From an uncultured delta proteobacterium (lineage in GTDB: Bacteria > Myxococcota_A > UBA9160 > JAFDET01), in assembly GCA_947259215.1 (NCBI GenBank), contig CAMYLJ010000022.1, forward strand, positions 1-64,000: a stretch of DNA of 64,000 bases, read 5' to 3'. Positions 1-64,000 of this stretch are shown here, one piece after another. Made by a program: the position numbers and the translations under genes. The first letter of the stretch is position 1. Each line of letters opens with the position of its first letter. The notes under the pieces were generated by a model. The model was not told the origin of the DNA and searched no databases. It worked only from the letters and a program-made list of their open reading frames with translations.

Positions 1-12
1 AAGCTCTCTGGC

Positions 13-19
13 TTCAGGC
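13..19 (+). repeat. Right core box of an upstream attC (remnant)
   Basis: TTCAGGC followed by GGC matches the context of the other right boxes (GTCAGGCGGC). It marks the left edge of the first cassette in the window; the rest of that site lies outside or is lost. Confidence 0.4.
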
Positions 20-106
20 GGCAACGGCCTCACCCGGGAACCCATCTCGGAGTATCGCAAAGGCCCGAAAGCCCGCGAAGTCAGAGGTACAAGGCGGCGC
101 GTCGCA

Positions 107-799
107 ATGCAACAGCTTCACTCCGACGTCTGGGTCGCTGATTCGTCCCTGCGTTTCCTCGGGCTTGAAATCGGAGCGCGGATGACGGTGGTGCGGCTCC
201 CCGGCCCCAAAATACTCCTGCACTCGCCGGTTGCTCCGACGGCGGAGCTCGTGCGCGAAGTCAAGGCCCTTGGCCCAGTCGCGTATCTCGTGGCGCCCAA
301 CCGATTCCATCACCTTTCCGTAGGCGAGTGGCTACGGGCTTGCCCGGAGGCTTTGCTATACGTAGCTCCGGGACTCGACAAGAAGCGCCCTGATCTCAAG
401 ATCGCAGGTGTGCTCAGCGACGAGCCTGAACCCGGTTGGGCCGGTACGGTCGATCAAGTCCTCGTCAGCGGATTTCCCCTCGCGAACGAGGTTGTATTCT
501 TCCACCGGCCCAGCAACACCCTCGTCGCAACCGACCTGGCGTTCAACGTTGGTTCGAGCAGTCCTCCGCTCACCCGCCTCGCCTTCCGTCTGAGCCGAGC
601 CTATGGCCGCTTGTCCCCCACGCTCCTTGAGCGGCTCTTCGTCCGTGATCGCTCGGCGTTCCGTCGCTCCTTGGAACGCATCTTCGAATGGCCCTTCGAG
701 CGAGTGGTGGTTGCACATGGCCAGGTGTCGGAGACGGGCGGCCGAGAAGAGCTCGCACGCGGGTACTCGTGGGTTCTTGCCGGGGGGCGCGCCGCCTGA
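107..799 (+). CDS. DUF4336 (metallo-beta-lactamase-like fold) protein, cassette 1
   Basis: 230 aa. The run ARMTVVRLPG...ILLHSPV near residue 26, the LVAPNRFHHL segment near 65 and the late VVAHGQV segment match DUF4336 proteins, a degenerate relative of metallo-beta-lactamase-fold hydrolases in which most metal ligands are absent; the substrate is unknown. No signal peptide, so probably cytoplasmic. The gene ends Arg-Ala-Ala and its TGA stop (797-799) lies inside the left core box GCCTGAC of the following attC. A diverged, N-terminally damaged paralogue lies at 3599-4210. The start at 107 gives the family-typical N-terminus (DVWVADSSLRF). Confidence 0.8.
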   Translation: MQQLHSDVWVADSSLRFLGLEIGARMTVVRLPGPKILLHSPVAPTAELVREVKALGPVAYLVAPNRFHHLSVGEWLRACPEALLYVAPGLDKKRPDLKIAGVLSDEPEPGWAGTVDQVLVSGFPLANEVVFFHRPSNTLVATDLAFNVGSSSPPLTRLAFRLSRAYGRLSPTLLERLFVRDRSAFRRSLERIFEWPFERVVVAHGQVSETGGREELARGYSWVLAGGRAA

Positions 800-928
800 C
801 AAGGCGGCTGCAGCGGACCATCACCAGCCAGTTCAATTGACCTTGGTTGTGACCTGGCGGCATAGTGTGTCGACAGGGTCGGATCCGCTCAGCGCTGGTG
901 CCGGCCGCTGAGCGCCGATCTGTCAAGC
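794..928 (+). repeat. attC: attC site 1 (135 bp)
   Basis: Left box GCCTGAC (794-800), inner left box GGCTGCAGC, inner right box CCGCTGAGCGCC (905-916) and right box GTCAAGC (922-928). The inner boxes pair with one G unpaired. The left box contains the stop codon of the DUF4336 gene. Confidence 0.75.
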
Positions 929-950
929 GGCGAGGTCGGTGCTGTTCGTC

Positions 951-2426
951 ATGAAGATCTCCTTGCTCTTCTTGGCTGTGATCCTTGCGGGCTTGCTCTT
1001 CCTGACCTTCAGAAGCGGCTGGACGCCGCGAATCGAAGGGGAGCGGTCAATTGCCAGCCTCGAGGATCTAGCCATCGGAGATGTCCGGCAAGCGGTTTTG
1101 ATCCGCGGCTGGGATCTGAATCTCCCCGTTCTGCTCTGGCTGCACGGCGGGCCAGGGTCGGCCATGACGCCGGTCGCACACATCTTCGGGCGGGAATTGG
1201 AGAAGCACTTCATCGTGGTTCACTGGGATCAACGGGGTTCCGGGAGATCGGTGCACGGGGTGCCGCCTGAGAGCCTCAACCTCGAACAGTTCCTTTCGGA
1301 TACTCATGAACTCATTGGCATGCTCCGTGCTCGCTTCGGGGTTGATCGCGTCTATCTGCTCGGACATTCCTGGGGTTCCGTCCTTGGCCTGCTTACGGCC
1401 CAAAGACATCCTGAACTGCTGCATGCCTACGTGGGCATGGGCCAGGTGACGGACGAGCGGCGCTCAGAGGAACTTGGGTTGGCCTATGTCCGCCAGCGCG
1501 CTCGCGAACTCGGAGAGGAAGAGGCCCTTCGTGAGCTCGCGGGCTTGAAGCCGCCGTATCTGGAGGATCCCAGGCAGGCCGTCATCCAGCGGAAGTGGCT
1601 CTCCCGCTTCGGTGGGAACTTCCATGACGGGAAGCCCTTTCTCCTCTGGAGGGATATCGATCGTCGCTGGGCGCTATCGGCGATCTTCTCTCCCGAGTAT
1701 TCGTGGCTCGACCTCATGCGATACCTACGAGCGAACTCGAGAATGCAGTCGGCTCTTTACGAGGAGTTCAAGCACGTCAACCTGATGGAAACGGTCCAGA
1801 AGGTCGACGTTCCCATCTATTTCCTCATGGGTCGGCATGATCACAACAAGCATCCATCGCTCGTCCAGGAGTACTACGAGCGGATCGAAGCGCCGCAGGG
1901 CAAGACTCTGATCTGGTTCGAGGATTCGGCGCACAGTCCCTGCCTCGAGGAGACATCTCGCTTCGTCGAGACCATGGTCACTCGCGTCCTCACCGAGACG
2001 CTCGCCGCCCAACAAGGCGCTGCGGCTGACCGGCCACAGCCGCTCCGAAATGCCCGCCAGGCTTCCTGCCGCGGACCGTCCGGCTCGCTTCGAGCTGGTC
2101 GCTCCACCCCTGGTGTAGACTGGCCGCGTTACGTCGGGGCTCAGACTGGCCCGGTCGCGTGGACGGCAGCTGAGCGCCGATCCGTCAGGCCGCCACACCG
2201 AGATGCTGCATGCCTGCCGAACCGCAAGACAAGGAACTCGGTAGAAAACACCAGCTCCACGGTGTACAGCCGGTTCTGCCGGTCTCGGACGTTGCCGCGA
2301 GCGCGGAGTATCTCCACCGCGTGCTTGGCTTCGAGATCGACTTTCTGGAGGGCGAACCTCCGATTCACGCGCGGGTCAAGGTGGTTGGAAGCTGGGGGCA
2401 CCCCGTCTACATCCATCTCGCTCTAG
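951..2426 (+). CDS. Alpha/beta hydrolase, proline-iminopeptidase-like, reading through its attC
   Basis: The first about 350 residues are an alpha/beta hydrolase of the proline iminopeptidase type: HGGPGSAM oxyanion loop near residue 65, HWDQRGSGRS, nucleophile elbow LLGHSWGSVLG near 140, and late catalytic Asp and His in GRHDHNK and DSAHSP. An N-terminal hydrophobic stretch (ISLLFLAVILAGLLFL) suggests a signal anchor. The enzymatic part ends near 2006, but the adjoining attC carries GCCCAAC instead of GCCTGAC, so the TGA is missing. The frame continues through the whole attC and about 240 bases of the next cassette to a stop at 2424. The last about 140 residues are therefore out-of-frame read-through of VOC-gene DNA, not a domain. 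A GTG at 939 is an alternative start. Confidence 0.75.
   Translation: MKISLLFLAVILAGLLFLTFRSGWTPRIEGERSIASLEDLAIGDVRQAVLIRGWDLNLPVLLWLHGGPGSAMTPVAHIFGRELEKHFIVVHWDQRGSGRSVHGVPPESLNLEQFLSDTHELIGMLRARFGVDRVYLLGHSWGSVLGLLTAQRHPELLHAYVGMGQVTDERRSEELGLAYVRQRARELGEEEALRELAGLKPPYLEDPRQAVIQRKWLSRFGGNFHDGKPFLLWRDIDRRWALSAIFSPEYSWLDLMRYLRANSRMQSALYEEFKHVNLMETVQKVDVPIYFLMGRHDHNKHPSLVQEYYERIEAPQGKTLIWFEDSAHSPCLEETSRFVETMVTRVLTETLAAQQGAAADRPQPLRNARQASCRGPSGSLRAGRSTPGVDWPRYVGAQTGPVAWTAAERRSVRPPHRDAACLPNRKTRNSVENTSSTVYSRFCRSRTLPRARSISTACLASRSTFWRANLRFTRGSRWLEAGGTPSTSISL
2007..2190 (+). repeat. attC: attC site 2 (184 bp, long class)
   Basis: Left box GCCCAAC (2007-2013), inner left GGCGCTGCGGCTGACC, inner right GGCAGCTGAGCGCC (2165-2178), right box GTCAGGC (2184-2190). 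The central region holds the block CCACCCCTGGTGTAGACTGG shared with sites 3, 4, 9 and 11. The left box supplies no stop to the preceding frame. Confidence 0.85.
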
Positions 2427-2626
2427 CCGAGCCGCAGGAGGTTCATCCGAGCGGTGAGATCCGAATCTACGTTGGACGCGACCTGGACGGCCTGTTCGAA
2501 GAGTATCGCCGGCTCGGCGTCGACGTTGTCTTTGCGCCAGTCTCTCAACCGTGGGGACTTCGCGAGTTCGCGGTGCGCGAGATCAATCAGCATGTACTTC
2601 GATTCTGTGCAGAAGTAGGGGCCTGA
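2210..2626 (+). CDS. VOC (glyoxalase/bleomycin-resistance fold) protein, cassette
   Basis: 138 aa single VOC module: the N-terminal GVQPVLPVSDVAASAEYLHR beta-alpha motif, central Gly/Pro loop, and C-terminal WGLREFAVREINQHVLRF strand typical of bleomycin-binding or lactoylglutathione-lyase-like proteins, which act as homodimers. The late Glu ligand is Asn/Gln-like here (EINQH), so metal-dependent catalysis is not assured; a ligand-binding resistance role is possible. The stop TGA (2624-2626) is inside attC site 3. The start follows the right box of site 2 by 19 bases. Confidence 0.8.
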   Translation: MPAEPQDKELGRKHQLHGVQPVLPVSDVAASAEYLHRVLGFEIDFLEGEPPIHARVKVVGSWGHPVYIHLALAEPQEVHPSGEIRIYVGRDLDGLFEEYRRLGVDVVFAPVSQPWGLREFAVREINQHVLRFCAEVGA

Positions 2627-2804
2627 CAAGGCACTGCAGCTGACCGGTTACGGCGGCCCCGATCTGCCCGCAAGGCGTCCTGCCGCGTGCCACCCGGCTC
2701 GCTCCAAGCAGGTCGCTCTACCCCTGGTGTAGACTGGCCGCGTTCCTTCGGGGGTCGGCGCCCTCGGGTCGCATGGCCGGCAGCTGAGCGCCGATCCGTC
2801 AGGC
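2621..2804 (+). repeat. attC: attC site 3 (184 bp, long class)
   Basis: Left box GCCTGAC (2621-2627), inner left GGCACTGCAGCTGACC, inner right GGCAGCTGAGCGCC (2779-2792), right box GTCAGGC (2798-2804). Same length and same central block as site 2, so the two are close relatives. Confidence 0.85.
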
Positions 2805-2824
2805 GGCAGCGAGAGTCAGCACCT

Positions 2825-3295
2825 ATGTCTTGGGTCAGATCGTCAACGCTTGCAGGCGCCTTGTTATGGGTGGCAAGCATCACGTGTCATGCAAGCGAGC
2901 CAGCCGCATCCGAGACCAGCTCGTCTGGCGATGACCCTCGGCAGCTCGTCAGCATGCCCGCGCCAGCTCAGCAACTCCTGCGCAAAGACATGGTTGACCA
3001 TCTAACAGTCCTCAATCAGATCCTCGCACATCTCGCAGCTTCCGAGTTTCAACAGGCAGGCGAGCTGGCTGAGTCTCGCCTCGGGATCGGCTCCATGGGA
3101 AGACACCGGGGGACCGGGATGGGGCCAGGGCGATTCATGCCTCCCGAGATGCACCGACTTGGCATCGGAATGCACCGGTCAGCGAGCGACTTCGCGGCGA
3201 ACATGAAGGACCAGGACCTCGTGGAGGCGTATTCCGCACTCCAGCGTGTTACGAGTTTCTGCGTTGCCTGCCACGCGAGCTTCCGAATCCGCTGA
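2825..3295 (+). CDS. Exported cytochrome c'-like monoheme protein, cassette
   Basis: 156 aa starting at ATG 2825. It has an N-terminal signal peptide (LAGALLWVASITCHA), a helical, Met-rich middle (GRFMPPEMHRLGIGMH) and a single heme-binding CVACH at residues 148-152 close to the C-terminus. A C-terminal CxxCH after a helical bundle is the layout of cytochrome c' and cytochrome b562-like proteins, so a periplasmic electron-transfer or gas-binding role is likely. Unlike its neighbours it ends with its own TGA 34 bases before the attC left box. Confidence 0.7.
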   Translation: MSWVRSSTLAGALLWVASITCHASEPAASETSSSGDDPRQLVSMPAPAQQLLRKDMVDHLTVLNQILAHLAASEFQQAGELAESRLGIGSMGRHRGTGMGPGRFMPPEMHRLGIGMHRSASDFAANMKDQDLVEAYSALQRVTSFCVACHASFRIR

Positions 3296-3329
3296 ATGGG
3301 CAGTTCCAGCCATCCGTCACGATGCTGCC

Positions 3330-3514
3330 ACCCAACAAGGCGCGGCAACTGACCGTCCACAGCCGACTGCAACCACCAACACGACGGCTTGCCGCGGACG
3401 GCGGCGCCTGGTCCGAGCCGGCCGCTCCACCGCTCGTGTAGACTGGCCACGTTCCTTCGGGGCTCAGCGTGCCCCGGTCCCGTGGCCGGCAGCTGAGCGC
3501 CCGGTCCATTAGGC
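3330..3514 (+). repeat. attC: attC site 4 (185 bp, long class)
   Basis: Left box ACCCAAC (3330-3336; fits RYYYAAC), inner left GGCGCGGCAACTGACC, inner right GGCAGCTGAGCGCC, right box ATTAGGC (3508-3514). Carries the central block as CGTGTAGACTGGCCACGTT. Confidence 0.8.
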
Positions 3515-3598
3515 AGCAGGAGGCCGCTCGATCTGTCGCTCGTTCGGCACGACACAGATCTCTGGAGCGCCGAGCACGAGTTCTGTTGACAAGCCGGC

Positions 3599-4210
3599 TT
3601 GATCCGGATCCCCGTTCGAATGACGGTGCTCCGACTCGCTGACGGTCAGCTCATCCTCCATTCGCCTACGCCAATCTCGCTCGAGCTCGAGCAGGCACTG
3701 CGGGCTCTTGGCCCGGTCGGCTTCATCGCTGTCCCTCAGGCACACGAGAAGTTTGCGGCTCAAGCGTTGGAGCGCTTCCCGGGCGCTCAGCTCCTGGCTG
3801 CTCCCGGCGCTCCTTCGGGCCGGAAGTCGCTCAACTTCCATGCCTCGCTCGCTGATCAGGCACCTGCCGCGTGGGAAGACCAGATCGCGAGCCATCTCGT
3901 GCTCGGCTTTCGCCTGCACGAGGTGGTGTTGTTTCACCGGTCGTCGCGGACCCTGGTGCTCACCGACTTGTGCTTCATCATCCAGCGCTCGTCGTCCACG
4001 GTCGCCCGCCTGTTCTTCCGAGCGAACGGAATGTGGCAACGCTTCGGGCCGAGTCGGATGATTCGCCGGCTCGCGGTGTCGGACCATGCGGCCTTCAAGA
4101 GCTCGCTCGAGCGCGTGCTGCGCTGGGACTTTGAGCGCGTCCTGCCGGGGCACGGAGATGTCATCGAGCACGGAGGCCCTGCCGCGCTGCGCGCTGCATG
4201 GCCCAGCTAG
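3599..4210 (+). CDS. DUF4336 protein, second cassette copy, N-terminus interrupted
   Basis: Paralogue of the protein at 107-799: RMTVLRLADGQLILHSPT, then GPVGFIAVPQAHEKFA, and near the end RVLPGHGDVIEHGG. The normal N-terminal beta-strand (DLWSAEHEF in the same frame at 3557-3583) is cut off by an in-frame TGA at 3587-3589, and no ATG or GTG precedes it in frame. Translation could start at TTG 3599 or ATG 3620, giving a protein short by about 25 residues. This is either a decaying copy or a start-site shift. The gene ends with its own TAG, 8 bases before the next attC. Confidence 0.65.
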   Translation: MIRIPVRMTVLRLADGQLILHSPTPISLELEQALRALGPVGFIAVPQAHEKFAAQALERFPGAQLLAAPGAPSGRKSLNFHASLADQAPAAWEDQIASHLVLGFRLHEVVLFHRSSRTLVLTDLCFIIQRSSSTVARLFFRANGMWQRFGPSRMIRRLAVSDHAAFKSSLERVLRWDFERVLPGHGDVIEHGGPAALRAAWPS

Positions 4211-4218
4211 CGTCTGCT

Positions 4219-4348
4219 GCCCAACAAGCGCTTGCAGCTGACCGGGTCCCTCTACGCCGCTTCGAGCCATGGTAGCCTTGGAGGCGATCCCGGACGCCTT
4301 CACCTACCCCGGGGCCAGCCCGGCAGCTGAAGCGCCACACGGTTGGGC
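4219..4348 (+). repeat. attC: attC site 5 (130 bp)
   Basis: Left box GCCCAAC (4219-4225) and right box GTTGGGC (4342-4348), a perfectly complementary canonical pair (RYYYAAC/GTTRRRY). Inner boxes GCGCTTGCAGCTGACC and GGCAGCTGAAGCGCC pair with the usual unpaired base. It lacks most of the central block of the long class. Confidence 0.85.
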
Positions 4349-4361
4349 GACAGAGAAGCCA

Positions 4362-4667
4362 ATGGTTACATGTTACTTGCGATATGTGATCGAGCCATCC
4401 AAGCTCGAAGAATTCGAGCACTATGCAAAGCTATGGATCCCTCTGGTAGAGCGATTTGGTGGTCAGCATCACGGGTATTTTCTGCCCTCTGAAGGGGCAA
4501 GCAGTATCGCACTCGCATTGTTCACTTTCCCCAGCCTCGCGCTCTACGAAGAATGCCGATCGAAATCAGTCCGAGACTCGGAATGTCAAACTGCGATCAG
4601 CTACGCGAAGAAAACGGGCTGCATCGTCAGTTTCGAACGCGGCTTTTTCCGACCGGTCTTCGACTGA
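4362..4667 (+). CDS. NIPSNAP-family protein, cassette
   Basis: 101 aa beginning at ATG 4362, 14 bases after the attC right box. The family pattern is clear: CYLRYVIEPSKLEEFEHYAK at the N-terminus, WIPLVERFGGQHHGYFLPSEG in the middle and an IVSFERGFFRPV tail. NIPSNAP proteins form small alpha/beta-barrel dimers with a ferredoxin-like fold; in bacteria their role is mostly unassigned. The codons are noticeably more AT-rich than in the neighbours, supporting a foreign origin. Confidence 0.85.
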   Translation: MVTCYLRYVIEPSKLEEFEHYAKLWIPLVERFGGQHHGYFLPSEGASSIALALFTFPSLALYEECRSKSVRDSECQTAISYAKKTGCIVSFERGFFRPVFD

Positions 4668-4686
4668 AGAAATCGGAGAGGGGACT

Positions 4687-4693
4687 GTCAGGC
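4687..4693 (+). repeat. Orphan attC right core box
   Basis: GTCAGGC followed by GGCGGG, only 20 bases after the NIPSNAP stop. No left box or inner boxes are present, so the site between these cassettes has been deleted down to its right end. Confidence 0.45.
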
Positions 4694-4703
4694 GGCGGGA
4701 GTC

Positions 4704-5174
4704 ATGGGGGCACCCATGCGGGTTCAGTGCTTGCTCTGGGACTTCGGTGACACGTTGTCTCGCGAGACCTTCATCTGGTCAAGCGGGCCGGAGTGGGAGC
4801 TTGTGTACCAATCGTTCGACAGTGGTTGGGTGCGCGGCTGCGCGTTGCCGGGTGGCGTCGACTCGTTCGCAATTCTCTCGCGGGACGAGCTTACCTATCT
4901 CCAGGCCGGCGGCGGTCCTTCAGAAGGCTTCCTCCTCGAGTACCAGGAGGGGTCCCTTGATCAGCACTATCGCTCCAGCGAGGAATCTCTTTCTCTCAGC
5001 ACCGTCACGAGCGCATTTCGGCTCTACGCGGCGGAAGATCCCTCCTGGCGTTCCGGAGTCACGTGGAAACGTGACGATCTGGATCAGTATTCCGCCGGCT
5101 TTCCACTCCTGGCCATCGCGCTCATCACGGCAGCCGTTCTGGGCCTGATCCTGTGGTGGTGGCGTGCCGCCTGA
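4704..5174 (+). CDS. Chimeric cassette protein: HAD-like N-terminus, unknown middle, C-terminal membrane segment
   Basis: 156 aa. Residues 6-30 (CLLWDFGDTLSRETFIWSSG) match the first motif of HAD-superfamily phosphatases, with the DFGDTL variant of DxDGT. The other HAD motifs (Ser/Thr, Lys, second Asp pair) are missing. Residues about 36-130 match nothing I recognise. The end (FPLLAIALITAAVLGLILWWW) is a single transmembrane helix followed by Arg-Ala-Ala. The stop is the TGA of the attC left box. It looks like a mosaic of a gene start, an unrelated ORF and a membrane tail. A GTG 12 or more bases downstream could also serve as start. Confidence 0.55.
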   Translation: MGAPMRVQCLLWDFGDTLSRETFIWSSGPEWELVYQSFDSGWVRGCALPGGVDSFAILSRDELTYLQAGGGPSEGFLLEYQEGSLDQHYRSSEESLSLSTVTSAFRLYAAEDPSWRSGVTWKRDDLDQYSAGFPLLAIALITAAVLGLILWWWRAA

Positions 5175-5226
5175 CAACGCGCTGCAGCCGACCTGGCACG
5201 GCGCAGGAGCGCACGGTCCGTTACGC
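5169..5226 (+). repeat. attC: attC site 7 (58 bp, short class)
   Basis: Left box GCCTGAC (5169-5175), inner left CGCGCTGCAGCCGACC, inner right GGAGCGCACGG, right box GTTACGC (5220-5226). Its length is near the minimum for attC and contrasts with the 184-bp class. The left box carries the stop of the preceding gene. Confidence 0.7.
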
Positions 5227-5240
5227 AGCGGAATCGATAG

Positions 5241-5768
5241 ATGATCGAGTACCGGCCAGCGAAGCCGCACGACGCGGAGGCCGTCGCGTCTCTTCACGCG
5301 CGTAGCTGGCGCGAGAACTATCGGGGCGCCTTTCTGGACGCGTTCCTTGACGGAGACCTCCGTCAGGAGCGACTCCGCGTGTGGCGCGAGCGGCTCGATG
5401 ATCCTCCTGGCAATCAGTTCGTCCAGGTGGCCGTCGATGGCGCAGACCGGGTTGGTTTCGTTTGTGCGTACGGCGCCCAGCATCGCCAGTGGGGCTCCTT
5501 TGTTGACAACCTTCATGTTGCCGATGCGTCCAAGCGAAACGGGATTGGGTCGTCGCTCATGAGGCAAGCCGGAGCCTGGCTGGGCTCCCTGTACCCTGAT
5601 CTGGGGGTCTATCTCTGGGTGTTGGAAGCGAACTTCTCAGCGAGACGTTTCTACGAGCGCCTGGGCGCCCAGAACGCTGGCGTATCCATCATGGAGACTC
5701 ACGGTCGAGCCGTGGTACGCAGCTGCCGGTATACCTGGCCACGGCCGGACCTGCTGTCTGCGGCCTAG
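5241..5768 (+). CDS. GNAT acetyltransferase, cassette
   Basis: 175 aa. Typical GNAT fold: N-terminal YRPAKPHDAEAVASLHARSW, a central FVDNLHVADASKRNGIGSSLM acetyl-CoA loop (the R/Q-x-x-G-x-G/A site at about residue 97) and LWVLEANFSARRFYERLGA, the usual last helix and strand. The acceptor is unknown; GNATs are frequent integron cargo, some giving drug resistance. The stop TAG lies in the variant left box GCCTAGC of the next site. Confidence 0.85.
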   Translation: MIEYRPAKPHDAEAVASLHARSWRENYRGAFLDAFLDGDLRQERLRVWRERLDDPPGNQFVQVAVDGADRVGFVCAYGAQHRQWGSFVDNLHVADASKRNGIGSSLMRQAGAWLGSLYPDLGVYLWVLEANFSARRFYERLGAQNAGVSIMETHGRAVVRSCRYTWPRPDLLSAA

Positions 5769-5830
5769 CCAGGCGTTGCAGCTACCGTGGCACAGCGCGT
5801 GGCAATCGACCGGCGCAGGAGCCGACGAGG
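5763..5830 (+). repeat. Degenerate attC (site 8)
   Basis: Left box GCCTAGC (5763-5769) and inner left AGGCGTTGCAGC are recognisable, and CGGCGCAGGAGC (5811-5822) is shared with site 7, but no GTTRRRY-type right box can be found before the next start codon. Probably a decayed member of the short class. Confidence 0.5.
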
Positions 5831-5837
5831 ACTCGAG

Positions 5838-6380
5838 ATGAAGATCAGGGAACTCGAGCGGCAGGAGATCCGCGACATCTGGTCGATCGATCGCGCGGAA
5901 GTCATCGACAGAGTCTACCGACACGAGGATGATGAGCTTGTTCTCAAGCCTGAATACTACGACATGCAGGGCTGGCCACCGGGCGAGCCAGAACGCTACG
6001 GCCCGATTCTGCTCGATTGCTTCGATCGAGGCGGCACGCTCTACGGAGCGTTCGATGGCGAGACGCTGATTGGCGCGATGGTGCTGGAGAGCCGCTTCAT
6101 AGGGCGAGAGAAAGACCAGCTCCAGCTCAAGTTCCTTCATGTAAGCCGACGACACCGCCAGGCGGGCCTGGGGCGCACGCTCTTCGAGAAGGCGGTGGCA
6201 AGGGCCAGAGAACGCGGCGCCCGTCGCCTGTACATCTCTTCCACGCCATCGGAGAACACGGTGCGCTTCTATCTCCGCCGTGGGTGCCGCCTGACGCACG
6301 ACGTCGATGCCGCTCTGTTCGAGCTCGAGCCCGAGGACATCCATCTGGAGTTCGACATTCCGGTCTGCGTCTGGGAATGA
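5838..6380 (+). CDS. GNAT acetyltransferase, cassette
   Basis: 180 aa from ATG 5838, chosen because the upstream part of the frame is attC DNA. It has IRELERQEIRDIWSIDRAEV at the N-terminus, LKFLHVSRRHRQAGLGRTLF as the acetyl-CoA pyrophosphate loop (QAGLGR), and RLYISSTPSENTVRFYLRRG as the final segment. The N-terminal half (YRHEDDELVLKPEYYDMQGW) is typical of a GNAT subgroup common in Gram-positives and seen in resistance contexts. Substrate unknown. Followed after 6 bases by a membrane-protein gene, the only two-gene cassette apparent here. Confidence 0.85.
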   Translation: MKIRELERQEIRDIWSIDRAEVIDRVYRHEDDELVLKPEYYDMQGWPPGEPERYGPILLDCFDRGGTLYGAFDGETLIGAMVLESRFIGREKDQLQLKFLHVSRRHRQAGLGRTLFEKAVARARERGARRLYISSTPSENTVRFYLRRGCRLTHDVDAALFELEPEDIHLEFDIPVCVWE

Positions 6381-6386
6381 TCACGC

Positions 6387-6737
6387 ATGTCCGTCATCGT
6401 GATCGTCGTAGGTCTCCTCATCACCGCCATCGGTCTGCTCGGGCTCGTCTCGCCGGAGCGTCTGATCCATTTCGTGAAATCTGCACAGACGCCGGCCCTC
6501 AGGGTCCTGCTCGGCGTGGCGCTCTGGTTCGCTGCCCCCGCTTCACGAGCCCCCGGTGTGCTCCGGATCCTCGCTGTCCTCGTCTTCGTCGCCGGCCTCA
6601 TCACGCCGTCGTTCGGCCTCGAACGCTCTCGCAAACTCCTGGAGTGGTGGTCGTCCCGCGGAGGCGGGTTCATCCGCGTCTGGTGTTGCATTGCTTCCGC
6701 GTTCGGGCTGCTGCTCAGCTATTCGGTGGCGGCCTGA
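6387..6737 (+). CDS. Small membrane protein (3-4 TM), cassette
   Basis: 116 aa with hydrophobic segments at about residues 3-21, 38-50, 58-74 and 98-115, with motif GLVSPERLIHFV after the first. This resembles small uncharacterised inner-membrane proteins found beside GNAT genes. It ends Val-Ala-Ala with TGA from a GCCTGAA box (6732-6738), a one-base variant of the attC left box. Confidence 0.65.
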   Translation: MSVIVIVVGLLITAIGLLGLVSPERLIHFVKSAQTPALRVLLGVALWFAAPASRAPGVLRILAVLVFVAGLITPSFGLERSRKLLEWWSSRGGGFIRVWCCIASAFGLLLSYSVAA

Positions 6738-6795
6738 AGCCACCTGTCTTACGAGCACCACCACTCGATTTCGCCATCTCGAGAGGGGACCCAGC

Positions 6796-6861
6796 ATGGG
6801 CTTCGTCTTGCTGAAGCTTCTGATCGCCGTCGCAGACGGGCTGATTGGTCCTCTGGTGTAG
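6796..6861 (+). CDS. Possible 21-residue hydrophobic peptide inside an attC remnant
   Basis: ATG 6796 follows GAGAGGGGA at a ribosome-binding distance and encodes a Leu/Ile/Val-rich 21-mer (MGFVLLKLLIAVADGLIG...) that stops at the TAG of the conserved GTGTAGACTGG block. It could be a membrane mini-protein or chance; only composition and the purine-rich leader support it. Confidence 0.2.
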   Translation: MGFVLLKLLIAVADGLIGPLV

Positions 6862-6902
6862 ACTGGCCGCGTGGCCGGCAGCTGAGCGCCGATCCGTCAG
6901 GC
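6849..6902 (+). repeat. attC site 9, right half
   Basis: Block TGGTGTAGACTGG, inner right box GGCAGCTGAGCGCC and right box GTCAGGC (6896-6902) are intact. The left half is replaced by unrelated sequence after GCCTGAA at 6732. If the two belong together the site spans 171 bp. Confidence 0.65.
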
Positions 6903-6919
6903 AGCAACGCGAGGACTCG

Positions 6920-7327
6920 ATGGACGAGCGACAAGCTCACCTCCTACGAAGAGCATTCCTCCTCGGCGCGATCACCGACGCCCTGGCGCTGATCCCCATG
7001 CTCGTTCCCGGGGTGGCCAGCCTGCTCTGGGGCTTCAGCGACCCGTCCGGGGCTTATCGGTTCGCCATGGGGTACGGCGCCTCGCTGATGCTCGGGTGGA
7101 CGGTGCTCTTGCTCTGGGCGTACCAGCGACCCATCGAGCGGCGCTTCGTGGCCGCTCTCACGGTCCTCGTGATCTGCGGCCTCGTACTCACCGAGATCGT
7201 CGCGGTGCAGTCGGGGCACCTCCAGCCGTGGCGCATGATTCCAACGTGGTGCCTCCAAGGGGTTCTCCTGTTCCTGTTCGTTTCCGCCTATCACTACCGA
7301 GCGTTCAAGCGCTGGGTTGCCGCCTGA
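6920..7327 (+). CDS. Four-helix membrane protein, cassette
   Basis: 135 aa from ATG 6920, 17 bases after the attC right box. Four hydrophobic helices (about residues 13-35, 48-67, 75-95, 107-124), with short charged ends RRAF and YHYRAFKRW. No enzymatic motif seen; similar uncharacterised proteins occur in environmental integrons. Stop TGA is in the attC left box, ending Val-Ala-Ala. Confidence 0.65.
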   Translation: MDERQAHLLRRAFLLGAITDALALIPMLVPGVASLLWGFSDPSGAYRFAMGYGASLMLGWTVLLLWAYQRPIERRFVAALTVLVICGLVLTEIVAVQSGHLQPWRMIPTWCLQGVLLFLFVSAYHYRAFKRWVAA

Positions 7328-7396
7328 CGAGTCGCTGCAGAGTTTGGTGCGCTGTAGGAGAGAGATGCGCCGTCCAGCAAGGCGCTGCGACTGACG
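7322..7396 (+). repeat. Degenerate attC (site 10)
   Basis: Left box GCCTGAC (7322-7328) with inner left GTCGCTGCAG is followed 50 bases later by AGCAAGGCGCTGCGACTGAC, which looks like the start of a second left arm. No right box is present. This may be two left halves fused by deletion. Confidence 0.5.
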
Positions 7397-7405
7397 AGGT
7401 TTTCC

Positions 7406-7747
7406 ATGCCTGCCTATCTCTTCATCAAGACCAGGGTGACGGATCCGGATCGATACCAGGAATACGTCAAGGCGGTCCGACCGTTCGCGGAGAAGTACGG
7501 AAGCCGCTATCTCGTTCGTAGCTGCCCGGTCGAGGTCCTCGAGGGAGATCCGTCGGAATGGGGCAACTTCTTCCTGCTCGTCTCGGAGTTCCCCTCCGCC
7601 GAGAAGGCCCGTGAGTTCTGGCGATCGCAGGACTACGCAAAGATTCGCGCTCTTCGCAGCGGGGCCGGAGAAGTGCACGTCGTCCTTGCGGAGGAGCTAC
7701 CCAACGATCCTTCGAAGTCCCTGCGCATCGTGCCCGAGCTCGTATAG
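7406..7747 (+). CDS. DUF1330 protein, cassette
   Basis: 113 aa. The DUF1330 signature is present: IKTRVTDPDRYQEYVKAVRP at the N-terminus, the central KYGSRYLVRSCPVEVLEGD, and FPSAEKAREFWRSQDYAKIR. The family is a dimeric ferredoxin-like (alpha/beta-barrel) fold with no settled function, structurally close to NIPSNAP and antibiotic-biosynthesis monooxygenases. It ends at TAG 15 bases before the convergent histone-fold gene. Confidence 0.85.
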   Translation: MPAYLFIKTRVTDPDRYQEYVKAVRPFAEKYGSRYLVRSCPVEVLEGDPSEWGNFFLLVSEFPSAEKAREFWRSQDYAKIRALRSGAGEVHVVLAEELPNDPSKSLRIVPELV

Positions 7748-7761
7748 GGTGCCGCCAGCAA

Positions 7762-8253
7762 TCACTCGGCCGGAAGATCTCGATCGAGAACCGTCATTCG
7801 ACCCTCGCGGGTCGCGTTCTTGATGGCCTCGTCGCATACACGTCGGACGATGTCCGACAACGGCGAGAGCACGCGGTCTGACGTGTTGAATCCGGACCGT
7901 GCGCGAATGTACTCCTTGAGGCGACTCGCCACGATCAAGACCTCGCTGGGGATCTCCGGAGCCGCCTTTCCGGAGGATTCGGTCCGCACGATGCGTCTCT
8001 GTCCCCCCTTGCGTTGCTCGCGGCTCACGGGTCTCGTCTCTTCGCCCGAACTGAGCGGGGCCGTTTGCTCCACCGCCCAAGCCTCGCGGTGATTGGCACC
8101 GGGGAGATGCACTTCCCAACAAGAGACCGTGCAGAACACAAGCCCCGTCCTCTTGCGATTGCACGTGGAGACGTTGCAGGTCCAGTACATGGAGCCGAGT
8201 GCGATGGGCTTCTTGCAGGCGCTGCAGCGTCGCCACTGACCTTCGTTTGCCAC
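7762..8253 (-). CDS. Zinc-finger plus histone-fold protein (candidate bacterial ZZ-type histone)
   Basis: 163 aa, the only antisense gene in the array. The GTG start at 8253 is fixed by a strong AGGAGGG 8 bases upstream. Residues 8-56 form a cross-braced zinc module: C10, C13, C26, C31, C41, C45, H49 and H55. A charged linker (60-100) follows. Residues 102-160 look like a single histone fold: helix ASRLKEYIRA, long helix SDRVLSPLSDIVRRVCDEAI, and loop-strand GRMTVLDRDL carrying the Arg-x-Thr pair (R152, T154) that marks the L2 loop of histones. Zinc-finger-linked bacterial histones have been described from sequence surveys as ZZ histones; DNA binding and role are inferred. Convergent with the DUF1330 gene. 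Confidence 0.7.
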   Translation of the reverse strand: MANEGQWRRCSACKKPIALGSMYWTCNVSTCNRKRTGLVFCTVSCWEVHLPGANHREAWAVEQTAPLSSGEETRPVSREQRKGGQRRIVRTESSGKAAPEIPSEVLIVASRLKEYIRARSGFNTSDRVLSPLSDIVRRVCDEAIKNATREGRMTVLDRDLPAE

Positions 8254-8280
8254 CGAGTACCCTCCTGGCGGAAGAGTAGC

Positions 8281-8371
8281 CGCTCCACGGCTGGTGTAGA
8301 CTAGCTGCGTTTCTTCGAGGCTCGGTGGGGTCCGGTCATGTCGCCGGCGGCCGAGCACTGATCCATCAGGC
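8281..8371 (+). repeat. attC site 11, right half
   Basis: CCACGGCTGGTGTAGACTAG matches the long-class central block. It is followed by a weaker inner right box (GGCGGCCGAGCACTG) and right box ATCAGGC (8365-8371). No left half is seen; the histone-fold gene occupies that side, and its leader overlaps this segment. Confidence 0.65.
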
Positions 8372-8381
8372 GGCAGGAGCC

Positions 8382-8852
8382 GTGGCGACCACGCTAGTCA
8401 TTCTTGCGGTAGCTGTGCTCGGTCTCACGGCGGGGGCACTCCTCGCGGAAGGGGCGGTTCTCATCCCATTCTGGCGTTCCCTGCCGCCGGATTCGTTCCT
8501 CGACTGGTATCGCAAGAACGGGACGCTTCTGCTGCGGTTCTTCGGGCCGCTCGAAGCCGCAGCGGCGCTCCTCGCAATCCTGGCCGCGATCGCTAGCGGG
8601 GCGTCTGGCAGCTCCGGGGCGTCGCTTCTCGCTGCCTCCAGTCTTCTTTCGCTCCTGGTGCTCGCGGCGTTCCCGCTCTACTTCAAGCAGGCGAACACGA
8701 GCTTCACGGAAGGCACCATCGCGCTCGATCGTGTTCCGGGAGAGCTCCGCCGCTGGGCCCGTTGGCACTGGGCGCGGGTGGTGACCGCGACCGCTGCCTT
8801 CCTCGCGGGCCTGCTGGCAGCCTTGGCCCGGGGTGCCGGGCCTGCCGCCTGA
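8382..8852 (+). CDS. DUF1772-family membrane protein, cassette
   Basis: 156 aa from GTG 8382, which lies 6 bases behind AGGAG just after the attC right box. Four transmembrane helices; GALLAEGAVLIPFWRSLPPDSFLDWY and RFFGPLEAAAALLAI match DUF1772 (anthrone-oxygenase-like) proteins, whose conserved N-terminal and second-helix polar residues suggest a small membrane-bound oxygenase or transporter-like role. Ends Pro-Ala-Ala with TGA from GCCTGAC (8847-8853), the last recognisable attC left box in the window. Confidence 0.75.
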   Translation: MATTLVILAVAVLGLTAGALLAEGAVLIPFWRSLPPDSFLDWYRKNGTLLLRFFGPLEAAAALLAILAAIASGASGSSGASLLAASSLLSLLVLAAFPLYFKQANTSFTEGTIALDRVPGELRRWARWHWARVVTATAAFLAGLLAALARGAGPAA

Positions 8853-8875
8853 CTGAGTTCGAGGAGGATCGACCC

Positions 8876-9367
8876 TTGGGCGTGCCTTCGCTTTGGAAGC
8901 GGCCGTTCGATGCCGTGCTCGTCTTCTTCTTCTGTGTCTTCGCTACCTCGTCTCTCATCCATGAGCAATTCATCGTGTTCGGCATCGATTTATCGACCAC
9001 GACCAATGTCTTCGGACGTTCCTGGTATTGGTATGCGCGATCATTCGATCCGGTCTTCCTCGATCCGCCCCTCTGGCTTCGCATCATGTGCACCATCGAT
9101 GCATATGTGTTCGGCGCCACCTATCTGGTTCTCATCTTCGCGTTCGTGAAAGGCCGAAACTGGGTACGGATTCCGGCGCTGCTCTACGGGTCCGCCATCG
9201 TCTACTCCACTCTCGTCTACTTCGGATGGGAGTTTCTCGACGAAGCGAACCGCGCGAACGCCAATCTGCTGGCCGTGTTCATCGTCAATGCTTCCTACAC
9301 GATCGTGCCCCTTCTTCTCATGTGGCGAGTCCGGAATCCGGAGCCCTTCACCTCGAGAGCGATGTGA
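8876..9367 (+). CDS. EXPERA-domain membrane protein (TMEM97/emopamil-binding-like)
   Basis: 163 aa; TTG 8876 sits 8 bases after GAGGAGG. Four TM helices. RPFDAVLVFFFCVFATSSLI, then YARSFDPVFLDPPLWLRIM in a loop and FVKGRNWVRIPALLYG match the EXPERA domain of TMEM97/sigma-2 receptor and sterol delta8-delta7 isomerases. In those eukaryotic proteins acidic residues in the pocket bind sterols or amines; the Asp after SF and the Glu in EFLDEANR are candidates here. Bacterial homologues have no assigned substrate. The left box just upstream (8847) has no partner on the right, so this may be the array's eroded last cassette. Confidence 0.7.
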   Translation: MGVPSLWKRPFDAVLVFFFCVFATSSLIHEQFIVFGIDLSTTTNVFGRSWYWYARSFDPVFLDPPLWLRIMCTIDAYVFGATYLVLIFAFVKGRNWVRIPALLYGSAIVYSTLVYFGWEFLDEANRANANLLAVFIVNASYTIVPLLLMWRVRNPEPFTSRAM

Positions 9368-9560
9368 GTCCTGGCGCAAGGCGACCGAAGCGTGGGCGCC
9401 AGCCTGGGAGCGTTTGCCTGGAGCCATCCCGCGACCTCGCGCCACCCGCGAGGGCGCCGCCTGAGGCTCGGGCCATCGTGGTAGGCTTGGGACGCCCGAC
9501 CGGGGCCATAGCCGAGCGCGCGGACGCCGGGTAGCGGCCTCGAACACCGGAGGAAGCTTC

Positions 9561-9950
9561 ATGGAAACCTCGCTCGTCTGCGTCGCCCTGCTGGGGATCC
9601 TGCTGTTCGGCCTCGGTCTCGCCGTGTCCCTCACGCGCGGGCGCACGAACGTCGCGGCAGGAACCTCCGGCGATCCCACCGACACGCTGCATAAGCTCGT
9701 GCGGGCTCACGGCAACACGAGTGAGTACGTCGCCATGCTCGCCGTGCTGATCCTGGTGCTGGGTAGTCGCGACTCCTCCACGTGGGGAGTCGCAGCGATG
9801 ATCGGCGCAACCGCGAGCCGGTACTCGCTCGCTGCCGGCATCATCCTGAGCCCCACCCTGGAGAAGGCCCACCCGCTGCGCTTCCTGGGCGCGCTCGGGA
9901 CCTACGTATTCGGTCTCACCCTGTGCGGTGCGCTCCTCCGAAGCCTCTAG
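9561..9950 (+). CDS. MAPEG-family membrane protein
   Basis: 129 aa, four TM helices. The MAPEG pattern is clear: LHKLVRAHGNTSEYVAMLAV (the conserved R-x-x-x-N-x-x-E-Y block) and the closing GTYVFGLTLCGALLRSL. MAPEG proteins are trimeric glutathione-dependent transferases or peroxidases of membranes; bacterial members are often detoxifying. The 193 bases upstream hold no gene, only a GCCGCCTGAGG fragment resembling a decayed attC left box at about 9460. Confidence 0.8.
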   Translation: METSLVCVALLGILLFGLGLAVSLTRGRTNVAAGTSGDPTDTLHKLVRAHGNTSEYVAMLAVLILVLGSRDSSTWGVAAMIGATASRYSLAAGIILSPTLEKAHPLRFLGALGTYVFGLTLCGALLRSL

Positions 9951-9965
9951 CAGGCACGTCGGCCC

Positions 9966-10817
9966 GTGAAAAGGGTCGTCTACGTCGGCCTCGCGACGCT
10001 CATCGCCGGCTTCGCCGGGCTCTGGCTGGTCGGGTCTGCGATCAGCGCTCCGGCAACGAACACGGTCGGCGCAGCTCCACAGGCCCTTCGCGCGGAGCGC
10101 GTCCGCTTCGCCAGCCAATCCGGTGCGAGCATCGCGGCATGGTACGGGGCACCACTCTCGGGGTCTGCCACTGTCGTGCTCTCCCACGGCGTCCGTGGCT
10201 CGCGCCTTCAGCTCTCTGAGCGAGCCCGCTTCCTCCGCGAGGCCGGCTACGGCATCCTCGTCTACGACGCCCAAGCCCATGGCGAAAGTACGGGAACCCA
10301 CATCACGTTCGGTTACCTCGAGGCGCATGATGCCGCAGCCGCCGTCGCCTACGTCCGCGCACGCAATGCGCAGTCCATCGGCTTCATCGGGCCCTCCTTG
10401 GCCGGAGCCTCCGCTCTCCTCGGTCCGGAACCACTCTCCGTCGACGCCCTGGTTCTCGAGGCGGTCTATCCCACGTTCGAGGCGGCCGTAACCAACCGGA
10501 TCGCGCTTCGGCTTGGCTCTGCCGTCGCTCCACTTCTCTCTCGGCTCCTTCTCCATCAAGTGCAACCCAGGCTGGGCTTCGATCCCTTCCGATTGAACCC
10601 CGTCGAGACCATCGGCCGTTCGCAAGCGCCGCTCCTGCTCATCGCCGGGTCTGAAGACCGCCACACCACGCTTGCGGAATCAGAGGCGCTCTTCCGAGCA
10701 GCCCGGCGCCCCAAGCAGCTCTGGGTGGTGGAGGGTGCCGCGCACCAGAGCTTCCACCGCTTTGCAGGCACCGAATACGAGCGCCGCGTGCTGGAGTTCT
10801 TCGGTCGCTACCTCTGA
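9966..10817 (+). CDS. Exported or membrane-anchored alpha/beta hydrolase
   Basis: 283 aa from GTG 9966, 13 bases after the MAPEG stop. N-terminal hydrophobic stretch (VVYVGLATLIAGFAGLWLVG) is a signal peptide or anchor. The body is an alpha/beta hydrolase: LSHGVRGSR oxyanion region, VYDAQAHGEST, elbow FIGPSLAGASAL (Ser in GPSLAG), Asp in AGSEDRHT and His in EGAAHQSF. BEM46/FrsA-like dienelactone-hydrolase relatives are the nearest match; substrate unknown. Confidence 0.8.
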   Translation: MKRVVYVGLATLIAGFAGLWLVGSAISAPATNTVGAAPQALRAERVRFASQSGASIAAWYGAPLSGSATVVLSHGVRGSRLQLSERARFLREAGYGILVYDAQAHGESTGTHITFGYLEAHDAAAAVAYVRARNAQSIGFIGPSLAGASALLGPEPLSVDALVLEAVYPTFEAAVTNRIALRLGSAVAPLLSRLLLHQVQPRLGFDPFRLNPVETIGRSQAPLLLIAGSEDRHTTLAESEALFRAARRPKQLWVVEGAAHQSFHRFAGTEYERRVLEFFGRYL

Positions 10818-10892
10818 TCGGGTCTGAGAAGGCCCCGAGGTGCGATCGATCCGTGGTACCTTTCCCGGTTATCGCGTAGAGGCGGAGGCGCG

Positions 10893-11261
10893 ATGCAAGT
10901 CGACCCCGAGATCCGCGAGCTCGCGCGCCTGTGGCAGGAGATCTGCACCGATCCTGGCCTCGTGTACGTCGGCGCGTTCGACGGCCCGCGCCAGCTGGCG
11001 ACCTGCACCGCCGCCATCGTGCCCAACCTGACCCGGGGAGCGCGCCCGTACGCGGTCGTCGAGAACGTCTGGACCGACCCCGCGTCCCAGCGCCAGGGGC
11101 TCGGCTCCGCCGCGCTCCAGGAGCTGCTATCCCGCTGCTGGGCGGCGGGTTGCTACAAGATCATGCTGTTGTCCGGCGCGCATCGGGGTGGAGCCCACGA
11201 GTTCTACGAGCGCAACGGGTTCGACAAGCACGCGAAGCAGGGCTTCATCCTCCGGAAGTAG
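10893..11261 (+). CDS. GNAT acetyltransferase
   Basis: 122 aa, compact. VENVWTDPASQRQGLGSAALQ carries the acetyl-CoA loop (Q-R-Q-G-L-G) at about residues 64-78, and HEFYERNGFDK is the usual end. The first about 20 residues of the standard fold are shortened (begins EIRELARLWQEI). Closely similar short GNATs are common in soil bacteria. A VOC gene follows after 11 bases, probably in the same transcript. Confidence 0.85.
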   Translation: MQVDPEIRELARLWQEICTDPGLVYVGAFDGPRQLATCTAAIVPNLTRGARPYAVVENVWTDPASQRQGLGSAALQELLSRCWAAGCYKIMLLSGAHRGGAHEFYERNGFDKHAKQGFILRK

Positions 11262-11272
11262 AGGCGCTCGCG

Positions 11273-11734
11273 ATGCCGATACGCGGCCCCCTGACCCACA
11301 TCGATCTCTCGATCAGCGATCCCGATCGCTCCATCCCGTTCTACGAGGCGCTGTTCGTGGCCCTGGGGTACGAACGTATCCGCATCGCTGCGCCGGCCTT
11401 CCAGGGTCCCAGGCCCCGACGGGCGGCCTGGCAGGTGCGGCTCGACTCCGGCGCGAGCTTCGGGATCGAGGTGCGGCCCTCCTCGGGACCGAACCGCGAA
11501 CGGCCCAACGACCGCTACGCCCCGGGCATGCACCACATGGCCTTCCACGCCGAAGAGACCCAGGACGTCGACCGCGTCCACCAGGTGATGCTGGCCGCGG
11601 GCGCGGACGTGCTGGACGCGCCCGCGGACTACACCGGCCAGCGCGGATACACGCCCGGCTACTACGCCGCGTTCTACGCCGATCCCGACGGGATCAAGAT
11701 CGAAGTGGCCCACATTCCCGACGGGAATCCCTGA
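11273..11734 (+). CDS. VOC-family protein
   Basis: 153 aa from ATG 11273. LTHIDLSISDPDRSIPFYEALF opens the first VOC repeat, MHHMAFHAEETQDVDRVHQV the second, and GYYAAFYADPDGIKIEVAHI closes it with the metal-ligand-type Glu. The three positions H (THID), H (MHHM) and E (IEV) could bind a divalent metal, as in glyoxalase I and extradiol dioxygenases. Substrate unknown. It follows the GNAT gene closely. Confidence 0.85.
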   Translation: MPIRGPLTHIDLSISDPDRSIPFYEALFVALGYERIRIAAPAFQGPRPRRAAWQVRLDSGASFGIEVRPSSGPNRERPNDRYAPGMHHMAFHAEETQDVDRVHQVMLAAGADVLDAPADYTGQRGYTPGYYAAFYADPDGIKIEVAHIPDGNP

Positions 11735-11791
11735 GCCGTCTCGTCGCGGGCATCGAGCCGGTCCCCGCGGTGCTTGCTACCGTGAACGGTC

Positions 11792-12460
11792 ATGCAGTCC
11801 CCCGATCTCGATCCGGAGCTGGTGAAGAGCCTGCTCGAGTCCCTGGCGAGCTGGGACCCGCGGGCGTCCGTTCCGCTGGCGCTGACTTACATGCGCACCG
11901 GCGACGAAGACGCGCTCAAGGGCTTCGACACCATGGCGCTCGCCACCCCGGTCGCCGGCGAGATGCTGAAGGAGCGCTACCTCAGCCCGACGCCGGACGT
12001 GGCGTACCTGCGGACGCTTCCCGACGGCACTCTCGGCAAGGAGTTCGAGCGCTACCTGACGCAGAACGACCTGGACGCGAACCTGCTGCGCGAGTCCGCC
12101 TTCATTCCGGCGCACCGCGAGCGCGGGGACGACGTGGGCTACCTGGCCGAGCGGGGATTCCAGCTCCACGACATGTTCCACGTGCTGACCGGCTTCGACA
12201 CGACCCCGCTCGGCGAGGTCCGTGTGGTCAGCTTCACGGTGGCGCAGACGCCGGCGCCCTACCCGGCCATGATCATCGCGAGCCGTCCGCTTCAAATGGT
12301 GCTCTACAAGCCCGAGCTGCTGCCGGCCGTGATGGACGCCATCACCGACGGCTGGGCCCTCGGCAGGAAGGCGAAGCCGCTGATGAGCGTGCACTGGGAG
12401 GAGTACTGGGAGCGGCCGCTGGCCGAGCTGCGGCGGGAGCACGATCTTGTCGAAGCGTGA
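11792..12460 (+). CDS. COQ4-like protein (ubiquinone biosynthesis)
   Basis: 222 aa. The COQ4 signature HDxxHx11E is exact: H126-D127, H130 and E142 (HDMFHVLTG...LGE). In mitochondria COQ4 organises the CoQ synthome, and recent work assigns it a role in oxidative decarboxylation/hydroxylation of the C1 ring carbon; bacterial relatives are less studied. The upstream half (GEMLKERYLSPTPDVAYLRTLP) also matches the family. A UbiB-like kinase is at 36434 and ETF:ubiquinone oxidoreductase at 57276, consistent with a ubiquinone-using cell. Confidence 0.85.
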   Translation: MQSPDLDPELVKSLLESLASWDPRASVPLALTYMRTGDEDALKGFDTMALATPVAGEMLKERYLSPTPDVAYLRTLPDGTLGKEFERYLTQNDLDANLLRESAFIPAHRERGDDVGYLAERGFQLHDMFHVLTGFDTTPLGEVRVVSFTVAQTPAPYPAMIIASRPLQMVLYKPELLPAVMDAITDGWALGRKAKPLMSVHWEEYWERPLAELRREHDLVEA

Positions 12461-12472
12461 GAGAGCGTAGCG

Positions 12473-12916
12473 ATGCAGCGGGTCCTGGCTCGAGGGCTGC
12501 GAGCCCTCTCCGTCGCGCTCTTCGCGATCGGGGTGTGGGCGGACGCGGGCCACGCTTCCCTGTGCGTCTGGGGCGAGGTCGAGCAGCCCGACCCCCGCAT
12601 GGCCGCCATCACGCACAACTTCCTCACGAGCTCCAGCTTCCGGATCGGCACGAAGGTCCTCGTCCCGGCGATGGAGGGGCAGCCGGCGGGCGGCTACCCG
12701 ATCCGGTTTCTTCCGGACGGCACTCTCGAATCGAGGTTTTCCGGGGCCGGCACGCGCTGGGCGATCATCCATGGGGCCGTGAAGCTGATGTATCCCGACG
12801 GCTTGCCTTCGCACGTCTTCGCGTTCGACCCCAGCTGCGGAACGCTCGTCTCACGGCAAAAGATGGGGGAGCGGCCCTTCCACATCGAGATCCGTCTCGC
12901 ACCTCCAGGTCCGTGA
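12473..12916 (+). CDS. Exported protein of unknown function
   Basis: 147 aa, 12 bases after the COQ4-like gene. N-terminal signal peptide (ALRALSVALFAIGVWADAGHA). The mature part is beta-rich (FRIGTKVLVPAME, FLPDGTLESRF) with two Cys (near residues 31 and 122) that could form a disulfide. I recognise no family. The following GFA gene starts one base after its stop, so they probably share a transcript. Confidence 0.6.
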   Translation: MQRVLARGLRALSVALFAIGVWADAGHASLCVWGEVEQPDPRMAAITHNFLTSSSFRIGTKVLVPAMEGQPAGGYPIRFLPDGTLESRFSGAGTRWAIIHGAVKLMYPDGLPSHVFAFDPSCGTLVSRQKMGERPFHIEIRLAPPGP

Positions 12917-12917
12917 C

Positions 12918-13322
12918 GTGCTCACGGGCAGCTGCCTCTGCAAGCAGGTGCGATTCGAGGTCCGCGGAGCCCTCGGGCCCGTGCGGCTCTGCCACTGCCC
13001 GGCGTGCAAGCGCGCGACCGGCACCGCCTTCTCGGCGAACGCCCGCATTCGCGCACAGGACCTCGCGCTCACGGCCGGCCGCGCCCTGATCTCGGAGTAC
13101 GAGAGCTCCCCCGGGATCCGCCGCGCCTTCTGCTCGCGCTGCGGGTCCCCGGTCTACGCGCGCGTCGACGCCGAGCCGGACGGCCTGCGGATCCGACTCG
13201 GCAGCCTGAACGAGGATCCCGGTGTCCGGCCGGTCGCCCACGTCTGGGTCGGGGACAAGGCTGACTGGTTCACGATCACGGACGAGCTACCGCAGCTCCA
13301 GGCCCGCGCGCCGGCTCGCTGA
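12918..13322 (+). CDS. GFA-family (CENP-V/GFA) zinc protein
   Basis: 134 aa from GTG 12918. The GFA zinc-binding pattern is complete: GSCLCKQVRF (C-x-C), CHCPACKRAT (C-x-C-x-x-C) and FCSRCGSPVY (C-x-x-C). The family holds S-(hydroxymethyl)glutathione synthase Gfa and many thiol- or aldehyde-related proteins; the true substrate here is unknown. A second member is at 19978. Confidence 0.9.
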   Translation: MLTGSCLCKQVRFEVRGALGPVRLCHCPACKRATGTAFSANARIRAQDLALTAGRALISEYESSPGIRRAFCSRCGSPVYARVDAEPDGLRIRLGSLNEDPGVRPVAHVWVGDKADWFTITDELPQLQARAPAR

Positions 13323-13385
13323 TCGACGCGCCGATCCCGGCGCGCGACCCGGGAATGGTACGATTCCGGGAAGGGAGCGTGTGGC

Positions 13386-13766
13386 ATGGTCGAAGTCGCC
13401 TACGTGAACGTGTACGTGCGTGAGCTGGAGCCCGCCGTGGCGTTCTACCGCGACAAGCTCGGCCTCTCCCTGTTGCACTCTGACGCCGAGCACGGCTACG
13501 CGTCGTTCGCCGCGGGACCGATCCGACTCGGCCTGGCGGTCGCCGGAGCGGACCACGAGGAGCTCGTGGGCCGCCTCACCGGCGTCGGCCTCGCCGTCCC
13601 CGACCTGGCGGCCGAGCACGCCCGGCTCGTCGAGCTGGGCGTCACCTTCGCGATGCCGCCGGAGCGGCAGCCGTGGGGCGGTTTCATGGCGCTGGTCGAC
13701 GACCCGGACGGGAACACGCTCTATCTCGACGAGGTCTCCGCAGCACACGCCTCGCCGGGCGACTGA
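13386..13766 (+). CDS. VOC-family protein
   Basis: 126 aa. VAYVNVYVRELEPAVAFYRDKL opens the fold, and QPWGGFMALVDDPDGNTLYLDE closes it with a metal-ligand-type Glu. It is a typical small VOC dioxygenase/glyoxalase/resistance-type module forming dimers; substrate unknown. Preceded by GGGAAGGGAG as ribosome-binding site. Confidence 0.85.
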   Translation: MVEVAYVNVYVRELEPAVAFYRDKLGLSLLHSDAEHGYASFAAGPIRLGLAVAGADHEELVGRLTGVGLAVPDLAAEHARLVELGVTFAMPPERQPWGGFMALVDDPDGNTLYLDEVSAAHASPGD

Positions 13767-13799
13767 CACGCGGGCGGCCGCCGGAGCGTCCAACCGGAC

Positions 13800-14279
13800 G
13801 TGAGCACTGCGTCCCTCTGCATCGGGCTCGCAGGAGCCGGGCTGCTCTTCGCCGCGGGAGCGAGCGCGAACGGAACGGCCGCCCGTGCGCCGGTCCCCTT
13901 CGGCGACCCGTGCGCGGCCCTGGCGGCGCTGAGCCCCTCCGCGTCGCGGGAGGACGCGAACGCGCGCGAAGCCGAGCGCTGGGTCTCGGCTCGCGTCAGC
14001 GAGGCCATCGAGCGCCTCGTGACCGCGCGCGGGCTGGCGGCACTCGCGCCCGCCTCGAAGCGCGAGCGAGCGGAGGACCTCGTCAACGATCTCTACGCCC
14101 GGGACGCGCGCCTGTGGCTGGCTACCAAGCAGGCGATCTGCGGCTGCGCCGTCCTGGCGCGCGATCCGCCGCCCTCGTGCGCCGATCTCGCTCGCGAGGG
14201 GCGGCGCGCCCTGTGCGAAGGCACGGGCCCCCGCGGCGGTCGCGGGATCGACGTCTGCCGCCTCACGCGAGGAAGCTAG
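13800..14279 (+). CDS. Exported Ala/Arg-rich protein of unknown function
   Basis: 159 aa from GTG 13800. Signal peptide SLCIGLAGAGLLFAAGASA. The mature part is helical and charged (EDANAREAERWVSARVSEAI) with six cysteines, including CGCAVLARDPPPSCADLARE in the C-terminal third and a final DVCRL, so a disulfide-stapled periplasmic domain is likely. No family recognised. Confidence 0.55.
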   Translation: MSTASLCIGLAGAGLLFAAGASANGTAARAPVPFGDPCAALAALSPSASREDANAREAERWVSARVSEAIERLVTARGLAALAPASKRERAEDLVNDLYARDARLWLATKQAICGCAVLARDPPPSCADLAREGRRALCEGTGPRGGRGIDVCRLTRGS

Positions 14280-14382
14280 TGCCGGCCTTTCCCGCCCTCA
14301 GGCGTACAACGGAGACGGACGATACGTCGGTCGTGCAGCTCCGTTCCATCCAGCCCGCCCGGCCCCACGCGGGGCGCATTCC

Positions 14383-14499
14383 GTGACCGAGCTGCTCCTG
14401 GAGAGCGCCTGGATCCTGCTCTTCACGGTTCCCGGCGTCGCGCTCGTGATCAAGTTCGCGGTCGAGCGCTGGCGGCGCGGATCCGACTCCGGCCCCTGA
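14383..14499 (+). CDS. 38-residue single-pass membrane protein
   Basis: GTG 14383 to TGA 14499. One hydrophobic helix (SAWILLFTVPGVALVIKFAV) followed by a basic tail (ERWRRGSDSGP), the usual Nout/positive-inside pattern of small bacterial membrane proteins. It fills the space between two genes in the same direction. Evidence is composition and position only. Confidence 0.4.
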   Translation: MTELLLESAWILLFTVPGVALVIKFAVERWRRGSDSGP

Positions 14500-14531
14500 G
14501 GTACCTTCCCGGGTAGACGGGGAGGCTCCAC

Positions 14532-15164
14532 GTGCCGCCTGTCCAGGCAAGCGACCCGCTCGTGCTCCACGCGCTAGGGGAAGACGACGGCGGAGCGGCC
14601 GCGGACGTGCTGGCGGAAGCGTTCGCCGCGGACCCGACCTTGCGCTGGTGCTTCGAGGCGGACGAGCCCGGGTTCGCGGACCGCCTGCGGGCGTACGTGA
14701 GGATCGGCCACCGCTGGCACACCGCGCAGGGCCACCCTGCCCACGGCGCGCGCGCCGGCCGGGAGCTGGTGGCGGCGCTGTACGTGGCGCTGCCGGAGGC
14801 GCCCACGCCGCTCGCCCTGGGCGACCTCGAGGCGGAGCTGGCGGCGGCCTGCGGCCCGCGCGCCGCGGGGCGCTTCGCCCGCTACAACCAGGCCGTGGAG
14901 GAGGCGACGCCCGAGGGGCGTTTCCACGTGCTCGCCCTGCTGGGCGTGCGGCCGGCCTGGCAGGGACGGGGCGTCGGCTCGCGGCTCATCGACTGGACCG
15001 CGGAGCTCTGCGACGCCGACCCGGGCTCCGGGGGCGTCGTCCTCGACACGGGCAGCGACGCCAACGTGCGCTTCTATGCCCGCCACGGCTACCGGCCGGT
15101 GGCCGCAGTGGAGATCGGGCCGCTCCGCGAGCACGTCCTGCTGCGGGACGCGCGCCGCGACTGA
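14532..15164 (+). CDS. GNAT acetyltransferase
   Basis: 210 aa from GTG 14532. LRWCFEADEPGFADRLRAYV in the N-terminal half and LLGVRPAWQGRGVGSRLIDW (Q-G-R-G-V-G) as acetyl-CoA loop, then LDTGSDANVRFYARHGYRPV. This arrangement matches the GNAT subgroup with an extended N-terminal helical part found with streptomycete and mycobacterial enzymes. Acceptor unknown. Confidence 0.85.
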   Translation: MPPVQASDPLVLHALGEDDGGAAADVLAEAFAADPTLRWCFEADEPGFADRLRAYVRIGHRWHTAQGHPAHGARAGRELVAALYVALPEAPTPLALGDLEAELAAACGPRAAGRFARYNQAVEEATPEGRFHVLALLGVRPAWQGRGVGSRLIDWTAELCDADPGSGGVVLDTGSDANVRFYARHGYRPVAAVEIGPLREHVLLRDARRD

Positions 15165-15278
15165 GCCGTGCTGCCTTCCCGCGTCTACCCATTGGGGAAT
15201 CGCGCAGCCGCGCTCGAGCACGTAGGCTCCGCGGCATGACGACCCTCGTCCTCCCCGCGGCCATTCATCTTCGGCGTC

Positions 15279-15605
15279 ATGGGCGCGGTGGGCCTGGCGC
15301 GACCGGAGCGCATTCCCGCCCTCTTCGGCACGCACTCCCTGACGCTGGCTGGGCGCAACGAGGTACGGGCCGTGTACGGCGGCTTCGGGGTCGTCTGCGC
15401 CGGCCTGCTGCTCTGGGCGCTCGCGCGACCCGGAGAGCGGGGCGCCGTCTTCCTCTCGCTCGGAGTGGCGCTCTGGGGGATGGCGCTCGGCCGCCTCGTC
15501 TCGCTGGCGCTCGACCGCCGCGCCAGCGGCGCGGTCTGGCTGGCGCTCGCGGGCGAGCTGGCCCTCGGCGCCTGCCTCGCCGGCGCCTGGGCGCGATCCG
15601 GCTGA
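15279..15605 (+). CDS. DUF4345 membrane protein, start probably frameshifted
   Basis: 108 aa as read from ATG 15279. GAVGLARPERIPALFGTHSL, then AGRNEVRAVYGGFGVVCAGL and two further helices match DUF4345. The expected first helix is incomplete: in this frame a TGA lies at 15237, while ATG 15236 in another frame opens MTTLVLPAA. Dropping one base near 15260-15263 would join them into MTTLVLPAA-FIFGVMGAVG, a normal DUF4345 beginning. Either a real frameshift or a one-base sequence error. A fused DUF4345 copy is at 21659-22420. Confidence 0.7.
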   Translation: MGAVGLARPERIPALFGTHSLTLAGRNEVRAVYGGFGVVCAGLLLWALARPGERGAVFLSLGVALWGMALGRLVSLALDRRASGAVWLALAGELALGACLAGAWARSG

Positions 15606-15629
15606 GCCCGCCCGCGCGCCGGCTAGCTG

Positions 15630-15694
15630 ACGGAGCCCGAAGGGCTCCGTTTGCGGCGCAGGCCGACCCAAGACTTCGTCTTGGGTCGGCCTGC
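15630..15694. terminator. Tandem hairpins, likely bidirectional terminator
   Basis: A 9-bp stem with GAA loop (15630-15650, followed by TT) and a perfect 17-bp stem with TTC loop (15658-15674 with 15678-15694). They lie between convergent genes, and the second hairpin touches the stop codon of the minus-strand gene. Confidence 0.75.
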
Positions 15695-15954
15695 TAGGCG
15701 ACCTCGGGCGGAATCTCGAGCGCGTGGCGGGAGCACCAGACGAGATCGCCCTCCTGATAGATCCGCTCCACCAGCGCCTCGCCCAGCGACTCCGGCGCCA
15801 GGAAGCGCAGGCGTCGCTGTGCCGGCTCGACGATGCAGCTCGCGATCCGGGGATCGTCGTTGATGCGCGCGAACGCACGCTGAGTGCTGTCCGGTCGTTG
15901 CAGGAGCACCAGGTAGAGACGCACGGCGAGAGCCTCCACCTCACAGCTCTGCAA
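15694..15954 (-). CDS. Small protein of unknown function
   Basis: 86 aa, apparently starting at TTG 15954; GTG codons 5 and 11 residues in are alternatives. Sequence VRLYLVLLQRPDSTQRAFAR then ASCIVEPAQRRLRFLAPESL; acidic/basic mix, no membrane segment or known motif. Coding potential is supported by its own terminator and lack of any competing frame. Confidence 0.45.
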   Translation of the reverse strand: MQSCEVEALAVRLYLVLLQRPDSTQRAFARINDDPRIASCIVEPAQRRLRFLAPESLGEALVERIYQEGDLVWCSRHALEIPPEVA

Positions 15955-16103
15955 GTTCCACGCCTGCCATGAGCCGCGCTCGCGCCCCGCGGGCAGTTCG
16001 CGTGCCGTGATCCTGGGCAGGGCGCTCGTGACGTAGGCAGCAAAACCAGGGATACCTCAGGGGCGCCATTCGCAGGTCCGCGGTGTGCGATAGCCTCCGT
16101 GGC

Positions 16104-16466
16104 ATGCGGTGGGTTGCGTGGTTCGTCATCGCGGCCGCGGCCGGGATCAGCCTGACCGCGAGCCTGGGCCATGCGTCCCGGTACCTGAAGTACATCCCGG
16201 GCGGGCACACCGGGGGGCATCTCCTGGTGACGTTGGTGCTCTCGCTGGCCGCCAACCTGGGCTTCGCGGACTCGGTCGTACGAGAGCGTCGCCTGGGCAT
16301 CCCCGGGGTCACCGCACTGGTGCTCGGCGTCGTCACCCTCGAGGAGCTCTCCCAGCGCTGGATCTCCACCCGGGCGGTGCAGACCGAGGACCTGCTCGCC
16401 AACACGGCGGGCATCCTCACTGGAGCCCTCGTAGCGTGGTGGCTGCGCTCGCGACGCGAGCGCTAG
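16104..16466 (+). CDS. VanZ-like membrane protein
   Basis: 120 aa from ATG 16104 (a GTG 21 bases earlier is possible). Four hydrophobic helices. GGHTGGHLLVTLVLSLAAN and the late TLEELSQRWISTRAVQTEDL followed by LANTAGILTGALV match the VanZ-like layout (acidic E...Q in one helix, then D-x-x-x-N-x-x-G). VanZ proteins give low-level teicoplanin or lipopeptide tolerance; distant relatives have no known role. The 3' end overlaps the convergent cysE by 4 bases. Confidence 0.65.
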   Translation: MRWVAWFVIAAAAGISLTASLGHASRYLKYIPGGHTGGHLLVTLVLSLAANLGFADSVVRERRLGIPGVTALVLGVVTLEELSQRWISTRAVQTEDLLANTAGILTGALVAWWLRSRRER

Positions 16467-17251
16467 ATGCTGTAGTCGAGCGGCAGGCTCTGGTCCATGT
16501 CGAGGGCGGGCAGCTCCGTGCGGGCGCGCCCCACGACCCGCGCCGGCACGCCCGCCACGGTGGTGTGGGGCGGCACATCGTCGAGGACGACGCTGCCCGC
16601 GCCCACCTTGGCGCCCTCCCCCACCTCCACGTTGCCCAGGATCTTGGCGCCGGCGCAGAGCAACACGCCGTGCCGGATCTTGGGATGCCGGTCACCCGAC
16701 TCCTTCCCCGTGCCGCCGAGCGTCACTTCGTGCAGCATGGAGACGTCGTCCTCGACCACGGCCGTCTCGCCGACCACCACGCTCGTGGCGTGATCGATGA
16801 AGATGCCGCGGCCAAAGCGCGCTGCGGGATGGATGTCGATCCCGAAGGCCTCGGACATGCGCGACTGGAGCAGCAACGCCAGGCCGTGCCGATCGGCGGC
16901 CCACAGCCGATGCGCCGCGCGGTGCAGCGCGAGCCCGTGGTAGCCCTTGAAGTGCAGGAAGGGCTCGAGCTCCGAGCTGCACGCGGGGTTGCGCGCGACG
17001 ATCGCCACCAGGTCCGCCCGGAGCGCCGCGCTCACGTCGGCATCTCCGGTCAAGGTCTCCACCAGCACGGCGCGCGTGGCTTCCTGCGACAGGCTGCTGC
17101 ACGCGATCTTGCTGGCGACGAGGCCGGCCAGGGCCTCCTCGAGCCCCGCCGGGGCCAGTACCGACGCCTCGAGAAACGGACGCAAGACGGGCTCGCGCCC
17201 GGCCTCCTCTTCCGCCTGGCTGCGGATGCGGTCCCAGACCTCGTCGGGCAT
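16463..17251 (-). CDS. cysE: Serine O-acetyltransferase
   Basis: 262 aa. N-terminal helical domain (VWDRIRSQAEEEAG) and C-terminal left-handed beta-helix of hexapeptide repeats. Catalytic region FIDHATSVVVGETAVVEDDV with the His and Asp of the family, then LHEVTLGGTGKESGDRHPKI and GVPARVVG, are diagnostic. It transfers acetyl from acetyl-CoA to L-serine, the first step of cysteine synthesis; no cysK is adjacent. The ATG at 17251 gives the standard N-terminus. Confidence 0.93.
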   Translation of the reverse strand: MPDEVWDRIRSQAEEEAGREPVLRPFLEASVLAPAGLEEALAGLVASKIACSSLSQEATRAVLVETLTGDADVSAALRADLVAIVARNPACSSELEPFLHFKGYHGLALHRAAHRLWAADRHGLALLLQSRMSEAFGIDIHPAARFGRGIFIDHATSVVVGETAVVEDDVSMLHEVTLGGTGKESGDRHPKIRHGVLLCAGAKILGNVEVGEGAKVGAGSVVLDDVPPHTTVAGVPARVVGRARTELPALDMDQSLPLDYSI

Positions 17252-17318
17252 GCCCGAGAGCGTACGCCGGCGGCGGCACGGGTCAACGCCCGTGATAGCC
17301 TGTACGCCGGAGGCCGAC

Positions 17319-17591
17319 ATGGACAAGGCGCTGTTCGCAACCGTCTTCACCACGATCTTCCTGGCGGAGCTCGGCGACAAGACCCAGCTGGCCACCCTGC
17401 TCTACGCGGCAGACGTGGACCACCCGAAGGGAACGGTCTTCTGCGCCGCGGCTCTGGCCCTGGTCCTGACCTCGGCCCTGGGCGTGCTCGCGGGCGGCTG
17501 GATCTCCCAGCACGTGAGCCCGAGGCTGCTCTCGACGGTGGCCGGGCTCGGGTTCGTCGCCATCGGAGTCTGGACCCTCACCCGCGCCTGA
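17319..17591 (+). CDS. UPF0016/GDT1-type cation transporter (single repeat)
   Basis: 90 aa, three helices. FLAELGDKTQLATLLYA is the E-x-G-D-K-T/S motif of the UPF0016 (TMEM165/Gdt1, MneA) family, which exchange Mn2+/Ca2+ for protons. The usual protein has two such repeats; this one has only one, so it would work as a homodimer or with a second half not seen here. Divergent from cysE. Confidence 0.85.
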   Translation: MDKALFATVFTTIFLAELGDKTQLATLLYAADVDHPKGTVFCAAALALVLTSALGVLAGGWISQHVSPRLLSTVAGLGFVAIGVWTLTRA

Positions 17592-17630
17592 GCCGTTCCA
17601 GCCACCCGCCCCCGCCGGAGGCCATGCCCC

Positions 17631-17975
17631 GTGAAGATCGTGCTGTCCTTGGTCTGGGTCGCGCTGGCGATCGCCTTCGCCCACGCGGGCCGGCAGTTCG
17701 CAACGGACGCCGACGCGCCGCTTCCCGTCTTCGAGGCCGAGAGCCCGCGCTTCAGCCTGGAGGGCGAGAGCTTCCACTTCGAGCTGGAGTTGGAGGACAC
17801 GCCACTGGCCGAGCCCTTCCGCAAGCGCGAGGCGGAGGTGCAGGTTTACCTCCAGGAAGTGGCCGCGGCGCGGCGCCGCGCGAGCCGCCGGGCCAGCTGG
17901 ATCTGCACGGGCGGCGCGCTGGCCTCGCTGGCGGGCCTGGCCCTCGTCTGGCGACGGGCGCCAGGCCGCGCCTGA
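17631..17975 (+). CDS. Membrane protein of unknown function, two helices
   Basis: 114 aa from GTG 17631. An N-terminal helix or signal (VLSLVWVALAIAFAHAG), a charged acidic middle (FEAESPRFSLEGESFHFELE), a coiled-coil-like stretch (REAEVQVYLQEVAAARRRAS), and a C-terminal helix (WICTGGALASLAGLALVW). No family recognised. Confidence 0.5.
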   Translation: MKIVLSLVWVALAIAFAHAGRQFATDADAPLPVFEAESPRFSLEGESFHFELELEDTPLAEPFRKREAEVQVYLQEVAAARRRASRRASWICTGGALASLAGLALVWRRAPGRA

Positions 17976-18020
17976 GATTCAAGTCGCAGCGTCGAGCTTC
18001 CGATCCCGGAGACAGCCCCC

Positions 18021-18380
18021 GTGACGAGGACGGATCGCATGCAGACCCTCGTGAGCGAGATGCGCTCCCTGACGGTCCAACGGCGCGGGCTGTTGCTGGA
18101 ATGGGCCTTCGTGGTGGCGGGAGCGGTCGTGCTGGCCGTGCTGGCGCCGGTGGCCGAGGGCGCCGCCCGCGAGGTCCGGGTGCTCTTCGCGGCGGCGGTG
18201 GCGCTCTTCTCGCTCGCCGCGGTGCGCGCGGTGGCGGCGACGGTGGAGCTCGTGCACCGCGAGTGTCCGCGCTGCGCCCGCAACTTCTTCGGCCTCACGC
18301 GTGGCGTGCCGCTGCCGGCGCGGCGCACCTGCGCCCATTGCGGCCTGCGCATCGACGCTCCGCCCCGCGGCGCGCGCTGA
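18021..18380 (+). CDS. Membrane protein with C-terminal zinc ribbon
   Basis: 119 aa from GTG 18021. Two TM helices (about residues 29-47 and 56-76) precede a zinc ribbon: CPRCARNFFG and CAHCGLRID give two C-x-x-C knuckles. The ribbon would face the cytoplasm. Function unknown; the layout recalls small membrane-anchored rubredoxin-like sensors. Confidence 0.6.
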   Translation: MTRTDRMQTLVSEMRSLTVQRRGLLLEWAFVVAGAVVLAVLAPVAEGAAREVRVLFAAAVALFSLAAVRAVAATVELVHRECPRCARNFFGLTRGVPLPARRTCAHCGLRIDAPPRGAR

Positions 18381-18448
18381 GCGCTCAACGCGGACCGCCG
18401 GGGGCAACGCAGGGAGCCTCGTGATAGGCTGACTGCGGAGGAACCCCC

Positions 18449-18892
18449 ATGTCGCTGGCCATGACCCGAGACGAGCGCGAGGCATTTCTCGCCGACCTCC
18501 ACATCGGCGTCGTGAGCATCCCGGACCCGGAGCGAGGTCCGCTCACCTGCCCCATCTGGTACGCCTACGAGCCCGGCGGCGAAGTCCAGTTCGTCACCGG
18601 CGCGACCTCCCGCAAGGCGGCGTTGCTGCGCGGCGCCGGGCGCGCGAGCTTCCTGGTCCAGAGCGAGGAGCTGCCGTACCGCTACGTCAGCGTCGAGGGA
18701 CCCGTCAGCCTGGCCAGCGCGGATCTCGACAAGCACCTGCGTCCCATCACCCGCCGCTATCTGGGCGAGGAAGGGGCCGACGCCTACCTGGAGGCGACCC
18801 GCGACGAGCGCGCCGAGGGGGACCTCGTCGTGCACCTGCGGCCCGAGCGCTGGCTGACGGTCGACTACCGCAAGCAGTTCGAAGCGCCCTAG
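18449..18892 (+). CDS. Split-barrel flavin/F420-binding protein (pyridoxamine-phosphate-oxidase family)
   Basis: 147 aa. RDEREAFLADLHIGVVSIPD at the start, GPLTCPIWYAYEPGGEVQF strand pair, FVTGATSRKAALLRGAGRAS (cofactor-phosphate contact) and YRYVSVEGPVSLASADL. These are the marks of the flavin/deazaflavin oxidoreductase split barrel. The F420-using branch is plausible because the genome carries an F420:NADPH reductase at 50215, but the cofactor cannot be read from sequence alone. Confidence 0.8.
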   Translation: MSLAMTRDEREAFLADLHIGVVSIPDPERGPLTCPIWYAYEPGGEVQFVTGATSRKAALLRGAGRASFLVQSEELPYRYVSVEGPVSLASADLDKHLRPITRRYLGEEGADAYLEATRDERAEGDLVVHLRPERWLTVDYRKQFEAP

Positions 18893-19036
18893 GCGACGTG
18901 CCGTCGGACGCCGGGCCGCCCGCTCCCCAGCGCGTTCGCCACGAGCGCGTCCCGGACTGACCGGCCTTCATGCGGCTCTGGGGCGCGTCGCGCTGAGCGC
19001 GTCACGACGCGGGGGGCGTGGTACCCTCCGCGCCCC

Positions 19037-19981
19037 GTGCTTCGTCCCATCGCGATCCTCGTGGCGCTCGTCGCTGCGCTCTGCGGCGGCGGCGCGCGAG
19101 CGGCGGAGCCGCCGTCCGCGCCCACCCCGATCCCCGGCACCCGCGTGGCGCTGCCGGTGCCGCCCGGCTTCACCCTGGCGACGGGCTTCCCCGGCCTGAT
19201 GTCCCCGGACGCGGGCGCGTCCATCGTGGTGGCCGAGCTGCCCGGCCCCTTCGAGGCCGTGCAGGAGGGCTTCAGCAAGGAGCGGCTGGCTGCGCGGGGT
19301 ATCGCGCTCGGGCCCAGCGAAGAGGTCGAGGTGAGCGGGCAGCCCGGCCGGCTGCTCCACGCGACCCAGAACGTGCAAGGGAACGCCTACCGCAAGTGGA
19401 TCCTCGTGTTCGGCAACGACAGCGCGACGGTCTCGATCACGGCCAATCTGCCCCAGATCCTGGAGAAGGATCTCGGCCCGGCGCTGGTGTCCGCGATGCT
19501 GGCAACCCGCTGGGATCCGACGCGCGCCCGCGATCTCACCGCGGGGCTGGGGTTCCAGGTGGCGGAGAGCGAGCACCTGAAGGTCAGCCAGCGAATCGCC
19601 AACGGGCTGATTCTCGAGCCAGCGGGAGGCGGCCGCGACCCCGACCAGCCCTTCCTGGTGGTGGCTCCGTCGGTCAGCGCCACCGAGATCACGGACCTGG
19701 CGGTCTTCGCCAAGTCGCGCCTGACCCAGATGCGCTCGATCCAGGAGCACGAGCTGTTGAGCGAGCGTCCGCTGGTGGTCGATGGCATGCCCGCCCACGA
19801 GCTCGTGGCCAAGGGTGTCGATGGCCGCAACGGCGCCATCGTGATCGTATACCAGGCCATCGCCTACGACGGCGCCACCTACTTCCTGCTCCAGGGCTTC
19901 TCGCCGCAGAAGGGAAGCGACGTCTACGTCCCCGAGTTCCGGACCATCGCCGAGAGCCTGAAGCGCGACGCCGGCCCGTGA
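19037..19981 (+). CDS. Exported protein of unknown function
   Basis: 314 aa from GTG 19037. Signal peptide IAILVALVAALCGGGARA. Two similar halves seem present, each with a TR-x-VALPVPPGF/AGLGFQVAESEHLKVS beginning and an ISITA-type strand, suggesting a duplicated alpha/beta domain. PVPPGFTLATGFPGLMSPDA resembles the mature start of uncharacterised periplasmic proteins of deltaproteobacteria. Translationally coupled (GTGA overlap) to the next gene. Confidence 0.6.
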   Translation: MLRPIAILVALVAALCGGGARAAEPPSAPTPIPGTRVALPVPPGFTLATGFPGLMSPDAGASIVVAELPGPFEAVQEGFSKERLAARGIALGPSEEVEVSGQPGRLLHATQNVQGNAYRKWILVFGNDSATVSITANLPQILEKDLGPALVSAMLATRWDPTRARDLTAGLGFQVAESEHLKVSQRIANGLILEPAGGGRDPDQPFLVVAPSVSATEITDLAVFAKSRLTQMRSIQEHELLSERPLVVDGMPAHELVAKGVDGRNGAIVIVYQAIAYDGATYFLLQGFSPQKGSDVYVPEFRTIAESLKRDAGP

Positions 19982-20373
19982 GCGGCCTCGTCACGCACCG
20001 CGGCGGCTGTCACTGCGGGCGCGTGCGCTTCGAGATGGACGCGCCCGCGCGCGTCGAGGTGGACGCCTGCAACTGCTCGATCTGCGACCGGCTGGGGTAC
20101 CTGCACCTGATCGTCCCCGCCCGCCGCTTCCGGCTGCTGTCGGGGAGCGACGACCTCCAGAGCTACACCTTCGGCAGCGGCACGGCGAAGCACAGCTTCT
20201 GTCGGGTCTGTGGCATCAAGGCGCACTACGTCCCGCGCTCGCATCCCGACGGCATCAGCGTGAACGCGCGCTGCCTCGACCCGGAAACGCTCGAGGAGCT
20301 CGCGCTGCGGAGCACCTTCGACGGGCGCCACTGGGAAGAGCACGTCCACGAGCTGGGGCCGCTGGACGAATGA
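19978..20373 (+). CDS. GFA-family zinc protein
   Basis: 131 aa; GTG 19978 overlaps the preceding stop (GTGA). Zinc ligands are GGCHCGRVRF, CNCSICDRLG and FCRVCGIKAH. IKAHYVPRSHPDGISVNARC matches the CENP-V/GFA subgroup whose members act on thiol adducts of aldehydes. A second member is at 12918. Confidence 0.9.
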   Translation: MSGLVTHRGGCHCGRVRFEMDAPARVEVDACNCSICDRLGYLHLIVPARRFRLLSGSDDLQSYTFGSGTAKHSFCRVCGIKAHYVPRSHPDGISVNARCLDPETLEELALRSTFDGRHWEEHVHELGPLDE

Positions 20374-20404
20374 GGCCCGCGCAGGCCTGGGGTAGCGTCC
20401 GGAC

Positions 20405-20917
20405 GTGGACGGCCGCCTCGAGACCCTGCGCCTGCTGCTCACGCCCGTCGCGGAGACCGACCTGGCCGAGGTCCACGCCCTCTGGACCCATCCCGACATC
20501 CGCCGCCAGCTCTTCGACGACAGGGAGATGTCGGCCGACGAGGCGCGGGCGCTCCTCGACGCGAGCCGGGCGCACTTCGACGCGGGCGTTCCGGGCCTGT
20601 GGCTCGCCCGCGAACGCGAGGGCGGCAGCCTGGCGGGATTCGCCGGCTTCCTGAGCGGGGAGGGCGGACCTCCGAGTCTCGTCTACGGCACCCACCCGGA
20701 GCGCTGGGGACGCGGCTACGCCACCGAGGCCGCGCGCGCCGTACTCACCCACGCGCGCGAGACCCTGGGACTCCGCGAGCTGGTGGCCGACGTGGACGAG
20801 CCCAACACGGCCTCGCTGCGGGTGCTCGAGAAGCTCGGCTTTCGGCGCGTGCGCCGCGCCGTCGTGAACGGCCGGCCGCTCCTGTACTACGCGCTGCCGC
20901 CGGAGGGCCCGCCGTGA
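20405..20917 (+). CDS. GNAT acetyltransferase, RimJ/RimL-like
   Basis: 170 aa from GTG 20405. LETLRLLLTPVAETDLAEVH, then YGTHPERWGRGYATEAARAV (W-G-R-G-Y-A-T-E-A, the signature of ribosomal-protein and related N-acetyltransferases) and ADVDEPNTASLRVLEKLGF. The acceptor may be a protein N-terminus or small amine. Its end is convergent with the heme-binding gene. Confidence 0.88.
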   Translation: MDGRLETLRLLLTPVAETDLAEVHALWTHPDIRRQLFDDREMSADEARALLDASRAHFDAGVPGLWLAREREGGSLAGFAGFLSGEGGPPSLVYGTHPERWGRGYATEAARAVLTHARETLGLRELVADVDEPNTASLRVLEKLGFRRVRRAVVNGRPLLYYALPPEGPP

Positions 20918-20927
20918 TCGACGTTGC

Positions 20928-21356
20928 CTACTGCCGCGCTTCGCCCTCGGACCAGACGCGCAGCAGGCGCCGGTCGGCCTCGTCGAGCTCCGCCTCGGCG
21001 TGGAGCGGCAGGTAGAACCACGGGGGCATGTCGCCCTCCTCGACCTCTTCCCACATCTCCTCGCGCAGGTCCTCGCGCTCGTCGGCGTCGTAGCCCTGCC
21101 AGTCGGAGAGGTTCATGTGCTCGCGCGCCTCGTGGACGTCGTACACCACCAGCCACGACATCGGCGCCACCCAGGCGTACCAGGGCCAGCGCGTCTCGTG
21201 GGAGTGGCAGTCGTAGCAGGCGCGGCGCAGCACCTCGCGCACCTCGTCCGGGGCGTCCACCTCGGAGGCGACCGCGGGATTGCTGCGGGGCAGGGGAACG
21301 AGCTGCGCCAGCACGAAGGCGCCAGCGATGAAGAGCAGGATCCGGCGTCGCGTCAT
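20928..21356 (-). CDS. Exported heme-binding domain protein
   Basis: 142 aa; ATG 21356 gives a signal anchor (RILLFIAGAFVLAQLVPL). Haem_bd family: ACYDCHSHETRWPWYAWVAP contains a single C-x-x-C-H, followed by SWLVVYDVHEAREHMNLSDW and a MPPWFYLPLHAEA end. Such proteins are periplasmic c-type cytochromes of unknown partner. It needs cytochrome c maturation; none is in the window. Confidence 0.88.
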   Translation of the reverse strand: MTRRRILLFIAGAFVLAQLVPLPRSNPAVASEVDAPDEVREVLRRACYDCHSHETRWPWYAWVAPMSWLVVYDVHEAREHMNLSDWQGYDADEREDLREEMWEEVEEGDMPPWFYLPLHAEAELDEADRRLLRVWSEGEARQ

Positions 21357-21413
21357 CGGTTCTCCTCCCGGTCGTTGCCGGGCCCGCGCACGCGTAGCAC
21401 ACTTCCCAGGAGC

Positions 21414-21626
21414 ATGATCGACAGCGACCGCCAACCCGGCTTGATGGCCCGGCTGCTCGGGCGACCCATCATCACCGCGGTGATGATCGCCTGCACGCTC
21501 GGCGGCGCATGGCTCAGCCACCTGCTCCTGGCGGAAGCCGTCTCCCCGCTGCGCGCCGTCCTGGGAGGCGCCGTCGCCGGCGTGGGCTGCGGCCTCCTCG
21601 TCACCTTCACGAAGCTCGCGGACTGA
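21414..21626 (+). CDS. Small two-helix membrane protein
   Basis: 70 aa from ATG 21414, preceded by CCCAGGAGC. Two hydrophobic helices (PIITAVMIACTLGGAWLSHL and AVLGGAVAGVGCGLLVTF). Unknown function; divergent from the heme-binding gene and 32 bases ahead of the VOC-DUF4345 fusion. Confidence 0.55.
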   Translation: MIDSDRQPGLMARLLGRPIITAVMIACTLGGAWLSHLLLAEAVSPLRAVLGGAVAGVGCGLLVTFTKLAD

Positions 21627-21658
21627 CGTGGGGCTCGCCGCCCGCTGAGGGGGTGCCG

Positions 21659-22420
21659 GTGGACTTGAACCAGGTCAGCGTCCCGTGTCGCGACTACGCG
21701 GCGTCGCTGCGCTTCTACCGAGGCCTCGGACTGGTGCCGATCGTCGAGGATCCGCCCGGCTACGCCCGCTTCGAGTGCCCCGACGGCGACAGCACGTTCT
21801 CGCTCCACGGCCGGGAAGGCGACGACGAGGTGGTGGTCTACTTCGAGGTGGCGGACCTCGACGCCCGGGTCGCGGAGCTCCGCGCCAGCGGCGTGGCGTT
21901 CGAAGCGGACCCCGCCGACCAGCCGTGGCTGTGGCGCGAGGCGACCCTGCGGGACCCCGCCGGCAATCTCGTGTGCCTGTACCGCGCCGGCGAGGCCCGA
22001 CGCTTTCCGCCCTGGCGGGTGGACGGGCGCAGCGCCGCCTCCGGCGCTCGCCCGGCGCACTGGGCACTGGCGCTGTCGGCGCTGGTCTTCGGCGCGGCGG
22101 GCGCGCTCTTCCTGGCAGCGCCGGGCACCGTCGCCCGGGCCGGGATCGTCCTGACGAGCGCCAGCGCGGACGGCGACGTGCGCGCCGTCCACGGCGGCCT
22201 GGAGCTCGGGCTGGGGATCTTCTTCGCCGCGGCAATGGCGCGACCCGCCTGGCATCGACCCGCCCTCCTCGTCGCCGCGCTGGCCTTCGGCGGGCTCGCG
22301 GCCGGGCGGCTCCTGAGCTGGTTCTTCGCCGGCCTGCCGGAGCCCCTGGGGCTGGCGTTGCACGCAGTCGAGGTCACGGGGCTCGCGCTGGCGCTCGCCG
22401 CGCTGCGGCGCACGCGCTGA
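21659..22420 (+). CDS. VOC domain fused to DUF4345 membrane domain
   Basis: 253 aa from GTG 21659, 7 bases behind GAGGGGG. Residues 1-115 are a VOC module (LNQVSVPCRDYAASLRFYRG ... LRDPAGNLVCLYRAGEARRF). Residues about 130-250 are a four-helix DUF4345 domain: GALFLAAPGTVARAG, SADGDVRAVHGGLELGLG and GGLAAGRLLSW. The VOC part is normally cytosolic and DUF4345 a separate small membrane protein (as at 15279), so this is a gene fusion that tethers a ligand-binding or catalytic VOC domain to the membrane. No stop or shift separates the parts. Confidence 0.8.
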   Translation: MDLNQVSVPCRDYAASLRFYRGLGLVPIVEDPPGYARFECPDGDSTFSLHGREGDDEVVVYFEVADLDARVAELRASGVAFEADPADQPWLWREATLRDPAGNLVCLYRAGEARRFPPWRVDGRSAASGARPAHWALALSALVFGAAGALFLAAPGTVARAGIVLTSASADGDVRAVHGGLELGLGIFFAAAMARPAWHRPALLVAALAFGGLAAGRLLSWFFAGLPEPLGLALHAVEVTGLALALAALRRTR

Positions 22421-22427
22421 GCGGCCG

Positions 22428-22874
22428 CTAGCGATAGCGCCGCCCTTCGAGCTCGACCCAGCCGCCCGGGCGCCGGCCGTCGGGATCGTGATGGGTCCAG
22501 TGCACGACCCCGCCCTTGTCGTTCCACTCGTACTCGCCCCGAAACCGCACCACATCGCCGCGCGCCAGGCCGGCCACCCGCGGCGCCAGGTCGATGTTGT
22601 GCGCCACGAGCACGGTGCCACCGCTGGCCACCTCGAGCAGGAAGCGCTGATGGCGCGAGCCGCGGCGGTCGTCGGGCAGGACGGAGACCACCACGCCCTC
22701 GCTCTCCACCACCACGCCCGACGCCTGCGCGGCGACGGCGCGAGCCAGGCCGTCCTCGGGAAGCGTGCGCTCGAGGCCGCGCTCCACGAGCGCGACCAGC
22801 GCGAACGCGATCAGGATGGCGGCGGCGCCCCACGCGCCGCGCCCGACGCCCTGCCGACCGCCCCTTCGCGCCAT
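22428..22874 (-). CDS. DUF3465 protein, membrane-anchored
   Basis: 148 aa; ATG 22874 leads into an anchor (WGAAAILIAFALVALVERGL). The body has TVLVAHNIDLAPRVAGLARG, GEYEWNDKGGVVHWTHHDPD and a GGWVELEGRRYR end, the DUF3465 pattern of an OB-like beta barrel outside the membrane. Function not known. Convergent with the fusion gene (7-base gap). Confidence 0.85.
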   Translation of the reverse strand: MARRGGRQGVGRGAWGAAAILIAFALVALVERGLERTLPEDGLARAVAAQASGVVVESEGVVVSVLPDDRRGSRHQRFLLEVASGGTVLVAHNIDLAPRVAGLARGDVVRFRGEYEWNDKGGVVHWTHHDPDGRRPGGWVELEGRRYR

Positions 22875-22932
22875 CTGCGAAGGGTACGCGGACCCCGGCG
22901 TGTGCGCATGCCGTGAGTGATACGCTCCACAC

Positions 22933-23550
22933 ATGCCTCCCCGGCTGGAGTTCTGGTTCGAGTTCGCGAGCACGTACTCCTATCCCGCGGCCGCGCGGGT
23001 GGAGGCGCTGGCCGCGGAGCGGGGGGTCGCACTCGTCTGGCGGCCGTTCCTGCTGGGCCCGATCTTCCGCGCCCAGGGCTGGAACGACTCCCCGTTCAAC
23101 CTCCAGCCGGCCAAGGGCCGCTACATGTGGCGTGACCTCGAACGCACCTGTGGGCGGCTCGGACTGCCCTTCCGGCGTCCGTCGAGCTTCCCGCGCAGCG
23201 GGCTCGTGGCCGCGCGCGTGGCCTGCCGCTTCGCCTGCGAGGAGTGGCTGCCGGACTTCGTGGGCGCGGTGTACCGCGCCAACTTCGCCGAGGACCGCGA
23301 TGTCGCGAGCGCCGAGGTCATCGGCGCGCTGCTCGCCGGCCTCGGCGTCGATGCTCCGCACGCCCTGGCGGAGGCCGCCGCGCCGGAGAGCAAGGCGGCC
23401 CTGCGGGAGCAGACCGAGCGAGCGACGCAGCTCGGCATCTTCGGCGCTCCCTCCTGGCTCGCCGGAGGCGAGCTCTTCTGGGGCAACGACCGCCTGGAGG
23501 AGGCGCTGGACGCCGCCTTGAGCGCACCCGTCGGGCTGCCGAAGACGTAG
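22933..23550 (+). CDS. 2-hydroxychromene-2-carboxylate isomerase/DsbA-like protein
   Basis: 205 aa. FWFEFASTYSYPAAARVEAL is the HCCA-isomerase version of the thioredoxin fold (Ser replaces the CxxC), LGPIFRAQGWNDSPFN is the substrate-pocket region, and GIFGAPSWLAGGELFWGNDR the cis-Pro end. These kappa-class-GST-like enzymes use glutathione and act in aromatic breakdown, but many are of unknown substrate. Confidence 0.88.
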   Translation: MPPRLEFWFEFASTYSYPAAARVEALAAERGVALVWRPFLLGPIFRAQGWNDSPFNLQPAKGRYMWRDLERTCGRLGLPFRRPSSFPRSGLVAARVACRFACEEWLPDFVGAVYRANFAEDRDVASAEVIGALLAGLGVDAPHALAEAAAPESKAALREQTERATQLGIFGAPSWLAGGELFWGNDRLEEALDAALSAPVGLPKT

Positions 23551-23551
23551 C

Positions 23552-23977
23552 ATGAAGTGGTACTGGGTCGTCCTGGCCCTGTGGTACGCATCCCTGGTGC
23601 CGGTGGTGATCTGGAACCTGCGCCAGCGCGACAGCTGGGAGCGCCTGGATGCGTACCCGCTGCCACTTCGCGTGCGGCTGCTGCTGCCGTTCACGAAGAG
23701 CTGGCGCAGCGCGCTGCGGCCCGCGGACCGGGACTGGATCCACCGCTTCCGCAGAAGCTTCTTGTTGCGCTGCTACGGGGTCGTCATCCTGCCCCCGCTG
23801 CTGATCTTCGGCTGGCTCTTCAGCAGCACCTGGGCCCGATACACCCACGCCGTCGAGCGGCGCGAGCGGCTCGAGTCGCGCATCGAGCGCATCGAGGAGG
23901 AGCGGGGTTCGCTCGAGAACAGCGAGAGGTACGCCTGGCCGCAGACGCGGGAGCCGCGCGCGCCGTCCCGACCGTAA
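23552..23977 (+). CDS. Membrane protein with C-terminal coiled coil, unknown function
   Basis: 141 aa, one base after the isomerase stop. Two TM helices (WYWVVLALWYASLVPVVIW and LLRCYGVVILPPLLIFGWLF), an intervening basic segment, and a heptad-like tail (ERRERLESRIERIEEERGSL). No family recognised. Confidence 0.55.
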   Translation: MKWYWVVLALWYASLVPVVIWNLRQRDSWERLDAYPLPLRVRLLLPFTKSWRSALRPADRDWIHRFRRSFLLRCYGVVILPPLLIFGWLFSSTWARYTHAVERRERLESRIERIEEERGSLENSERYAWPQTREPRAPSRP

Positions 23978-24030
23978 GGCTGCCGGAGCCCCACGAGCGC
24001 GGGCGGCCGCGCAGCCGGTATCGTCTGCGG

Positions 24031-24972
24031 GTGCTCGACGACCTGACCCTGGACACGGTGCGAAAGGCCCAAGGACGGATCGCCCCGCACGTGGTGCGGA
24101 CGCCCGTCCTGCGGCACCGCCTCCACGACGACTGCGAGCTGCTGCTGAAGGCCGAGTCGCTGCAGGAGACGGGCTCCTTCAAGTTGCGCGGCGCCTTCAG
24201 CCGCATGACGTTGCTGCCCCCGAACTGCCCAGGCGTGGTGGCCCACTCGTCGGGAAACCACGCCCAGGCCGTGGCCCGAGCGTCGCGTATCCTCGGCATC
24301 CCCGCCGTCGTCGTGATGAACGAGGACGCGCCCGCGCTGAAGCGGGCGCGCAGCGAGGCGGACGGTGCGGAGGTGATCCTGACTGGACCGGACAGCGAGG
24401 AGCGCGCCGCGCGGGCCGGGGCCGTGGCGCGCGAGCGCGGCTTCGTGGCGGTTCCGCCCTATGACGACCTGCAGGTGGCGGCGGGCCAGGGCACCGCGGC
24501 GCTCGAGCTGGTGGCGGACGCCGGGCCGCCCGAGCGCTTCTACGCGCCGATCTCCGGCGGCGGCCTCATGGCGGGCTGCGCCACGGTGCTGGCGGCCCTG
24601 GCGCCGGACTGCGAGGTCGTGGGCTGCGAGCCGGAGGGCGCCGACGACACCCGCCGCAGCCTGGCGGCCGGTCGGCGCGTGGCGGTCCCGCCCCCGCGCA
24701 CCATCGCCGACGGCCTGCGGGTGCGCATCCCGGGCAAGCAGACGTTCCCCGTGCTCCAGGCGCATGTCTCGCGGGTCGAGCTGGTGAGCGAGGCCGAGCT
24801 GCTGGCGGCCGTGGGCTACGGCCTGCGCGAGCTGCGGCTGGTGCTCGAGCCCTCCGGTGCCGCCTCGCTGGCCCTGGCGCTGCGCGAGGGACGCGGCCGC
24901 TGCGGCGTGCTGCTCTCGGGCGGGAACGTCGAGCCGGAGCTCCTGACCCGCGCCCTGGCGGCGTCCGGCTAG
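24031..24972 (+). CDS. PLP-dependent threonine/serine dehydratase-like enzyme
   Basis: 313 aa from GTG 24031. Fold-type II PLP enzyme: ETGSFKLRGAFSRM carries the Schiff-base Lys, SSGNHAQAVARAS the substrate loop, APISGGGLMAGC the PLP-phosphate loop, and VLLSGGNVE the C-terminal Ser contact. It has no ACT domain, so it is the short catabolic or serine-racemase-like type that deaminates Thr/Ser. The stop overlaps the next start by one base. Confidence 0.9.
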   Translation: MLDDLTLDTVRKAQGRIAPHVVRTPVLRHRLHDDCELLLKAESLQETGSFKLRGAFSRMTLLPPNCPGVVAHSSGNHAQAVARASRILGIPAVVVMNEDAPALKRARSEADGAEVILTGPDSEERAARAGAVARERGFVAVPPYDDLQVAAGQGTAALELVADAGPPERFYAPISGGGLMAGCATVLAALAPDCEVVGCEPEGADDTRRSLAAGRRVAVPPPRTIADGLRVRIPGKQTFPVLQAHVSRVELVSEAELLAAVGYGLRELRLVLEPSGAASLALALREGRGRCGVLLSGGNVEPELLTRALAASG

Positions 24973-25517
24973 TGGGACCGCGGCCGCCCTTCGCCGGCTG
25001 GAGGCGTCCCGCGCGCGTGCGCGCCTTTGTTGCCGCCACGCTCGTGACGCTCGTCGTCGGGGCGGGGCTCGCCCTCGTCGCCGCGCCGCTCGCCACGGCG
25101 GCAGCGCCCCAGGGCATCGTATCGTTCGAGCTGGCGGGCAACGCCGAGAGCGCGGGGCGCATGCTGGCGTCCTGGGACGAAGGCCAGCGCATCCGAATGG
25201 GCATCGCGCTCGGTGCCGACTATCTCTTCCTGCTCGTCTACCCGCTCTCCCTGGTGCTGGCCTGCGGACTCGTGGCCGAGCGTCTGGGCGGGGCGGCAAG
25301 CCGCGCCGGCGCGCTCCTCGCCTGGGGCCAGCTCGCCGCGGCCCCGCTCGACGCGGTCGAGAACGCGGCGCTGGTGCAGGTGCTGCTCGGCGCGACGGGC
25401 GACGCCTGGCCGGCGCTGGCCCGCGCCTGCGCGGTCCCGAAGTTCGCGCTCGTGGCGCTGGGGCTGGCCTACGCGGCCGTGGGCGGTGCTGCGAGCGCCC
25501 TCCGCGGGCGCGCTTGA
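24972..25517 (+). CDS. Membrane protein of unknown function
   Basis: 181 aa, GTG 24972 overlapping the previous TAG. Helices near residues 17-37, 78-100, 108-126 and 148-172, with a soluble loop FELAGNAESAGRMLASWDEG. Polar pairs in the helices (GADYLFLLVYPLSL, PLDAVENAALVQVL) are conserved in uncharacterised bacterial proteins of this size. Coupled to the dehydratase gene. Confidence 0.6.
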   Translation: MGPRPPFAGWRRPARVRAFVAATLVTLVVGAGLALVAAPLATAAAPQGIVSFELAGNAESAGRMLASWDEGQRIRMGIALGADYLFLLVYPLSLVLACGLVAERLGGAASRAGALLAWGQLAAAPLDAVENAALVQVLLGATGDAWPALARACAVPKFALVALGLAYAAVGGAASALRGRA

Positions 25518-25566
25518 AAGGCTGCCGCAGCCAGCTAGCGTCGCGGGCGGATCGCAGGAGGGACCG

Positions 25567-26811
25567 ATGGACGAAGGCCAGCTCCAGCAGCGCTTCTCGG
25601 ACGTCCGCGGCGACACCCGGGCGCTCAGCGAGCCACTCAGCCCCGAGGACGCCTCCGCCCAGTCCATGCCGGACGCGAGCCCGGCGAAGTGGCACCTGGC
25701 CCACACCAGCTGGTTCTTCGAGACCTTCGTGCTGGAGGCGGCCCAGCCCGGCTACCGGCTCTACCACCCGCACTACCGGACCCTCTTCAACTCCTACTAC
25801 CACAGCGTGGGAGACCAGTACCCGCGGCCGCGGCGCGGACTGCTCACGCGGCCCGCATTGGACGACGTGCTCCGCTACCGCAGCCACGTGGACGAGCACG
25901 TGCACAAGCTCTTCGAGAACGAGTCGGTGGACGCGCCGCTGGCCTTCGTGATCGACCTCGGGCTCCACCACGAGCAGCAGCACCAGGAGCTGCTGCTGAC
26001 GGACGTGAAGCACCTCTTCTCCCGCAACCCGCTCGACCCCGCGTACGCGCGCACCCCCGAGGCGCCGGCCGCCGAGTCCGGGGCGCTGGCCTGGCACGGA
26101 TTCCCCGCCGACACGATCTGGGTAGGCCATGACGGCGGGGGCTTCGCGTTCGACAACGAGAGCCCGCGCCACCGGGTCTTCAGCAACGCCTTCGAGATCG
26201 CCTCGCGCCCGGTGACGAACGGCGAGTACCGGGCCTTCGTCGAGGACGACGGCTACGCGCGGCCCGAGCTCTGGCTCTCCGACGGCTGGACCGCGGTGAG
26301 CGAGCGCGGCTGGCAGGCGCCCCTCTACTGGCGCCGGCAGGACGGGCGCTGGCGGACCCTGACCCTGGGCGGCGCTCGCGACGTGCGCGACGACGAGCCC
26401 GTGTGCCACGTGAGCCTCTACGAGGCGGACGCCTACGCGCGCTGGGCGGACGGGCGGCTCCCTACGGAGGCGGAGTGGGAGCGCGCCGCCGGCGGAGCGT
26501 CGCTGGAGGGCAACTTCGCCTCGAGCCGGCTCCTGCACCCCGCTCCGGCGCCCGCGGCGTCGGCGGGTCCCGCGCAGCTCTTCGGCGACGTCTGGGAGTG
26601 GACGGCCAGCGGCTACCAGGCCTACCCCGGCTACCGGCCCTCGGCCGGCGCCCTCGGCGAGTACAACGGCAAGTTCATGGCCAACCAAATGGTGCTGCGG
26701 GGCGGCTCCTGCGTGACGCCGGCCGGGCACATCCGCCCGAGCTACCGCAACTTCTTCTACCCCGACGCCCGCTGGCAGTTCAGCGGCATCCGCCTCGCCC
26801 GCGACGCCTGA
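25567..26811 (+). CDS. egtB: Ergothioneine biosynthesis protein EgtB-like sulfoxide synthase
   Basis: 414 aa. N-terminal DinB-like helical bundle (about 1-150) with the iron ligands H46 (WHLAHTSWFF) and H-H-E-Q-Q-H-Q-E at 134-141 (HX3HXE). C-terminal formylglycine-generating-enzyme/lectin-like domain (about 170-410) with GRLPTEAEWERAAG, LFGDVWEWTASGY and LRGGSCVTPAGHIRPSYRNF. It joins a cysteine or gamma-Glu-Cys sulfur to trimethylhistidine using O2. No egtD methyltransferase lies beside it in this window. The stop is followed directly by the palindromic element. Confidence 0.9.
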   Translation: MDEGQLQQRFSDVRGDTRALSEPLSPEDASAQSMPDASPAKWHLAHTSWFFETFVLEAAQPGYRLYHPHYRTLFNSYYHSVGDQYPRPRRGLLTRPALDDVLRYRSHVDEHVHKLFENESVDAPLAFVIDLGLHHEQQHQELLLTDVKHLFSRNPLDPAYARTPEAPAAESGALAWHGFPADTIWVGHDGGGFAFDNESPRHRVFSNAFEIASRPVTNGEYRAFVEDDGYARPELWLSDGWTAVSERGWQAPLYWRRQDGRWRTLTLGGARDVRDDEPVCHVSLYEADAYARWADGRLPTEAEWERAAGGASLEGNFASSRLLHPAPAPAASAGPAQLFGDVWEWTASGYQAYPGYRPSAGALGEYNGKFMANQMVLRGGSCVTPAGHIRPSYRNFFYPDARWQFSGIRLARDA

Positions 26812-26874
26812 GGGGACGTTGGTTAAGAAGTTCAGAAACTGCAGCAGTTTCTGAACTTCTTAACCAACGTCCCC
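26812..26874. repeat. Palindromic interspersed element, copy 1; probable bidirectional terminator
   Basis: Perfect inverted repeat with 31-bp arms and one central base. Ends GGGGACGTTGGTTAAGAAG and its complement. Starts right after the egtB stop and contains the stop codon of the minus-strand endonuclease V gene. Related copies at 39336 and 57178. Confidence 0.9.
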
Positions 26875-27540
26875 TGCCCTCCGCAGGCGGTTGACCTCCG
26901 CGTGGGCGGCACGGGTCGTCTCCGGCAGGCGATAGCGCGGGGCCAGGCGCAGGATCCAGCGGCGTGCCGTCGCCAGCGACACGCGATGGCCGACGGATGC
27001 GTAGACGGGCTTTACGCCCGGGCGCGTGCGCACGGCCTGGCCGATCGTCTCGCCGCCGTCGCGCAGCGCCGTGTACGCGCCGCGGCGATCGGCGGGCTCG
27101 CGGCAGGTGCCGACGAGCACGCTCTTGGCGCACCCGATCGTCGGCAGGTCCAGGTACACGCCCAGGTGACAGGCGAGACCGAAGCGGCGCGGGTGTGCGA
27201 AGCCGTGTCCGTCCGCCAGCAGCAGGTCCGGCCGGCGTTTCAGGCGATCGAAGGCCTCCAGCAGCGGTGGGATCTCGCGAAAGGACAGATAGCCGGGCAC
27301 GTAGGGAAAACGCGCCCGGACGCGCACCGACGCGGTCTCCAGCACCTCCAGGCTCTCGGCGTCGAGCACCACCAGCGCCGCGAACAGGATCGGGCTGCCG
27401 CGGTCGTAGGACACGTCCGCGCCGGCCACACGCCGCACGCGCCCGATGCGGTCGCGGGCCTCCACCCGCCCGCGCAGCCGCTCCTGGAGCGCACGCGCCT
27501 CGGGAACCGGAAGGTCCCAGGAGTGGCGAAGCCGGGCCAT
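26860..27540 (-). CDS. nfi: Endonuclease V (deoxyinosine 3' endonuclease)
   Basis: 226 aa from ATG 27540. Core motifs: VAGADVSYDRGSPILFAALV (first catalytic Asp), LLLADGHGFAHPRRFGLACH (second Asp in DGHG) and GAYTALRDGGETIGQAVRTR, then PVYASVGHRVSL. EndoV cuts the second phosphodiester bond 3' of deoxyinosine in DNA or inosine in RNA. The last residues (AGDVG) and the TAA stop are encoded by the palindromic element, so the true C-terminus has been replaced or trimmed. Confidence 0.92.
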   Translation of the reverse strand: MARLRHSWDLPVPEARALQERLRGRVEARDRIGRVRRVAGADVSYDRGSPILFAALVVLDAESLEVLETASVRVRARFPYVPGYLSFREIPPLLEAFDRLKRRPDLLLADGHGFAHPRRFGLACHLGVYLDLPTIGCAKSVLVGTCREPADRRGAYTALRDGGETIGQAVRTRPGVKPVYASVGHRVSLATARRWILRLAPRYRLPETTRAAHAEVNRLRRAGDVG

Positions 27541-27561
27541 GCCCGGTAGTAAAGCCCGAGA

Positions 27562-27768
27562 ATGGCCGACGCGAAACGCGACGCGTGGCCGCACTGCCCG
27601 GAGTGCGGAGAAGCGGTCGAGTGCGGCTCGGCCCTGGGCCGCGAGCGCTGCTGGTGCCAGGACCTGCCACAGCTTCGGGTAATCGACCCGGACGCCCCGG
27701 CCTGCCTGTGCGAGCGCTGCCTGCGCCAACGCCTCAGTCGAGAAGCGCCAGCAGATCCTCCCGGGTGA
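27562..27768 (+). CDS. Cysteine-rich CWC-family small protein
   Basis: 68 aa. [12 protein letters not shown], then CWCQDLPQL and [11 protein letters not shown] give the C-x-x-C...C-W-C...C-x-C-x-x-C arrangement of CWC zinc proteins. Unknown function. Divergent from endonuclease V by 21 bases; its last 35 bases overlap the 3' end of the minus-strand helicase gene. Confidence 0.8.
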
Positions 27769-30643
27769 GCGACGCGGCCGCCCCGGCCTCGCCGAGCGCC
27801 GCCTCCGCCAGGCCGCGCTTCCGCTCCTGGAGCGCGGCGATCCGCTCCTCGACGGTGTCCTCCGACACCAGCCGGTAGACCACCACTGGCCGCGTCTGGC
27901 CGATGCGGTGGGCGCGGTCGGCCGCCTGGTCCTCGACCGCCGGGTTCCACCACGGGTCGAGGAGCAGCACGCAGTCGGCGGCGGTGAGGTTCAGGCCGGT
28001 GCCGCCCGCGCGCAGCGAGACCAGCATCACCGGCGGCCCCGCCTCATCCTGGAAGCGCTCCACCACGGCGCCGCGATCGCGAGTGGAGCCGTCGAGGCGC
28101 ACGAAGGGCATCCCCGCGTCGTTCAGGTGCGGCTCCACCAGGTCGAGAAGCGACGTCCACTGGGAAAAGACCAGCGCCTTGTGCCCCTCGGCCAGTGCCT
28201 GGTCCAGCTCCTCCAGCAGCAGCGCCAGCTTCGACGACGTCTCGGCCGTCTGGCCCGGCACCAGGGCCGGGTGACAGGCCGCCTGGCGCAGGCGCAGCAG
28301 CGCCTCCAGGGCCGCCATCACGTTCCCGCCCGCCTGGAGCTTCGCCAGCACCTCCGGCACCGTCGCGGCGCGCACGGCGTCGTAGACCGCGCGCTCGCGC
28401 TCGTCGAGCTGGCAGTGCAGCACGACCTCGGTGCGCGCGGGAAGCTCGGGCGCCACCTCGCGCTTGCGCCGCCGCAGCACGAAGGGCCGGATCCGCTCGC
28501 GCAGGCGCGCGGCGGTCGCCTCGGAGCCGGCGGCGATCGGCCGCGCGTAGCGCTCGTCGAAGTCGCGGCGCGCGCCCAGGAGGCCGGGGTTCACGAAGTG
28601 GATCTGGCTCCAGAGCTCGTCGAGCCGGTTCTCGACCGGAGTGCCGGTCAGGGTGAGGCGCCAGTCAGCGCGCAGGCGGAAGGCGGCCCGGGCCACCTGG
28701 CTGTCCGGGTTCTTCACGTTCTGCGCCTCGTCCAGCACCACCGCGTCCCAGGCCTCGCCGGCCAGCGGGTCGGCGTCCAGGCGCAGGATGGCGTAGGTCG
28801 TGACCGTGACGTCGGCCGTTGGGTCGAGGGCACGCCCCGGACCGTGGTAGCGCGCGACGCGCAGGCCGGGGCGGAAGCGCGCGATCTCCGCCAGCCAGTT
28901 GTGCAGCACGCTGGTCGGCGCCACCACCAGGCTGCGCCCGCGCAGGGCACACAGGGCCTGGAGCGTCTTGCCGAGACCCATGTCGTCGGCGAGGAGCGCG
29001 CCGAGACCGGCTTCGCGCAGGAAGGCCAGCCAGCGCACGCCCGCCTGCTGGTAGGGACGCAGCTCGGCAATCAGGTCCGCGGGAAGCTCCGCATCCGGCA
29101 GCGCCTCGAAGCCCTCCGCCAGCGCGCGCAGGCGCGCGAAGTCCGGCGGCGGTGGCTCGCCGAGCTCCTCGCACAGCTGCGCCAGGTCCGGCAGCGCGCA
29201 GGCGGGGAGCGCCCCGTCCCCGTCGCGCGCCGCCAGCAGATCCGCCAGGCGCTCGCCGTGCGCGGCGAGCCACTCGCCCGGCGGCGCGGCGAAGCCACCG
29301 CCCGCCAGGGGCACCAGCGTGTCGCCGCCCCGCCAGGCCGCGAGCACCCGGGCCGGGTCGGCCTGGCGTGGGCCGTCACCCGCGTCCGCCACGAAGCGAA
29401 CCCCGAAGTCCCGCGCCTCGAGGTCGATCTCGACCCGGAGCGCACCCTCACGGCGAAAGTTCCGGTGGGCGTCACCCACGACGTCGCCCGACCAGCCCGT
29501 GAGGCGCGCCGCCAGCTCGACGCCCGCCTCGCCCTCCAGTCGCACGCGCCGGCCCGGCACGAGCTCGAGCTCGGAGGCCAGGCTGCGGACCAGGCGGCGC
29601 TCGGCCTCGAGGTCGCGCATCGGAACCGCGCCCTGGAGATGCACCAGCTTGCCCGCGTCGACCCGCGCCGTCGGCGGGTTGCCGTACACCAGGGTGGGGA
29701 ACGCCTCCAGCGCCTCGCCATCGCGCGAGACCTCGAGCCGCAATCGCGGAGGCTCCTTGGCGGTCGTGGTGGGCAGGCGCGCCGTCCGGATCTCCACGTG
29801 GATGCGTCGCGACAGGTCCGGCAGCACCTCGGCCACGAGCTCGAGCGCGCGGTCGGGCGTGAAGATGCGGCCGACGGGCAGCTGCTCCAGCTCGCGCCCG
29901 TCGAGCCGAGTCTCGCCCACCGGATGCAGGCTGCGGCCGCTGCGCACGACGCCGTTCAGGAAGCGCTCCTCCACCGCGGGCACCGGCTCCACCCACAGCC
30001 GGAAGCCCTCGCCCGCGTCCTCGAGGCGGCCCTCGAGCACCACGGGCTGCGACGAGACCTGGATCGGCTCGCCGTCGAGCCGCACGTCCGGGCAGCGGGC
30101 GAGCGCCGCGAACAGCGGCGGGATCACGCCGGGAGGCAGGACGCCGCGCAACCGGGTCCCGAGCGCGCGCTCGGCGTCGATGTCCGCCGGCGCCGCGTCG
30201 AAGGCCGGGCCCTCGACCCGGCCCGACGCCACGGCGGCGAGCGTGGAGGTGAGCACGTGACTGCGCCCGCCGGAGAGGACCACGCGCTCCAGGGCCAGGC
30301 GACCCTGGCTGCTGGAGAGGCGGTAGGAGATGCGGCCCTCTCCCGCAGCGGCGTCGGCGAAGAGGTCGGTCCCGGCCTCCTCGGCGCGGCGCAGGGCGAT
30401 CACGGCCGCCGCCACGTGGGCGCACGGATCGTCGGGCGCGGTGCAGTCGCAGGACCAGTCGCCGGCCTCGAGGTCGAGCACGGGCTTGTGCACGATCATC
30501 CCCTGGCGCTGGGACACCCTCAGCACCAGCGCCGTCCCGTCCCGGGTGTCGCCTCGCACGGCGCCGCCGCGGGCGAGCTGCACGCCCGTCGACCAGGTCG
30601 AGCGCGAGGCCTCCTCGCGAACGGTTTCGAAGAGAGCCTGCAT
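27734..30643 (-). CDS. SNF2-family DNA-dependent ATPase with N-terminal SWIM zinc finger
   Basis: 969 aa. SWIM finger at C65, C67, C74, H76 ([14 protein letters not shown]). A long beta-rich middle (about 100-480) with no firm family. The SNF2 core has [30 protein letters not shown] (Walker A), [11 protein letters not shown] (DEAQ box II), [18 protein letters not shown] (motif III) and C-terminal [43 protein letters not shown] (motif VI). It resembles bacterial RapA/HepA-like and SWIM-SNF2 enzymes that move along DNA or remodel protein-DNA complexes. Begins at ATG 30643, 5 bases from the end of the aminotransferase gene, so likely co-transcribed. Confidence 0.92.
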
Positions 30644-30648
30644 TCTCG

Positions 30649-31905
30649 CTAGCGCAGCGCAGCCGCGTGCCGGCGCAGCTTGGCCACGGCCTCCAGGATG
30701 CGGTCCAGGTCGTCGTCGTCGGCCAGGAGGAAGCCGTGGTGCAGCCAGACCGCCTCCTCGTAGGCGGCGCGCTCCGCCACCGGAAAGCGCAGCGCGCGCC
30801 GGGTGGCGGGGGCGCGGATGCCTTCGCCGTAGCGCTCGCGCAGCATCGGCCACTGGCGCGAGGTGGCGTTCAGCAGCGGCTGGTCGGGGAGCGGCACGTA
30901 GAAGGGTCCGGTCGCCTCGATGCCCTCGGCCGCCAGGGCCTCCAGGAAGCGGTCGCGGGACACGCCCGCGAAGGACTCGGCGTCGTAGCGCAGCACCCAC
31001 TCGTAGGCGGCGGGCGTCGTCACGCGCTCGTCCCGCGCAAGCGGAGCCAGCCCGCCCACCTCGGCCAGGCCCTTCGTCAGGCGCTCCACGGCGCGGGCGC
31101 GGCGGGCGCCGCGCTCCGTCAGCCGCTCGAGCTGGCCGAGCAGGAGCGCCGCCTGGAGCTCCGTCAGCCGCGCGTTGGTCCCGAAGAGCCAGGGCTCGAG
31201 CTCCGCCGAGGGCCCCTCGTGGCGGCCGCAGTTCACGTACGCGTGGCAGCGCGCGGCGAGCTCGTCGTCGTTGGTGATGAGGGCGCCACCCTCGCCCGAG
31301 GTCATGAGCTTCGTGGTCTGGAAGCTGAACGAGCCGAGGTCGCCCCACGACCCGACCCCGCGCTCGCGCCAGCGGGCGCCGTGGGCGTGGGCGCAGTCCT
31401 CGACCACACGCAGGTCGTGGCGCCGCGCGCACTCGCCGACGGCGTCCAGGTCCGCGACGCTGGCTCCCAGGTGCACCGGCACGATCGCGCGGGTGCGGCG
31501 CGTCACGGCCGCCTCGAGCGCGCCCGGATCGAGGCACCAGGTCCGCGGATCCGCGTCCACGAAGACCGGCACCGCGTTCACGCGCACCACCGCCGCCGCA
31601 GTCGCCACCCAGGTGTAGACGGGCACGATCACCTCGTCGCCCGCCGCCAGATCCAGCGCGCACAGTGCCGCCTCGAGCGTGACCGAGCCGTTGGCGGCGC
31701 AGATGCCGTGGCGGGCGTCGTGGGCCGCGGCAAAGCCGGCAGCGAACTCCGCCGCCAGCGGACCCGGCGCCGGGTGGCCGCCCCAGTCCCCGGACGCCAG
31801 CACGGCCAGCAGGCGCTCGCGATCGCCGGGGCTGGCCTCGGGCCAGCGCGCCGCGGGCGGCCGCGCGCAGACCGGCGTGCCGCCGAAGAGCGCCAGGGTC
31901 TCCAT
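30649..31905 (-). CDS. DegT/DnrJ/EryC1/StrS-family aminotransferase
   Basis: 418 aa. Fold-type I PLP enzyme of the sugar-aminotransferase class: [16 protein letters not shown] opening, [52 protein letters not shown] (PLP Asp), and [20 protein letters not shown] with the Schiff-base Lys. Family members aminate nucleotide-linked keto-sugars or AHBA precursors; no sugar genes lie nearby, so the substrate is open. Confidence 0.9.
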
Positions 31906-31928
31906 GCCCGGTAGGGTAGCCGGCCGGC

Positions 31929-33413
31929 CTACGCCGCGGCGCGCAGGGCGCGGATCATGCCGTCGCGCCGGGGGCCGAGCTCCGACTGCCGCCGCTCGCG
32001 CTGGTCGCGATCGCGCCAGACCGCCAGCACGCGCCCGATCACGTCCGGGTTGGTGAGGATCGACTCCGGCGGGTCCAGCAGGTTCAGCACCCGCACCACG
32101 GCGCGCAGCACCACCACGTCCTCGCGCATGGCGGGGAAGAGGCCCTCCTGGAGGACCGAGCGCATGAAGGCCTTGGGATCCACGGGACGCGTCGGGTCCG
32201 CGGGGCCGTCGAGCTCCGAGAGCGTGTCGCTCCGCTGGGCGGCCATCACGTCGCGCGCGTCGCGGTCCTGCATGCGCGCGGACTCGTACCAGGGGTCGAG
32301 CTCGCGGCGGGTGGCGAGATCGAAGGCGCGGGCACAGGCCGCCGGGTCGTCCGGGTGGGCCAGCACGGCGTCGGCCAGCAGGAAGGCGTGGACCAGCGCC
32401 AGCGAGCAGCCGCGCCCGTACATGGGGTTGGTGCAGACCGCTGCATCCCCCACCGCGTGCACACCGAGCACCAGCGGGCGGCCGTCGCGCACGAAGCGCC
32501 GCCGCCGGTTCTTCAGGCCCGCCATGGGCCAGACGTCGGTCACGGGCTCCGAGCGCGCGGGATCGATCCAGTCCCGCACGGGCGGCAGCTCGCGGGCGGC
32601 CACCTCGAAGAACGGCTGGCGCAGCAGCGCGCGCAGCGGCGCGTCGTCCTTCGACGCGGCCAGGGTCACGGAGAAGATGCCGGAGTCGCCGGGGAAGACC
32701 GCGTACTTCAGGTAGCCGATGTCCATCCCCACCAGGCCGTTCGACGTGGGTGGCTTCTGCCCCTCGCGCAGGCGATAGAAGCGCGAGGTGTAGAAGATCC
32801 CGCACTCCTCGGTCTCCTCGTCGGGGCGCTCGCCGCCGGCGGCCGCCAGCCAGTCGGGGAGCTTCGAGCGCCGGCCGGTGGCGTCGACCACGACGTCGGC
32901 CTGCCAGGTTTCCTCGCCTTCGGGCGTCCGCACGCGCACGCCGGTGACCCGCGGCACGTCGGCGTCGGGCTTGGCGTCGAGCCCTAGGCAGGCCACGCCA
33001 CCGCGCCAGGTCACGTGGGGCTGCTCCAGCACCTTGTGACGCAGCACCCACTCGAAGGTGATGCGGCGACAGGCCAGCAGCACGAGCTCCTCGTCGCCGG
33101 GCTCGGGCTCGTAGGGCAGGAGCTCCGGCGGGAAATGGTCGCCGAAGCGCATCTCGTGTGCACCCGCGTCGAGGAGCGCGCGATGCACGTCCGGCGCGTG
33201 CTCCAGCAGCAGGTTGCGCAGCCGCGAGAGGAACGCGTGGGAGTGCCAGACCTGGGGCGCGCCCTTGCGCTGCCAGGTGCGGAAGGCCTCCACGGGATCG
33301 GGCGGCAGCGGGTTCCCGTCCTGCTCCGCGATCACCACCTCCACGCCGCGCCGGGACAGCGCCAGCGCGGTACCGAGGCCCGCCATGCTTCCACCGAGGA
33401 CGATCGCCTTCAC
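31929..33413 (-). CDS. FAD-dependent monooxygenase (PHBH/squalene-epoxidase-like)
   Basis: 494 aa from GTG 33413. [20 protein letters not shown] is the FAD Rossmann start (GGSMAGL); [17 protein letters not shown] is the DG-like motif; [20 protein letters not shown] is the second FAD motif (GD). [20 protein letters not shown] matches a subgroup near geranylgeranyl-reductase and hydroxylase families. It hydroxylates or epoxidises a hydrophobic substrate, by inference. Its GTG overlaps the stop of the hydrolase gene by 4 bases, so TetR, hydrolase and this gene form one operon. Confidence 0.85.
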
Positions 33414-34378
33414 GCGAGATCCCCCTGCCGGCGCGTGAGCCAGTCCACCAGGATCCGGTTCAGCTCCTCGGGCATCTCCTGCTGGGTCCAGTGTCCGCAC
33501 TTCTCGATCATCACGGTCTCGAGGTCGCTGCACAGGCTCGGCATGCCCGACGCCAGCATCGGGGAAAGCGCCATGTCCCACTCCGCCGTCACCATCAGGC
33601 AGGGCAGCTCCAGCTTGGCGACGCCGATCTCCGGGATCAGCTGCTTGTTGCGGTCGATGTTGCGGTACCAGTTGACGCCGCCGCGGAAGCCCGTCGTCTC
33701 GAACGCGCGCACGTAGACGTCCAGATCCTCGGCGCTCACGATCGGATGGCCCACGGGCTCCAGCTCCGGCAGGCGCCGGAACGGGTTGGCGTCGAAGCCG
33801 TCCTCGGCCATGCGCGCGGCGGCGTCCTGAGGCGTCACGCCGCCCACCAGCAGGCGTTCGAAGAGCAGCCGCACCTGGTCGTCCATCACGCCCTCGGCCA
33901 GCCCGGGCTCCTGGAACCACAGGATGTAGAGCCTCTCGTCCTGCCCGCCGGCCATCATCCGCAGCACGTCGGTGCTCGGGAACGGCACGTAGGGGGTGTT
34001 CACGCCGATCACGCCGGCGGTGCGGTCGGGAAAGCGCACGGGCATCGCCCAGGCGACGAAGCCCCCCCAGTCGTGGCCGGCGAAGACCGCCTTCTCGATC
34101 CCGAGCGCGTCGAGCAGCGCGACCAGGTCGTCGGTCAGGTGCACCAGGTCGTAGGCCTCGATCGGCTCGGGCCGGTCGCTGCCGCCGTAGCCGCGCTGAT
34201 CGGGCGCGATGGCGCGAAAGCCGGCGTCCGCCAGGGCGCGGACCTGGTGACGCCACGACCAGGCCAGCTCCGGGAAGCCGTGACACAGCACCACCGGGAG
34301 TCCCTCGCCGGCCTCGTGCACCGAGAGAGTGACGCCGGTCGCGAGGGGCACGCGCCGCGCCTCGGGGAAGCCGCTCAT
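33410..34378 (-). CDS. Alpha/beta hydrolase, epoxide-hydrolase-like
   Basis: 322 aa. LCHGFPELAWSWRHQVRALA (HGFP oxyanion motif), APDQRGYGGSDRPEPIEAYD, nucleophile FAGHDWGGFVAW (Asp in GHDWGG, the epoxide-hydrolase/dehalogenase type), late GHWTQQEMPEELN with catalytic His. A Tyr lid (FRGGVNWYRNIDRN) supports epoxide hydrolysis. Together with the two neighbouring monooxygenases it suggests oxygenation followed by ring opening. Overlaps the TetR stop by ATGA. Confidence 0.9.
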   Translation of the reverse strand: MSGFPEARRVPLATGVTLSVHEAGEGLPVVLCHGFPELAWSWRHQVRALADAGFRAIAPDQRGYGGSDRPEPIEAYDLVHLTDDLVALLDALGIEKAVFAGHDWGGFVAWAMPVRFPDRTAGVIGVNTPYVPFPSTDVLRMMAGGQDERLYILWFQEPGLAEGVMDDQVRLLFERLLVGGVTPQDAAARMAEDGFDANPFRRLPELEPVGHPIVSAEDLDVYVRAFETTGFRGGVNWYRNIDRNKQLIPEIGVAKLELPCLMVTAEWDMALSPMLASGMPSLCSDLETVMIEKCGHWTQQEMPEELNRILVDWLTRRQGDLA

Positions 34379-35022
34379 GTCTCCTCCTGCTGGATCTGCG
34401 TCAGCACCTGACGCGACAGCTGCTTCAGGAAGTCGAGGATCTCGCGGCGCTCGTCCGGGTCGTCGCGCACGATGCCGTGCACCGCGAGGCCCTGCATCAG
34501 CAGGAAGGCCACGTTGCGCAGGGTCGTGAGCCGCGCGCTGCGGGTGAGCGACTCCGGGAAGACCTGGCGCGCGAAGGCCGCAAAACGCTCGTCCAGCTGG
34601 TGCGCCACGGGCTCGAGGCTCGCGCGCAGCTCCGGCTCGGTGCGCGCGGCCACCACGAGCTCCAGCAGTGCGTAGGCGCTCGGGTCCGAGAAGATCTCCC
34701 ACAAGAGGTCCACGCCCGCCGACACCAGGTCGGTGCCCGCGGGCAGCGCGGAGACGGCCCGCGCGAACTCCGCCAGGCGACGCTCGGCCAGGTGCTCCAC
34801 GGCCGCCGCCACCAGCTCCGCGCGGGTGGGGAAATGGTGGAGCTGGGCGCCGCGGGAGAGGCCGGCGCGCTCCGCCACCAGGGTCGTCGTGGTGTGGGCC
34901 CAGCCGTGCTCGGCCAGGCACTCGAGGGCCGCGTCCAGCAGCCGCTCGCGGGTCTCCGCGGAGCGCTCGGCCTGGGTGCGTCGCTCCCTGCGGGGGGCAG
35001 CTGCGGTACCTTGTCGAGCCAC
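34375..35022 (-). CDS. TetR/AcrR-family repressor
   Basis: 215 aa. ERLLDAALECLAEHGWAHTT followed by TTLVAERAGLSRGAQLHHFP is the TetR helix-turn-helix (about residues 25-70). The C-terminal half is a helical ligand domain. First gene of the minus-strand operon, divergent from the LLM monooxygenase; the palindrome in the 77-base gap is the likely operator, giving control of both directions. The ligand is probably a substrate or product of the pathway. Confidence 0.9.
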   Translation of the reverse strand: MARQGTAAAPRRERRTQAERSAETRERLLDAALECLAEHGWAHTTTTLVAERAGLSRGAQLHHFPTRAELVAAAVEHLAERRLAEFARAVSALPAGTDLVSAGVDLLWEIFSDPSAYALLELVVAARTEPELRASLEPVAHQLDERFAAFARQVFPESLTRSARLTTLRNVAFLLMQGLAVHGIVRDDPDERREILDFLKQLSRQVLTQIQQEET

Positions 35023-35045
35023 GAGACGATGGCTAGCTTATCGGA

Positions 35046-35073
35046 AAGAAACAAGCAAGCCTGATTGTTTCTT
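35046..35073. promoter_or_regulatory. Candidate TetR operator
   Basis: AAGAAACAA - 10 bases - TTGTTTCTT, a perfect 9-bp inverted repeat in the gap between the divergent TetR and LLM genes. It is AT-rich against the surrounding GC-rich DNA and close to both start codons. Confidence 0.65.
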
Positions 35074-35099
35074 GTCAACCGGCCACCGCGAGGTCCCGC

Positions 35100-36275
35100 A
35101 TGCTCCCTCCCCGCCTGCGCTTCGGCATCTTCCTGGCCCCGTTCCACCCGGTGACCGAGAACCCGACCCTGGCCATCCAGCGCGACCTCGAGCTGGTCGA
35201 GCACCTGGACCGTCTGGGCTACGACGAGGCCTGGATCGGGGAGCACCACTCGGCGGGCTACGAGATCATCGCCTCGCCGGAGATCTTCATCGCCGCCGCC
35301 GCCGAGCGCACCCGCCAGATCCGGCTCGGCACCGGCGTCGTCTCCCTCCCCTACCACCACCCGCTGATGGTGGCCGAGCGCATCAACCAGCTCGACCACA
35401 TGACGCGTGGCCGGGTGATCTTCGGCGCCGGCCCGGGTCAGCTCCCGTCCGACGCCTTCATGCTCGGCATCGACGTGTCGAAGCAGCGCGAGCGCATGGA
35501 CGAGGCGCTCGGCGTGATCGCGCGCCTGCTGCGCGGCGAAAAGGTCAGCCACGAGTCCGAGTGGTTCACGCTTCACGACGGCCAGCTCCAGCTGATCCCC
35601 TGGAGCCGGCCCCACGTGGAGATGGCCGTGGCGGCGTCGATCTCACCGTCGGGCCCGCGGGCCGCCGGCAAGTACGGCATGGGGATGCTGTCGGTCGCCG
35701 CCACCAGCGAGCAGGGCTTCGAGGCCCTGGCCGGCCACTGGCAGATCTACGAGCAGAAGGCGGCGGAGCACGGCCACGCGGTGGACCGCGCCAACTGGCG
35801 GCTCGTCGGCCCCATGCATGTGGCCGAGACCCGCGAGCAGGCGGAGCGCGACATGCAGCACGGGCTCCTCGACTTCCTGCACTACTTCAAGGAGATCCTG
35901 CCGATCCCGATCGCCGACGATCTCACCACGGAGGGCGCGATCGCGCTGCTGCGCGAGCGCGGCATCGGCGTGGTGGGCACGCCCGACGACGCGGCCGAGC
36001 AGATCGAGCGGCTCCAGAAGCAGTCCGGTGGCTTCGGGACCTTCCTCTTCCTGGGCGTGAACGCCGCCCCCTGGGAGGCCACGAAGCGGAGCTACGAGCT
36101 CTTCGCCCGCCACGTGGCGCCGCGCTTCCAGAACCTGAACGACAACCGCATCCAGAGCCTCGCCTGGGCGAAGACCAACAGCGCCCGCTTCATCGGCGCG
36201 CTGATGGGGGCCATCGGTCAGGAGATCCAGAAGCACGTGGCCGAGCAGCAGGCGAAGAAGCCGGCCGACTCCTAG
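35100..36275 (+). CDS. LLM-class flavin/F420-dependent monooxygenase (luciferase-like)
   Basis: 391 aa. RFGIFLAPFHPVTENPTLAI start, YDEAWIGEHHSAGYEIIASP, RLGTGVVSLPYHHPLMVAER and FGAGPGQLPSDAFMLGID match bacterial luciferase-like TIM barrels near limonene 1,2-monooxygenase and alkanal monooxygenase alpha. FMN with a partner reductase, or F420, would be the cofactor. Divergent from and probably controlled by the adjacent TetR. Confidence 0.9.
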   Translation: MLPPRLRFGIFLAPFHPVTENPTLAIQRDLELVEHLDRLGYDEAWIGEHHSAGYEIIASPEIFIAAAAERTRQIRLGTGVVSLPYHHPLMVAERINQLDHMTRGRVIFGAGPGQLPSDAFMLGIDVSKQRERMDEALGVIARLLRGEKVSHESEWFTLHDGQLQLIPWSRPHVEMAVAASISPSGPRAAGKYGMGMLSVAATSEQGFEALAGHWQIYEQKAAEHGHAVDRANWRLVGPMHVAETREQAERDMQHGLLDFLHYFKEILPIPIADDLTTEGAIALLRERGIGVVGTPDDAAEQIERLQKQSGGFGTFLFLGVNAAPWEATKRSYELFARHVAPRFQNLNDNRIQSLAWAKTNSARFIGALMGAIGQEIQKHVAEQQAKKPADS

Positions 36276-36433
36276 CCCGCTGACCTTCGCTCGCCTGCGG
36301 AAGAGGAAGGATCGAAAGCCGGCCGGGGGCCGACTTGCCAGCTTGCTGGGCGCTGTCGCTGAGACCGCTGCGCGTCGGGCAGGAGCCCTCTTTGCAGCTA
36401 CCTTCGACGGCGCGCCGCGAGAGACAGGAATTC

Positions 36434-38032
36434 ATGCAGACGGCAGAGCCCACCCCCAAGGACCTGGACTACGGGGCATTCAGCGAGCACGCGCCGTGGC
36501 AGCTGGACCCGGAGCGCCTCGCCTGGCGCCGGGGCCTTTCGGACGTGCGCGACGCCACGGCCCGAGAAGTGCCCGACCTGGTGCGGCGCCGCGCGCTGCC
36601 GCCCTTCCGGCGCTTCGGCCGCACCAGCGCCCTCGTCGGGAGCGCGCTCGCAGCCTGGGCCCTGCGCGAGCGTCGGCGCGGCAGCGGCGAGAGTCGCAGC
36701 GGCCTCTCCCGGCGCCTGCGCCAGGCCTTCGAACGCCTCGGCCCCTCGTACATCAAGCTGGGGCAGATCCTCTCCGCCGGGAAGGGCGTCTTCCCCGACG
36801 AGCTGGTGGACGAGTTCGAGCACTGCCGCGACCGCGTCACCCCCGAGTCCTTCGACCACGTGGAAGAGGTGGTGCGCGAGGAGCTCGGACGGCCGCTGGA
36901 CCAGATCTTCTCCCGCTTCGAGCGCGAGGCGATGGCGTCGGCCTCCATCGCCCAGGTGCACGCCGCCACCCTGCGCAGCGGCGAGGACGTGGTGGTGAAG
37001 GTGCAGCGGCCGCGGGTAGCGGAGCGCGTGCGCCAGGACATCCGCGCCATGGCGTGGATCGCGCCGCTGCTGGTGGGACGCATCCCCGTGGCGGCGCTGG
37101 CCAACCCGCCGACCCTGGTGGAGCTCTTCGCCGAGACCATCCTGGAAGAGCTCGACTTCCGGCTCGAGGCGGAGAACATGCTCGACATCGCGCGGGTCCT
37201 GCGCGAGGCGGGCCACGGCATCGTCGTCGTGCCGCGGCCGCACCCGGAGCTGGTGACGCCGCGCGTGCTGGTGATGGAGCGCCTGGAGGGCTTCTCGTAC
37301 GAGGACGTGGAGGGCATGCGCGCCGCCGGCGTGAACACCCACGACCTGGTGGTGGACCTCTTCGTCACCTTCCTCGAGGGCGCCATGATCTACGGCGTCT
37401 TCCACGGCGACCTGCACGGCGGCAACCTGGCGGTCCAGCCCGACGGCCGCATCGCGCTCTACGACTACGGCATCACGGCGCGCATGGACGAGAGCCGCCG
37501 ACTGGCCTTCCTGCGCATGATGATGACCGGCGCCGCCAGCGACATGCGCGGCCAGCTGGCCGCCTACCGCGACCTCGGCGCGCTGCCGCCGGACGTGGAC
37601 ATCGACGGTGTGCTGCGCGCCTTGAAGATCGACCAGCCGGTGCGCGACCCCACCAAGATGAGTCCCGAGCAGCTCACCAGCGAGATCCGCGAGGTGACGA
37701 AGGCACTGCTCGGCTACGGGGCCAAGCTGCCCAAGCCGCTGATGCTCTTCGTGAAGAACATGATCTTCCTCGACGCGGCCATCGCCAGCCTGGCCCCGGA
37801 CGTGAATCTCTTCGCCCAGATGCTGAAGATCTACGGCTATTTCGCGCGCACCCACGGCGAGCGCATCGCGCGCGAGATCGGCTTCGACCCGCGCACGCAG
37901 CCGATGGACCTGACCGCCACCAAGGCCTCCCTGGGCCTCGAGCCCGGCGTGGAGTCGCTCAGCCACGAGGAGCTCCAGGAGCGCCGCGTCGAGCTCTCGG
38001 ACAAGATCCGCGAGGGCGGCGGGCCGCTGTAG
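36434..38032 (+). CDS. ABC1/UbiB-family atypical kinase/ATPase
   Basis: 532 aa from ATG 36434, 4 bases after AGGAA. LGPSYIKLGQILSAGKGVFP holds the KxGQ motif, MASASIAQVHAATLRSGEDV the Ala-rich loop, VVKVQRP the ATP Lys, EELDFRLEAEN, FHGDLHGGNLAV the catalytic loop and ALYDYG the Mg-binding DFG-like site. UbiB/COQ8 proteins support ubiquinone synthesis by ATP-driven handling of lipid intermediates. The following crotonase gene is 38 bases away. The 158 bases before it contain nothing I recognise. Confidence 0.9.
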   Translation: MQTAEPTPKDLDYGAFSEHAPWQLDPERLAWRRGLSDVRDATAREVPDLVRRRALPPFRRFGRTSALVGSALAAWALRERRRGSGESRSGLSRRLRQAFERLGPSYIKLGQILSAGKGVFPDELVDEFEHCRDRVTPESFDHVEEVVREELGRPLDQIFSRFEREAMASASIAQVHAATLRSGEDVVVKVQRPRVAERVRQDIRAMAWIAPLLVGRIPVAALANPPTLVELFAETILEELDFRLEAENMLDIARVLREAGHGIVVVPRPHPELVTPRVLVMERLEGFSYEDVEGMRAAGVNTHDLVVDLFVTFLEGAMIYGVFHGDLHGGNLAVQPDGRIALYDYGITARMDESRRLAFLRMMMTGAASDMRGQLAAYRDLGALPPDVDIDGVLRALKIDQPVRDPTKMSPEQLTSEIREVTKALLGYGAKLPKPLMLFVKNMIFLDAAIASLAPDVNLFAQMLKIYGYFARTHGERIAREIGFDPRTQPMDLTATKASLGLEPGVESLSHEELQERRVELSDKIREGGGPL

Positions 38033-38070
38033 CGCCGAATGGCTACCCTCCCGGGCTTGCGGAGGAGACC

Positions 38071-38892
38071 ATGGCCTACACGTTCTTCGAGCTGGAGCAG
38101 GACGGGCCGGTAGCGACCCTGTGGCTGAACGCGCCCGAGAAGCGCAACGCCATGGGGCCCGCCTTCTGGAAGGAGCTGCCGCTGGCGATGCAGGCGCTCG
38201 GCGCCGACGACGCGGTGCGCGCCGTGGTGATCGCAGGCCGCGGGCCTCATTTCACCGCCGGTCTCGACCTGAAGACCATGGGCGGCAACATCGCCGGGAG
38301 CGGCGCCAGCGACCACAGCGAGGCCTCGCGGCGCTGGGCGCTGCTGTCCGAGATCGGACGCCTCCAGGGGTCGATCACGGCGGTGGCCGACTGCCCGAAG
38401 CCGGTGATCGCGGCCATCCACGGCTACTGCATCGGCGGAGGCATCGACCTCATCACCGCCGCCGACGTGCGCGTCTGCTCCGAGGACGCGGTCTTCAGCA
38501 TCCGCGAGACCCGGATCGCCATCGTCGCCGACGTCGGCACGCTGCAGCGCCTGCCGGGCATCGTGGGCCGCGGTGTGGCCAACGAGCTGGCGCTGACCGG
38601 CGACGACTTCGGGGCGGAGCGCGCGAAGGAAATCGGTCTGGTGAACTCCGTGCACGCCGACCCCAACGCCACCCTGAAGACGGCCCAGGAGATGGCCCAG
38701 CGTATCGCGCGCAACTCCCCCCTGGCCGTGCAGGGCACGAAGGCGGTGCTGCGCTACTGCGAGGACAAGAGCACCGAGGACGGCCTGCGCTACGTGGCCG
38801 CCTGGAACGCCGCCTTCCTCCAGAGCGAAGACCTGCGCGAGGCGATGACCGCCTTCCTCCAGAAGCGCGACCCGGAGTTCAAGGGCCGCTAG
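38071..38892 (+). CDS. Enoyl-CoA hydratase/isomerase family, dienoyl-CoA isomerase-like
   Basis: 273 aa. Crotonase fold: LNAPEKRNAMGPAFWKEL, oxyanion GRGPHFTAGLDLKTM and GYCIGGGIDLITAADVRVCS. The run IAIVADVGTLQRLPGIVGRG is the signature of delta(3,5)-delta(2,4)-dienoyl-CoA isomerase (ECH1), with the Asp in ADVGTLQRLP as the acid/base. It would process odd double bonds during unsaturated fatty-acid oxidation. Confidence 0.9.
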   Translation: MAYTFFELEQDGPVATLWLNAPEKRNAMGPAFWKELPLAMQALGADDAVRAVVIAGRGPHFTAGLDLKTMGGNIAGSGASDHSEASRRWALLSEIGRLQGSITAVADCPKPVIAAIHGYCIGGGIDLITAADVRVCSEDAVFSIRETRIAIVADVGTLQRLPGIVGRGVANELALTGDDFGAERAKEIGLVNSVHADPNATLKTAQEMAQRIARNSPLAVQGTKAVLRYCEDKSTEDGLRYVAAWNAAFLQSEDLREAMTAFLQKRDPEFKGR

Positions 38893-38904
38893 CCGGACAC
38901 GGCC

Positions 38905-39363
38905 ATGTCCTCCAACGACGCCCCGCGCCGGATCGTCTACGACGACCCCGAGAACGTCTGCTTCGGCTGCAGCCCCCACAACGCGCGCGGGCTCCGGATG
39001 GAGTTCCACGAGACCGCGCCCGGCCAGGTCGAGTGCCGCTACACCGCGGAGCGCCACTGGTGCGGCGCGCCGGACGTCGTCCACGGCGGCGTGCAGGCGG
39101 CGTTGCTGGACGAGGTGATGGGAGTCGCGGTCCACTCGGGCGAGGGAGAGCGCGCGTGGATCGTGACCGCCGAGCTGCGCCTGCGCTACCGGCGTCCGGT
39201 CCCCGCCGGAAAGCCCCTGGTGATCCGCGGACAGCGGCTGCGCAGCGAGGGAGACGACGTGTACGTGGAAGGGCGCATCTGCGACGAGTCGGGAACCGCC
39301 CTCACGACGGCCGAGTCCCGCTGGCGCCGGCTCGAGGGGACGTTGGTTAAGAAGTTCAGTTGA
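38905..39363 (+). CDS. PaaI-type hotdog thioesterase
   Basis: 152 aa, 12 bases after the isomerase gene, likely one operon. Hotdog fold: VCFGCSPHNARGLRMEFHET start, CGAPDVVHGGVQAALLDEVM (HGG and the catalytic-type Asp/Glu in LLDE). It would hydrolyse an acyl-CoA. The last eight residues (GTLVKKFS) and the TGA are encoded by the palindromic element, a tail almost the same as that of the IMPase-like protein at 56366. Confidence 0.9.
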   Translation: MSSNDAPRRIVYDDPENVCFGCSPHNARGLRMEFHETAPGQVECRYTAERHWCGAPDVVHGGVQAALLDEVMGVAVHSGEGERAWIVTAELRLRYRRPVPAGKPLVIRGQRLRSEGDDVYVEGRICDESGTALTTAESRWRRLEGTLVKKFS

Positions 39364-39433
39364 AGGACACGGTAGCCAGGAGTGCCCTCCATCAGGCGGT
39401 GTCCATCAACTGAACTTCTTAACCAACGTCCCC
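39336..39433. repeat. Palindromic interspersed element, copy 2; probable bidirectional terminator
   Basis: Outer arms GGGGACGTTGGTTAAGAAG and complement, continuing as TTCAGTTGAAGGACAC against GTGTCCATCAACTGAA, with a partly different core. It sits between convergent genes and contains the stop codons of both. Confidence 0.9.
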
Positions 39434-39808
39434 TCGGCGCTCGACGATCAGCACCTGCACCTGGCCGCGCGGTCCCACGTACCAGGACGCCGTCGTCGAG
39501 ACGGCACTCACGACGAGCGACGCGAAGACCGCGGACCAGAAGCCCGCGAGCGTCATGGCGTCGAGCATGGCCGCGACCAGGGCGAGCATGCCGGCGTTCA
39601 CCACCACCAGGAACAGGCCCAGGCTCAGCAGGGTGAGCGGCAGGGTCAAGACGATCGCGATGGGCCGCACCACCGCGTTCACCACGCCGAGCAAGACCGC
39701 CGCCACCAGCAGGGTGAGGGTGCCCTCGACCCGCAGGCCCGGGACGATGGCGGAGGCGATCCAGATCGCCAGGGCCGTCACGCCGGTGCGCAGGAGGAAG
39801 CCGGTCAC
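39419..39808 (-). CDS. Phage-holin-family-4-like membrane protein
   Basis: 129 aa, four helices. GVTALAIWIASAIVPGLRVE, VNAVVRPIAIVLTLPLTLLS and LGLFLVVVNAGMLALVAAML match the PF04020 family, a bacterial membrane family named for holin-like size, not proven to be holins. The tail RRGDVG and the stop come from the palindromic element. A paralogue is at 55963. Confidence 0.85.
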   Translation of the reverse strand: MTGFLLRTGVTALAIWIASAIVPGLRVEGTLTLLVAAVLLGVVNAVVRPIAIVLTLPLTLLSLGLFLVVVNAGMLALVAAMLDAMTLAGFWSAVFASLVVSAVSTTASWYVGPRGQVQVLIVERRGDVG

Positions 39809-40161
39809 CGGGCCGCCTCCGGCCGGTCGAGCTGCCAGGCCAGCAGGGTCTCCAGATCGTCCGCCGCCGAGGCGGCCTGCTCGCGCACGTACTCGTGGCG
39901 GGCATGCAGGCCGATCTCCACCAGCCGCTGCACGCGGCGTCGGTCGAGCTGGCCGAAGCGGCGGGCCAGGTGACCGAAGCCCGCCAGGGCGTCTCCCTTC
40001 ACCAGTGCGTTGCGGTGCCGCGCCAGCCGCGCGCAGCAGATCTCCGCCCAGCGGCTGTCGTCCGCCTCGTGGGCCACGCGCAGGATCAGGTCGCGCAGCT
40101 CCGCCGGGCGATCGCGCTCGACGGCCTTCTCGAACAGCCGGATCAGCTCGTCGGATTCCAT
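39805..40161 (-). CDS. Helical repeat-type protein of unknown function
   Basis: 118 aa, overlapping the next gene's start by 4 bases. All-helical: LIRLFEKAVERDRPAELRDL, ICCARLARHRNALVKGDALA and FGQLDRRRVQRLVEIGLHAR resemble HEAT-like repeats. No known partner; coupled to the membrane protein. Confidence 0.6.
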   Translation of the reverse strand: MESDELIRLFEKAVERDRPAELRDLILRVAHEADDSRWAEICCARLARHRNALVKGDALAGFGHLARRFGQLDRRRVQRLVEIGLHARHEYVREQAASAADDLETLLAWQLDRPEAAR

Positions 40162-40175
40162 CTCGTACCCAGCGG

Positions 40176-41318
<1,143 letters not shown>

Positions 41319-41358
41319 GCGTCCTCCGCGTCGCCGCCGGAGGCCGATGCTAGCGCGC

Positions 41359-42651
<1,293 letters not shown>

Positions 42652-42728
42652 GGGCGGTTCCTCCTGCTCGGCTTGCCGGAGAGCGTAGGTTTCCGCCACC
42701 CTCGATGCCCGGGAAGATGGAGGGTCAC

Positions 42729-43580
42729 ATGGGCAACCGGGTCTGCGTCCTGACGGGCGGCACCTCGGGCATCGGACGGGCTGCCGCCTTCGCGCTGGCC
42801 CGCGGGGGCTGGCGGCTCGCCCTCGTGTGCCGGAGCGCGGCCCGAGGCGAGGAGACCGCCGCCGAGATCGAGGCGAACACCGGCAACGGGGACGCGGAGC
42901 TGGTGCTGGCGGATCTCTCGCAGCAGGCTGAAATTCACAGGGCAGCGGCGGAGATCCGCGAGCGCTACCCCGCGATCCATCTGCTGCTGAACAACGCGGG
43001 CGTGGTGCACACGCGCTTCCAGACCACGGCCGACGGCCTCGAGTCCACCCTGGCGATCAACCACCTGGCCTACTTCCTGCTGACCGAGCTGCTGCGCGAG
43101 CGGCTCGTCGCCAGCGCGCCGGCCCGCATCGTGTCGGTGGCATCGGACGCGCATCGCTTCGCGCGGCTCGAGCTGGACGACCTGGAGTTCCGCCGCCGCG
43201 GCTACCGCGGCATGCGGGTCTACGGCACCTCGAAGCTGCTGAACATCCTGTGGAACCGCGAGCTGGCGCGCCGGCTCGAGGGAACCGGCGTCACCGCCAA
43301 CTGCGCCCACCCGGGCGGCGTGAACACCCGGCTCGGCGACGACAACGGACGCTTGCTGGCGCTGTTCGGCGGGCTGGTGAAACGCTTCCTGCGCACGCCG
43401 GAGAAGGGCGCCGAGACGCCGGTCTGGCTGGCCACCGCCAGCGAGCTGGAAGGCACGACGGGCGGCTACTTCGCCGACTGCCGGCCACGCCGCCCGAGCG
43501 ACGCCGCCTTGGACGACGAAACCGGGCGCCGGCTGTGGGCGATCAGCGAGCGGATGTGCGGGCTGACGACCGGGGCATAG
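42729..43580 (+). CDS. Short-chain dehydrogenase/reductase (retinol-dehydrogenase-like)
   Basis: 283 aa from ATG 42729, behind GGAGGG; ATG 42705 is an alternative with 8 more residues. CVLTGGTSGIGRAAAFALAR (TGxxxGIG), LLLNNAGVVHTRF (NNAG), IVSVASDAH and YGTSKLLNILWNRELA (YxxxK). WNRELARRLEGTGVTANCAH is like RDH11-14-type SDRs. Divergent from the glutamate dehydrogenase. Its 3' end overlaps the PEP-CTERM gene by 38 bases. Confidence 0.92.
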   Translation: MGNRVCVLTGGTSGIGRAAAFALARGGWRLALVCRSAARGEETAAEIEANTGNGDAELVLADLSQQAEIHRAAAEIRERYPAIHLLLNNAGVVHTRFQTTADGLESTLAINHLAYFLLTELLRERLVASAPARIVSVASDAHRFARLELDDLEFRRRGYRGMRVYGTSKLLNILWNRELARRLEGTGVTANCAHPGGVNTRLGDDNGRLLALFGGLVKRFLRTPEKGAETPVWLATASELEGTTGGYFADCRPRRPSDAALDDETGRRLWAISERMCGLTTGA

Positions 43581-44389
43581 CGTCCGGCCGCTCGCGCCCG
43601 ACCCAGAGCAGACCGAAGGGCCCCACTCCGAGCAGCAGCACGGTCGAGGGCTCCAGCAGCGACACGTTGTCCACGGCCAGGCCGGAGTCGAAGAGGTTGT
43701 CGTTCATGTCGAAGACCGCGATCCCGAGAGAGTAGGTCCCGGCGCCGGGCAGCACGCTACCCACCGCCGAGAGGTCGAACGTGCGCCAGCCGGTCTCGCT
43801 GTCGAAACCGGCGATGACCGGTACGCCGGCGATGCCCTCGAACTCGGTGTCGGCGTCCACCAGCAGGAAGATCTGACTGAAGGCGACCGGATCGTTCACG
43901 TCGTGCACGTGGACGATCGCGAAGTCCGGGAAGGCGTCGCCGTACTGGTTCACCGCGTCCGACTCGTCGCTCAGGAAGTTCCAGTCGAAGGTGATGTTGC
44001 CACCCTGGGTGGTGTCGAAGGTCTGCTCCATGCCGGCGCCCTCGGCGACGCTCACGCCCGCCGGCGTCACGCTGGCGAGCTCCGTGGCCGAGATGCCGAG
44101 CAGGCCGATCACGTCCGGGTCGGCCGCGACGGCGCCGGTGCCCACCTGGGTGCCCGCGGGCACGCTCCCGGGCGCGGACGTCAGGACGGAGTGGAACGAG
44201 CCGGTTGTCGAGGTCGTCTGGAGGCTGATGTCGTCGAAGACGGCGCTGTCGCCGATCAGGTTCCAGCTGGCGAAGCCGTTCTCGAAGCTGCCGTTCGCGA
44301 AGGGAGCGGCGCCTGCGTCCGTCGTCGCGCACAGGAGCAGGCCCATCGCGAAAAGCGCGATGCGCCCGAGTCCAGGGGGGGGTCTGCAT
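43543..44389 (-). pseudogene. PEP-CTERM sorted exported protein, signal peptide split at a C8 tract
   Basis: Readable from ATG 44346 as 267 aa. The body is a beta-rich domain (PFANGSFENGFASWNLIGDS, WNFLSDESDAVNQYGD, GWRTFDLSAVG). The C-terminus is LEPSTVLLLGVGPFGLLWVG-RER, the PEP-CTERM signal recognised by exosortase/archaeosortase-type enzymes. An earlier ATG at 44387-44389, with a GGAGACGGAG leader, opens a full signal peptide (MQT-PPGLGRIALFAMGLLLCA) only if the tract of eight G on the + strand (44375-44382) had seven. As written it is frameshifted. May be a one-base error, phase variation or decay; the short start could still give a weak signal. Confidence 0.65.
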
Positions 44390-44645
44390 CTCCGTCTCCA
44401 GGGGCCGCCGGTCGCCCGGAGGATCGGACTTTTGCAGGAGCGGGTTCAGGGATTTCGCGATGCCGATCACGGTTGCGGAGCGGTTGCGCATCCCCTTCCC
44501 GTGCGCGTGCGCGCAAGCACGGGCGCGAGTCACCACCCTTCCGCAGATTTTCCGCCCGCGCGCTGCGCGGCGGAGCGCCGGCGTTGCTGCGCGCGCGTTC
44601 CCGCACGAGACGCGTGCAGACAGCGTGCAGGTGGGCGGCGAGTGG

Positions 44646-46298
44646 CTAGTCGGCCAGCAGCGCCCGGGCGATCACCTTGAGCTCGAGGATCGGCTTCACG
44701 CCCTCGAAGATCGGCAGCACCTGCGCATCCACCACGTAGCGGCTGATCGGGTACTCCTCGGCGTAGCCCCAGCCGCCGTGCAGCAGCTGGCCTTCCTGGG
44801 TCACCACCACCGCCACGTCGCAGGCCAGGAGCTTCGCCTGGGCTGCGAGCGGCGCCGCCTTGCGCTCGTCGGCGTCCATGGCTTCGGCCGCCGCGTAGGT
44901 GATGGCCCGCGCGGGCGCGAGACGCACCGCCATCCGGCCGAGCATGTACTGGGTGAGCTGGAAGTCCGACAGCGGCTTCCCGAACTGGAGCCGGTCCACC
45001 ACGTACTCGGCGGTCTTGTCGAGAGCCGCCTGGGCCAGCCCGCAGGCGCGGCCGCCGGTCTGGAGTCGGCCGGCGGCGAAGCCGGCCATCTGGAGGTAGA
45101 AGCCGCGCCCCAGGCCTGCGTCGAGGCCCACCAGGTTCTCGGCCGGGACGAAGTAGTCCTCGAAGTTGAGGGTGAAGCTGTGCATGCCGCGGTAGCCGGG
45201 CGTGGCGTCCGCCTTGCCCACGATCCGCCCGCCGCCGGGCTGCTTCATCTCGAAGCTGTGGCCGTCGAAGGCGTCCTTCTCCACCACCAGGAGCGAGAGG
45301 CCCTTCTGTCCCTTGGCCAGATCCGGGTCGGTGCGCACCAGCACCGCCAGCACGTCGGCGCGACCGGCGAACGTGCACCAGGCCTTGGGGCCGTTGATGA
45401 TCCAGCCGTCGCGGCCGTCGAGCGTGCCGCGGTCGGCGCGGCACTTGACACTGGCCACGTCGCTTCCCACGTCGGGCTCGGTGACGCTGATCCCCACCAT
45501 CAGCTCGCCGGCAGCGATGCGCGGCAGCCAGGCCTGCTTCTGCTCGTCGGTCCCGCCCTGGATCAGCGCCTTGGTCAGGATCTCCGGACGCGTGATCAGC
45601 GAGCCGGCGGCCGCCAGCGACGCCCGCGACAGCTCCTCGGTGGTCAGGATCATGGCCTGGTTGCCCATCTCGAAGCCGCCGTACTCCTCGGGCACCGAGA
45701 GGCCGAAGTACCCGAGCTCGGCCATCTTGCGGATGAAGTCCTCGGGGATGAGCTCGTCGTGGCGGTGGATGCGCTCGGCGTGGGGCGCCACCTCGTTCTC
45801 GGCGAACTCGCGCACCGAGTCGCGCACCTGCTCGAGGGTCTCGTCCAGGGGCAGGTCGAAGCGGCCGCGCAGCTCCGCCATGCTCCGGCCCACGTGACGC
45901 AGCACGCTCTCGTGCCGTGCGCGGCGCAGGCGCTCGCGGATCTCGACCGGGAAGGCCTCGTGCCAGGCGTCGCCCAGGTCGAGGTCGTCGAGCGAAGGCT
46001 CCAGTCGATCGCGCAGGGACGCCACCAGCTCCGCCGTGGCGGCGGCCGTCACGGTCTCGAGCAGCGCATCGCCGCGGCCCTCGGCGCGCACGCGGCCGAC
46101 GTAGTCCACCAGCTCTCGGGCCGCGCACGCCTCGGTGGCCGCGTACGCCACGGCCTCCGCCAGCACCTGGTGGTCGTCGATGGTGCGGCCGCCTTGGGTG
46201 ATCTCCCGGGCTCGCGCCAGGGCGCGATCGACCAGGGTCTCGCCAGCGGCGAGCAGGCTCCGGGCGTCATCCAGCTGGGGGAGGGCGGTATCCGACAT
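44646..46298 (-). CDS. Acyl-CoA dehydrogenase with N-terminal extension
   Basis: 550 aa. The first about 150 residues are helical and precede the usual core: VREFAENEVAPHAERIHRHD, GYFGLSVPEEYGGFEMGNQA, GISVTEPDVGSDVASVKCRA (FAD/substrate), MHSFTLNFEDYFVPAENLVG and GGWGYAEEYPISRYVVDAQV with the catalytic Glu in LPIFEG. FAD-linked first step of beta-oxidation or a related dehydrogenation; electrons pass to ETF and the ETF-QO at 57276. The 256 bases between it and the PEP-CTERM start contain no gene. Confidence 0.92.
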   Translation of the reverse strand: MSDTALPQLDDARSLLAAGETLVDRALARAREITQGGRTIDDHQVLAEAVAYAATEACAARELVDYVGRVRAEGRGDALLETVTAAATAELVASLRDRLEPSLDDLDLGDAWHEAFPVEIRERLRRARHESVLRHVGRSMAELRGRFDLPLDETLEQVRDSVREFAENEVAPHAERIHRHDELIPEDFIRKMAELGYFGLSVPEEYGGFEMGNQAMILTTEELSRASLAAAGSLITRPEILTKALIQGGTDEQKQAWLPRIAAGELMVGISVTEPDVGSDVASVKCRADRGTLDGRDGWIINGPKAWCTFAGRADVLAVLVRTDPDLAKGQKGLSLLVVEKDAFDGHSFEMKQPGGGRIVGKADATPGYRGMHSFTLNFEDYFVPAENLVGLDAGLGRGFYLQMAGFAAGRLQTGGRACGLAQAALDKTAEYVVDRLQFGKPLSDFQLTQYMLGRMAVRLAPARAITYAAAEAMDADERKAAPLAAQAKLLACDVAVVVTQEGQLLHGGWGYAEEYPISRYVVDAQVLPIFEGVKPILELKVIARALLAD

Positions 46299-46388
46299 GG
46301 GTGCAATCCTGCGATTTGTTTGAGTTTTCGTCTCTTCCAGCAGTAAGATAGCGCCTCGTCGCGAGGTCGGCGCAGGGGAGGAGTGGGC

Positions 46389-46790
46389 ATGGCGCGACGC
46401 ATCGCGACGGCGGCCCTGGGAGCGGTCCTGGCGGCTGCCGCGGGCTGCGTGTCGGTGGGGGACGTGGACGCGAAGGTGGCCAAGGACGGCTACCTGGACG
46501 AGCGCGAGAGCGTCCAGATCGTCACCACGCTGCTCGGCGGCAAGAACGTCTTCATCCCCTCCACCGTGGTGGTGTCCGAGGGCAGCGGGCGCCGGCTCAC
46601 GATCTACAACACCAGCGACACGCCCCACGGCTTCCAGATCCCGACCCTCGGCGTGACCGCCGTGCTCGAGCCCGGCAAGGAGAACGTGGTGGCGCTGCCG
46701 CCCCTCAAGGGCGGGCGGATCTACAGCATGATCTGCCACCTGCACCCGCCGCATCGGCACGCCACGCTGATGGTGGTGCGAGGGCCCTAG
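46389..46790 (+). CDS. Cupredoxin-like lipoprotein
   Basis: 133 aa from ATG 46389 (SD GGGGAGGAG). Lipobox AAAAGC gives a lipid-attached Cys at about residue 18. The cupredoxin region has TPHGFQIPTLGVTAVLEPGK (first Cu His) and IYSMICHLHPPHRHATLMVV (Cys, His and Met or second His ligands), matching the periplasmic cytochrome-oxidase-subunit-II-like/Cupredoxin_1 type. Divergent from the acyl-CoA dehydrogenase gene by 90 bases. Confidence 0.82.
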   Translation: MARRIATAALGAVLAAAAGCVSVGDVDAKVAKDGYLDERESVQIVTTLLGGKNVFIPSTVVVSEGSGRRLTIYNTSDTPHGFQIPTLGVTAVLEPGKENVVALPPLKGGRIYSMICHLHPPHRHATLMVVRGP

Positions 46791-47551
46791 AGCTCGAGAA
46801 AGCCCGCGAGCTCCTCGACCAGCGGCGGGCTGCCGAAGACGAGTCCGCGCTTGCCCGCCACCTCGGGCGTCAGAACGCAGGCGCCGCCGGCCTCGCCCAC
46901 CAGCGCCCGGGTCGGCGCCAGGTCCCAGAGGTTGCAGTCCAGGTCCACCATCACGTCGATGGCGCCCGACAGCACCTGGGCGTGGCCGAAGGCGTCGGTG
47001 TAGCCGCGCAGCATCGGGATCTCGCGCGCCATGCGCTCGAAGGCCGGACGCTGCCCCGCGCGGTCGAAGCAGAACGGGTCGCCGTGGGAGACCAGGGCGC
47101 CGCGGAGGTCCGAGCGGGACGAGACGCGCACCGCTTCGCCGTTGCGCCGCACGCCGGCGCCGCGCCAACCCAGGTAGCGCTCGTCGAAGCACGGCAGGTC
47201 GATCAGCCCCAGCACGGGCTCGCCGTCCTCCAGCAGGGCGATCAGGGTCGTGAAGAGCGGCAATCCGCGGCTGAAAGCGATGGTGCCGTCGATGGGATCC
47301 ACCACCCAGGCCAGGCCGTCGGTCGCGCCCTCGGCGCCGAACTCCTCGCCGACGATCCCGGCCTCGGGCAGCGCCTCGCGCAGCACCTCGCGGATGGCGC
47401 GTTCGGCGGCGAGGTCGGCTTCGGTGACCGGCGAGCCGTCGGCCTTGCGCTCGGTCGCCACGTGCCGGAAGCGAGGCAGGGTCTCCGCGCGCGCCCGGTC
47501 CGCCGCCGCCGAGGCCGCGCGCGCGGCCGCCTCCAGGTCGAGCGCGCTCAC
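46787..47551 (-). CDS. Histidinol-phosphatase/inositol-monophosphatase-family enzyme
   Basis: 254 aa from GTG 47551 (GTGA overlap with the TPR gene stop). SPVTEADLAAERAIREVL, GIVGEEFG (metal Glu), WVVDPIDGTIAFSRGLPLFT (D-P-I-D-G-T) and VDLDCNLWDLAPTRALVGEA (third Asp in W-D). The HisN-like length and GVRRNGEAVRVSSRS fit histidinol-phosphate phosphatase, but inositol or NADP phosphatase activity is possible. Confidence 0.9.
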   Translation of the reverse strand: MSALDLEAAARAASAAADRARAETLPRFRHVATERKADGSPVTEADLAAERAIREVLREALPEAGIVGEEFGAEGATDGLAWVVDPIDGTIAFSRGLPLFTTLIALLEDGEPVLGLIDLPCFDERYLGWRGAGVRRNGEAVRVSSRSDLRGALVSHGDPFCFDRAGQRPAFERMAREIPMLRGYTDAFGHAQVLSGAIDVMVDLDCNLWDLAPTRALVGEAGGACVLTPEVAGKRGLVFGSPPLVEELAGFLEL

Positions 47552-48576
47552 GCTCCCTCCTCGTCGCCGCGCACCCGGGCGGCCCGCTCCTCCAGCGCGC
47601 GCGCCTCACCCTCGAGCCCGCGCTCGCGCAGCACGGCCGCGTAGCCCTCGAGCAGCGGCACCAGCTCGGGCGCGTCGCGGTCGAGCTTCTCCTCGGCGAT
47701 GCCGAGGGCGCGCCGGTAGAAGCTCTCGGCCTCGTCGGTCTTGCCGCGCTCGGCGGCCACCCAGCCGAGGCCGCCCAGACTTTCGATCACGACCGGTGTG
47801 GGCGGCGTGCGCACTCCGCCCAGGAGCTCCAGCGCCTCGCGGTAGTGGTCGTCGGCCTTCCCCACGTCGCCCCGGACGCGGGCGCGCTTCGCCACGGCGG
47901 CGTGCGCCTCGGCCAGGCGCAGCGGGTTCCGGGGCTGGGCCCTCTCCTGCACCCTCAGGATGCGCTCGGCCGCCCGCTCGGCGTCCTTGGGGCGATCCTG
48001 CTTGTCGTACAAGGCGGCCAGGTTGGTGAGCGCGACGCTCAGGTTGGCCGCATCGGCCCCGGACCGCTCGTGGATCTCGATGGCGCGCTCGAACAGTGGC
48101 TCGGCGTCCTCGTAGCGGCCCACCTCCGTGTAGAAGGCGGCCAGGTTGGTGATCGCCGTTCCCGTCTCGCGAGAGGAGCCGCCGTGGTTCGCCTCGCGCG
48201 ACGCCAACGCGCGCTGGAAGAGGGCCTCCGCCTCGTCGTTGCGGCCCTGCCCGGTGCGGGCCACCCCGAGCCCGGTCGCCGACAGCGCCACGTCGTCGTG
48301 GGCGGCGGGCAGCTCCGCCTCGCGCAGCGCCAAAGCGGCCTCGAAGGCCGCCGCCGCCTCGTCGTAGCGGCGGGCCCGGGCGAGGGCGCGGCCCCGGTCG
48401 TGTTGGATGGCCGCCTCGTCGAGCGGCAGCGCGCCGTCGGCCCGGGCGGCGGCCAGCCGGGCGTCGAGCTCCTCGATCCGGCCGCTCTGGGCACCTGCGG
48501 CCCCGCTGGCCAGCAGCGCCGCTAGCATGACCAGCGTAGCCAGTACGCCCTGTGCCCGCGGAGGAGCCGGACCCAT
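47548..48576 (-). CDS. Exported TPR-repeat protein
   Basis: 342 aa from ATG 48576. Signal peptide QGVLATLVMLAALLASGAAG. About six TPR units, for example YDEAAAAFEAALALREAELP, RNDEAEALFQRALASREANH, YEDAEPLFERAIEIHERSGA and KTDEAESFYRRALGIAEEKL. They resemble kinesin-light-chain-like TPRs used for protein binding. The ATG shares bases with the divergent neighbour's ATG (CATG). Coupled to the phosphatase downstream. Confidence 0.8.
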   Translation of the reverse strand: MGPAPPRAQGVLATLVMLAALLASGAAGAQSGRIEELDARLAAARADGALPLDEAAIQHDRGRALARARRYDEAAAAFEAALALREAELPAAHDDVALSATGLGVARTGQGRNDEAEALFQRALASREANHGGSSRETGTAITNLAAFYTEVGRYEDAEPLFERAIEIHERSGADAANLSVALTNLAALYDKQDRPKDAERAAERILRVQERAQPRNPLRLAEAHAAVAKRARVRGDVGKADDHYREALELLGGVRTPPTPVVIESLGGLGWVAAERGKTDEAESFYRRALGIAEEKLDRDAPELVPLLEGYAAVLRERGLEGEARALEERAARVRGDEEGA

Positions 48577-49465
48577 GCCCCCCACCCTAGCCGAACGCCT
48601 TGGCTTCGCCCCGGACGACCGGATCGCCATCGTCCACACCGACGACATCGGAATGTGTCACGCCGCCAACCGGGGCGCGTTCGCCGCGCTGGCCGCCGGG
48701 CCGGCCACCTGCGGCAGCATCATGGTCCCCTGCCCCTGGTTCGAAGAAGCGGCCCAGCATGCCGCGGCCCACCCGGAGCTCGACCTGGGCGTGCACCTGA
48801 CCCTGAACGCCGAGTGGGATCACTACCGCTGGGGCCCCGTGGCCGGGCGCTCGGCGGTCGCCTCGCTGCTGGACGACCGCGGCTACCTCCCGCGCACGAG
48901 CCTCGAGGTGGTGCAACGGGCCCAGCCCGAGGAGGTGGCGCTGGAGCTGCGGGCCCAGGTGCAGAAGGCCCTCGACGCGGGCATCGACGTGACCCACCTG
49001 GACAGCCACATGGGCACCTGCTTCTTCCCGCCCTTCCTGGAGATCTACGCGGACCTGGCGCGCGAGTTCCAGCTGCCGGTCTTCGCCGCCCGGCCGGACG
49101 CAGTGGCCCTCGAGAAGCGCGGCATGGGCGCGGTGGCGAAGATCCTGGACTCGCTGGTAGACGGACTCGTGGCGGACGGCATCCCGGTTCTCGACGGCTT
49201 CGACGCCGAGTCCCTGGACTTCGCGGTGGGCCAGGGCCAGCCGCACAATGAGGCGCGCCTGGACGGACTCGTCCAGGGCGTGAACTACGTGATCTGCCAC
49301 CCGGCCCAGGGCGGCGAGGAGCTCGACGTGGTGTGCCCCGAGAGCGCTCACCAGCGCGACTTCGAGCGCACCTTCTACGGCGGGGAGCCGGGACGGGCGG
49401 CGCTGACCGAGCGCGGCATCAAGACCGTCGGGATGCGCGCCATCCGCGACCTGATGCGGGGCTAG
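48575..49465 (+). CDS. ChbG/YdjC-family polysaccharide deacetylase
   Basis: 296 aa. RIAIVHTDDIGMCHAANRGA (first Asp pair), LDLGVHLTLNAEW (HLTL), VTHLDSHMGTCFFPPF and NYVICHPAQGGEELDVV match YdjC hydrolases, which remove acetyl groups from chito-oligosaccharides or glycolipids with a bound metal. SD GGAGGAGCC. Its ATG (48575-48577) overlaps the divergent TPR gene ATG. Confidence 0.9.
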   Translation: MPPTLAERLGFAPDDRIAIVHTDDIGMCHAANRGAFAALAAGPATCGSIMVPCPWFEEAAQHAAAHPELDLGVHLTLNAEWDHYRWGPVAGRSAVASLLDDRGYLPRTSLEVVQRAQPEEVALELRAQVQKALDAGIDVTHLDSHMGTCFFPPFLEIYADLAREFQLPVFAARPDAVALEKRGMGAVAKILDSLVDGLVADGIPVLDGFDAESLDFAVGQGQPHNEARLDGLVQGVNYVICHPAQGGEELDVVCPESAHQRDFERTFYGGEPGRAALTERGIKTVGMRAIRDLMRG

Positions 49466-49467
49466 CA

Positions 49468-49487
49468 GGGCGACTCGAGAGTCGCCC
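49468..49487. terminator. Hairpin between convergent genes
   Basis: GGGCGACT - CGAG - AGTCGCCC, an 8-bp perfect stem 3 bases after the deacetylase stop and before the convergent small gene. No T-run, so efficiency is uncertain. Confidence 0.6.
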
Positions 49488-49502
49488 GACGGCCGGGACG
49501 GG

Positions 49503-49724
49503 CTAGCGCGCGCTCCGGCGCAGGGCCGAGTCGAAGCGCCGGCGCCAGTCGGCCACCGCCTGCTGGCGCCCGATGACGTGGCTCGCCAGGGCGACCTCGA
49601 CCACCAGATTGGGAACGTCGATGGTGCAGCTCTCGACGGCCGGGTCCTGGAGCGCCCGGGAGGCGGCGGTCTCGAGGGCCGCGCGGCTGGCCAGGCGCAT
49701 GCGTTGACGGGGGGGGTTCGGCAT
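49503..49724 (-). CDS. Small protein of unknown function
   Basis: 73 aa. Arg/Ala-rich with SCTIDVPNLVVEVALASHVI in the middle and ends DSALRRSAR. No motif or membrane segment. Supported by ATG start and a neat fit between convergent gene and DUF971 gene. The 145 bases further upstream contain nothing else recognisable. Confidence 0.4.
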   Translation of the reverse strand: MPNPPRQRMRLASRAALETAASRALQDPAVESCTIDVPNLVVEVALASHVIGRQQAVADWRRRFDSALRRSAR

Positions 49725-49869
49725 CGCCGAGGCTCTACAGCAGGGATCGTGCCGGCCCGGGTTGCCGGCCGCAGCCGGCGCGCAGGGGATGCGCCGAAGC
49801 GGCGACGTGCGACCCGTCCAGCGCCGCAGTTGCCGCCGGCAGGCGGCCTGCAGGAGTGTCGACGGACCG

Positions 49870-50193
49870 TCAGGCCCCGTCGGATTCCCGGCCGAGCTGC
49901 CGCAGCCGCTCGAAGGGATAGATGCCGCTCGTGTGACCGTCGCTCCAGTCGATCTGGATCGCGTAGCGGCCGACCGGACGGATCGCGAGCGGGTGCACGT
50001 CGTCCGGTACCGAAGCCGGGTCGAGCCGTCCCTCGCCGGTCCACTCGTCGACGCAGTGGGCGCAGCCGCAGGCGAGGCGCAGGCTGCGCACGTCGAACTC
50101 GTCGCTGCCCCCGTCCGACCAGGTGATGGCCAGCCGGCGGGGGCCCGCCTGCCGGATGGCGCTCGGAACGGGCTGCTCCACGTCCGGAAACAT
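49870..50193 (-). CDS. DUF971 (gamma-butyrobetaine-hydroxylase N-terminal-like) protein
   Basis: 107 aa from ATG 50193. ITWSDGGSDEFDVRSLRLAC, CGCAHCVDEWTGEGRLDPAS and YAIQIDWSDGHTSGIYPFER are the DUF971 hallmarks; the C-x-C-x-x-C probably binds zinc. These stand-alone domains often neighbour iron-sulfur or Mrp-type genes; here the divergent neighbour is the F420 reductase. Confidence 0.9.
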   Translation of the reverse strand: MFPDVEQPVPSAIRQAGPRRLAITWSDGGSDEFDVRSLRLACGCAHCVDEWTGEGRLDPASVPDDVHPLAIRPVGRYAIQIDWSDGHTSGIYPFERLRQLGRESDGA

Positions 50194-50214
50194 ACCTGCT
50201 AGGTTCGACGCGCC

Positions 50215-50916
50215 ATGGGAGACTGGAAAGAGAACGCAATCGCAATTCTTGGCGGGACCGGCGACCAGGGGCTCGGTCTGGCCCTGCGCTTCGCCGACGC
50301 CGGCCGGCCCGTGGTGATCGGCTCGCGCAAGCTGGATCGTGCGGTCACGGCGGCCGACGCCGTGCGCAAGGCCGTGGCCCACGCCGACGTATCCGGCTTC
50401 GAGAACGCCGAGGCCACGCGGCGCGCCCCGATCGTCATCCTGTCGGTGCCCTTCGAGCACACCGCCGGCACCGTGAAGGCGATCCGCGACGCCCTCGAGC
50501 CGGGTCAGATCCTGGTGTCCATGGGCGTACCCCTCGCGACCGCGGTCGGCGACGGCGCGGTCCGCACCGTCGGGGTCTGGCAGGGCTCGTGTGCGGAGCT
50601 CGCCGCGACGCTGGCGCCCGACGGCGTCGACGTGGTCTCCGCCTTCCAGAACGTCTCCGCCCACCGGCTCCAGCAGCTGCCGGACCCGGTGGAGTGCGAC
50701 GTGGTGGTCTCGGGGCGCAAGGGACCGCGGCTGCGGGTGATGGAGCTCTGCGGGCTGGTCCCTGGCCTGCGAGCCGTGGACGGGGGCCCCCTCGCCAACG
50801 CCCGCATCGTGGAGGAGATCACCGCGCTCCTGATCGGGCTGAACATCCGCTACAAGGTGCCCGAGGGCATCGGCATCCGGCTCACGGGCCTGCCCGACGA
50901 CAGCGACGCCGCCTGA
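50215..50916 (+). CDS. npdG: NADPH-dependent F420 reductase
   Basis: 233 aa. IAILGGTGDQGLGLALRFAD is the NADP-binding loop (GGTGDQG), VVIGSRKLDRA follows with the 2'-phosphate-contacting SRK, and ILSVPFEHTAGTVKAIRDAL, VSAFQNVSAHRLQQLPDPVE and GLVPGLRAVDGGPLANARIV match Fno/NpdG. It passes hydride between NADPH and coenzyme F420, implying that the cell makes F420. Divergent from DUF971 by 21 bases. Confidence 0.9.
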   Translation: MGDWKENAIAILGGTGDQGLGLALRFADAGRPVVIGSRKLDRAVTAADAVRKAVAHADVSGFENAEATRRAPIVILSVPFEHTAGTVKAIRDALEPGQILVSMGVPLATAVGDGAVRTVGVWQGSCAELAATLAPDGVDVVSAFQNVSAHRLQQLPDPVECDVVVSGRKGPRLRVMELCGLVPGLRAVDGGPLANARIVEEITALLIGLNIRYKVPEGIGIRLTGLPDDSDAA

Positions 50917-51058
50917 CGCGACGCGTCGCCGCGAAGCGTCAACACCTGCACTTTCAGATAGTTGCAGACCTCCCGAAATCCGCGCCGGATCGGCCGCGGA
51001 GCGCCCTGTACCCGAAAGCCGTTGACACGCGCCCACTTGTGCCACCTCGGCGATTCGC

Positions 51059-51074
51059 ACACTAGATGTTGTAT
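51059..51074. promoter_or_regulatory. Candidate NrdR box
   Basis: ACACTAGATGTTGTAT fits the palindromic NrdR operator pattern ACAC(A/T)ATAT(A/T)T(A/T)GTGT at most positions and lies about 290 bases ahead of a ribonucleotide reductase gene, the usual NrdR target. A convincing second box, normally required, was not found. Confidence 0.4.
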
Positions 51075-51222
51075 CAAATGGGTTGACTCTTCCGGTCGGC
51101 CAGCGCATGCTAGGTCCTTATGGGGATGTGAACGCTCTTCGGTGGGCCTGGGGGGGTTCGTAGGCGGTCCACCGGAGAGAGGCGAGCTTGAGAAGGGATG
51201 GAGGACCCAACTCTTGCTCGGG

Positions 51223-51255
51223 GGCCCCGAGAAACCAGGTCGGTGTCTCGGGGCC
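51223..51255 (+). promoter_or_regulatory. Stable hairpin in the nrdJ 5' leader
   Basis: GGCCCCGAGA - 13-base loop - TCTCGGGGCC, a perfect 10-bp stem about 110 bases before the GTG start. It could be an attenuator or RNA stability element; no U-tract follows. Confidence 0.45.
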
Positions 51256-51364
51256 TCTTCCGTCTCCGATCGTTGATTCGCGGAGCGCCGGCCTCCCACG
51301 CAGCGACGCGCCGACCGCGACGCCAAACCGAACGACCAGCCACGACCTGACGACGGGGGAAACG

Positions 51365-54128
<2,764 letters not shown>

Positions 54129-54180
54129 GGAGAGGATAGACCGGCGGCGTCTCTTTCAGGGGGGTGAGAGGCGCCGTAGG

Positions 54181-54228
54181 GAGCGCGGGGCTCAGGCCGA
54201 AAGGTCGGGGCTCCGCGCTCTTGCTTTC
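54181..54228 (+). terminator. Rho-independent-type terminator after nrdJ
   Basis: GAGCGCGG (54181-54188) pairs with CCGCGCTC (54213-54220), enclosing an inner GGC/GTC-rich loop, followed by TTGCTTTC. Confidence 0.6.
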
Positions 54229-54266
54229 GGGGTATGCTGGCGACGCCGACCTTGGCGGAGGAGCGC

Positions 54267-54941
54267 ATGATCGCCGCCCGTCGAGCCCTGCTGATCCTCG
54301 CCTGCGCGGGTCTGCTGGCGTGCGCCTCGGCAGACTCCGGACAGCGCGCTGCCGAGCGGAACACCTACCTGCGCTACGTGACCTTCGAGGTGCCCGTCAA
54401 CGAGCGCGTGCTGCTGCGCTGGCAGACGCGTCAGATGCCGCTGCGCGTCCACCTGCCGAGGCCGCCCGCAGGGATGTTCGAGGACGACGACGCCGTCTGG
54501 GAGTCCGTGCGCGACGGCGTGACGGACTGGACCGACGTGGTGGGACCGGGCCTGCCGCACTTCCGCTTCGTGGACGCGCCCGGGGACGCAGACATCCCGG
54601 TGGTCTGGGCCGACGAGCCCGACGGTGACTGGTACGTGGCCCACTGCGCCTACGACATCAACGTGATGACGCGCCGCTTCGGCGTGTCGCGGATCCTGGT
54701 GACGGCCCGCTGGCAGGACGGGTCGCTGGCGGACGTGAACGACGTCTACGACGTGATGCTCCACGAGATGGGGCACGCTCTCGGACTGACGGGTCACAGC
54801 CCCCATTCCGAGGACGTGATGTTCGCCGGCGTCCAGGCCGACCGCGAGCCGGGCCTCTCCGCGCGCGACCGCGCCACCCTGCGCGCGCTCTACCGGCGCC
54901 CCATCGGCTCGCGGGTCGCCGGCGCCCGGTCGTCCCGCTAG
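54267..54941 (+). CDS. Matrixin-like zinc metalloprotease lipoprotein
   Basis: 224 aa from ATG 54267. Lipoprotein signal with LLAC lipobox (ALLILACAGLLAC). The zinc motif HEMGHALGLTGHS (HExGHxxGxxH) at about residues 165-177 is of the matrixin/metzincin type, with SPHSEDVMFAG giving the downstream Met turn. WDVTDWTDVVG-like prodomain strands precede it. Periplasmic or outer-membrane peptidase by inference. Confidence 0.82.
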   Translation: MIAARRALLILACAGLLACASADSGQRAAERNTYLRYVTFEVPVNERVLLRWQTRQMPLRVHLPRPPAGMFEDDDAVWESVRDGVTDWTDVVGPGLPHFRFVDAPGDADIPVVWADEPDGDWYVAHCAYDINVMTRRFGVSRILVTARWQDGSLADVNDVYDVMLHEMGHALGLTGHSPHSEDVMFAGVQADREPGLSARDRATLRALYRRPIGSRVAGARSSR

Positions 54942-54982
54942 GGGTGCTACCGTCGCGGCTCCCGTCGTCCCGGAGGAGCCCG

Positions 54983-55966
54983 ATGCCCCGTTCGCCCCGC
55001 CTCTCGCTCGCCGCCTGGCCGCTCGCGCTCGGCCTGCTCGTGACCGGCTGCATCACCGTCGACACCTTCGGCGGACGGCGCGAGCCCCTGATCGAGACCG
55101 TGGTGGACGGCGAGCGGGGCCCGAAGGCCCTGATGCTGGACATCGACGGGCTGATCAGCGACGTCGAGATCCGCGGACCGTTCGGCGTCGGGGGGCGCGA
55201 GGGTACGGTGGCGCGGCTGCGGGAGCAGCTGGACAAGGCGGCCGAGGAGGGCGACGTCGAGGCGCTGCTGATCCGCATCGACAGCCCGGGCGGCACCGTC
55301 ACCGCCAGCGACCTCGTCTACCGGGAGCTCGTCTCCTACAAGGAGGAGCACGAGATCCCGCTGGTGGCCCAGTTCATGAGCGTGGCCGCCTCGGGCGGCT
55401 ACTACGCCGCCATGGCCGCGGACGTGGTACTGGCCCAGCCGACCAGCGTCACGGGCTCGATCGGCGTGATCTCCGCCGGCATCAACGTGTCGGGCCTGAT
55501 GGAGCGATTCGGGGTCGAGGACCAGACCCTGACCTCGGGCGCCTTCAAGGACAGCGGCTCCCCGCTCCGCCCCATGCGACCGGAGGAGCGGAAGTACCTG
55601 CAGACGGTCATCGACGACCTCCACGGACGCTTCCGCACGGTGGTCGCGAAGGGCCGGCCCGCCCTCGACGCCGGGCAGGTGGCGACCCTAGCGGACGGGC
55701 GCATCTTCACCGCCAGCCAGGCCGAGTCCCAGGGCCTGATCGACGGGATCGGCTACCTGGAGGACGCCGTGGACGAGGTGGCCCGGCGGCTGGGCGCCGA
55801 GGAGATCCGGGTCGTCTCCTACCACCGCAGGCGCGAGTGGCGCGCGAATCTCTACTCGACCCAGGCGCGCACGCCCGTCGAGGAGGCCGAGGCCTCCCGC
55901 CTGCTGGGCCTCGAAGGCGGACCGTCGTTCCTGTACCTGTGGTGGCCCGGCCGGCTCGCGCCCTAG
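54983..55966 (+). CDS. sppA: Signal peptide peptidase SppA-type serine protease (lipoprotein)
   Basis: 327 aa from ATG 54983. Lipobox VTGC. IDSPGGTVTASDLVYREL, AQFMSVAASGGYYAAMAADV (catalytic Ser in ASGGYY), and FKDSGSPLRPMRPEERKYL with the catalytic Lys: a Ser-Lys dyad of the single-domain SppA type. It degrades cleaved signal peptides. Ends overlapping the convergent membrane gene by 4 bases. Confidence 0.9.
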   Translation: MPRSPRLSLAAWPLALGLLVTGCITVDTFGGRREPLIETVVDGERGPKALMLDIDGLISDVEIRGPFGVGGREGTVARLREQLDKAAEEGDVEALLIRIDSPGGTVTASDLVYRELVSYKEEHEIPLVAQFMSVAASGGYYAAMAADVVLAQPTSVTGSIGVISAGINVSGLMERFGVEDQTLTSGAFKDSGSPLRPMRPEERKYLQTVIDDLHGRFRTVVAKGRPALDAGQVATLADGRIFTASQAESQGLIDGIGYLEDAVDEVARRLGAEEIRVVSYHRRREWRANLYSTQARTPVEEAEASRLLGLEGGPSFLYLWWPGRLAP

Positions 55967-56307
55967 AGGGTCCCGCCGACGAGCGACTCCAGCAGCAGGT
56001 TCAGCAAGGTCAGCAGCAGCGCGCCCCAGAAGGCCGGCGCGAAGCCCCGGATGCGGAAGCCGGGGACGACCCAGGCCACGAGCTTCAGGACCCCGGCGTT
56101 CAGAACCAGCAGGAAGAGGCCGAAGGTGACCAGGGTGAGGGGCAGGGTCAGCACGAAGGCAGGCCACCAGACCACGGTGTTGGCGATACCCAGCACGAAG
56201 GCGCCGATCAGCGCTGCCAGCGCGCCCGAGATCTCGAAACCCCGGATCGCGTTGGCGACGAGCACGAGCAGCGCTGCGGAGACCACCAGGTGGGCCAGAT
56301 AGCTCAT
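55963..56307 (-). CDS. Phage-holin-family-4-like membrane protein
   Basis: 114 aa, ATG 56307. Four helices; FVLTLPLTLVTFGLFLLVLN is the same signature as in the paralogue at 39419, and IANTVVWWPAFVLTLP precedes it. PF04020-type membrane protein of unknown function. Confidence 0.85.
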   Translation of the reverse strand: MSYLAHLVVSAALLVLVANAIRGFEISGALAALIGAFVLGIANTVVWWPAFVLTLPLTLVTFGLFLLVLNAGVLKLVAWVVPGFRIRGFAPAFWGALLLTLLNLLLESLVGGTL

Positions 56308-56365
56308 GCCGACAGGGTAGCTCGCGCCCGCGCGCGGCTCCGCTAGGTTCGCACGCGGCGACCCG

Positions 56366-57205
56366 ATGGCGCATCCGATCGACCCCAGCCGCTTCGTCGA
56401 GACCCTCCGCCCGGCGCTCCGGCAGGCGGCCGCCATTGCGAGCGCCCTCGAGGGCCGGGTGTGGAACGAGCCCAAGGCCGGCGAGCCGCGTCCCGCCAAG
56501 GCTGCCCTCACCATCGCCGATACCGCCGCCCAGGAGGCGCTGCTCGTGCCCTTGCTCGAGCGCTTTCCCGAGGTGGGCCTGGAGGCGGAGGAGGATACCG
56601 CCAGCGCGGCCCGCTTCTCCCACGACGGGCCGTGCCGCGTCGTGATCGACCCGATCGACGGCACCTACCACTCGTACCTCGGCCAGCGCGGGCCCTACGC
56701 GGTGATGGCCGGCCTGGCGTGCGAGGGCCGCTACGAGGCCGCGGTGGTCGCCCTGCCGCGGGAGGGGCTCTTCTTCGACGCCGTCCGCGGCGGCGGCGCC
56801 TTCGCGAGCGAGGCCGACCACGAGCCGAGCGCGGCGGCCGCGGGCGACGGCGGCCGCGTGATCCTCGTATCCCACGAGCTGCCGGAGCCCGTGTCGGCGC
56901 GACTGGCCGAGCGCGGCTGGAGCGTGCGTCCGGCGTCCGGCGGCGCGGTCGCGGTGGCGCCGCTCGTGCCCGGCGTGCGCGCCGGCCTGCGGGTCGCCCC
57001 CGGGCCCAGCGTCAGCGTGCGCGGCCGCATCGGCCTGCTGATCGCGCGCGAGGCCGGCGCGGCGATCGTGACGGCCGGGGGTGCGCCCTTCCCCGACGAC
57101 CTCGACACGCCCTGCGCATCCGTGGTCGTCGCCAGCGACGACGAGACCCGCCACGACCTCGCCTGGGCCCTCGGCGAGGGGACGTTGGTTCAGAAATTCA
57201 GTTGA
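56366..57205 (+). CDS. Inositol-monophosphatase-family enzyme
   Basis: 279 aa. KAALTIADTAAQEALLVPLL, GLEAEED (metal Glu), VVIDPIDGTYHSYLGQRGPY (D-P-I-D-G-T) and a C-terminal GAPFPDDLDTPCAS region where the third metal Asp would be. Lithium-sensitive phosphatase fold; substrate open (inositol phosphate, PAP or FBP). The last eight residues (GTLVQKFS) and stop derive from palindromic copy 3, as in the thioesterase at 38905. Confidence 0.85.
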   Translation: MAHPIDPSRFVETLRPALRQAAAIASALEGRVWNEPKAGEPRPAKAALTIADTAAQEALLVPLLERFPEVGLEAEEDTASAARFSHDGPCRVVIDPIDGTYHSYLGQRGPYAVMAGLACEGRYEAAVVALPREGLFFDAVRGGGAFASEADHEPSAAAAGDGGRVILVSHELPEPVSARLAERGWSVRPASGGAVAVAPLVPGVRAGLRVAPGPSVSVRGRIGLLIAREAGAAIVTAGGAPFPDDLDTPCASVVVASDDETRHDLAWALGEGTLVQKFS

Positions 57206-57276
57206 GGGACACCCGCCGATGGAGGGAACTCCCCGGCTTCGGTGTCCCTCAACTGAACTTCTGAACCAACGTCCCC
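57178..57276. repeat. Palindromic interspersed element, copy 3; probable bidirectional terminator
   Basis: GGGGACGTTGGTTCAGAAATTCAG and its near complement at the end (CTGAACTTCTGAACCAACGTCCCC), continuing as TTGAGGGACACC against GGTGTCCCTCAA. The core has drifted from copies 1 and 2. Again exactly between convergent genes. Confidence 0.9.
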
Positions 57277-58976
57277 TACATCTGGGTGTAGTCGGGTCCT
57301 TCGCCGCCCTCGGGCGGAGTCCAGGTGATGACCTGGTACGGGTCGGCGATGTCGCAGGTCTTGCAGTGGACGCAGTTCTCGTGGTGGATGAAGAGCTTCT
57401 TCTTCCCGGGGTGGTCGGGATCCGGGACCATCTCGTAGACGGCCGCCGGGCAGAAGTTCTCGCAGGGGTTGCCGTACTCCTCGGCGCAGACGTCGCGGCA
57501 CAGGTCCGTGTCCGCCACCACCAGGTGCGAAGGCTGGTCCGCCTCGTGGGCCGTGCCGCTGTAGCCGACCAGGTGCTCCTTGGAGAAGGTGAGCTTGCCG
57601 TCGAACTCGAAGCTCTCCTTCTCCTGCAGGCCCGACGGGAGCTCGTAGAGCTTCTTCATGTGGGTGTGTCCGGCCCTGGCGCGCAGGTTGTCCATCAGCC
57701 CGCGGCCGTTGTTCACCAGAGTGGCCGGCACATTGTGGATGAAGAAGAAGACGCCCTTCTCCCAGGCGCCGTGGAAGTTGCGGTCGGTCCAGTGCTCCTC
57801 GAAGGCCCAGCTCTTGCGATAGCGCTCGGCGTAGCCACCCAGGGTCAGCGAAGTGAAGTCCTTCTCGGCGAAGGCGTCGACCAGGGTGTCGGCCGCCATC
57901 ATGCCCGACTTCATCGCCATGTGGACGCCCGACAGCCGCGCCGCGTTGCACATGGCGGCGGCGTCGCCGATCAGCATCAGCCCGTCGTGATAGAGCTTCG
58001 GCTGCGAGTACAGGCCGCCGGTGGGAATGCACTTGGCGCCATACCTCACCAGCTCGGCGCCCTCCAGGATGTCGCGCATCCAGGGGTGGGTCTTGAACTT
58101 CTGGGCCTCGAGGTGCGGGTCGCTGTGCGGGTCATCGGCGTCGAGGCCGGTGACGTAGCCGTACGACACGAGGTTGTCCTTCATGTCGTAGAGCCAGCTG
58201 CCGACGAACTTGTGCTTCGCGATGTCCGGGACCATCATCCCGTGGACCACGCGGCCCGGCTTGTGCTTCTCGGGCCGCACCCGCCAGATCTCCTTGATTC
58301 CGGTCTCGAAGGTCTGGGGCGCGTCGCCCTCCAGCCCGAACTGGTCGATCGCCTGCTTGGCCAGGCTGCCACGCACGCCCTCGCCCAGCACGGTGACCTT
58401 GGCGAAGATGTCCATGCCCGGCTGGAAGGTCCCCTTGGGCTTGCCTTCCTTGTCGACGCCCATGTCGCCGGTGCGCACGCCCACCACGCGGTTGCCGTCC
58501 GTGAGGAGCTCGTCGCCGGAGAAGCCGGGGTAGATCTCGACGCCCGCCGCCTCGCACCGCTCGGCCAGCCACTTGACCACGTTGTTCAGCGAGATGACGT
58601 GGTAGCCCTTCTTGTGGAAGTGCGGGATGAAGGTCTTCAGGATGGGCGAGGGCAGCCCGAGCGCGCGCTTCCTGGTGAAGAGGTAGAGCCAGTCGCTCGT
58701 GCAGATGTGCTCCGTGGGGAAGCCCTGCTCCTGGAAGTCCGGCACCAGCTCCTGGATGCCCTTCGGGTTCATCACGGCGCCGGAGAGCATGTGGTCGCCG
58801 ACGTTGGCGCTCTTCTCGATCACCAGGACCGTGGGGGGCTCGATCTCCTGCCCCGGATGGGCCTGGTTGTAGGCCTCGACCTGGCTCATGAGGTGGAGGC
58901 TCGAGGCCAGCGTCCCGGGGCCCGCTCCGACGAACAGGACGTCCACTTCCATGCTCTCGCGTTCCGGCTGGCTCAT
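57276..58976 (-). CDS. Electron-transfer flavoprotein:ubiquinone oxidoreductase
   Basis: 566 aa. FAD loop near residue 16 (GAGPGTLASSLHLM), VVGVRTGDMGVDKEGKPKGT, quinone-region DDPHSDPHLEAQKFKTHPWM, GGLYSQPKLYHDGLMLIGDA, and C-terminal iron-sulfur motif CENFCPAAVYEM ... HHENCVHCKTCDIADPYQVI (4Fe-4S). It moves electrons from ETF, loaded by acyl-CoA dehydrogenases such as that at 44646, into ubiquinone at the membrane. Its TAG overlaps the palindrome end by one base. Confidence 0.93.
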   Translation of the reverse strand: MSQPERESMEVDVLFVGAGPGTLASSLHLMSQVEAYNQAHPGQEIEPPTVLVIEKSANVGDHMLSGAVMNPKGIQELVPDFQEQGFPTEHICTSDWLYLFTRKRALGLPSPILKTFIPHFHKKGYHVISLNNVVKWLAERCEAAGVEIYPGFSGDELLTDGNRVVGVRTGDMGVDKEGKPKGTFQPGMDIFAKVTVLGEGVRGSLAKQAIDQFGLEGDAPQTFETGIKEIWRVRPEKHKPGRVVHGMMVPDIAKHKFVGSWLYDMKDNLVSYGYVTGLDADDPHSDPHLEAQKFKTHPWMRDILEGAELVRYGAKCIPTGGLYSQPKLYHDGLMLIGDAAAMCNAARLSGVHMAMKSGMMAADTLVDAFAEKDFTSLTLGGYAERYRKSWAFEEHWTDRNFHGAWEKGVFFFIHNVPATLVNNGRGLMDNLRARAGHTHMKKLYELPSGLQEKESFEFDGKLTFSKEHLVGYSGTAHEADQPSHLVVADTDLCRDVCAEEYGNPCENFCPAAVYEMVPDPDHPGKKKLFIHHENCVHCKTCDIADPYQVITWTPPEGGEGPDYTQM

Positions 58977-59050
58977 TCCCGGCTCCCTTCGGGGAGGAAG
59001 GTAGAGGAACCGATCGGGCGGTCAATCTCCCCGGGGGTGTACCATGGGGC

Positions 59051-59995
59051 GTGCCTTCGCTCGAATCGGGTCTCGTGGATATCGTGCGCGAGTTCGTCGC
59101 CACCTGGCGCATCGCCGCGCGCGTCGGTGCGCGCTACCGCACCGGCGACCTGACGTGGGAGCAGGTGCAGGAACTCGTGGAGGACGGCGAAGACGCGCCG
59201 CTCTTCCGGCTGAAGGAGCGCTGCCACGCGCTCTTCCGCGCGTCCGACGCGGAGCCCGGCGGTGCGTCGCGCGAGGTGCTCTTCGACCTCGCCGTGGGGG
59301 CGCTCTTCCACGAAGCGATGAAGCTGCGCGAGAACTTCTACCAGCACGCCGTCTACGGCCCGCGGATCCGCGCGCTGCGGCGCGCCGCCCGGGGCGACGA
59401 GCTGACGCTCTTCGACGAGTTCGAGAAGCTGCTCGGCGCGTCTTCCCTGCGCCTCGACGAGTCGCTCCAGGAAACCGAGGCGCTGCTCGAGCAGACGCGC
59501 CTCCAGCTGCGACGCCTGATGGCGGCCGACCCCCAGAACGGCCTCGTGACGCGCTTCCTGATCGAGCACGCGCAGGCCGCCCAGGAGGCGTTCGGCGAAC
59601 CGCTGGACGCGCTGCTGGCGGAGATCCACGGCAACGCCGGGGACGGTTACCTCTGCGCGGCGCGCTCGTACCTGGCGAGCGGCTGCTTCGACCTGGCGCG
59701 GGGCGCACTCGACGACGCCGCCCGGCGCGACGTGCCGGTCGCGCGGCTCGCAGCCCTGCGCGCCTACGCCGAGGGCATGAGCGCCTACCTCGAGGGACGC
59801 CACGGCGGCGCCGTGGAGCGGCTGGCGCGCTGGGTCGAGAGCGACGACGCGGACGTCCGCCGCTTCGCGGACCTGGCGCTCGCCGCGCTCTCGCGCATCG
59901 CCGAGGGCGAGCCTTGCGAGGCGCGCACCCGCGCGACCGAGCTGCTGCCCCAGCTGACGCGGCTCGCCGGGCGAACCGCTGCCGCGCTTCGCTAG
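59051..59995 (+). CDS. Helical protein of unknown function
   Basis: 314 aa from GTG 59051. All-helical prediction: DIVREFVATWRIAARVGARY, EEAMKLRENFYQHAVYGPRI-like segment, LLEQTRLQLRRLMAADPQNG and later repeats ARSYLASGCFDLARGALDDA, resembling TPR/helical-hairpin proteins. No catalytic motif. The 3' end overlaps the convergent TetR gene by 4 bases. Confidence 0.6.
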   Translation: MPSLESGLVDIVREFVATWRIAARVGARYRTGDLTWEQVQELVEDGEDAPLFRLKERCHALFRASDAEPGGASREVLFDLAVGALFHEAMKLRENFYQHAVYGPRIRALRRAARGDELTLFDEFEKLLGASSLRLDESLQETEALLEQTRLQLRRLMAADPQNGLVTRFLIEHAQAAQEAFGEPLDALLAEIHGNAGDGYLCAARSYLASGCFDLARGALDDAARRDVPVARLAALRAYAEGMSAYLEGRHGGAVERLARWVESDDADVRRFADLALAALSRIAEGEPCEARTRATELLPQLTRLAGRTAAALR

Positions 59996-60612
59996 CTGCC
60001 TTCCGGAAGCACGCCGCGCAGCAGCAGCTCGCGCACGGCGGCGCGGCGCCACGCCACCACGTCGCCCGCGTAGATGTCGTCCACGCCCAGCACGTTCTCG
60101 CTGAACCCCGGCGCGGCGTAGTGGAAGAGCACGCTCCCGAAGAGGCTCAGGAAGACCTGACGCGAGGACAGGGGGCGGAAGGCACCGGCGTCCGCGCCCT
60201 CGCGGTAGAAGCTGAGCAGCCCGCCGATGACGCGCTGGATCACCGGGCCCACGGTCTCGAACTCCACTCCGGCGCCGTCGATGAAGATGCGGATCAGGAT
60301 GCGCGCGTAGTTGGGACGCGCGGCCAGCAGGTCGTTGAAGGCCGCCAACAGGCGGTCGAGTCGCTCGGTGTAGCTGCCGGCACTCTGGACCGCCGTGGTT
60401 ACGGCCTTCTCGAAGTCCTCGAGCATGGACTCGATCACCGACGTGTAGAGGGCCGACTTGCTGTCGAAGTAGTGGTAGAGGGCGGTCTTCTGGAAGCCCA
60501 CCTGCTCGGCGATGCTCTGGAGGTGCGCTCCGGCGTAGCCGTACCGGGCGAACTCTTTCTCGGCCACGTCGAGCAGGCGCTCGCGGGTACTCGAACGGGG
60601 TGCCGCGCTCAC
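59992..60612 (-). CDS. TetR/AcrR-family repressor
   Basis: 206 aa from GTG 60612 (overlaps the lgt stop: GTGA). RERLLDVAEKEFARYGYAGA then SIAEQVGFQKTALYHYFDSK is the helix-turn-helix. C-terminal ligand domain (FNDLLAARPNYARILIRIFI) is of the large fatty-acid/acyl-CoA-sensing kind. Translational coupling to lgt is unusual; target unknown. Confidence 0.88.
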   Translation of the reverse strand: MSAAPRSSTRERLLDVAEKEFARYGYAGAHLQSIAEQVGFQKTALYHYFDSKSALYTSVIESMLEDFEKAVTTAVQSAGSYTERLDRLLAAFNDLLAARPNYARILIRIFIDGAGVEFETVGPVIQRVIGGLLSFYREGADAGAFRPLSSRQVFLSLFGSVLFHYAAPGFSENVLGVDDIYAGDVVAWRRAAVRELLLRGVLPEGS

Positions 60613-61361
60613 GCCATCGCCTCCGCCGGCGCTTCGCGCTTCCAGAAATAGAGCCAACCGCCCGTGCCGAACACCACCAGCGCGATGGCGATCCACTGGG
60701 GCTCGGTCAGGCCCAGGGCCACCTTCGGGTTGACGCGCCAGGTCTCGATCACGAAACGTCCGATCCCGTTCAGGGCCAGGTACTCCCCGAACAGGAACGG
60801 GCTCCGCTTCCTGCGGACCCACAGCAGACCCGCGACCGGCAGCAGCCACAGGACCTCGTAGAGCTGGGTGGGGTGGACGGTCTGGGTCGTGGGCGGGGCG
60901 CCTTCGGGGAAGGCGACCGCCCACGGCAGGTCGCTGGCGCGACCGTAGTCGTCCCCGACCAGGAAGCAGCCGAGCCGCCCGATGGCCTGACCCACGGCCA
61001 GGCACACCGCGACGCAGGCCGAGTAGGCCTTGACCGGGATCCCGTGGATCCGACAGGCGATGACGCTCACCACGGCGCCGAGGATCAGGCCGCCGTAGAA
61101 GGTGATGCCGCTGCGCGAGAAGAAGGCCGCGGTGAACGGGAGCTGTCCGCGCAGCGACACGTCCAGCGCGTAGTAGAGCTTCGAGCCCAGGATGCCCCCG
61201 AACATGCCCCAGAGCAGCATGGTCGAGACCAGCTCGGGATCGATGCCCTCCTCGGGCATGCGCTTGCCCACGATCCAGGCACCCACCAGGAAGGCGAGCG
61301 CCAGCATCAGCCCGAAGCTGCTGACCGGGTAGCCAAAGACGTGGAACAGGATCGGATACAT
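60609..61361 (-). CDS. lgt: Prolipoprotein diacylglyceryl transferase
   Basis: 250 aa, seven TM helices. FSRSGITFYGGLILGAVVSV (Y-G-G region), GQAIGRLGCFLVGDDYGRAS and PWAVAFPEGAPPTT, then VHPTQLYEVLWLLPVAGLLW (H-P-T-Q-L-Y-E). The conserved GRxGxF...Y/D...G site arginine (Arg in GRL) and the HPTQLYE motif are present. It attaches diacylglycerol to the Cys of lipoproteins such as those at 46389, 54267 and 54983. Confidence 0.92.
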   Translation of the reverse strand: MYPILFHVFGYPVSSFGLMLALAFLVGAWIVGKRMPEEGIDPELVSTMLLWGMFGGILGSKLYYALDVSLRGQLPFTAAFFSRSGITFYGGLILGAVVSVIACRIHGIPVKAYSACVAVCLAVGQAIGRLGCFLVGDDYGRASDLPWAVAFPEGAPPTTQTVHPTQLYEVLWLLPVAGLLWVRRKRSPFLFGEYLALNGIGRFVIETWRVNPKVALGLTEPQWIAIALVVFGTGGWLYFWKREAPAEAMA

Positions 61362-61379
61362 CGGGACGGGAGGGCGGAA

Positions 61380-62828
61380 TCAGCTCCGCGGGAAGGATAC
61401 GAAAAACGCCGCTCCCTGGCCCGGCTCGCTCTCCAGCCAGGCACGCCCGCCGTGGCCCTCCGCCACCTTCTTCACGATGGCCAGGCCGATCCCGGTGCCG
61501 CGCCGCTCGCCGCCGCGGCGACCCAGGGTGTGGAAGATCTCGAAGATCCGGCCCTGATCCGCCGCCGGGATGCCCACTCCGTTGTCCCGGACGCGGATCA
61601 CGCAGGCGTCGCCCTGCTCGCGGACGTCCACCTCGATCCGCGGCTCGGCGGGCCCGCCCATGTGATCGATGGCGTTGCCGATCAGGTTGGAGAAGACCTG
61701 GTAGAGCTGGGTGCGGACGCAGGCGATCTGGCTGGGCGCCTCGGGCAGGACCAGCCGGATCGAGCCTGCCTCGAGGCGGGGCTTGAACTCGTGCCCCAGC
61801 TGCTTCAGGACCGCCAGGGGGTCGACCAGCTCCCGCCGCCCGTTGGCCTGGCCGATCCGCGAGAGCTCGAGCAGGTCGTTGATCAGGGCCTCCATGCTGC
61901 GGCTCGCCTGCTCGATGCGATCCAGGAAGTGGCGGCCCGTGTCGGTGAGGACGTCGCCGTAGTCGTCCGCCAGCAGGCGCGAGAAGCCGAGCAGCGAGAC
62001 CAGCGGCGTGCGCAGGTCGTGGGAGACGGCGTGCACGTAGTGCTCGAGCTCCGCATTCTTGCGGGCCAGGGCGCGCTCGGCGGCGCGTTCCTGGCTGACG
62101 TCGCGCAGGAAGGCCACGGTGCCGACGTGGCTTCCGTCCGGCAGGCGCAACGCGCTGGCGGAGACGGCGATGCGACGCACGCGCCCCGCCGCGCCCTGGA
62201 GGTCGAACTCGGCGCTCCCGCTCTCGCTGTCCGGGCCGAGCGCCTCGGCCATGGCCTCGAGCTCGGTGGTGCGCGAGAACGCCAGCGCCACCGGCTTGTC
62301 GCGCAGCTCGTCCAGGCGCCGGTCGAACAGCCGCTCGAAGGCCGGGTTGGCGTAGGTCACGAAGCCGCGCCGATCCACCGACAGCACGGCCTCCGGGGAG
62401 CTGTCCAGCATGGCCAGCAGGTAGCCCACGGCGGGCTCGGGCTCGGCCTCGTCGGCCGGCCGGACCACCACCACGCAGAACCGCTGGCCGTCGCTCGGCG
62501 AGGTCACGGCGAAGGCGGAGAACTCGACCTGGACGGTCGTGCCCGACGCCAGCGGAACGTCGATCCGGCGGTTCGCGAAGGACTCGCCCCGATCCAGTCG
62601 CGCGCGGATCCCGATGTGCTCGCCTTGGACCTGGAACAGCTCGCTGACCGACCTGCCCATGACGCACGACTCGAAACCGGTATTTCCACCGAGCTCGCCG
62701 CTCACCCACGCGACGCGGTCCGACTCGTCCAGGAGTAACACCGTCTGATGTAAGCGGGAAAGACCCTCGAGCAAACCGAGCGCGGGCAGATCGGGCACGG
62801 AGGGCGCGCTGGGGGGGTTGGTCTTCAT
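61380..62828 (-). CDS. PAS-domain histidine kinase (cytoplasmic)
   Basis: 482 aa from ATG 62828. Two PAS domains (about 20-120 with LHQTVLLLDESDRVAWVSGE, and 145-260 with LLAMLDSSPEAVLSVDRRGF), then the phospho-acceptor HAVSHDLRTPLVSLLGFSRL (H in SHDLRTP), N box FSNLIGNAIDHMGG, G1 DNGVGIPAAD and G2 GTGIGLAIVKKVAEGHGG. No membrane helix, so it senses an internal cue. No response regulator is adjacent. Confidence 0.9.
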   Translation of the reverse strand: MKTNPPSAPSVPDLPALGLLEGLSRLHQTVLLLDESDRVAWVSGELGGNTGFESCVMGRSVSELFQVQGEHIGIRARLDRGESFANRRIDVPLASGTTVQVEFSAFAVTSPSDGQRFCVVVVRPADEAEPEPAVGYLLAMLDSSPEAVLSVDRRGFVTYANPAFERLFDRRLDELRDKPVALAFSRTTELEAMAEALGPDSESGSAEFDLQGAAGRVRRIAVSASALRLPDGSHVGTVAFLRDVSQERAAERALARKNAELEHYVHAVSHDLRTPLVSLLGFSRLLADDYGDVLTDTGRHFLDRIEQASRSMEALINDLLELSRIGQANGRRELVDPLAVLKQLGHEFKPRLEAGSIRLVLPEAPSQIACVRTQLYQVFSNLIGNAIDHMGGPAEPRIEVDVREQGDACVIRVRDNGVGIPAADQGRIFEIFHTLGRRGGERRGTGIGLAIVKKVAEGHGGRAWLESEPGQGAAFFVSFPRS

Positions 62829-62893
62829 CGACTCCCGACTCGGCACCGGGGACGCGAAACCGCGTTCTGAACTGGGCCCCCGCGAAGACCCGA

Positions 62894-62922
62894 GGCTAAC
62901 AGAGCGCATCGGGAGCGGTCAA
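62894..62922 (-). promoter_or_regulatory. Candidate promoter for the histidine kinase gene
   Basis: Reverse strand TTGACC - 17 bases - TTAGCC, upstream of the kinase ATG. The -35 matches well; the -10 is weak. The remaining 286-base gap has no gene. Confidence 0.3.
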
Positions 62923-63114
62923 ACCAATTAGGGGGCAATTCCGCGACGAAAGCAACACGCAGAAACGTTCGAGCAACCTGCAATCCCCGAGGGAGAACGC
63001 GCGTCATCAAAGGACTTTCGTGAATCGGCGAGGCATGACGCACGCTCCGCGCCGGCACCACCCGCCTCGACGCCCGCAGGCTACTCCGATACCCTCCAAA
63101 GGTCTTCGAAGGCC

Positions 63115-63711
63115 GTGATGCGAGTCACCACCAGCGGCTCTTTCGCGATCTCTTCGGAGCCGGGTCGGGGGTGCTTCGTGGGCCGAGTTCGCCTTCGCAT
63201 CGCGTGCCTCGCGCTCGTGGCGCTGATGGGCCTGTCCGGAAGCCGGGTAGACAGTGCGTCTCCCGCGCCGGGCAGCCGTGCGCCGCAGCAGCAGATCCTG
63301 GCGCACGACCTGCGGGGACGTCTGAATCCCCTGCTCAGCACGGGCGAGGCCGAGCGCATCGCCCAGGCCGTGGTCCACTACAGCGCCAAGTACGCCCTGC
63401 CGCCGGACCTGGTGATGGCCGTGCTCGAGGTCGAGAGCACGGCCCGGGTCGGAGCCCGCAGCCCGAAGGGCGCGCTGGGCCTGATGCAGGTGATGCCGCA
63501 CATGGCCGCACGCCTGGACCTGGCCGGGAACCTGACGACCGTGGAGACCAATGTGGAGGCCGGCTGCCTGATCCTGGCCCACAACATCCGCCGCCTGGGC
63601 GAGGACGACGGCGTGTCGGCCTACTTCTGGGGCTCGGACATCCGCGGCGTCTCGTATCTCCACCGCGTCCAGACCGCCCGCGCCCACTACCGCCGCCTGC
63701 TCGGGGCGTGA
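63115..63711 (+). CDS. Exported lytic transglycosylase (SLT domain)
   Basis: 198 aa from GTG 63115; GTG 63178 is an equally good start and gives a cleaner signal peptide (RIACLALVALMGLSGSRVDS). SLT domain: LVMAVLEVESTARVGARSPK with the catalytic Glu (LEVES), then GALGLMQVMPHMAARLDLAG and LILAHNIRRLGEDDGVSAYF. It cuts peptidoglycan glycan strands to 1,6-anhydroMurNAc ends. Overlaps the next gene start by 4 bases. Confidence 0.88.
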   Translation: MMRVTTSGSFAISSEPGRGCFVGRVRLRIACLALVALMGLSGSRVDSASPAPGSRAPQQQILAHDLRGRLNPLLSTGEAERIAQAVVHYSAKYALPPDLVMAVLEVESTARVGARSPKGALGLMQVMPHMAARLDLAGNLTTVETNVEAGCLILAHNIRRLGEDDGVSAYFWGSDIRGVSYLHRVQTARAHYRRLLGA

Positions 63712-64000
63712 CGCCTCCCGGCCTGCGCCGCAGCGAGTCACACCTGGAAGGCAGCGGCGGCCTCCCCCTCTTCCGCCGCTCGTGGCTCGCGCCGGATCCG
63801 CCGGAGCGCGTGCTGGTGGTGGTCCACGGGCTGGGCGAGCACAGCGGGCGCTACCAGGACCTGGGCAGCTGGTTCGCGCAGCGCGGCTCGGCCGTGCACG
63901 CCTACGACCAGCGCGGCCACGGCCGCTCCGGAGGCGAGCCGGGACACGTGGAGCGCTTCGAGCATCTGCTGGACGACCTGGAGCGCGTGCTCGCGAGCGT
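63708..64000 (+). CDS. Alpha/beta hydrolase, monoacylglycerol-lipase-like (cut by window end)
   Basis: First about 97 codons from GTG 63708, overlapping the preceding stop (GTGA). VLVVVHGLGEHSGRYQDLGS and VHAYDQRGHGRSGGEPGHVE are the oxyanion HGLGEHSGRY and YDxRGHGxS marks of lysophospholipase/monoglyceride lipases. The nucleophile and the rest lie beyond position 64000. Confidence 0.85.
   Translation, partial: MTPPGLRRSESHLEGSGGLPLFRRSWLAPDPPERVLVVVHGLGEHSGRYQDLGSWFAQRGSAVHAYDQRGHGRSGGEPGHVERFEHLLDDLERVLAS

Follow-up and report, generated by a model that had tools for sequence, protein, structure and literature searches.

The window analyzed here, a stretch of 64,000 nucleotides, carries on its minus strand an open reading frame (ORF) of 267 amino acids (43543–44346) that begins MGLLLCATTDAGA, is open throughout, has a strong coding score and shares its final 38 bases with a convergent ORF at 42705–43580. 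Residues 232–251 of this body ORF (43594–43653, minus strand) make up a PEP-CTERM-like tail, recognized by a sub-threshold Pfam match and by alignment with homologues. Upstream of the body, the minus strand reads, in order, CTGGAGACGGAG, an ATG at 44389, CAGA, CCCCCCCC (44382 to 44375) and TGGACTCGG. Both direct reading and the run listing bear out the eight-G tract that the initial annotation had placed at 44375–44382 of the plus strand: it is exactly eight C on the minus strand, flanked by A and T, and it lies four bases 3′ of the ATG, with CAGA in between. That ATG (44387–44389, minus strand) is probably the true start codon, judging from the sequence and from homologues that start upstream of the MGLLL position, and a Shine-Dalgarno-like GGAG (44396–44399, minus strand) stands six bases 5′ of it, which agrees with the good Shine-Dalgarno sequence claimed earlier.

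The two reading frames part at the C tract. As assembled, translation from ATG 44389 gives MQTPPWTRAHR, out of frame with the body; with a one-base shift after the tract, the same ATG joins GLGRIALFAMGLLLCATTDAGA / GLGRIALFAMGLLLCATTDAGAAPF and the product becomes MQTPPGLGRIALFAMGLLLCATTDAGA, a good signal peptide with a putative cleavage point after AGA. The probable signal peptide region (44308–44389, minus strand), as judged from translations and hydropathy, is thus divided between two frames in the assembly, and the length of the repeat tract decides in which frame the gene is read, as it does in a contingency locus. The open stretch of the body frame extends 63 bases 5′ of the tract; back to the preceding stop it contains no ATG, GTG or TTG other than the ATG at 44346, and no Shine-Dalgarno sequence precedes that codon in the sequence read.

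The leader of the window gene (44390–44430, minus strand) is only loosely similar to those of homologues L002, L003 and L004, which have common words (TCAGG..TTCT.AGG, and GATCCG before the start). Its look suggested a cobalamin-like riboswitch, a candidate that we rejected: Rfam gave nothing at gathering score across the window, and at 44340–44660 just two microRNA matches, both sub-threshold.

Where the signal peptide probably begins

We inspected the N-termini of seven homologues (L002–L007 and L071, setting aside L072 and the weaker matches L008–L010), taking as start codon in each the Met that, in the reader's choice, gives a signal peptide. In all seven the signal peptide begins before the MGLLL position (the N-terminus of L003, MRRLFVAALLGLLLGPASASAM, is an example of a full one), and none starts at MGLLL; homologues starting there were part of what the initial annotation had named as refuting its reading. 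One homologue, L006, begins MHRPPRQLGLTCAIALLLF (ATG CAC CGG CCC CCC CGC) and so carries an in-frame run of seven C where the window gene has its eight; in the other six there is no C run at that position, the frames are continuous and no slippery site is present. The hydropathy of the alternative products points the same way: the best 12-residue value is 1.32 for the short form from ATG 44346, with zero basic residues before it, and 2.66 for the shifted long form, with one basic residue before it, as against 2.20 to 2.72 and one or two basic residues in the seven homologues.

The start as written, ATG 44346, leaves a clipped and uncharged signal, and an N-terminal signal peptide of the window gene appears only with a frame shift at the tract. 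Because of the homologue N-termini and the hydropathy of the shifted form, the true start is very probably ATG 44389, with the break lying between the start and the signal core; the earlier proposals of a start here in the other phase and of a signal peptide that is complete once the frame is shifted both stand on this evidence. With seven homologues having longer N-termini, and one of them an in-frame C7, the assembly does contain a genuine frame break.

The protein and its relatives

The initial annotation had called the product a PEP-CTERM protein, a label that we keep in a qualified form: the Pfam tail score is 13.4 bits, below the cut-off of 20.7 (PF07589), and the window gene is not among the 18 PF07589 matches of the genome, but its tail carries the motif-like LLEPS. 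Since five of six aligned homologues have a PEP tail, the window protein probably works like a PEP-CTERM substrate despite its sub-threshold score. The search for an exosortase that had been suggested along with the label returned three matches above cut-off in the genome (PF09721).

The second half of the body has weak NCBIfam matches to PEP_NF038132 and to choice-of-anchor L (NF038133), both far below the curated cut-offs (21.7 vs 90 and 17.1 vs 27). The predicted structure is mostly beta (mean pLDDT 70.1), and the upper Foldseek ranks hold carbohydrate-binding modules among many low-scoring beta-sandwich proteins; rank 2 is TmCBM61, with a TM-score of 0.65 by target and 0.38 by query. The assignment of a beta-sandwich fold to the model is tentative because so many other beta-sandwich proteins match with low scores. 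The family occurs in eight other genomes, the same eight whether the order (79 genomes), the class (90) or the phylum (377) is considered, each total including the source genome. A search of genome contigs found one relative, the same protein as L002, and a search of viral contigs for relatives found none. Taken together, the gene would encode an ordinary exported surface protein of the PEP-CTERM type, probably with a beta-sandwich domain, that one of the genome's exosortases may sort.

Homopolymer runs and frame breaks across the draft genome

A C run after the start codon is commonplace in this GC-rich genome. Among 362 called gene segments on contigs C22, C1 and C8 (302 of which begin on a start codon), the density of sense-strand C runs of at least six bases over the first 30 bases is 12.9 times that in gene interiors (10 vs 22 runs), whereas G runs of at least six show no such skew (2 vs 48, ratio 1.2). 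A simpler gene call gives a C-run ratio of 12.5 in the source genome and of 6.5 in G048, a genome of the same order, the latter from three runs only. C5 or longer is found near the start in 26 of the 302 genes, and five genes (L055, L123, L125, L106 and the gene at 49724 of the window) have a C8 no more than 12 bases from a start picked by eye and stay in frame there, L123 being broken further downstream; in L096, ATG, CAA and C8 are followed by a stop after eight codons. Across the 18 other PEP-CTERM matches, the open frames hold a single run of at least seven, a C7 in L088 that precedes the first start codon, in a survey that leaves out the starts of three frames running off contig ends and that of L075, whose start is in another frame. 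With C runs near starts ordinary and the genes that carry them mostly intact, where the tract lies does not by itself argue for a switch. PMC3048395 and PMC2621210 have already described mononucleotide repeats as skewed towards gene termini; as in the gene-5′-end skew treated there, runs here are denser just after starts, but they are of sense-strand C rather than G, and most of the genes concerned are intact.

All 76 runs of exactly eight G or C in the genome (39 + 37) were scored for frame: 27 keep it, five show a frame change on the same strand, 37 have coding sequence on one side, six on neither, and one shows a strand change. In L036 and L038 the stop of the old frame precedes the run, and in L119 a stop comes just after it; we read these frame changes as gene boundaries. 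Among the judged in-gene runs, from which the 37 one-sided cases are excluded, the frame is kept in 27 of 29, the exceptions being L104 and the window tract. The draft is therefore not generally unreliable at such runs, and general homopolymer miscalling finds no support as an explanation. In 386,743 bases there are 17, 9 and 1 runs of exactly 7, 8 and 9, with none longer than 9, against Markov expectations of 25.8, 4.8 and 0.7 (order 3) or 38.3, 9.5 and 2.0 (order 2); there is no clear excess of exact-8 runs.

Frame breaks do occur elsewhere in the draft. In the window itself, the class II ribonucleotide reductase gene nrdJ (plus strand) has an exact 16-base tandem duplication at 53089–53121, and a break at 53106 splits PF02867 into model positions 1–413 and 403–523 in different frames; a second PF02867 gene sits on another contig. 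A frame-tracking scan of the same 386,743 bases, with boundary calls set by distance to a stop, flagged six changes, of which three were set aside as gene boundaries and two, a pair, as a low-complexity stretch, while nrdJ was kept as the one clear in-gene break; the scan is blind to the break in the window gene, where the 5′ piece is short. Breaks in three further genes come from inspecting translations by eye rather than from a systematic scan. In zwf (L123; G000:C31, near 9700, minus strand), which holds the genome's only G6PD_C match, the N-terminal part is in another frame than the C-terminal part. In L104 (G000:C17:149250-150650), which looks like a sugar dehydrogenase, the frame changes first at a C8 and then once more some 250 bases downstream. 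In L075 (G000:C15:20000-21500), a second PEP-CTERM gene whose body begins MKGLSVSVFLFLVLVLFVTPVVASG, the tail does not share the frame of the signal peptide and body, and the open frame has no run of six or more. The breaks in nrdJ, zwf, L104 and L075 could stem from faulty assembly or be true lesions; given them, an accidental indel at 44375 is unremarkable.

Origin of the break and known systems

The break is probably accidental: one base gained or lost within the C tract of an otherwise intact gene, either technically or through a recent, unselected slip. The real start would be ATG 44389, with the signal peptide codons running across the C tract, and the assembled tract length would put that start out of frame with the body. 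We infer the identity of the lesion (a single base, in the tract, with no evolved switch). A technical origin, in the assembly or the reads, has close to an even chance, and a real but unselected slip, recent in the sampled strain, is a lesser but still substantial possibility. All 267 codons of the body are open and its coding score is strong, so that any break is recent; a long decay of the gene was rejected because of the same open ORF. The full signal peptides of the seven homologues, the intact C7 of L006 and the breaks elsewhere in the draft count for an indel; the frame kept at 27 of the 29 judged exact-8 runs and the single clear in-gene break of the scan count against it, as does the fact that a genuine variable tract would look identical in a single assembly.

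A switch was the other half of the initial annotation's proposal, in which a homopolymer beside the start of a surface protein marked a classic position both for phase variation and for sequencing error. Slipped-strand mispairing at the C tract would then toggle the protein, with the assembly caught in the off state, and a C8 among the codons for the signal peptide of a surface protein whose body is open, together with the C7 of L006 at the same place, fits this; we nevertheless hold it to be very improbable. The other inspected homologues have no tract at that place, C runs after starts are commonplace in this genome, five genes carrying a C8 no further than 12 bases from a start keep frame there, the 18 other PEP-CTERM matches offer only the pre-start run of L088, and neither the number of exact-8 runs (9, with 4.8 or 9.5 expected) nor the longest run in the sample (9) speaks for a switch. 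Thus the switch is left unsupported, and error is favored together with chance slippage. The reading in which the eight-C sequence is correct and the protein is made by a +1 slip of prolyl-tRNA at CCC-U or by RNA polymerase slippage is about as improbable as the switch. ACC CCC CCC UGG does contain a CCC-U site, the +1 product has the right frame, and CC[C/U]-[C/U] is reported as slippery in E. coli (PMC4519876); but the rate given there is low, at most some 1% and for the second codon, whereas the window site is at codons 5 and 6, and in the other inspected homologues the site is absent and the frames are continuous. At such a rate translational slippage would provide a leaky off state at best. 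A combination of the two, in which C-tract slippage switches a PEP-CTERM surface protein in an environmental lineage and the off state leaks via prolyl-tRNA +1 slippage at CCC-U, is as unlikely as the switch itself. Least probable of all is a gene that starts at ATG 44346 (MGLLL) with a chance match upstream: the open body frame offers no other ATG, GTG or TTG upstream of this codon, but the codon lacks a Shine-Dalgarno sequence, its signal is short and uncharged, and no inspected homologue begins there. Against these alternatives we retain the accidental indel.

The locus serves mostly as a caution, in that a homopolymer beside the start of a surface protein invites a switch story in a genome where post-start C runs are ordinary and other indel breaks occur, some of them in housekeeping genes. 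If the tract lengths were truly mixed, the locus would be a homopolymer-switched PEP-CTERM protein. A literature search combining "PEP-CTERM" with "phase variation" returned no title reporting such a switch; in PMC3048395 the two terms stand apart from each other, and its named tracts, (G)8 and (C)10, belong to capsule-related genes.

Homopolymer contingency loci are known from Neisseria and Campylobacter. The window gene resembles loci of this type in that it encodes a surface protein and has a C/G tract close to its start, but its tract is only eight long, no length variation is seen in the single genome of the genus that was covered, and no set of such loci was found in that genome. The weak likeness to NF038132 and NF038133 is confined to the second half of the body, with both scores far below cut-off. 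The closer comparison is with the substrates of the PEP-CTERM/exosortase (EpsH) system (PF07589): the window protein differs from them in scoring below the Pfam cut-off and in that its start and body lie in different frames in the assembly, so that it would have a signal peptide like theirs only with a frame shift at the tract, but it has in common with them a C-terminal EPS motif, a hydrophobic stretch and a basic end, with exosortases in the same genome.
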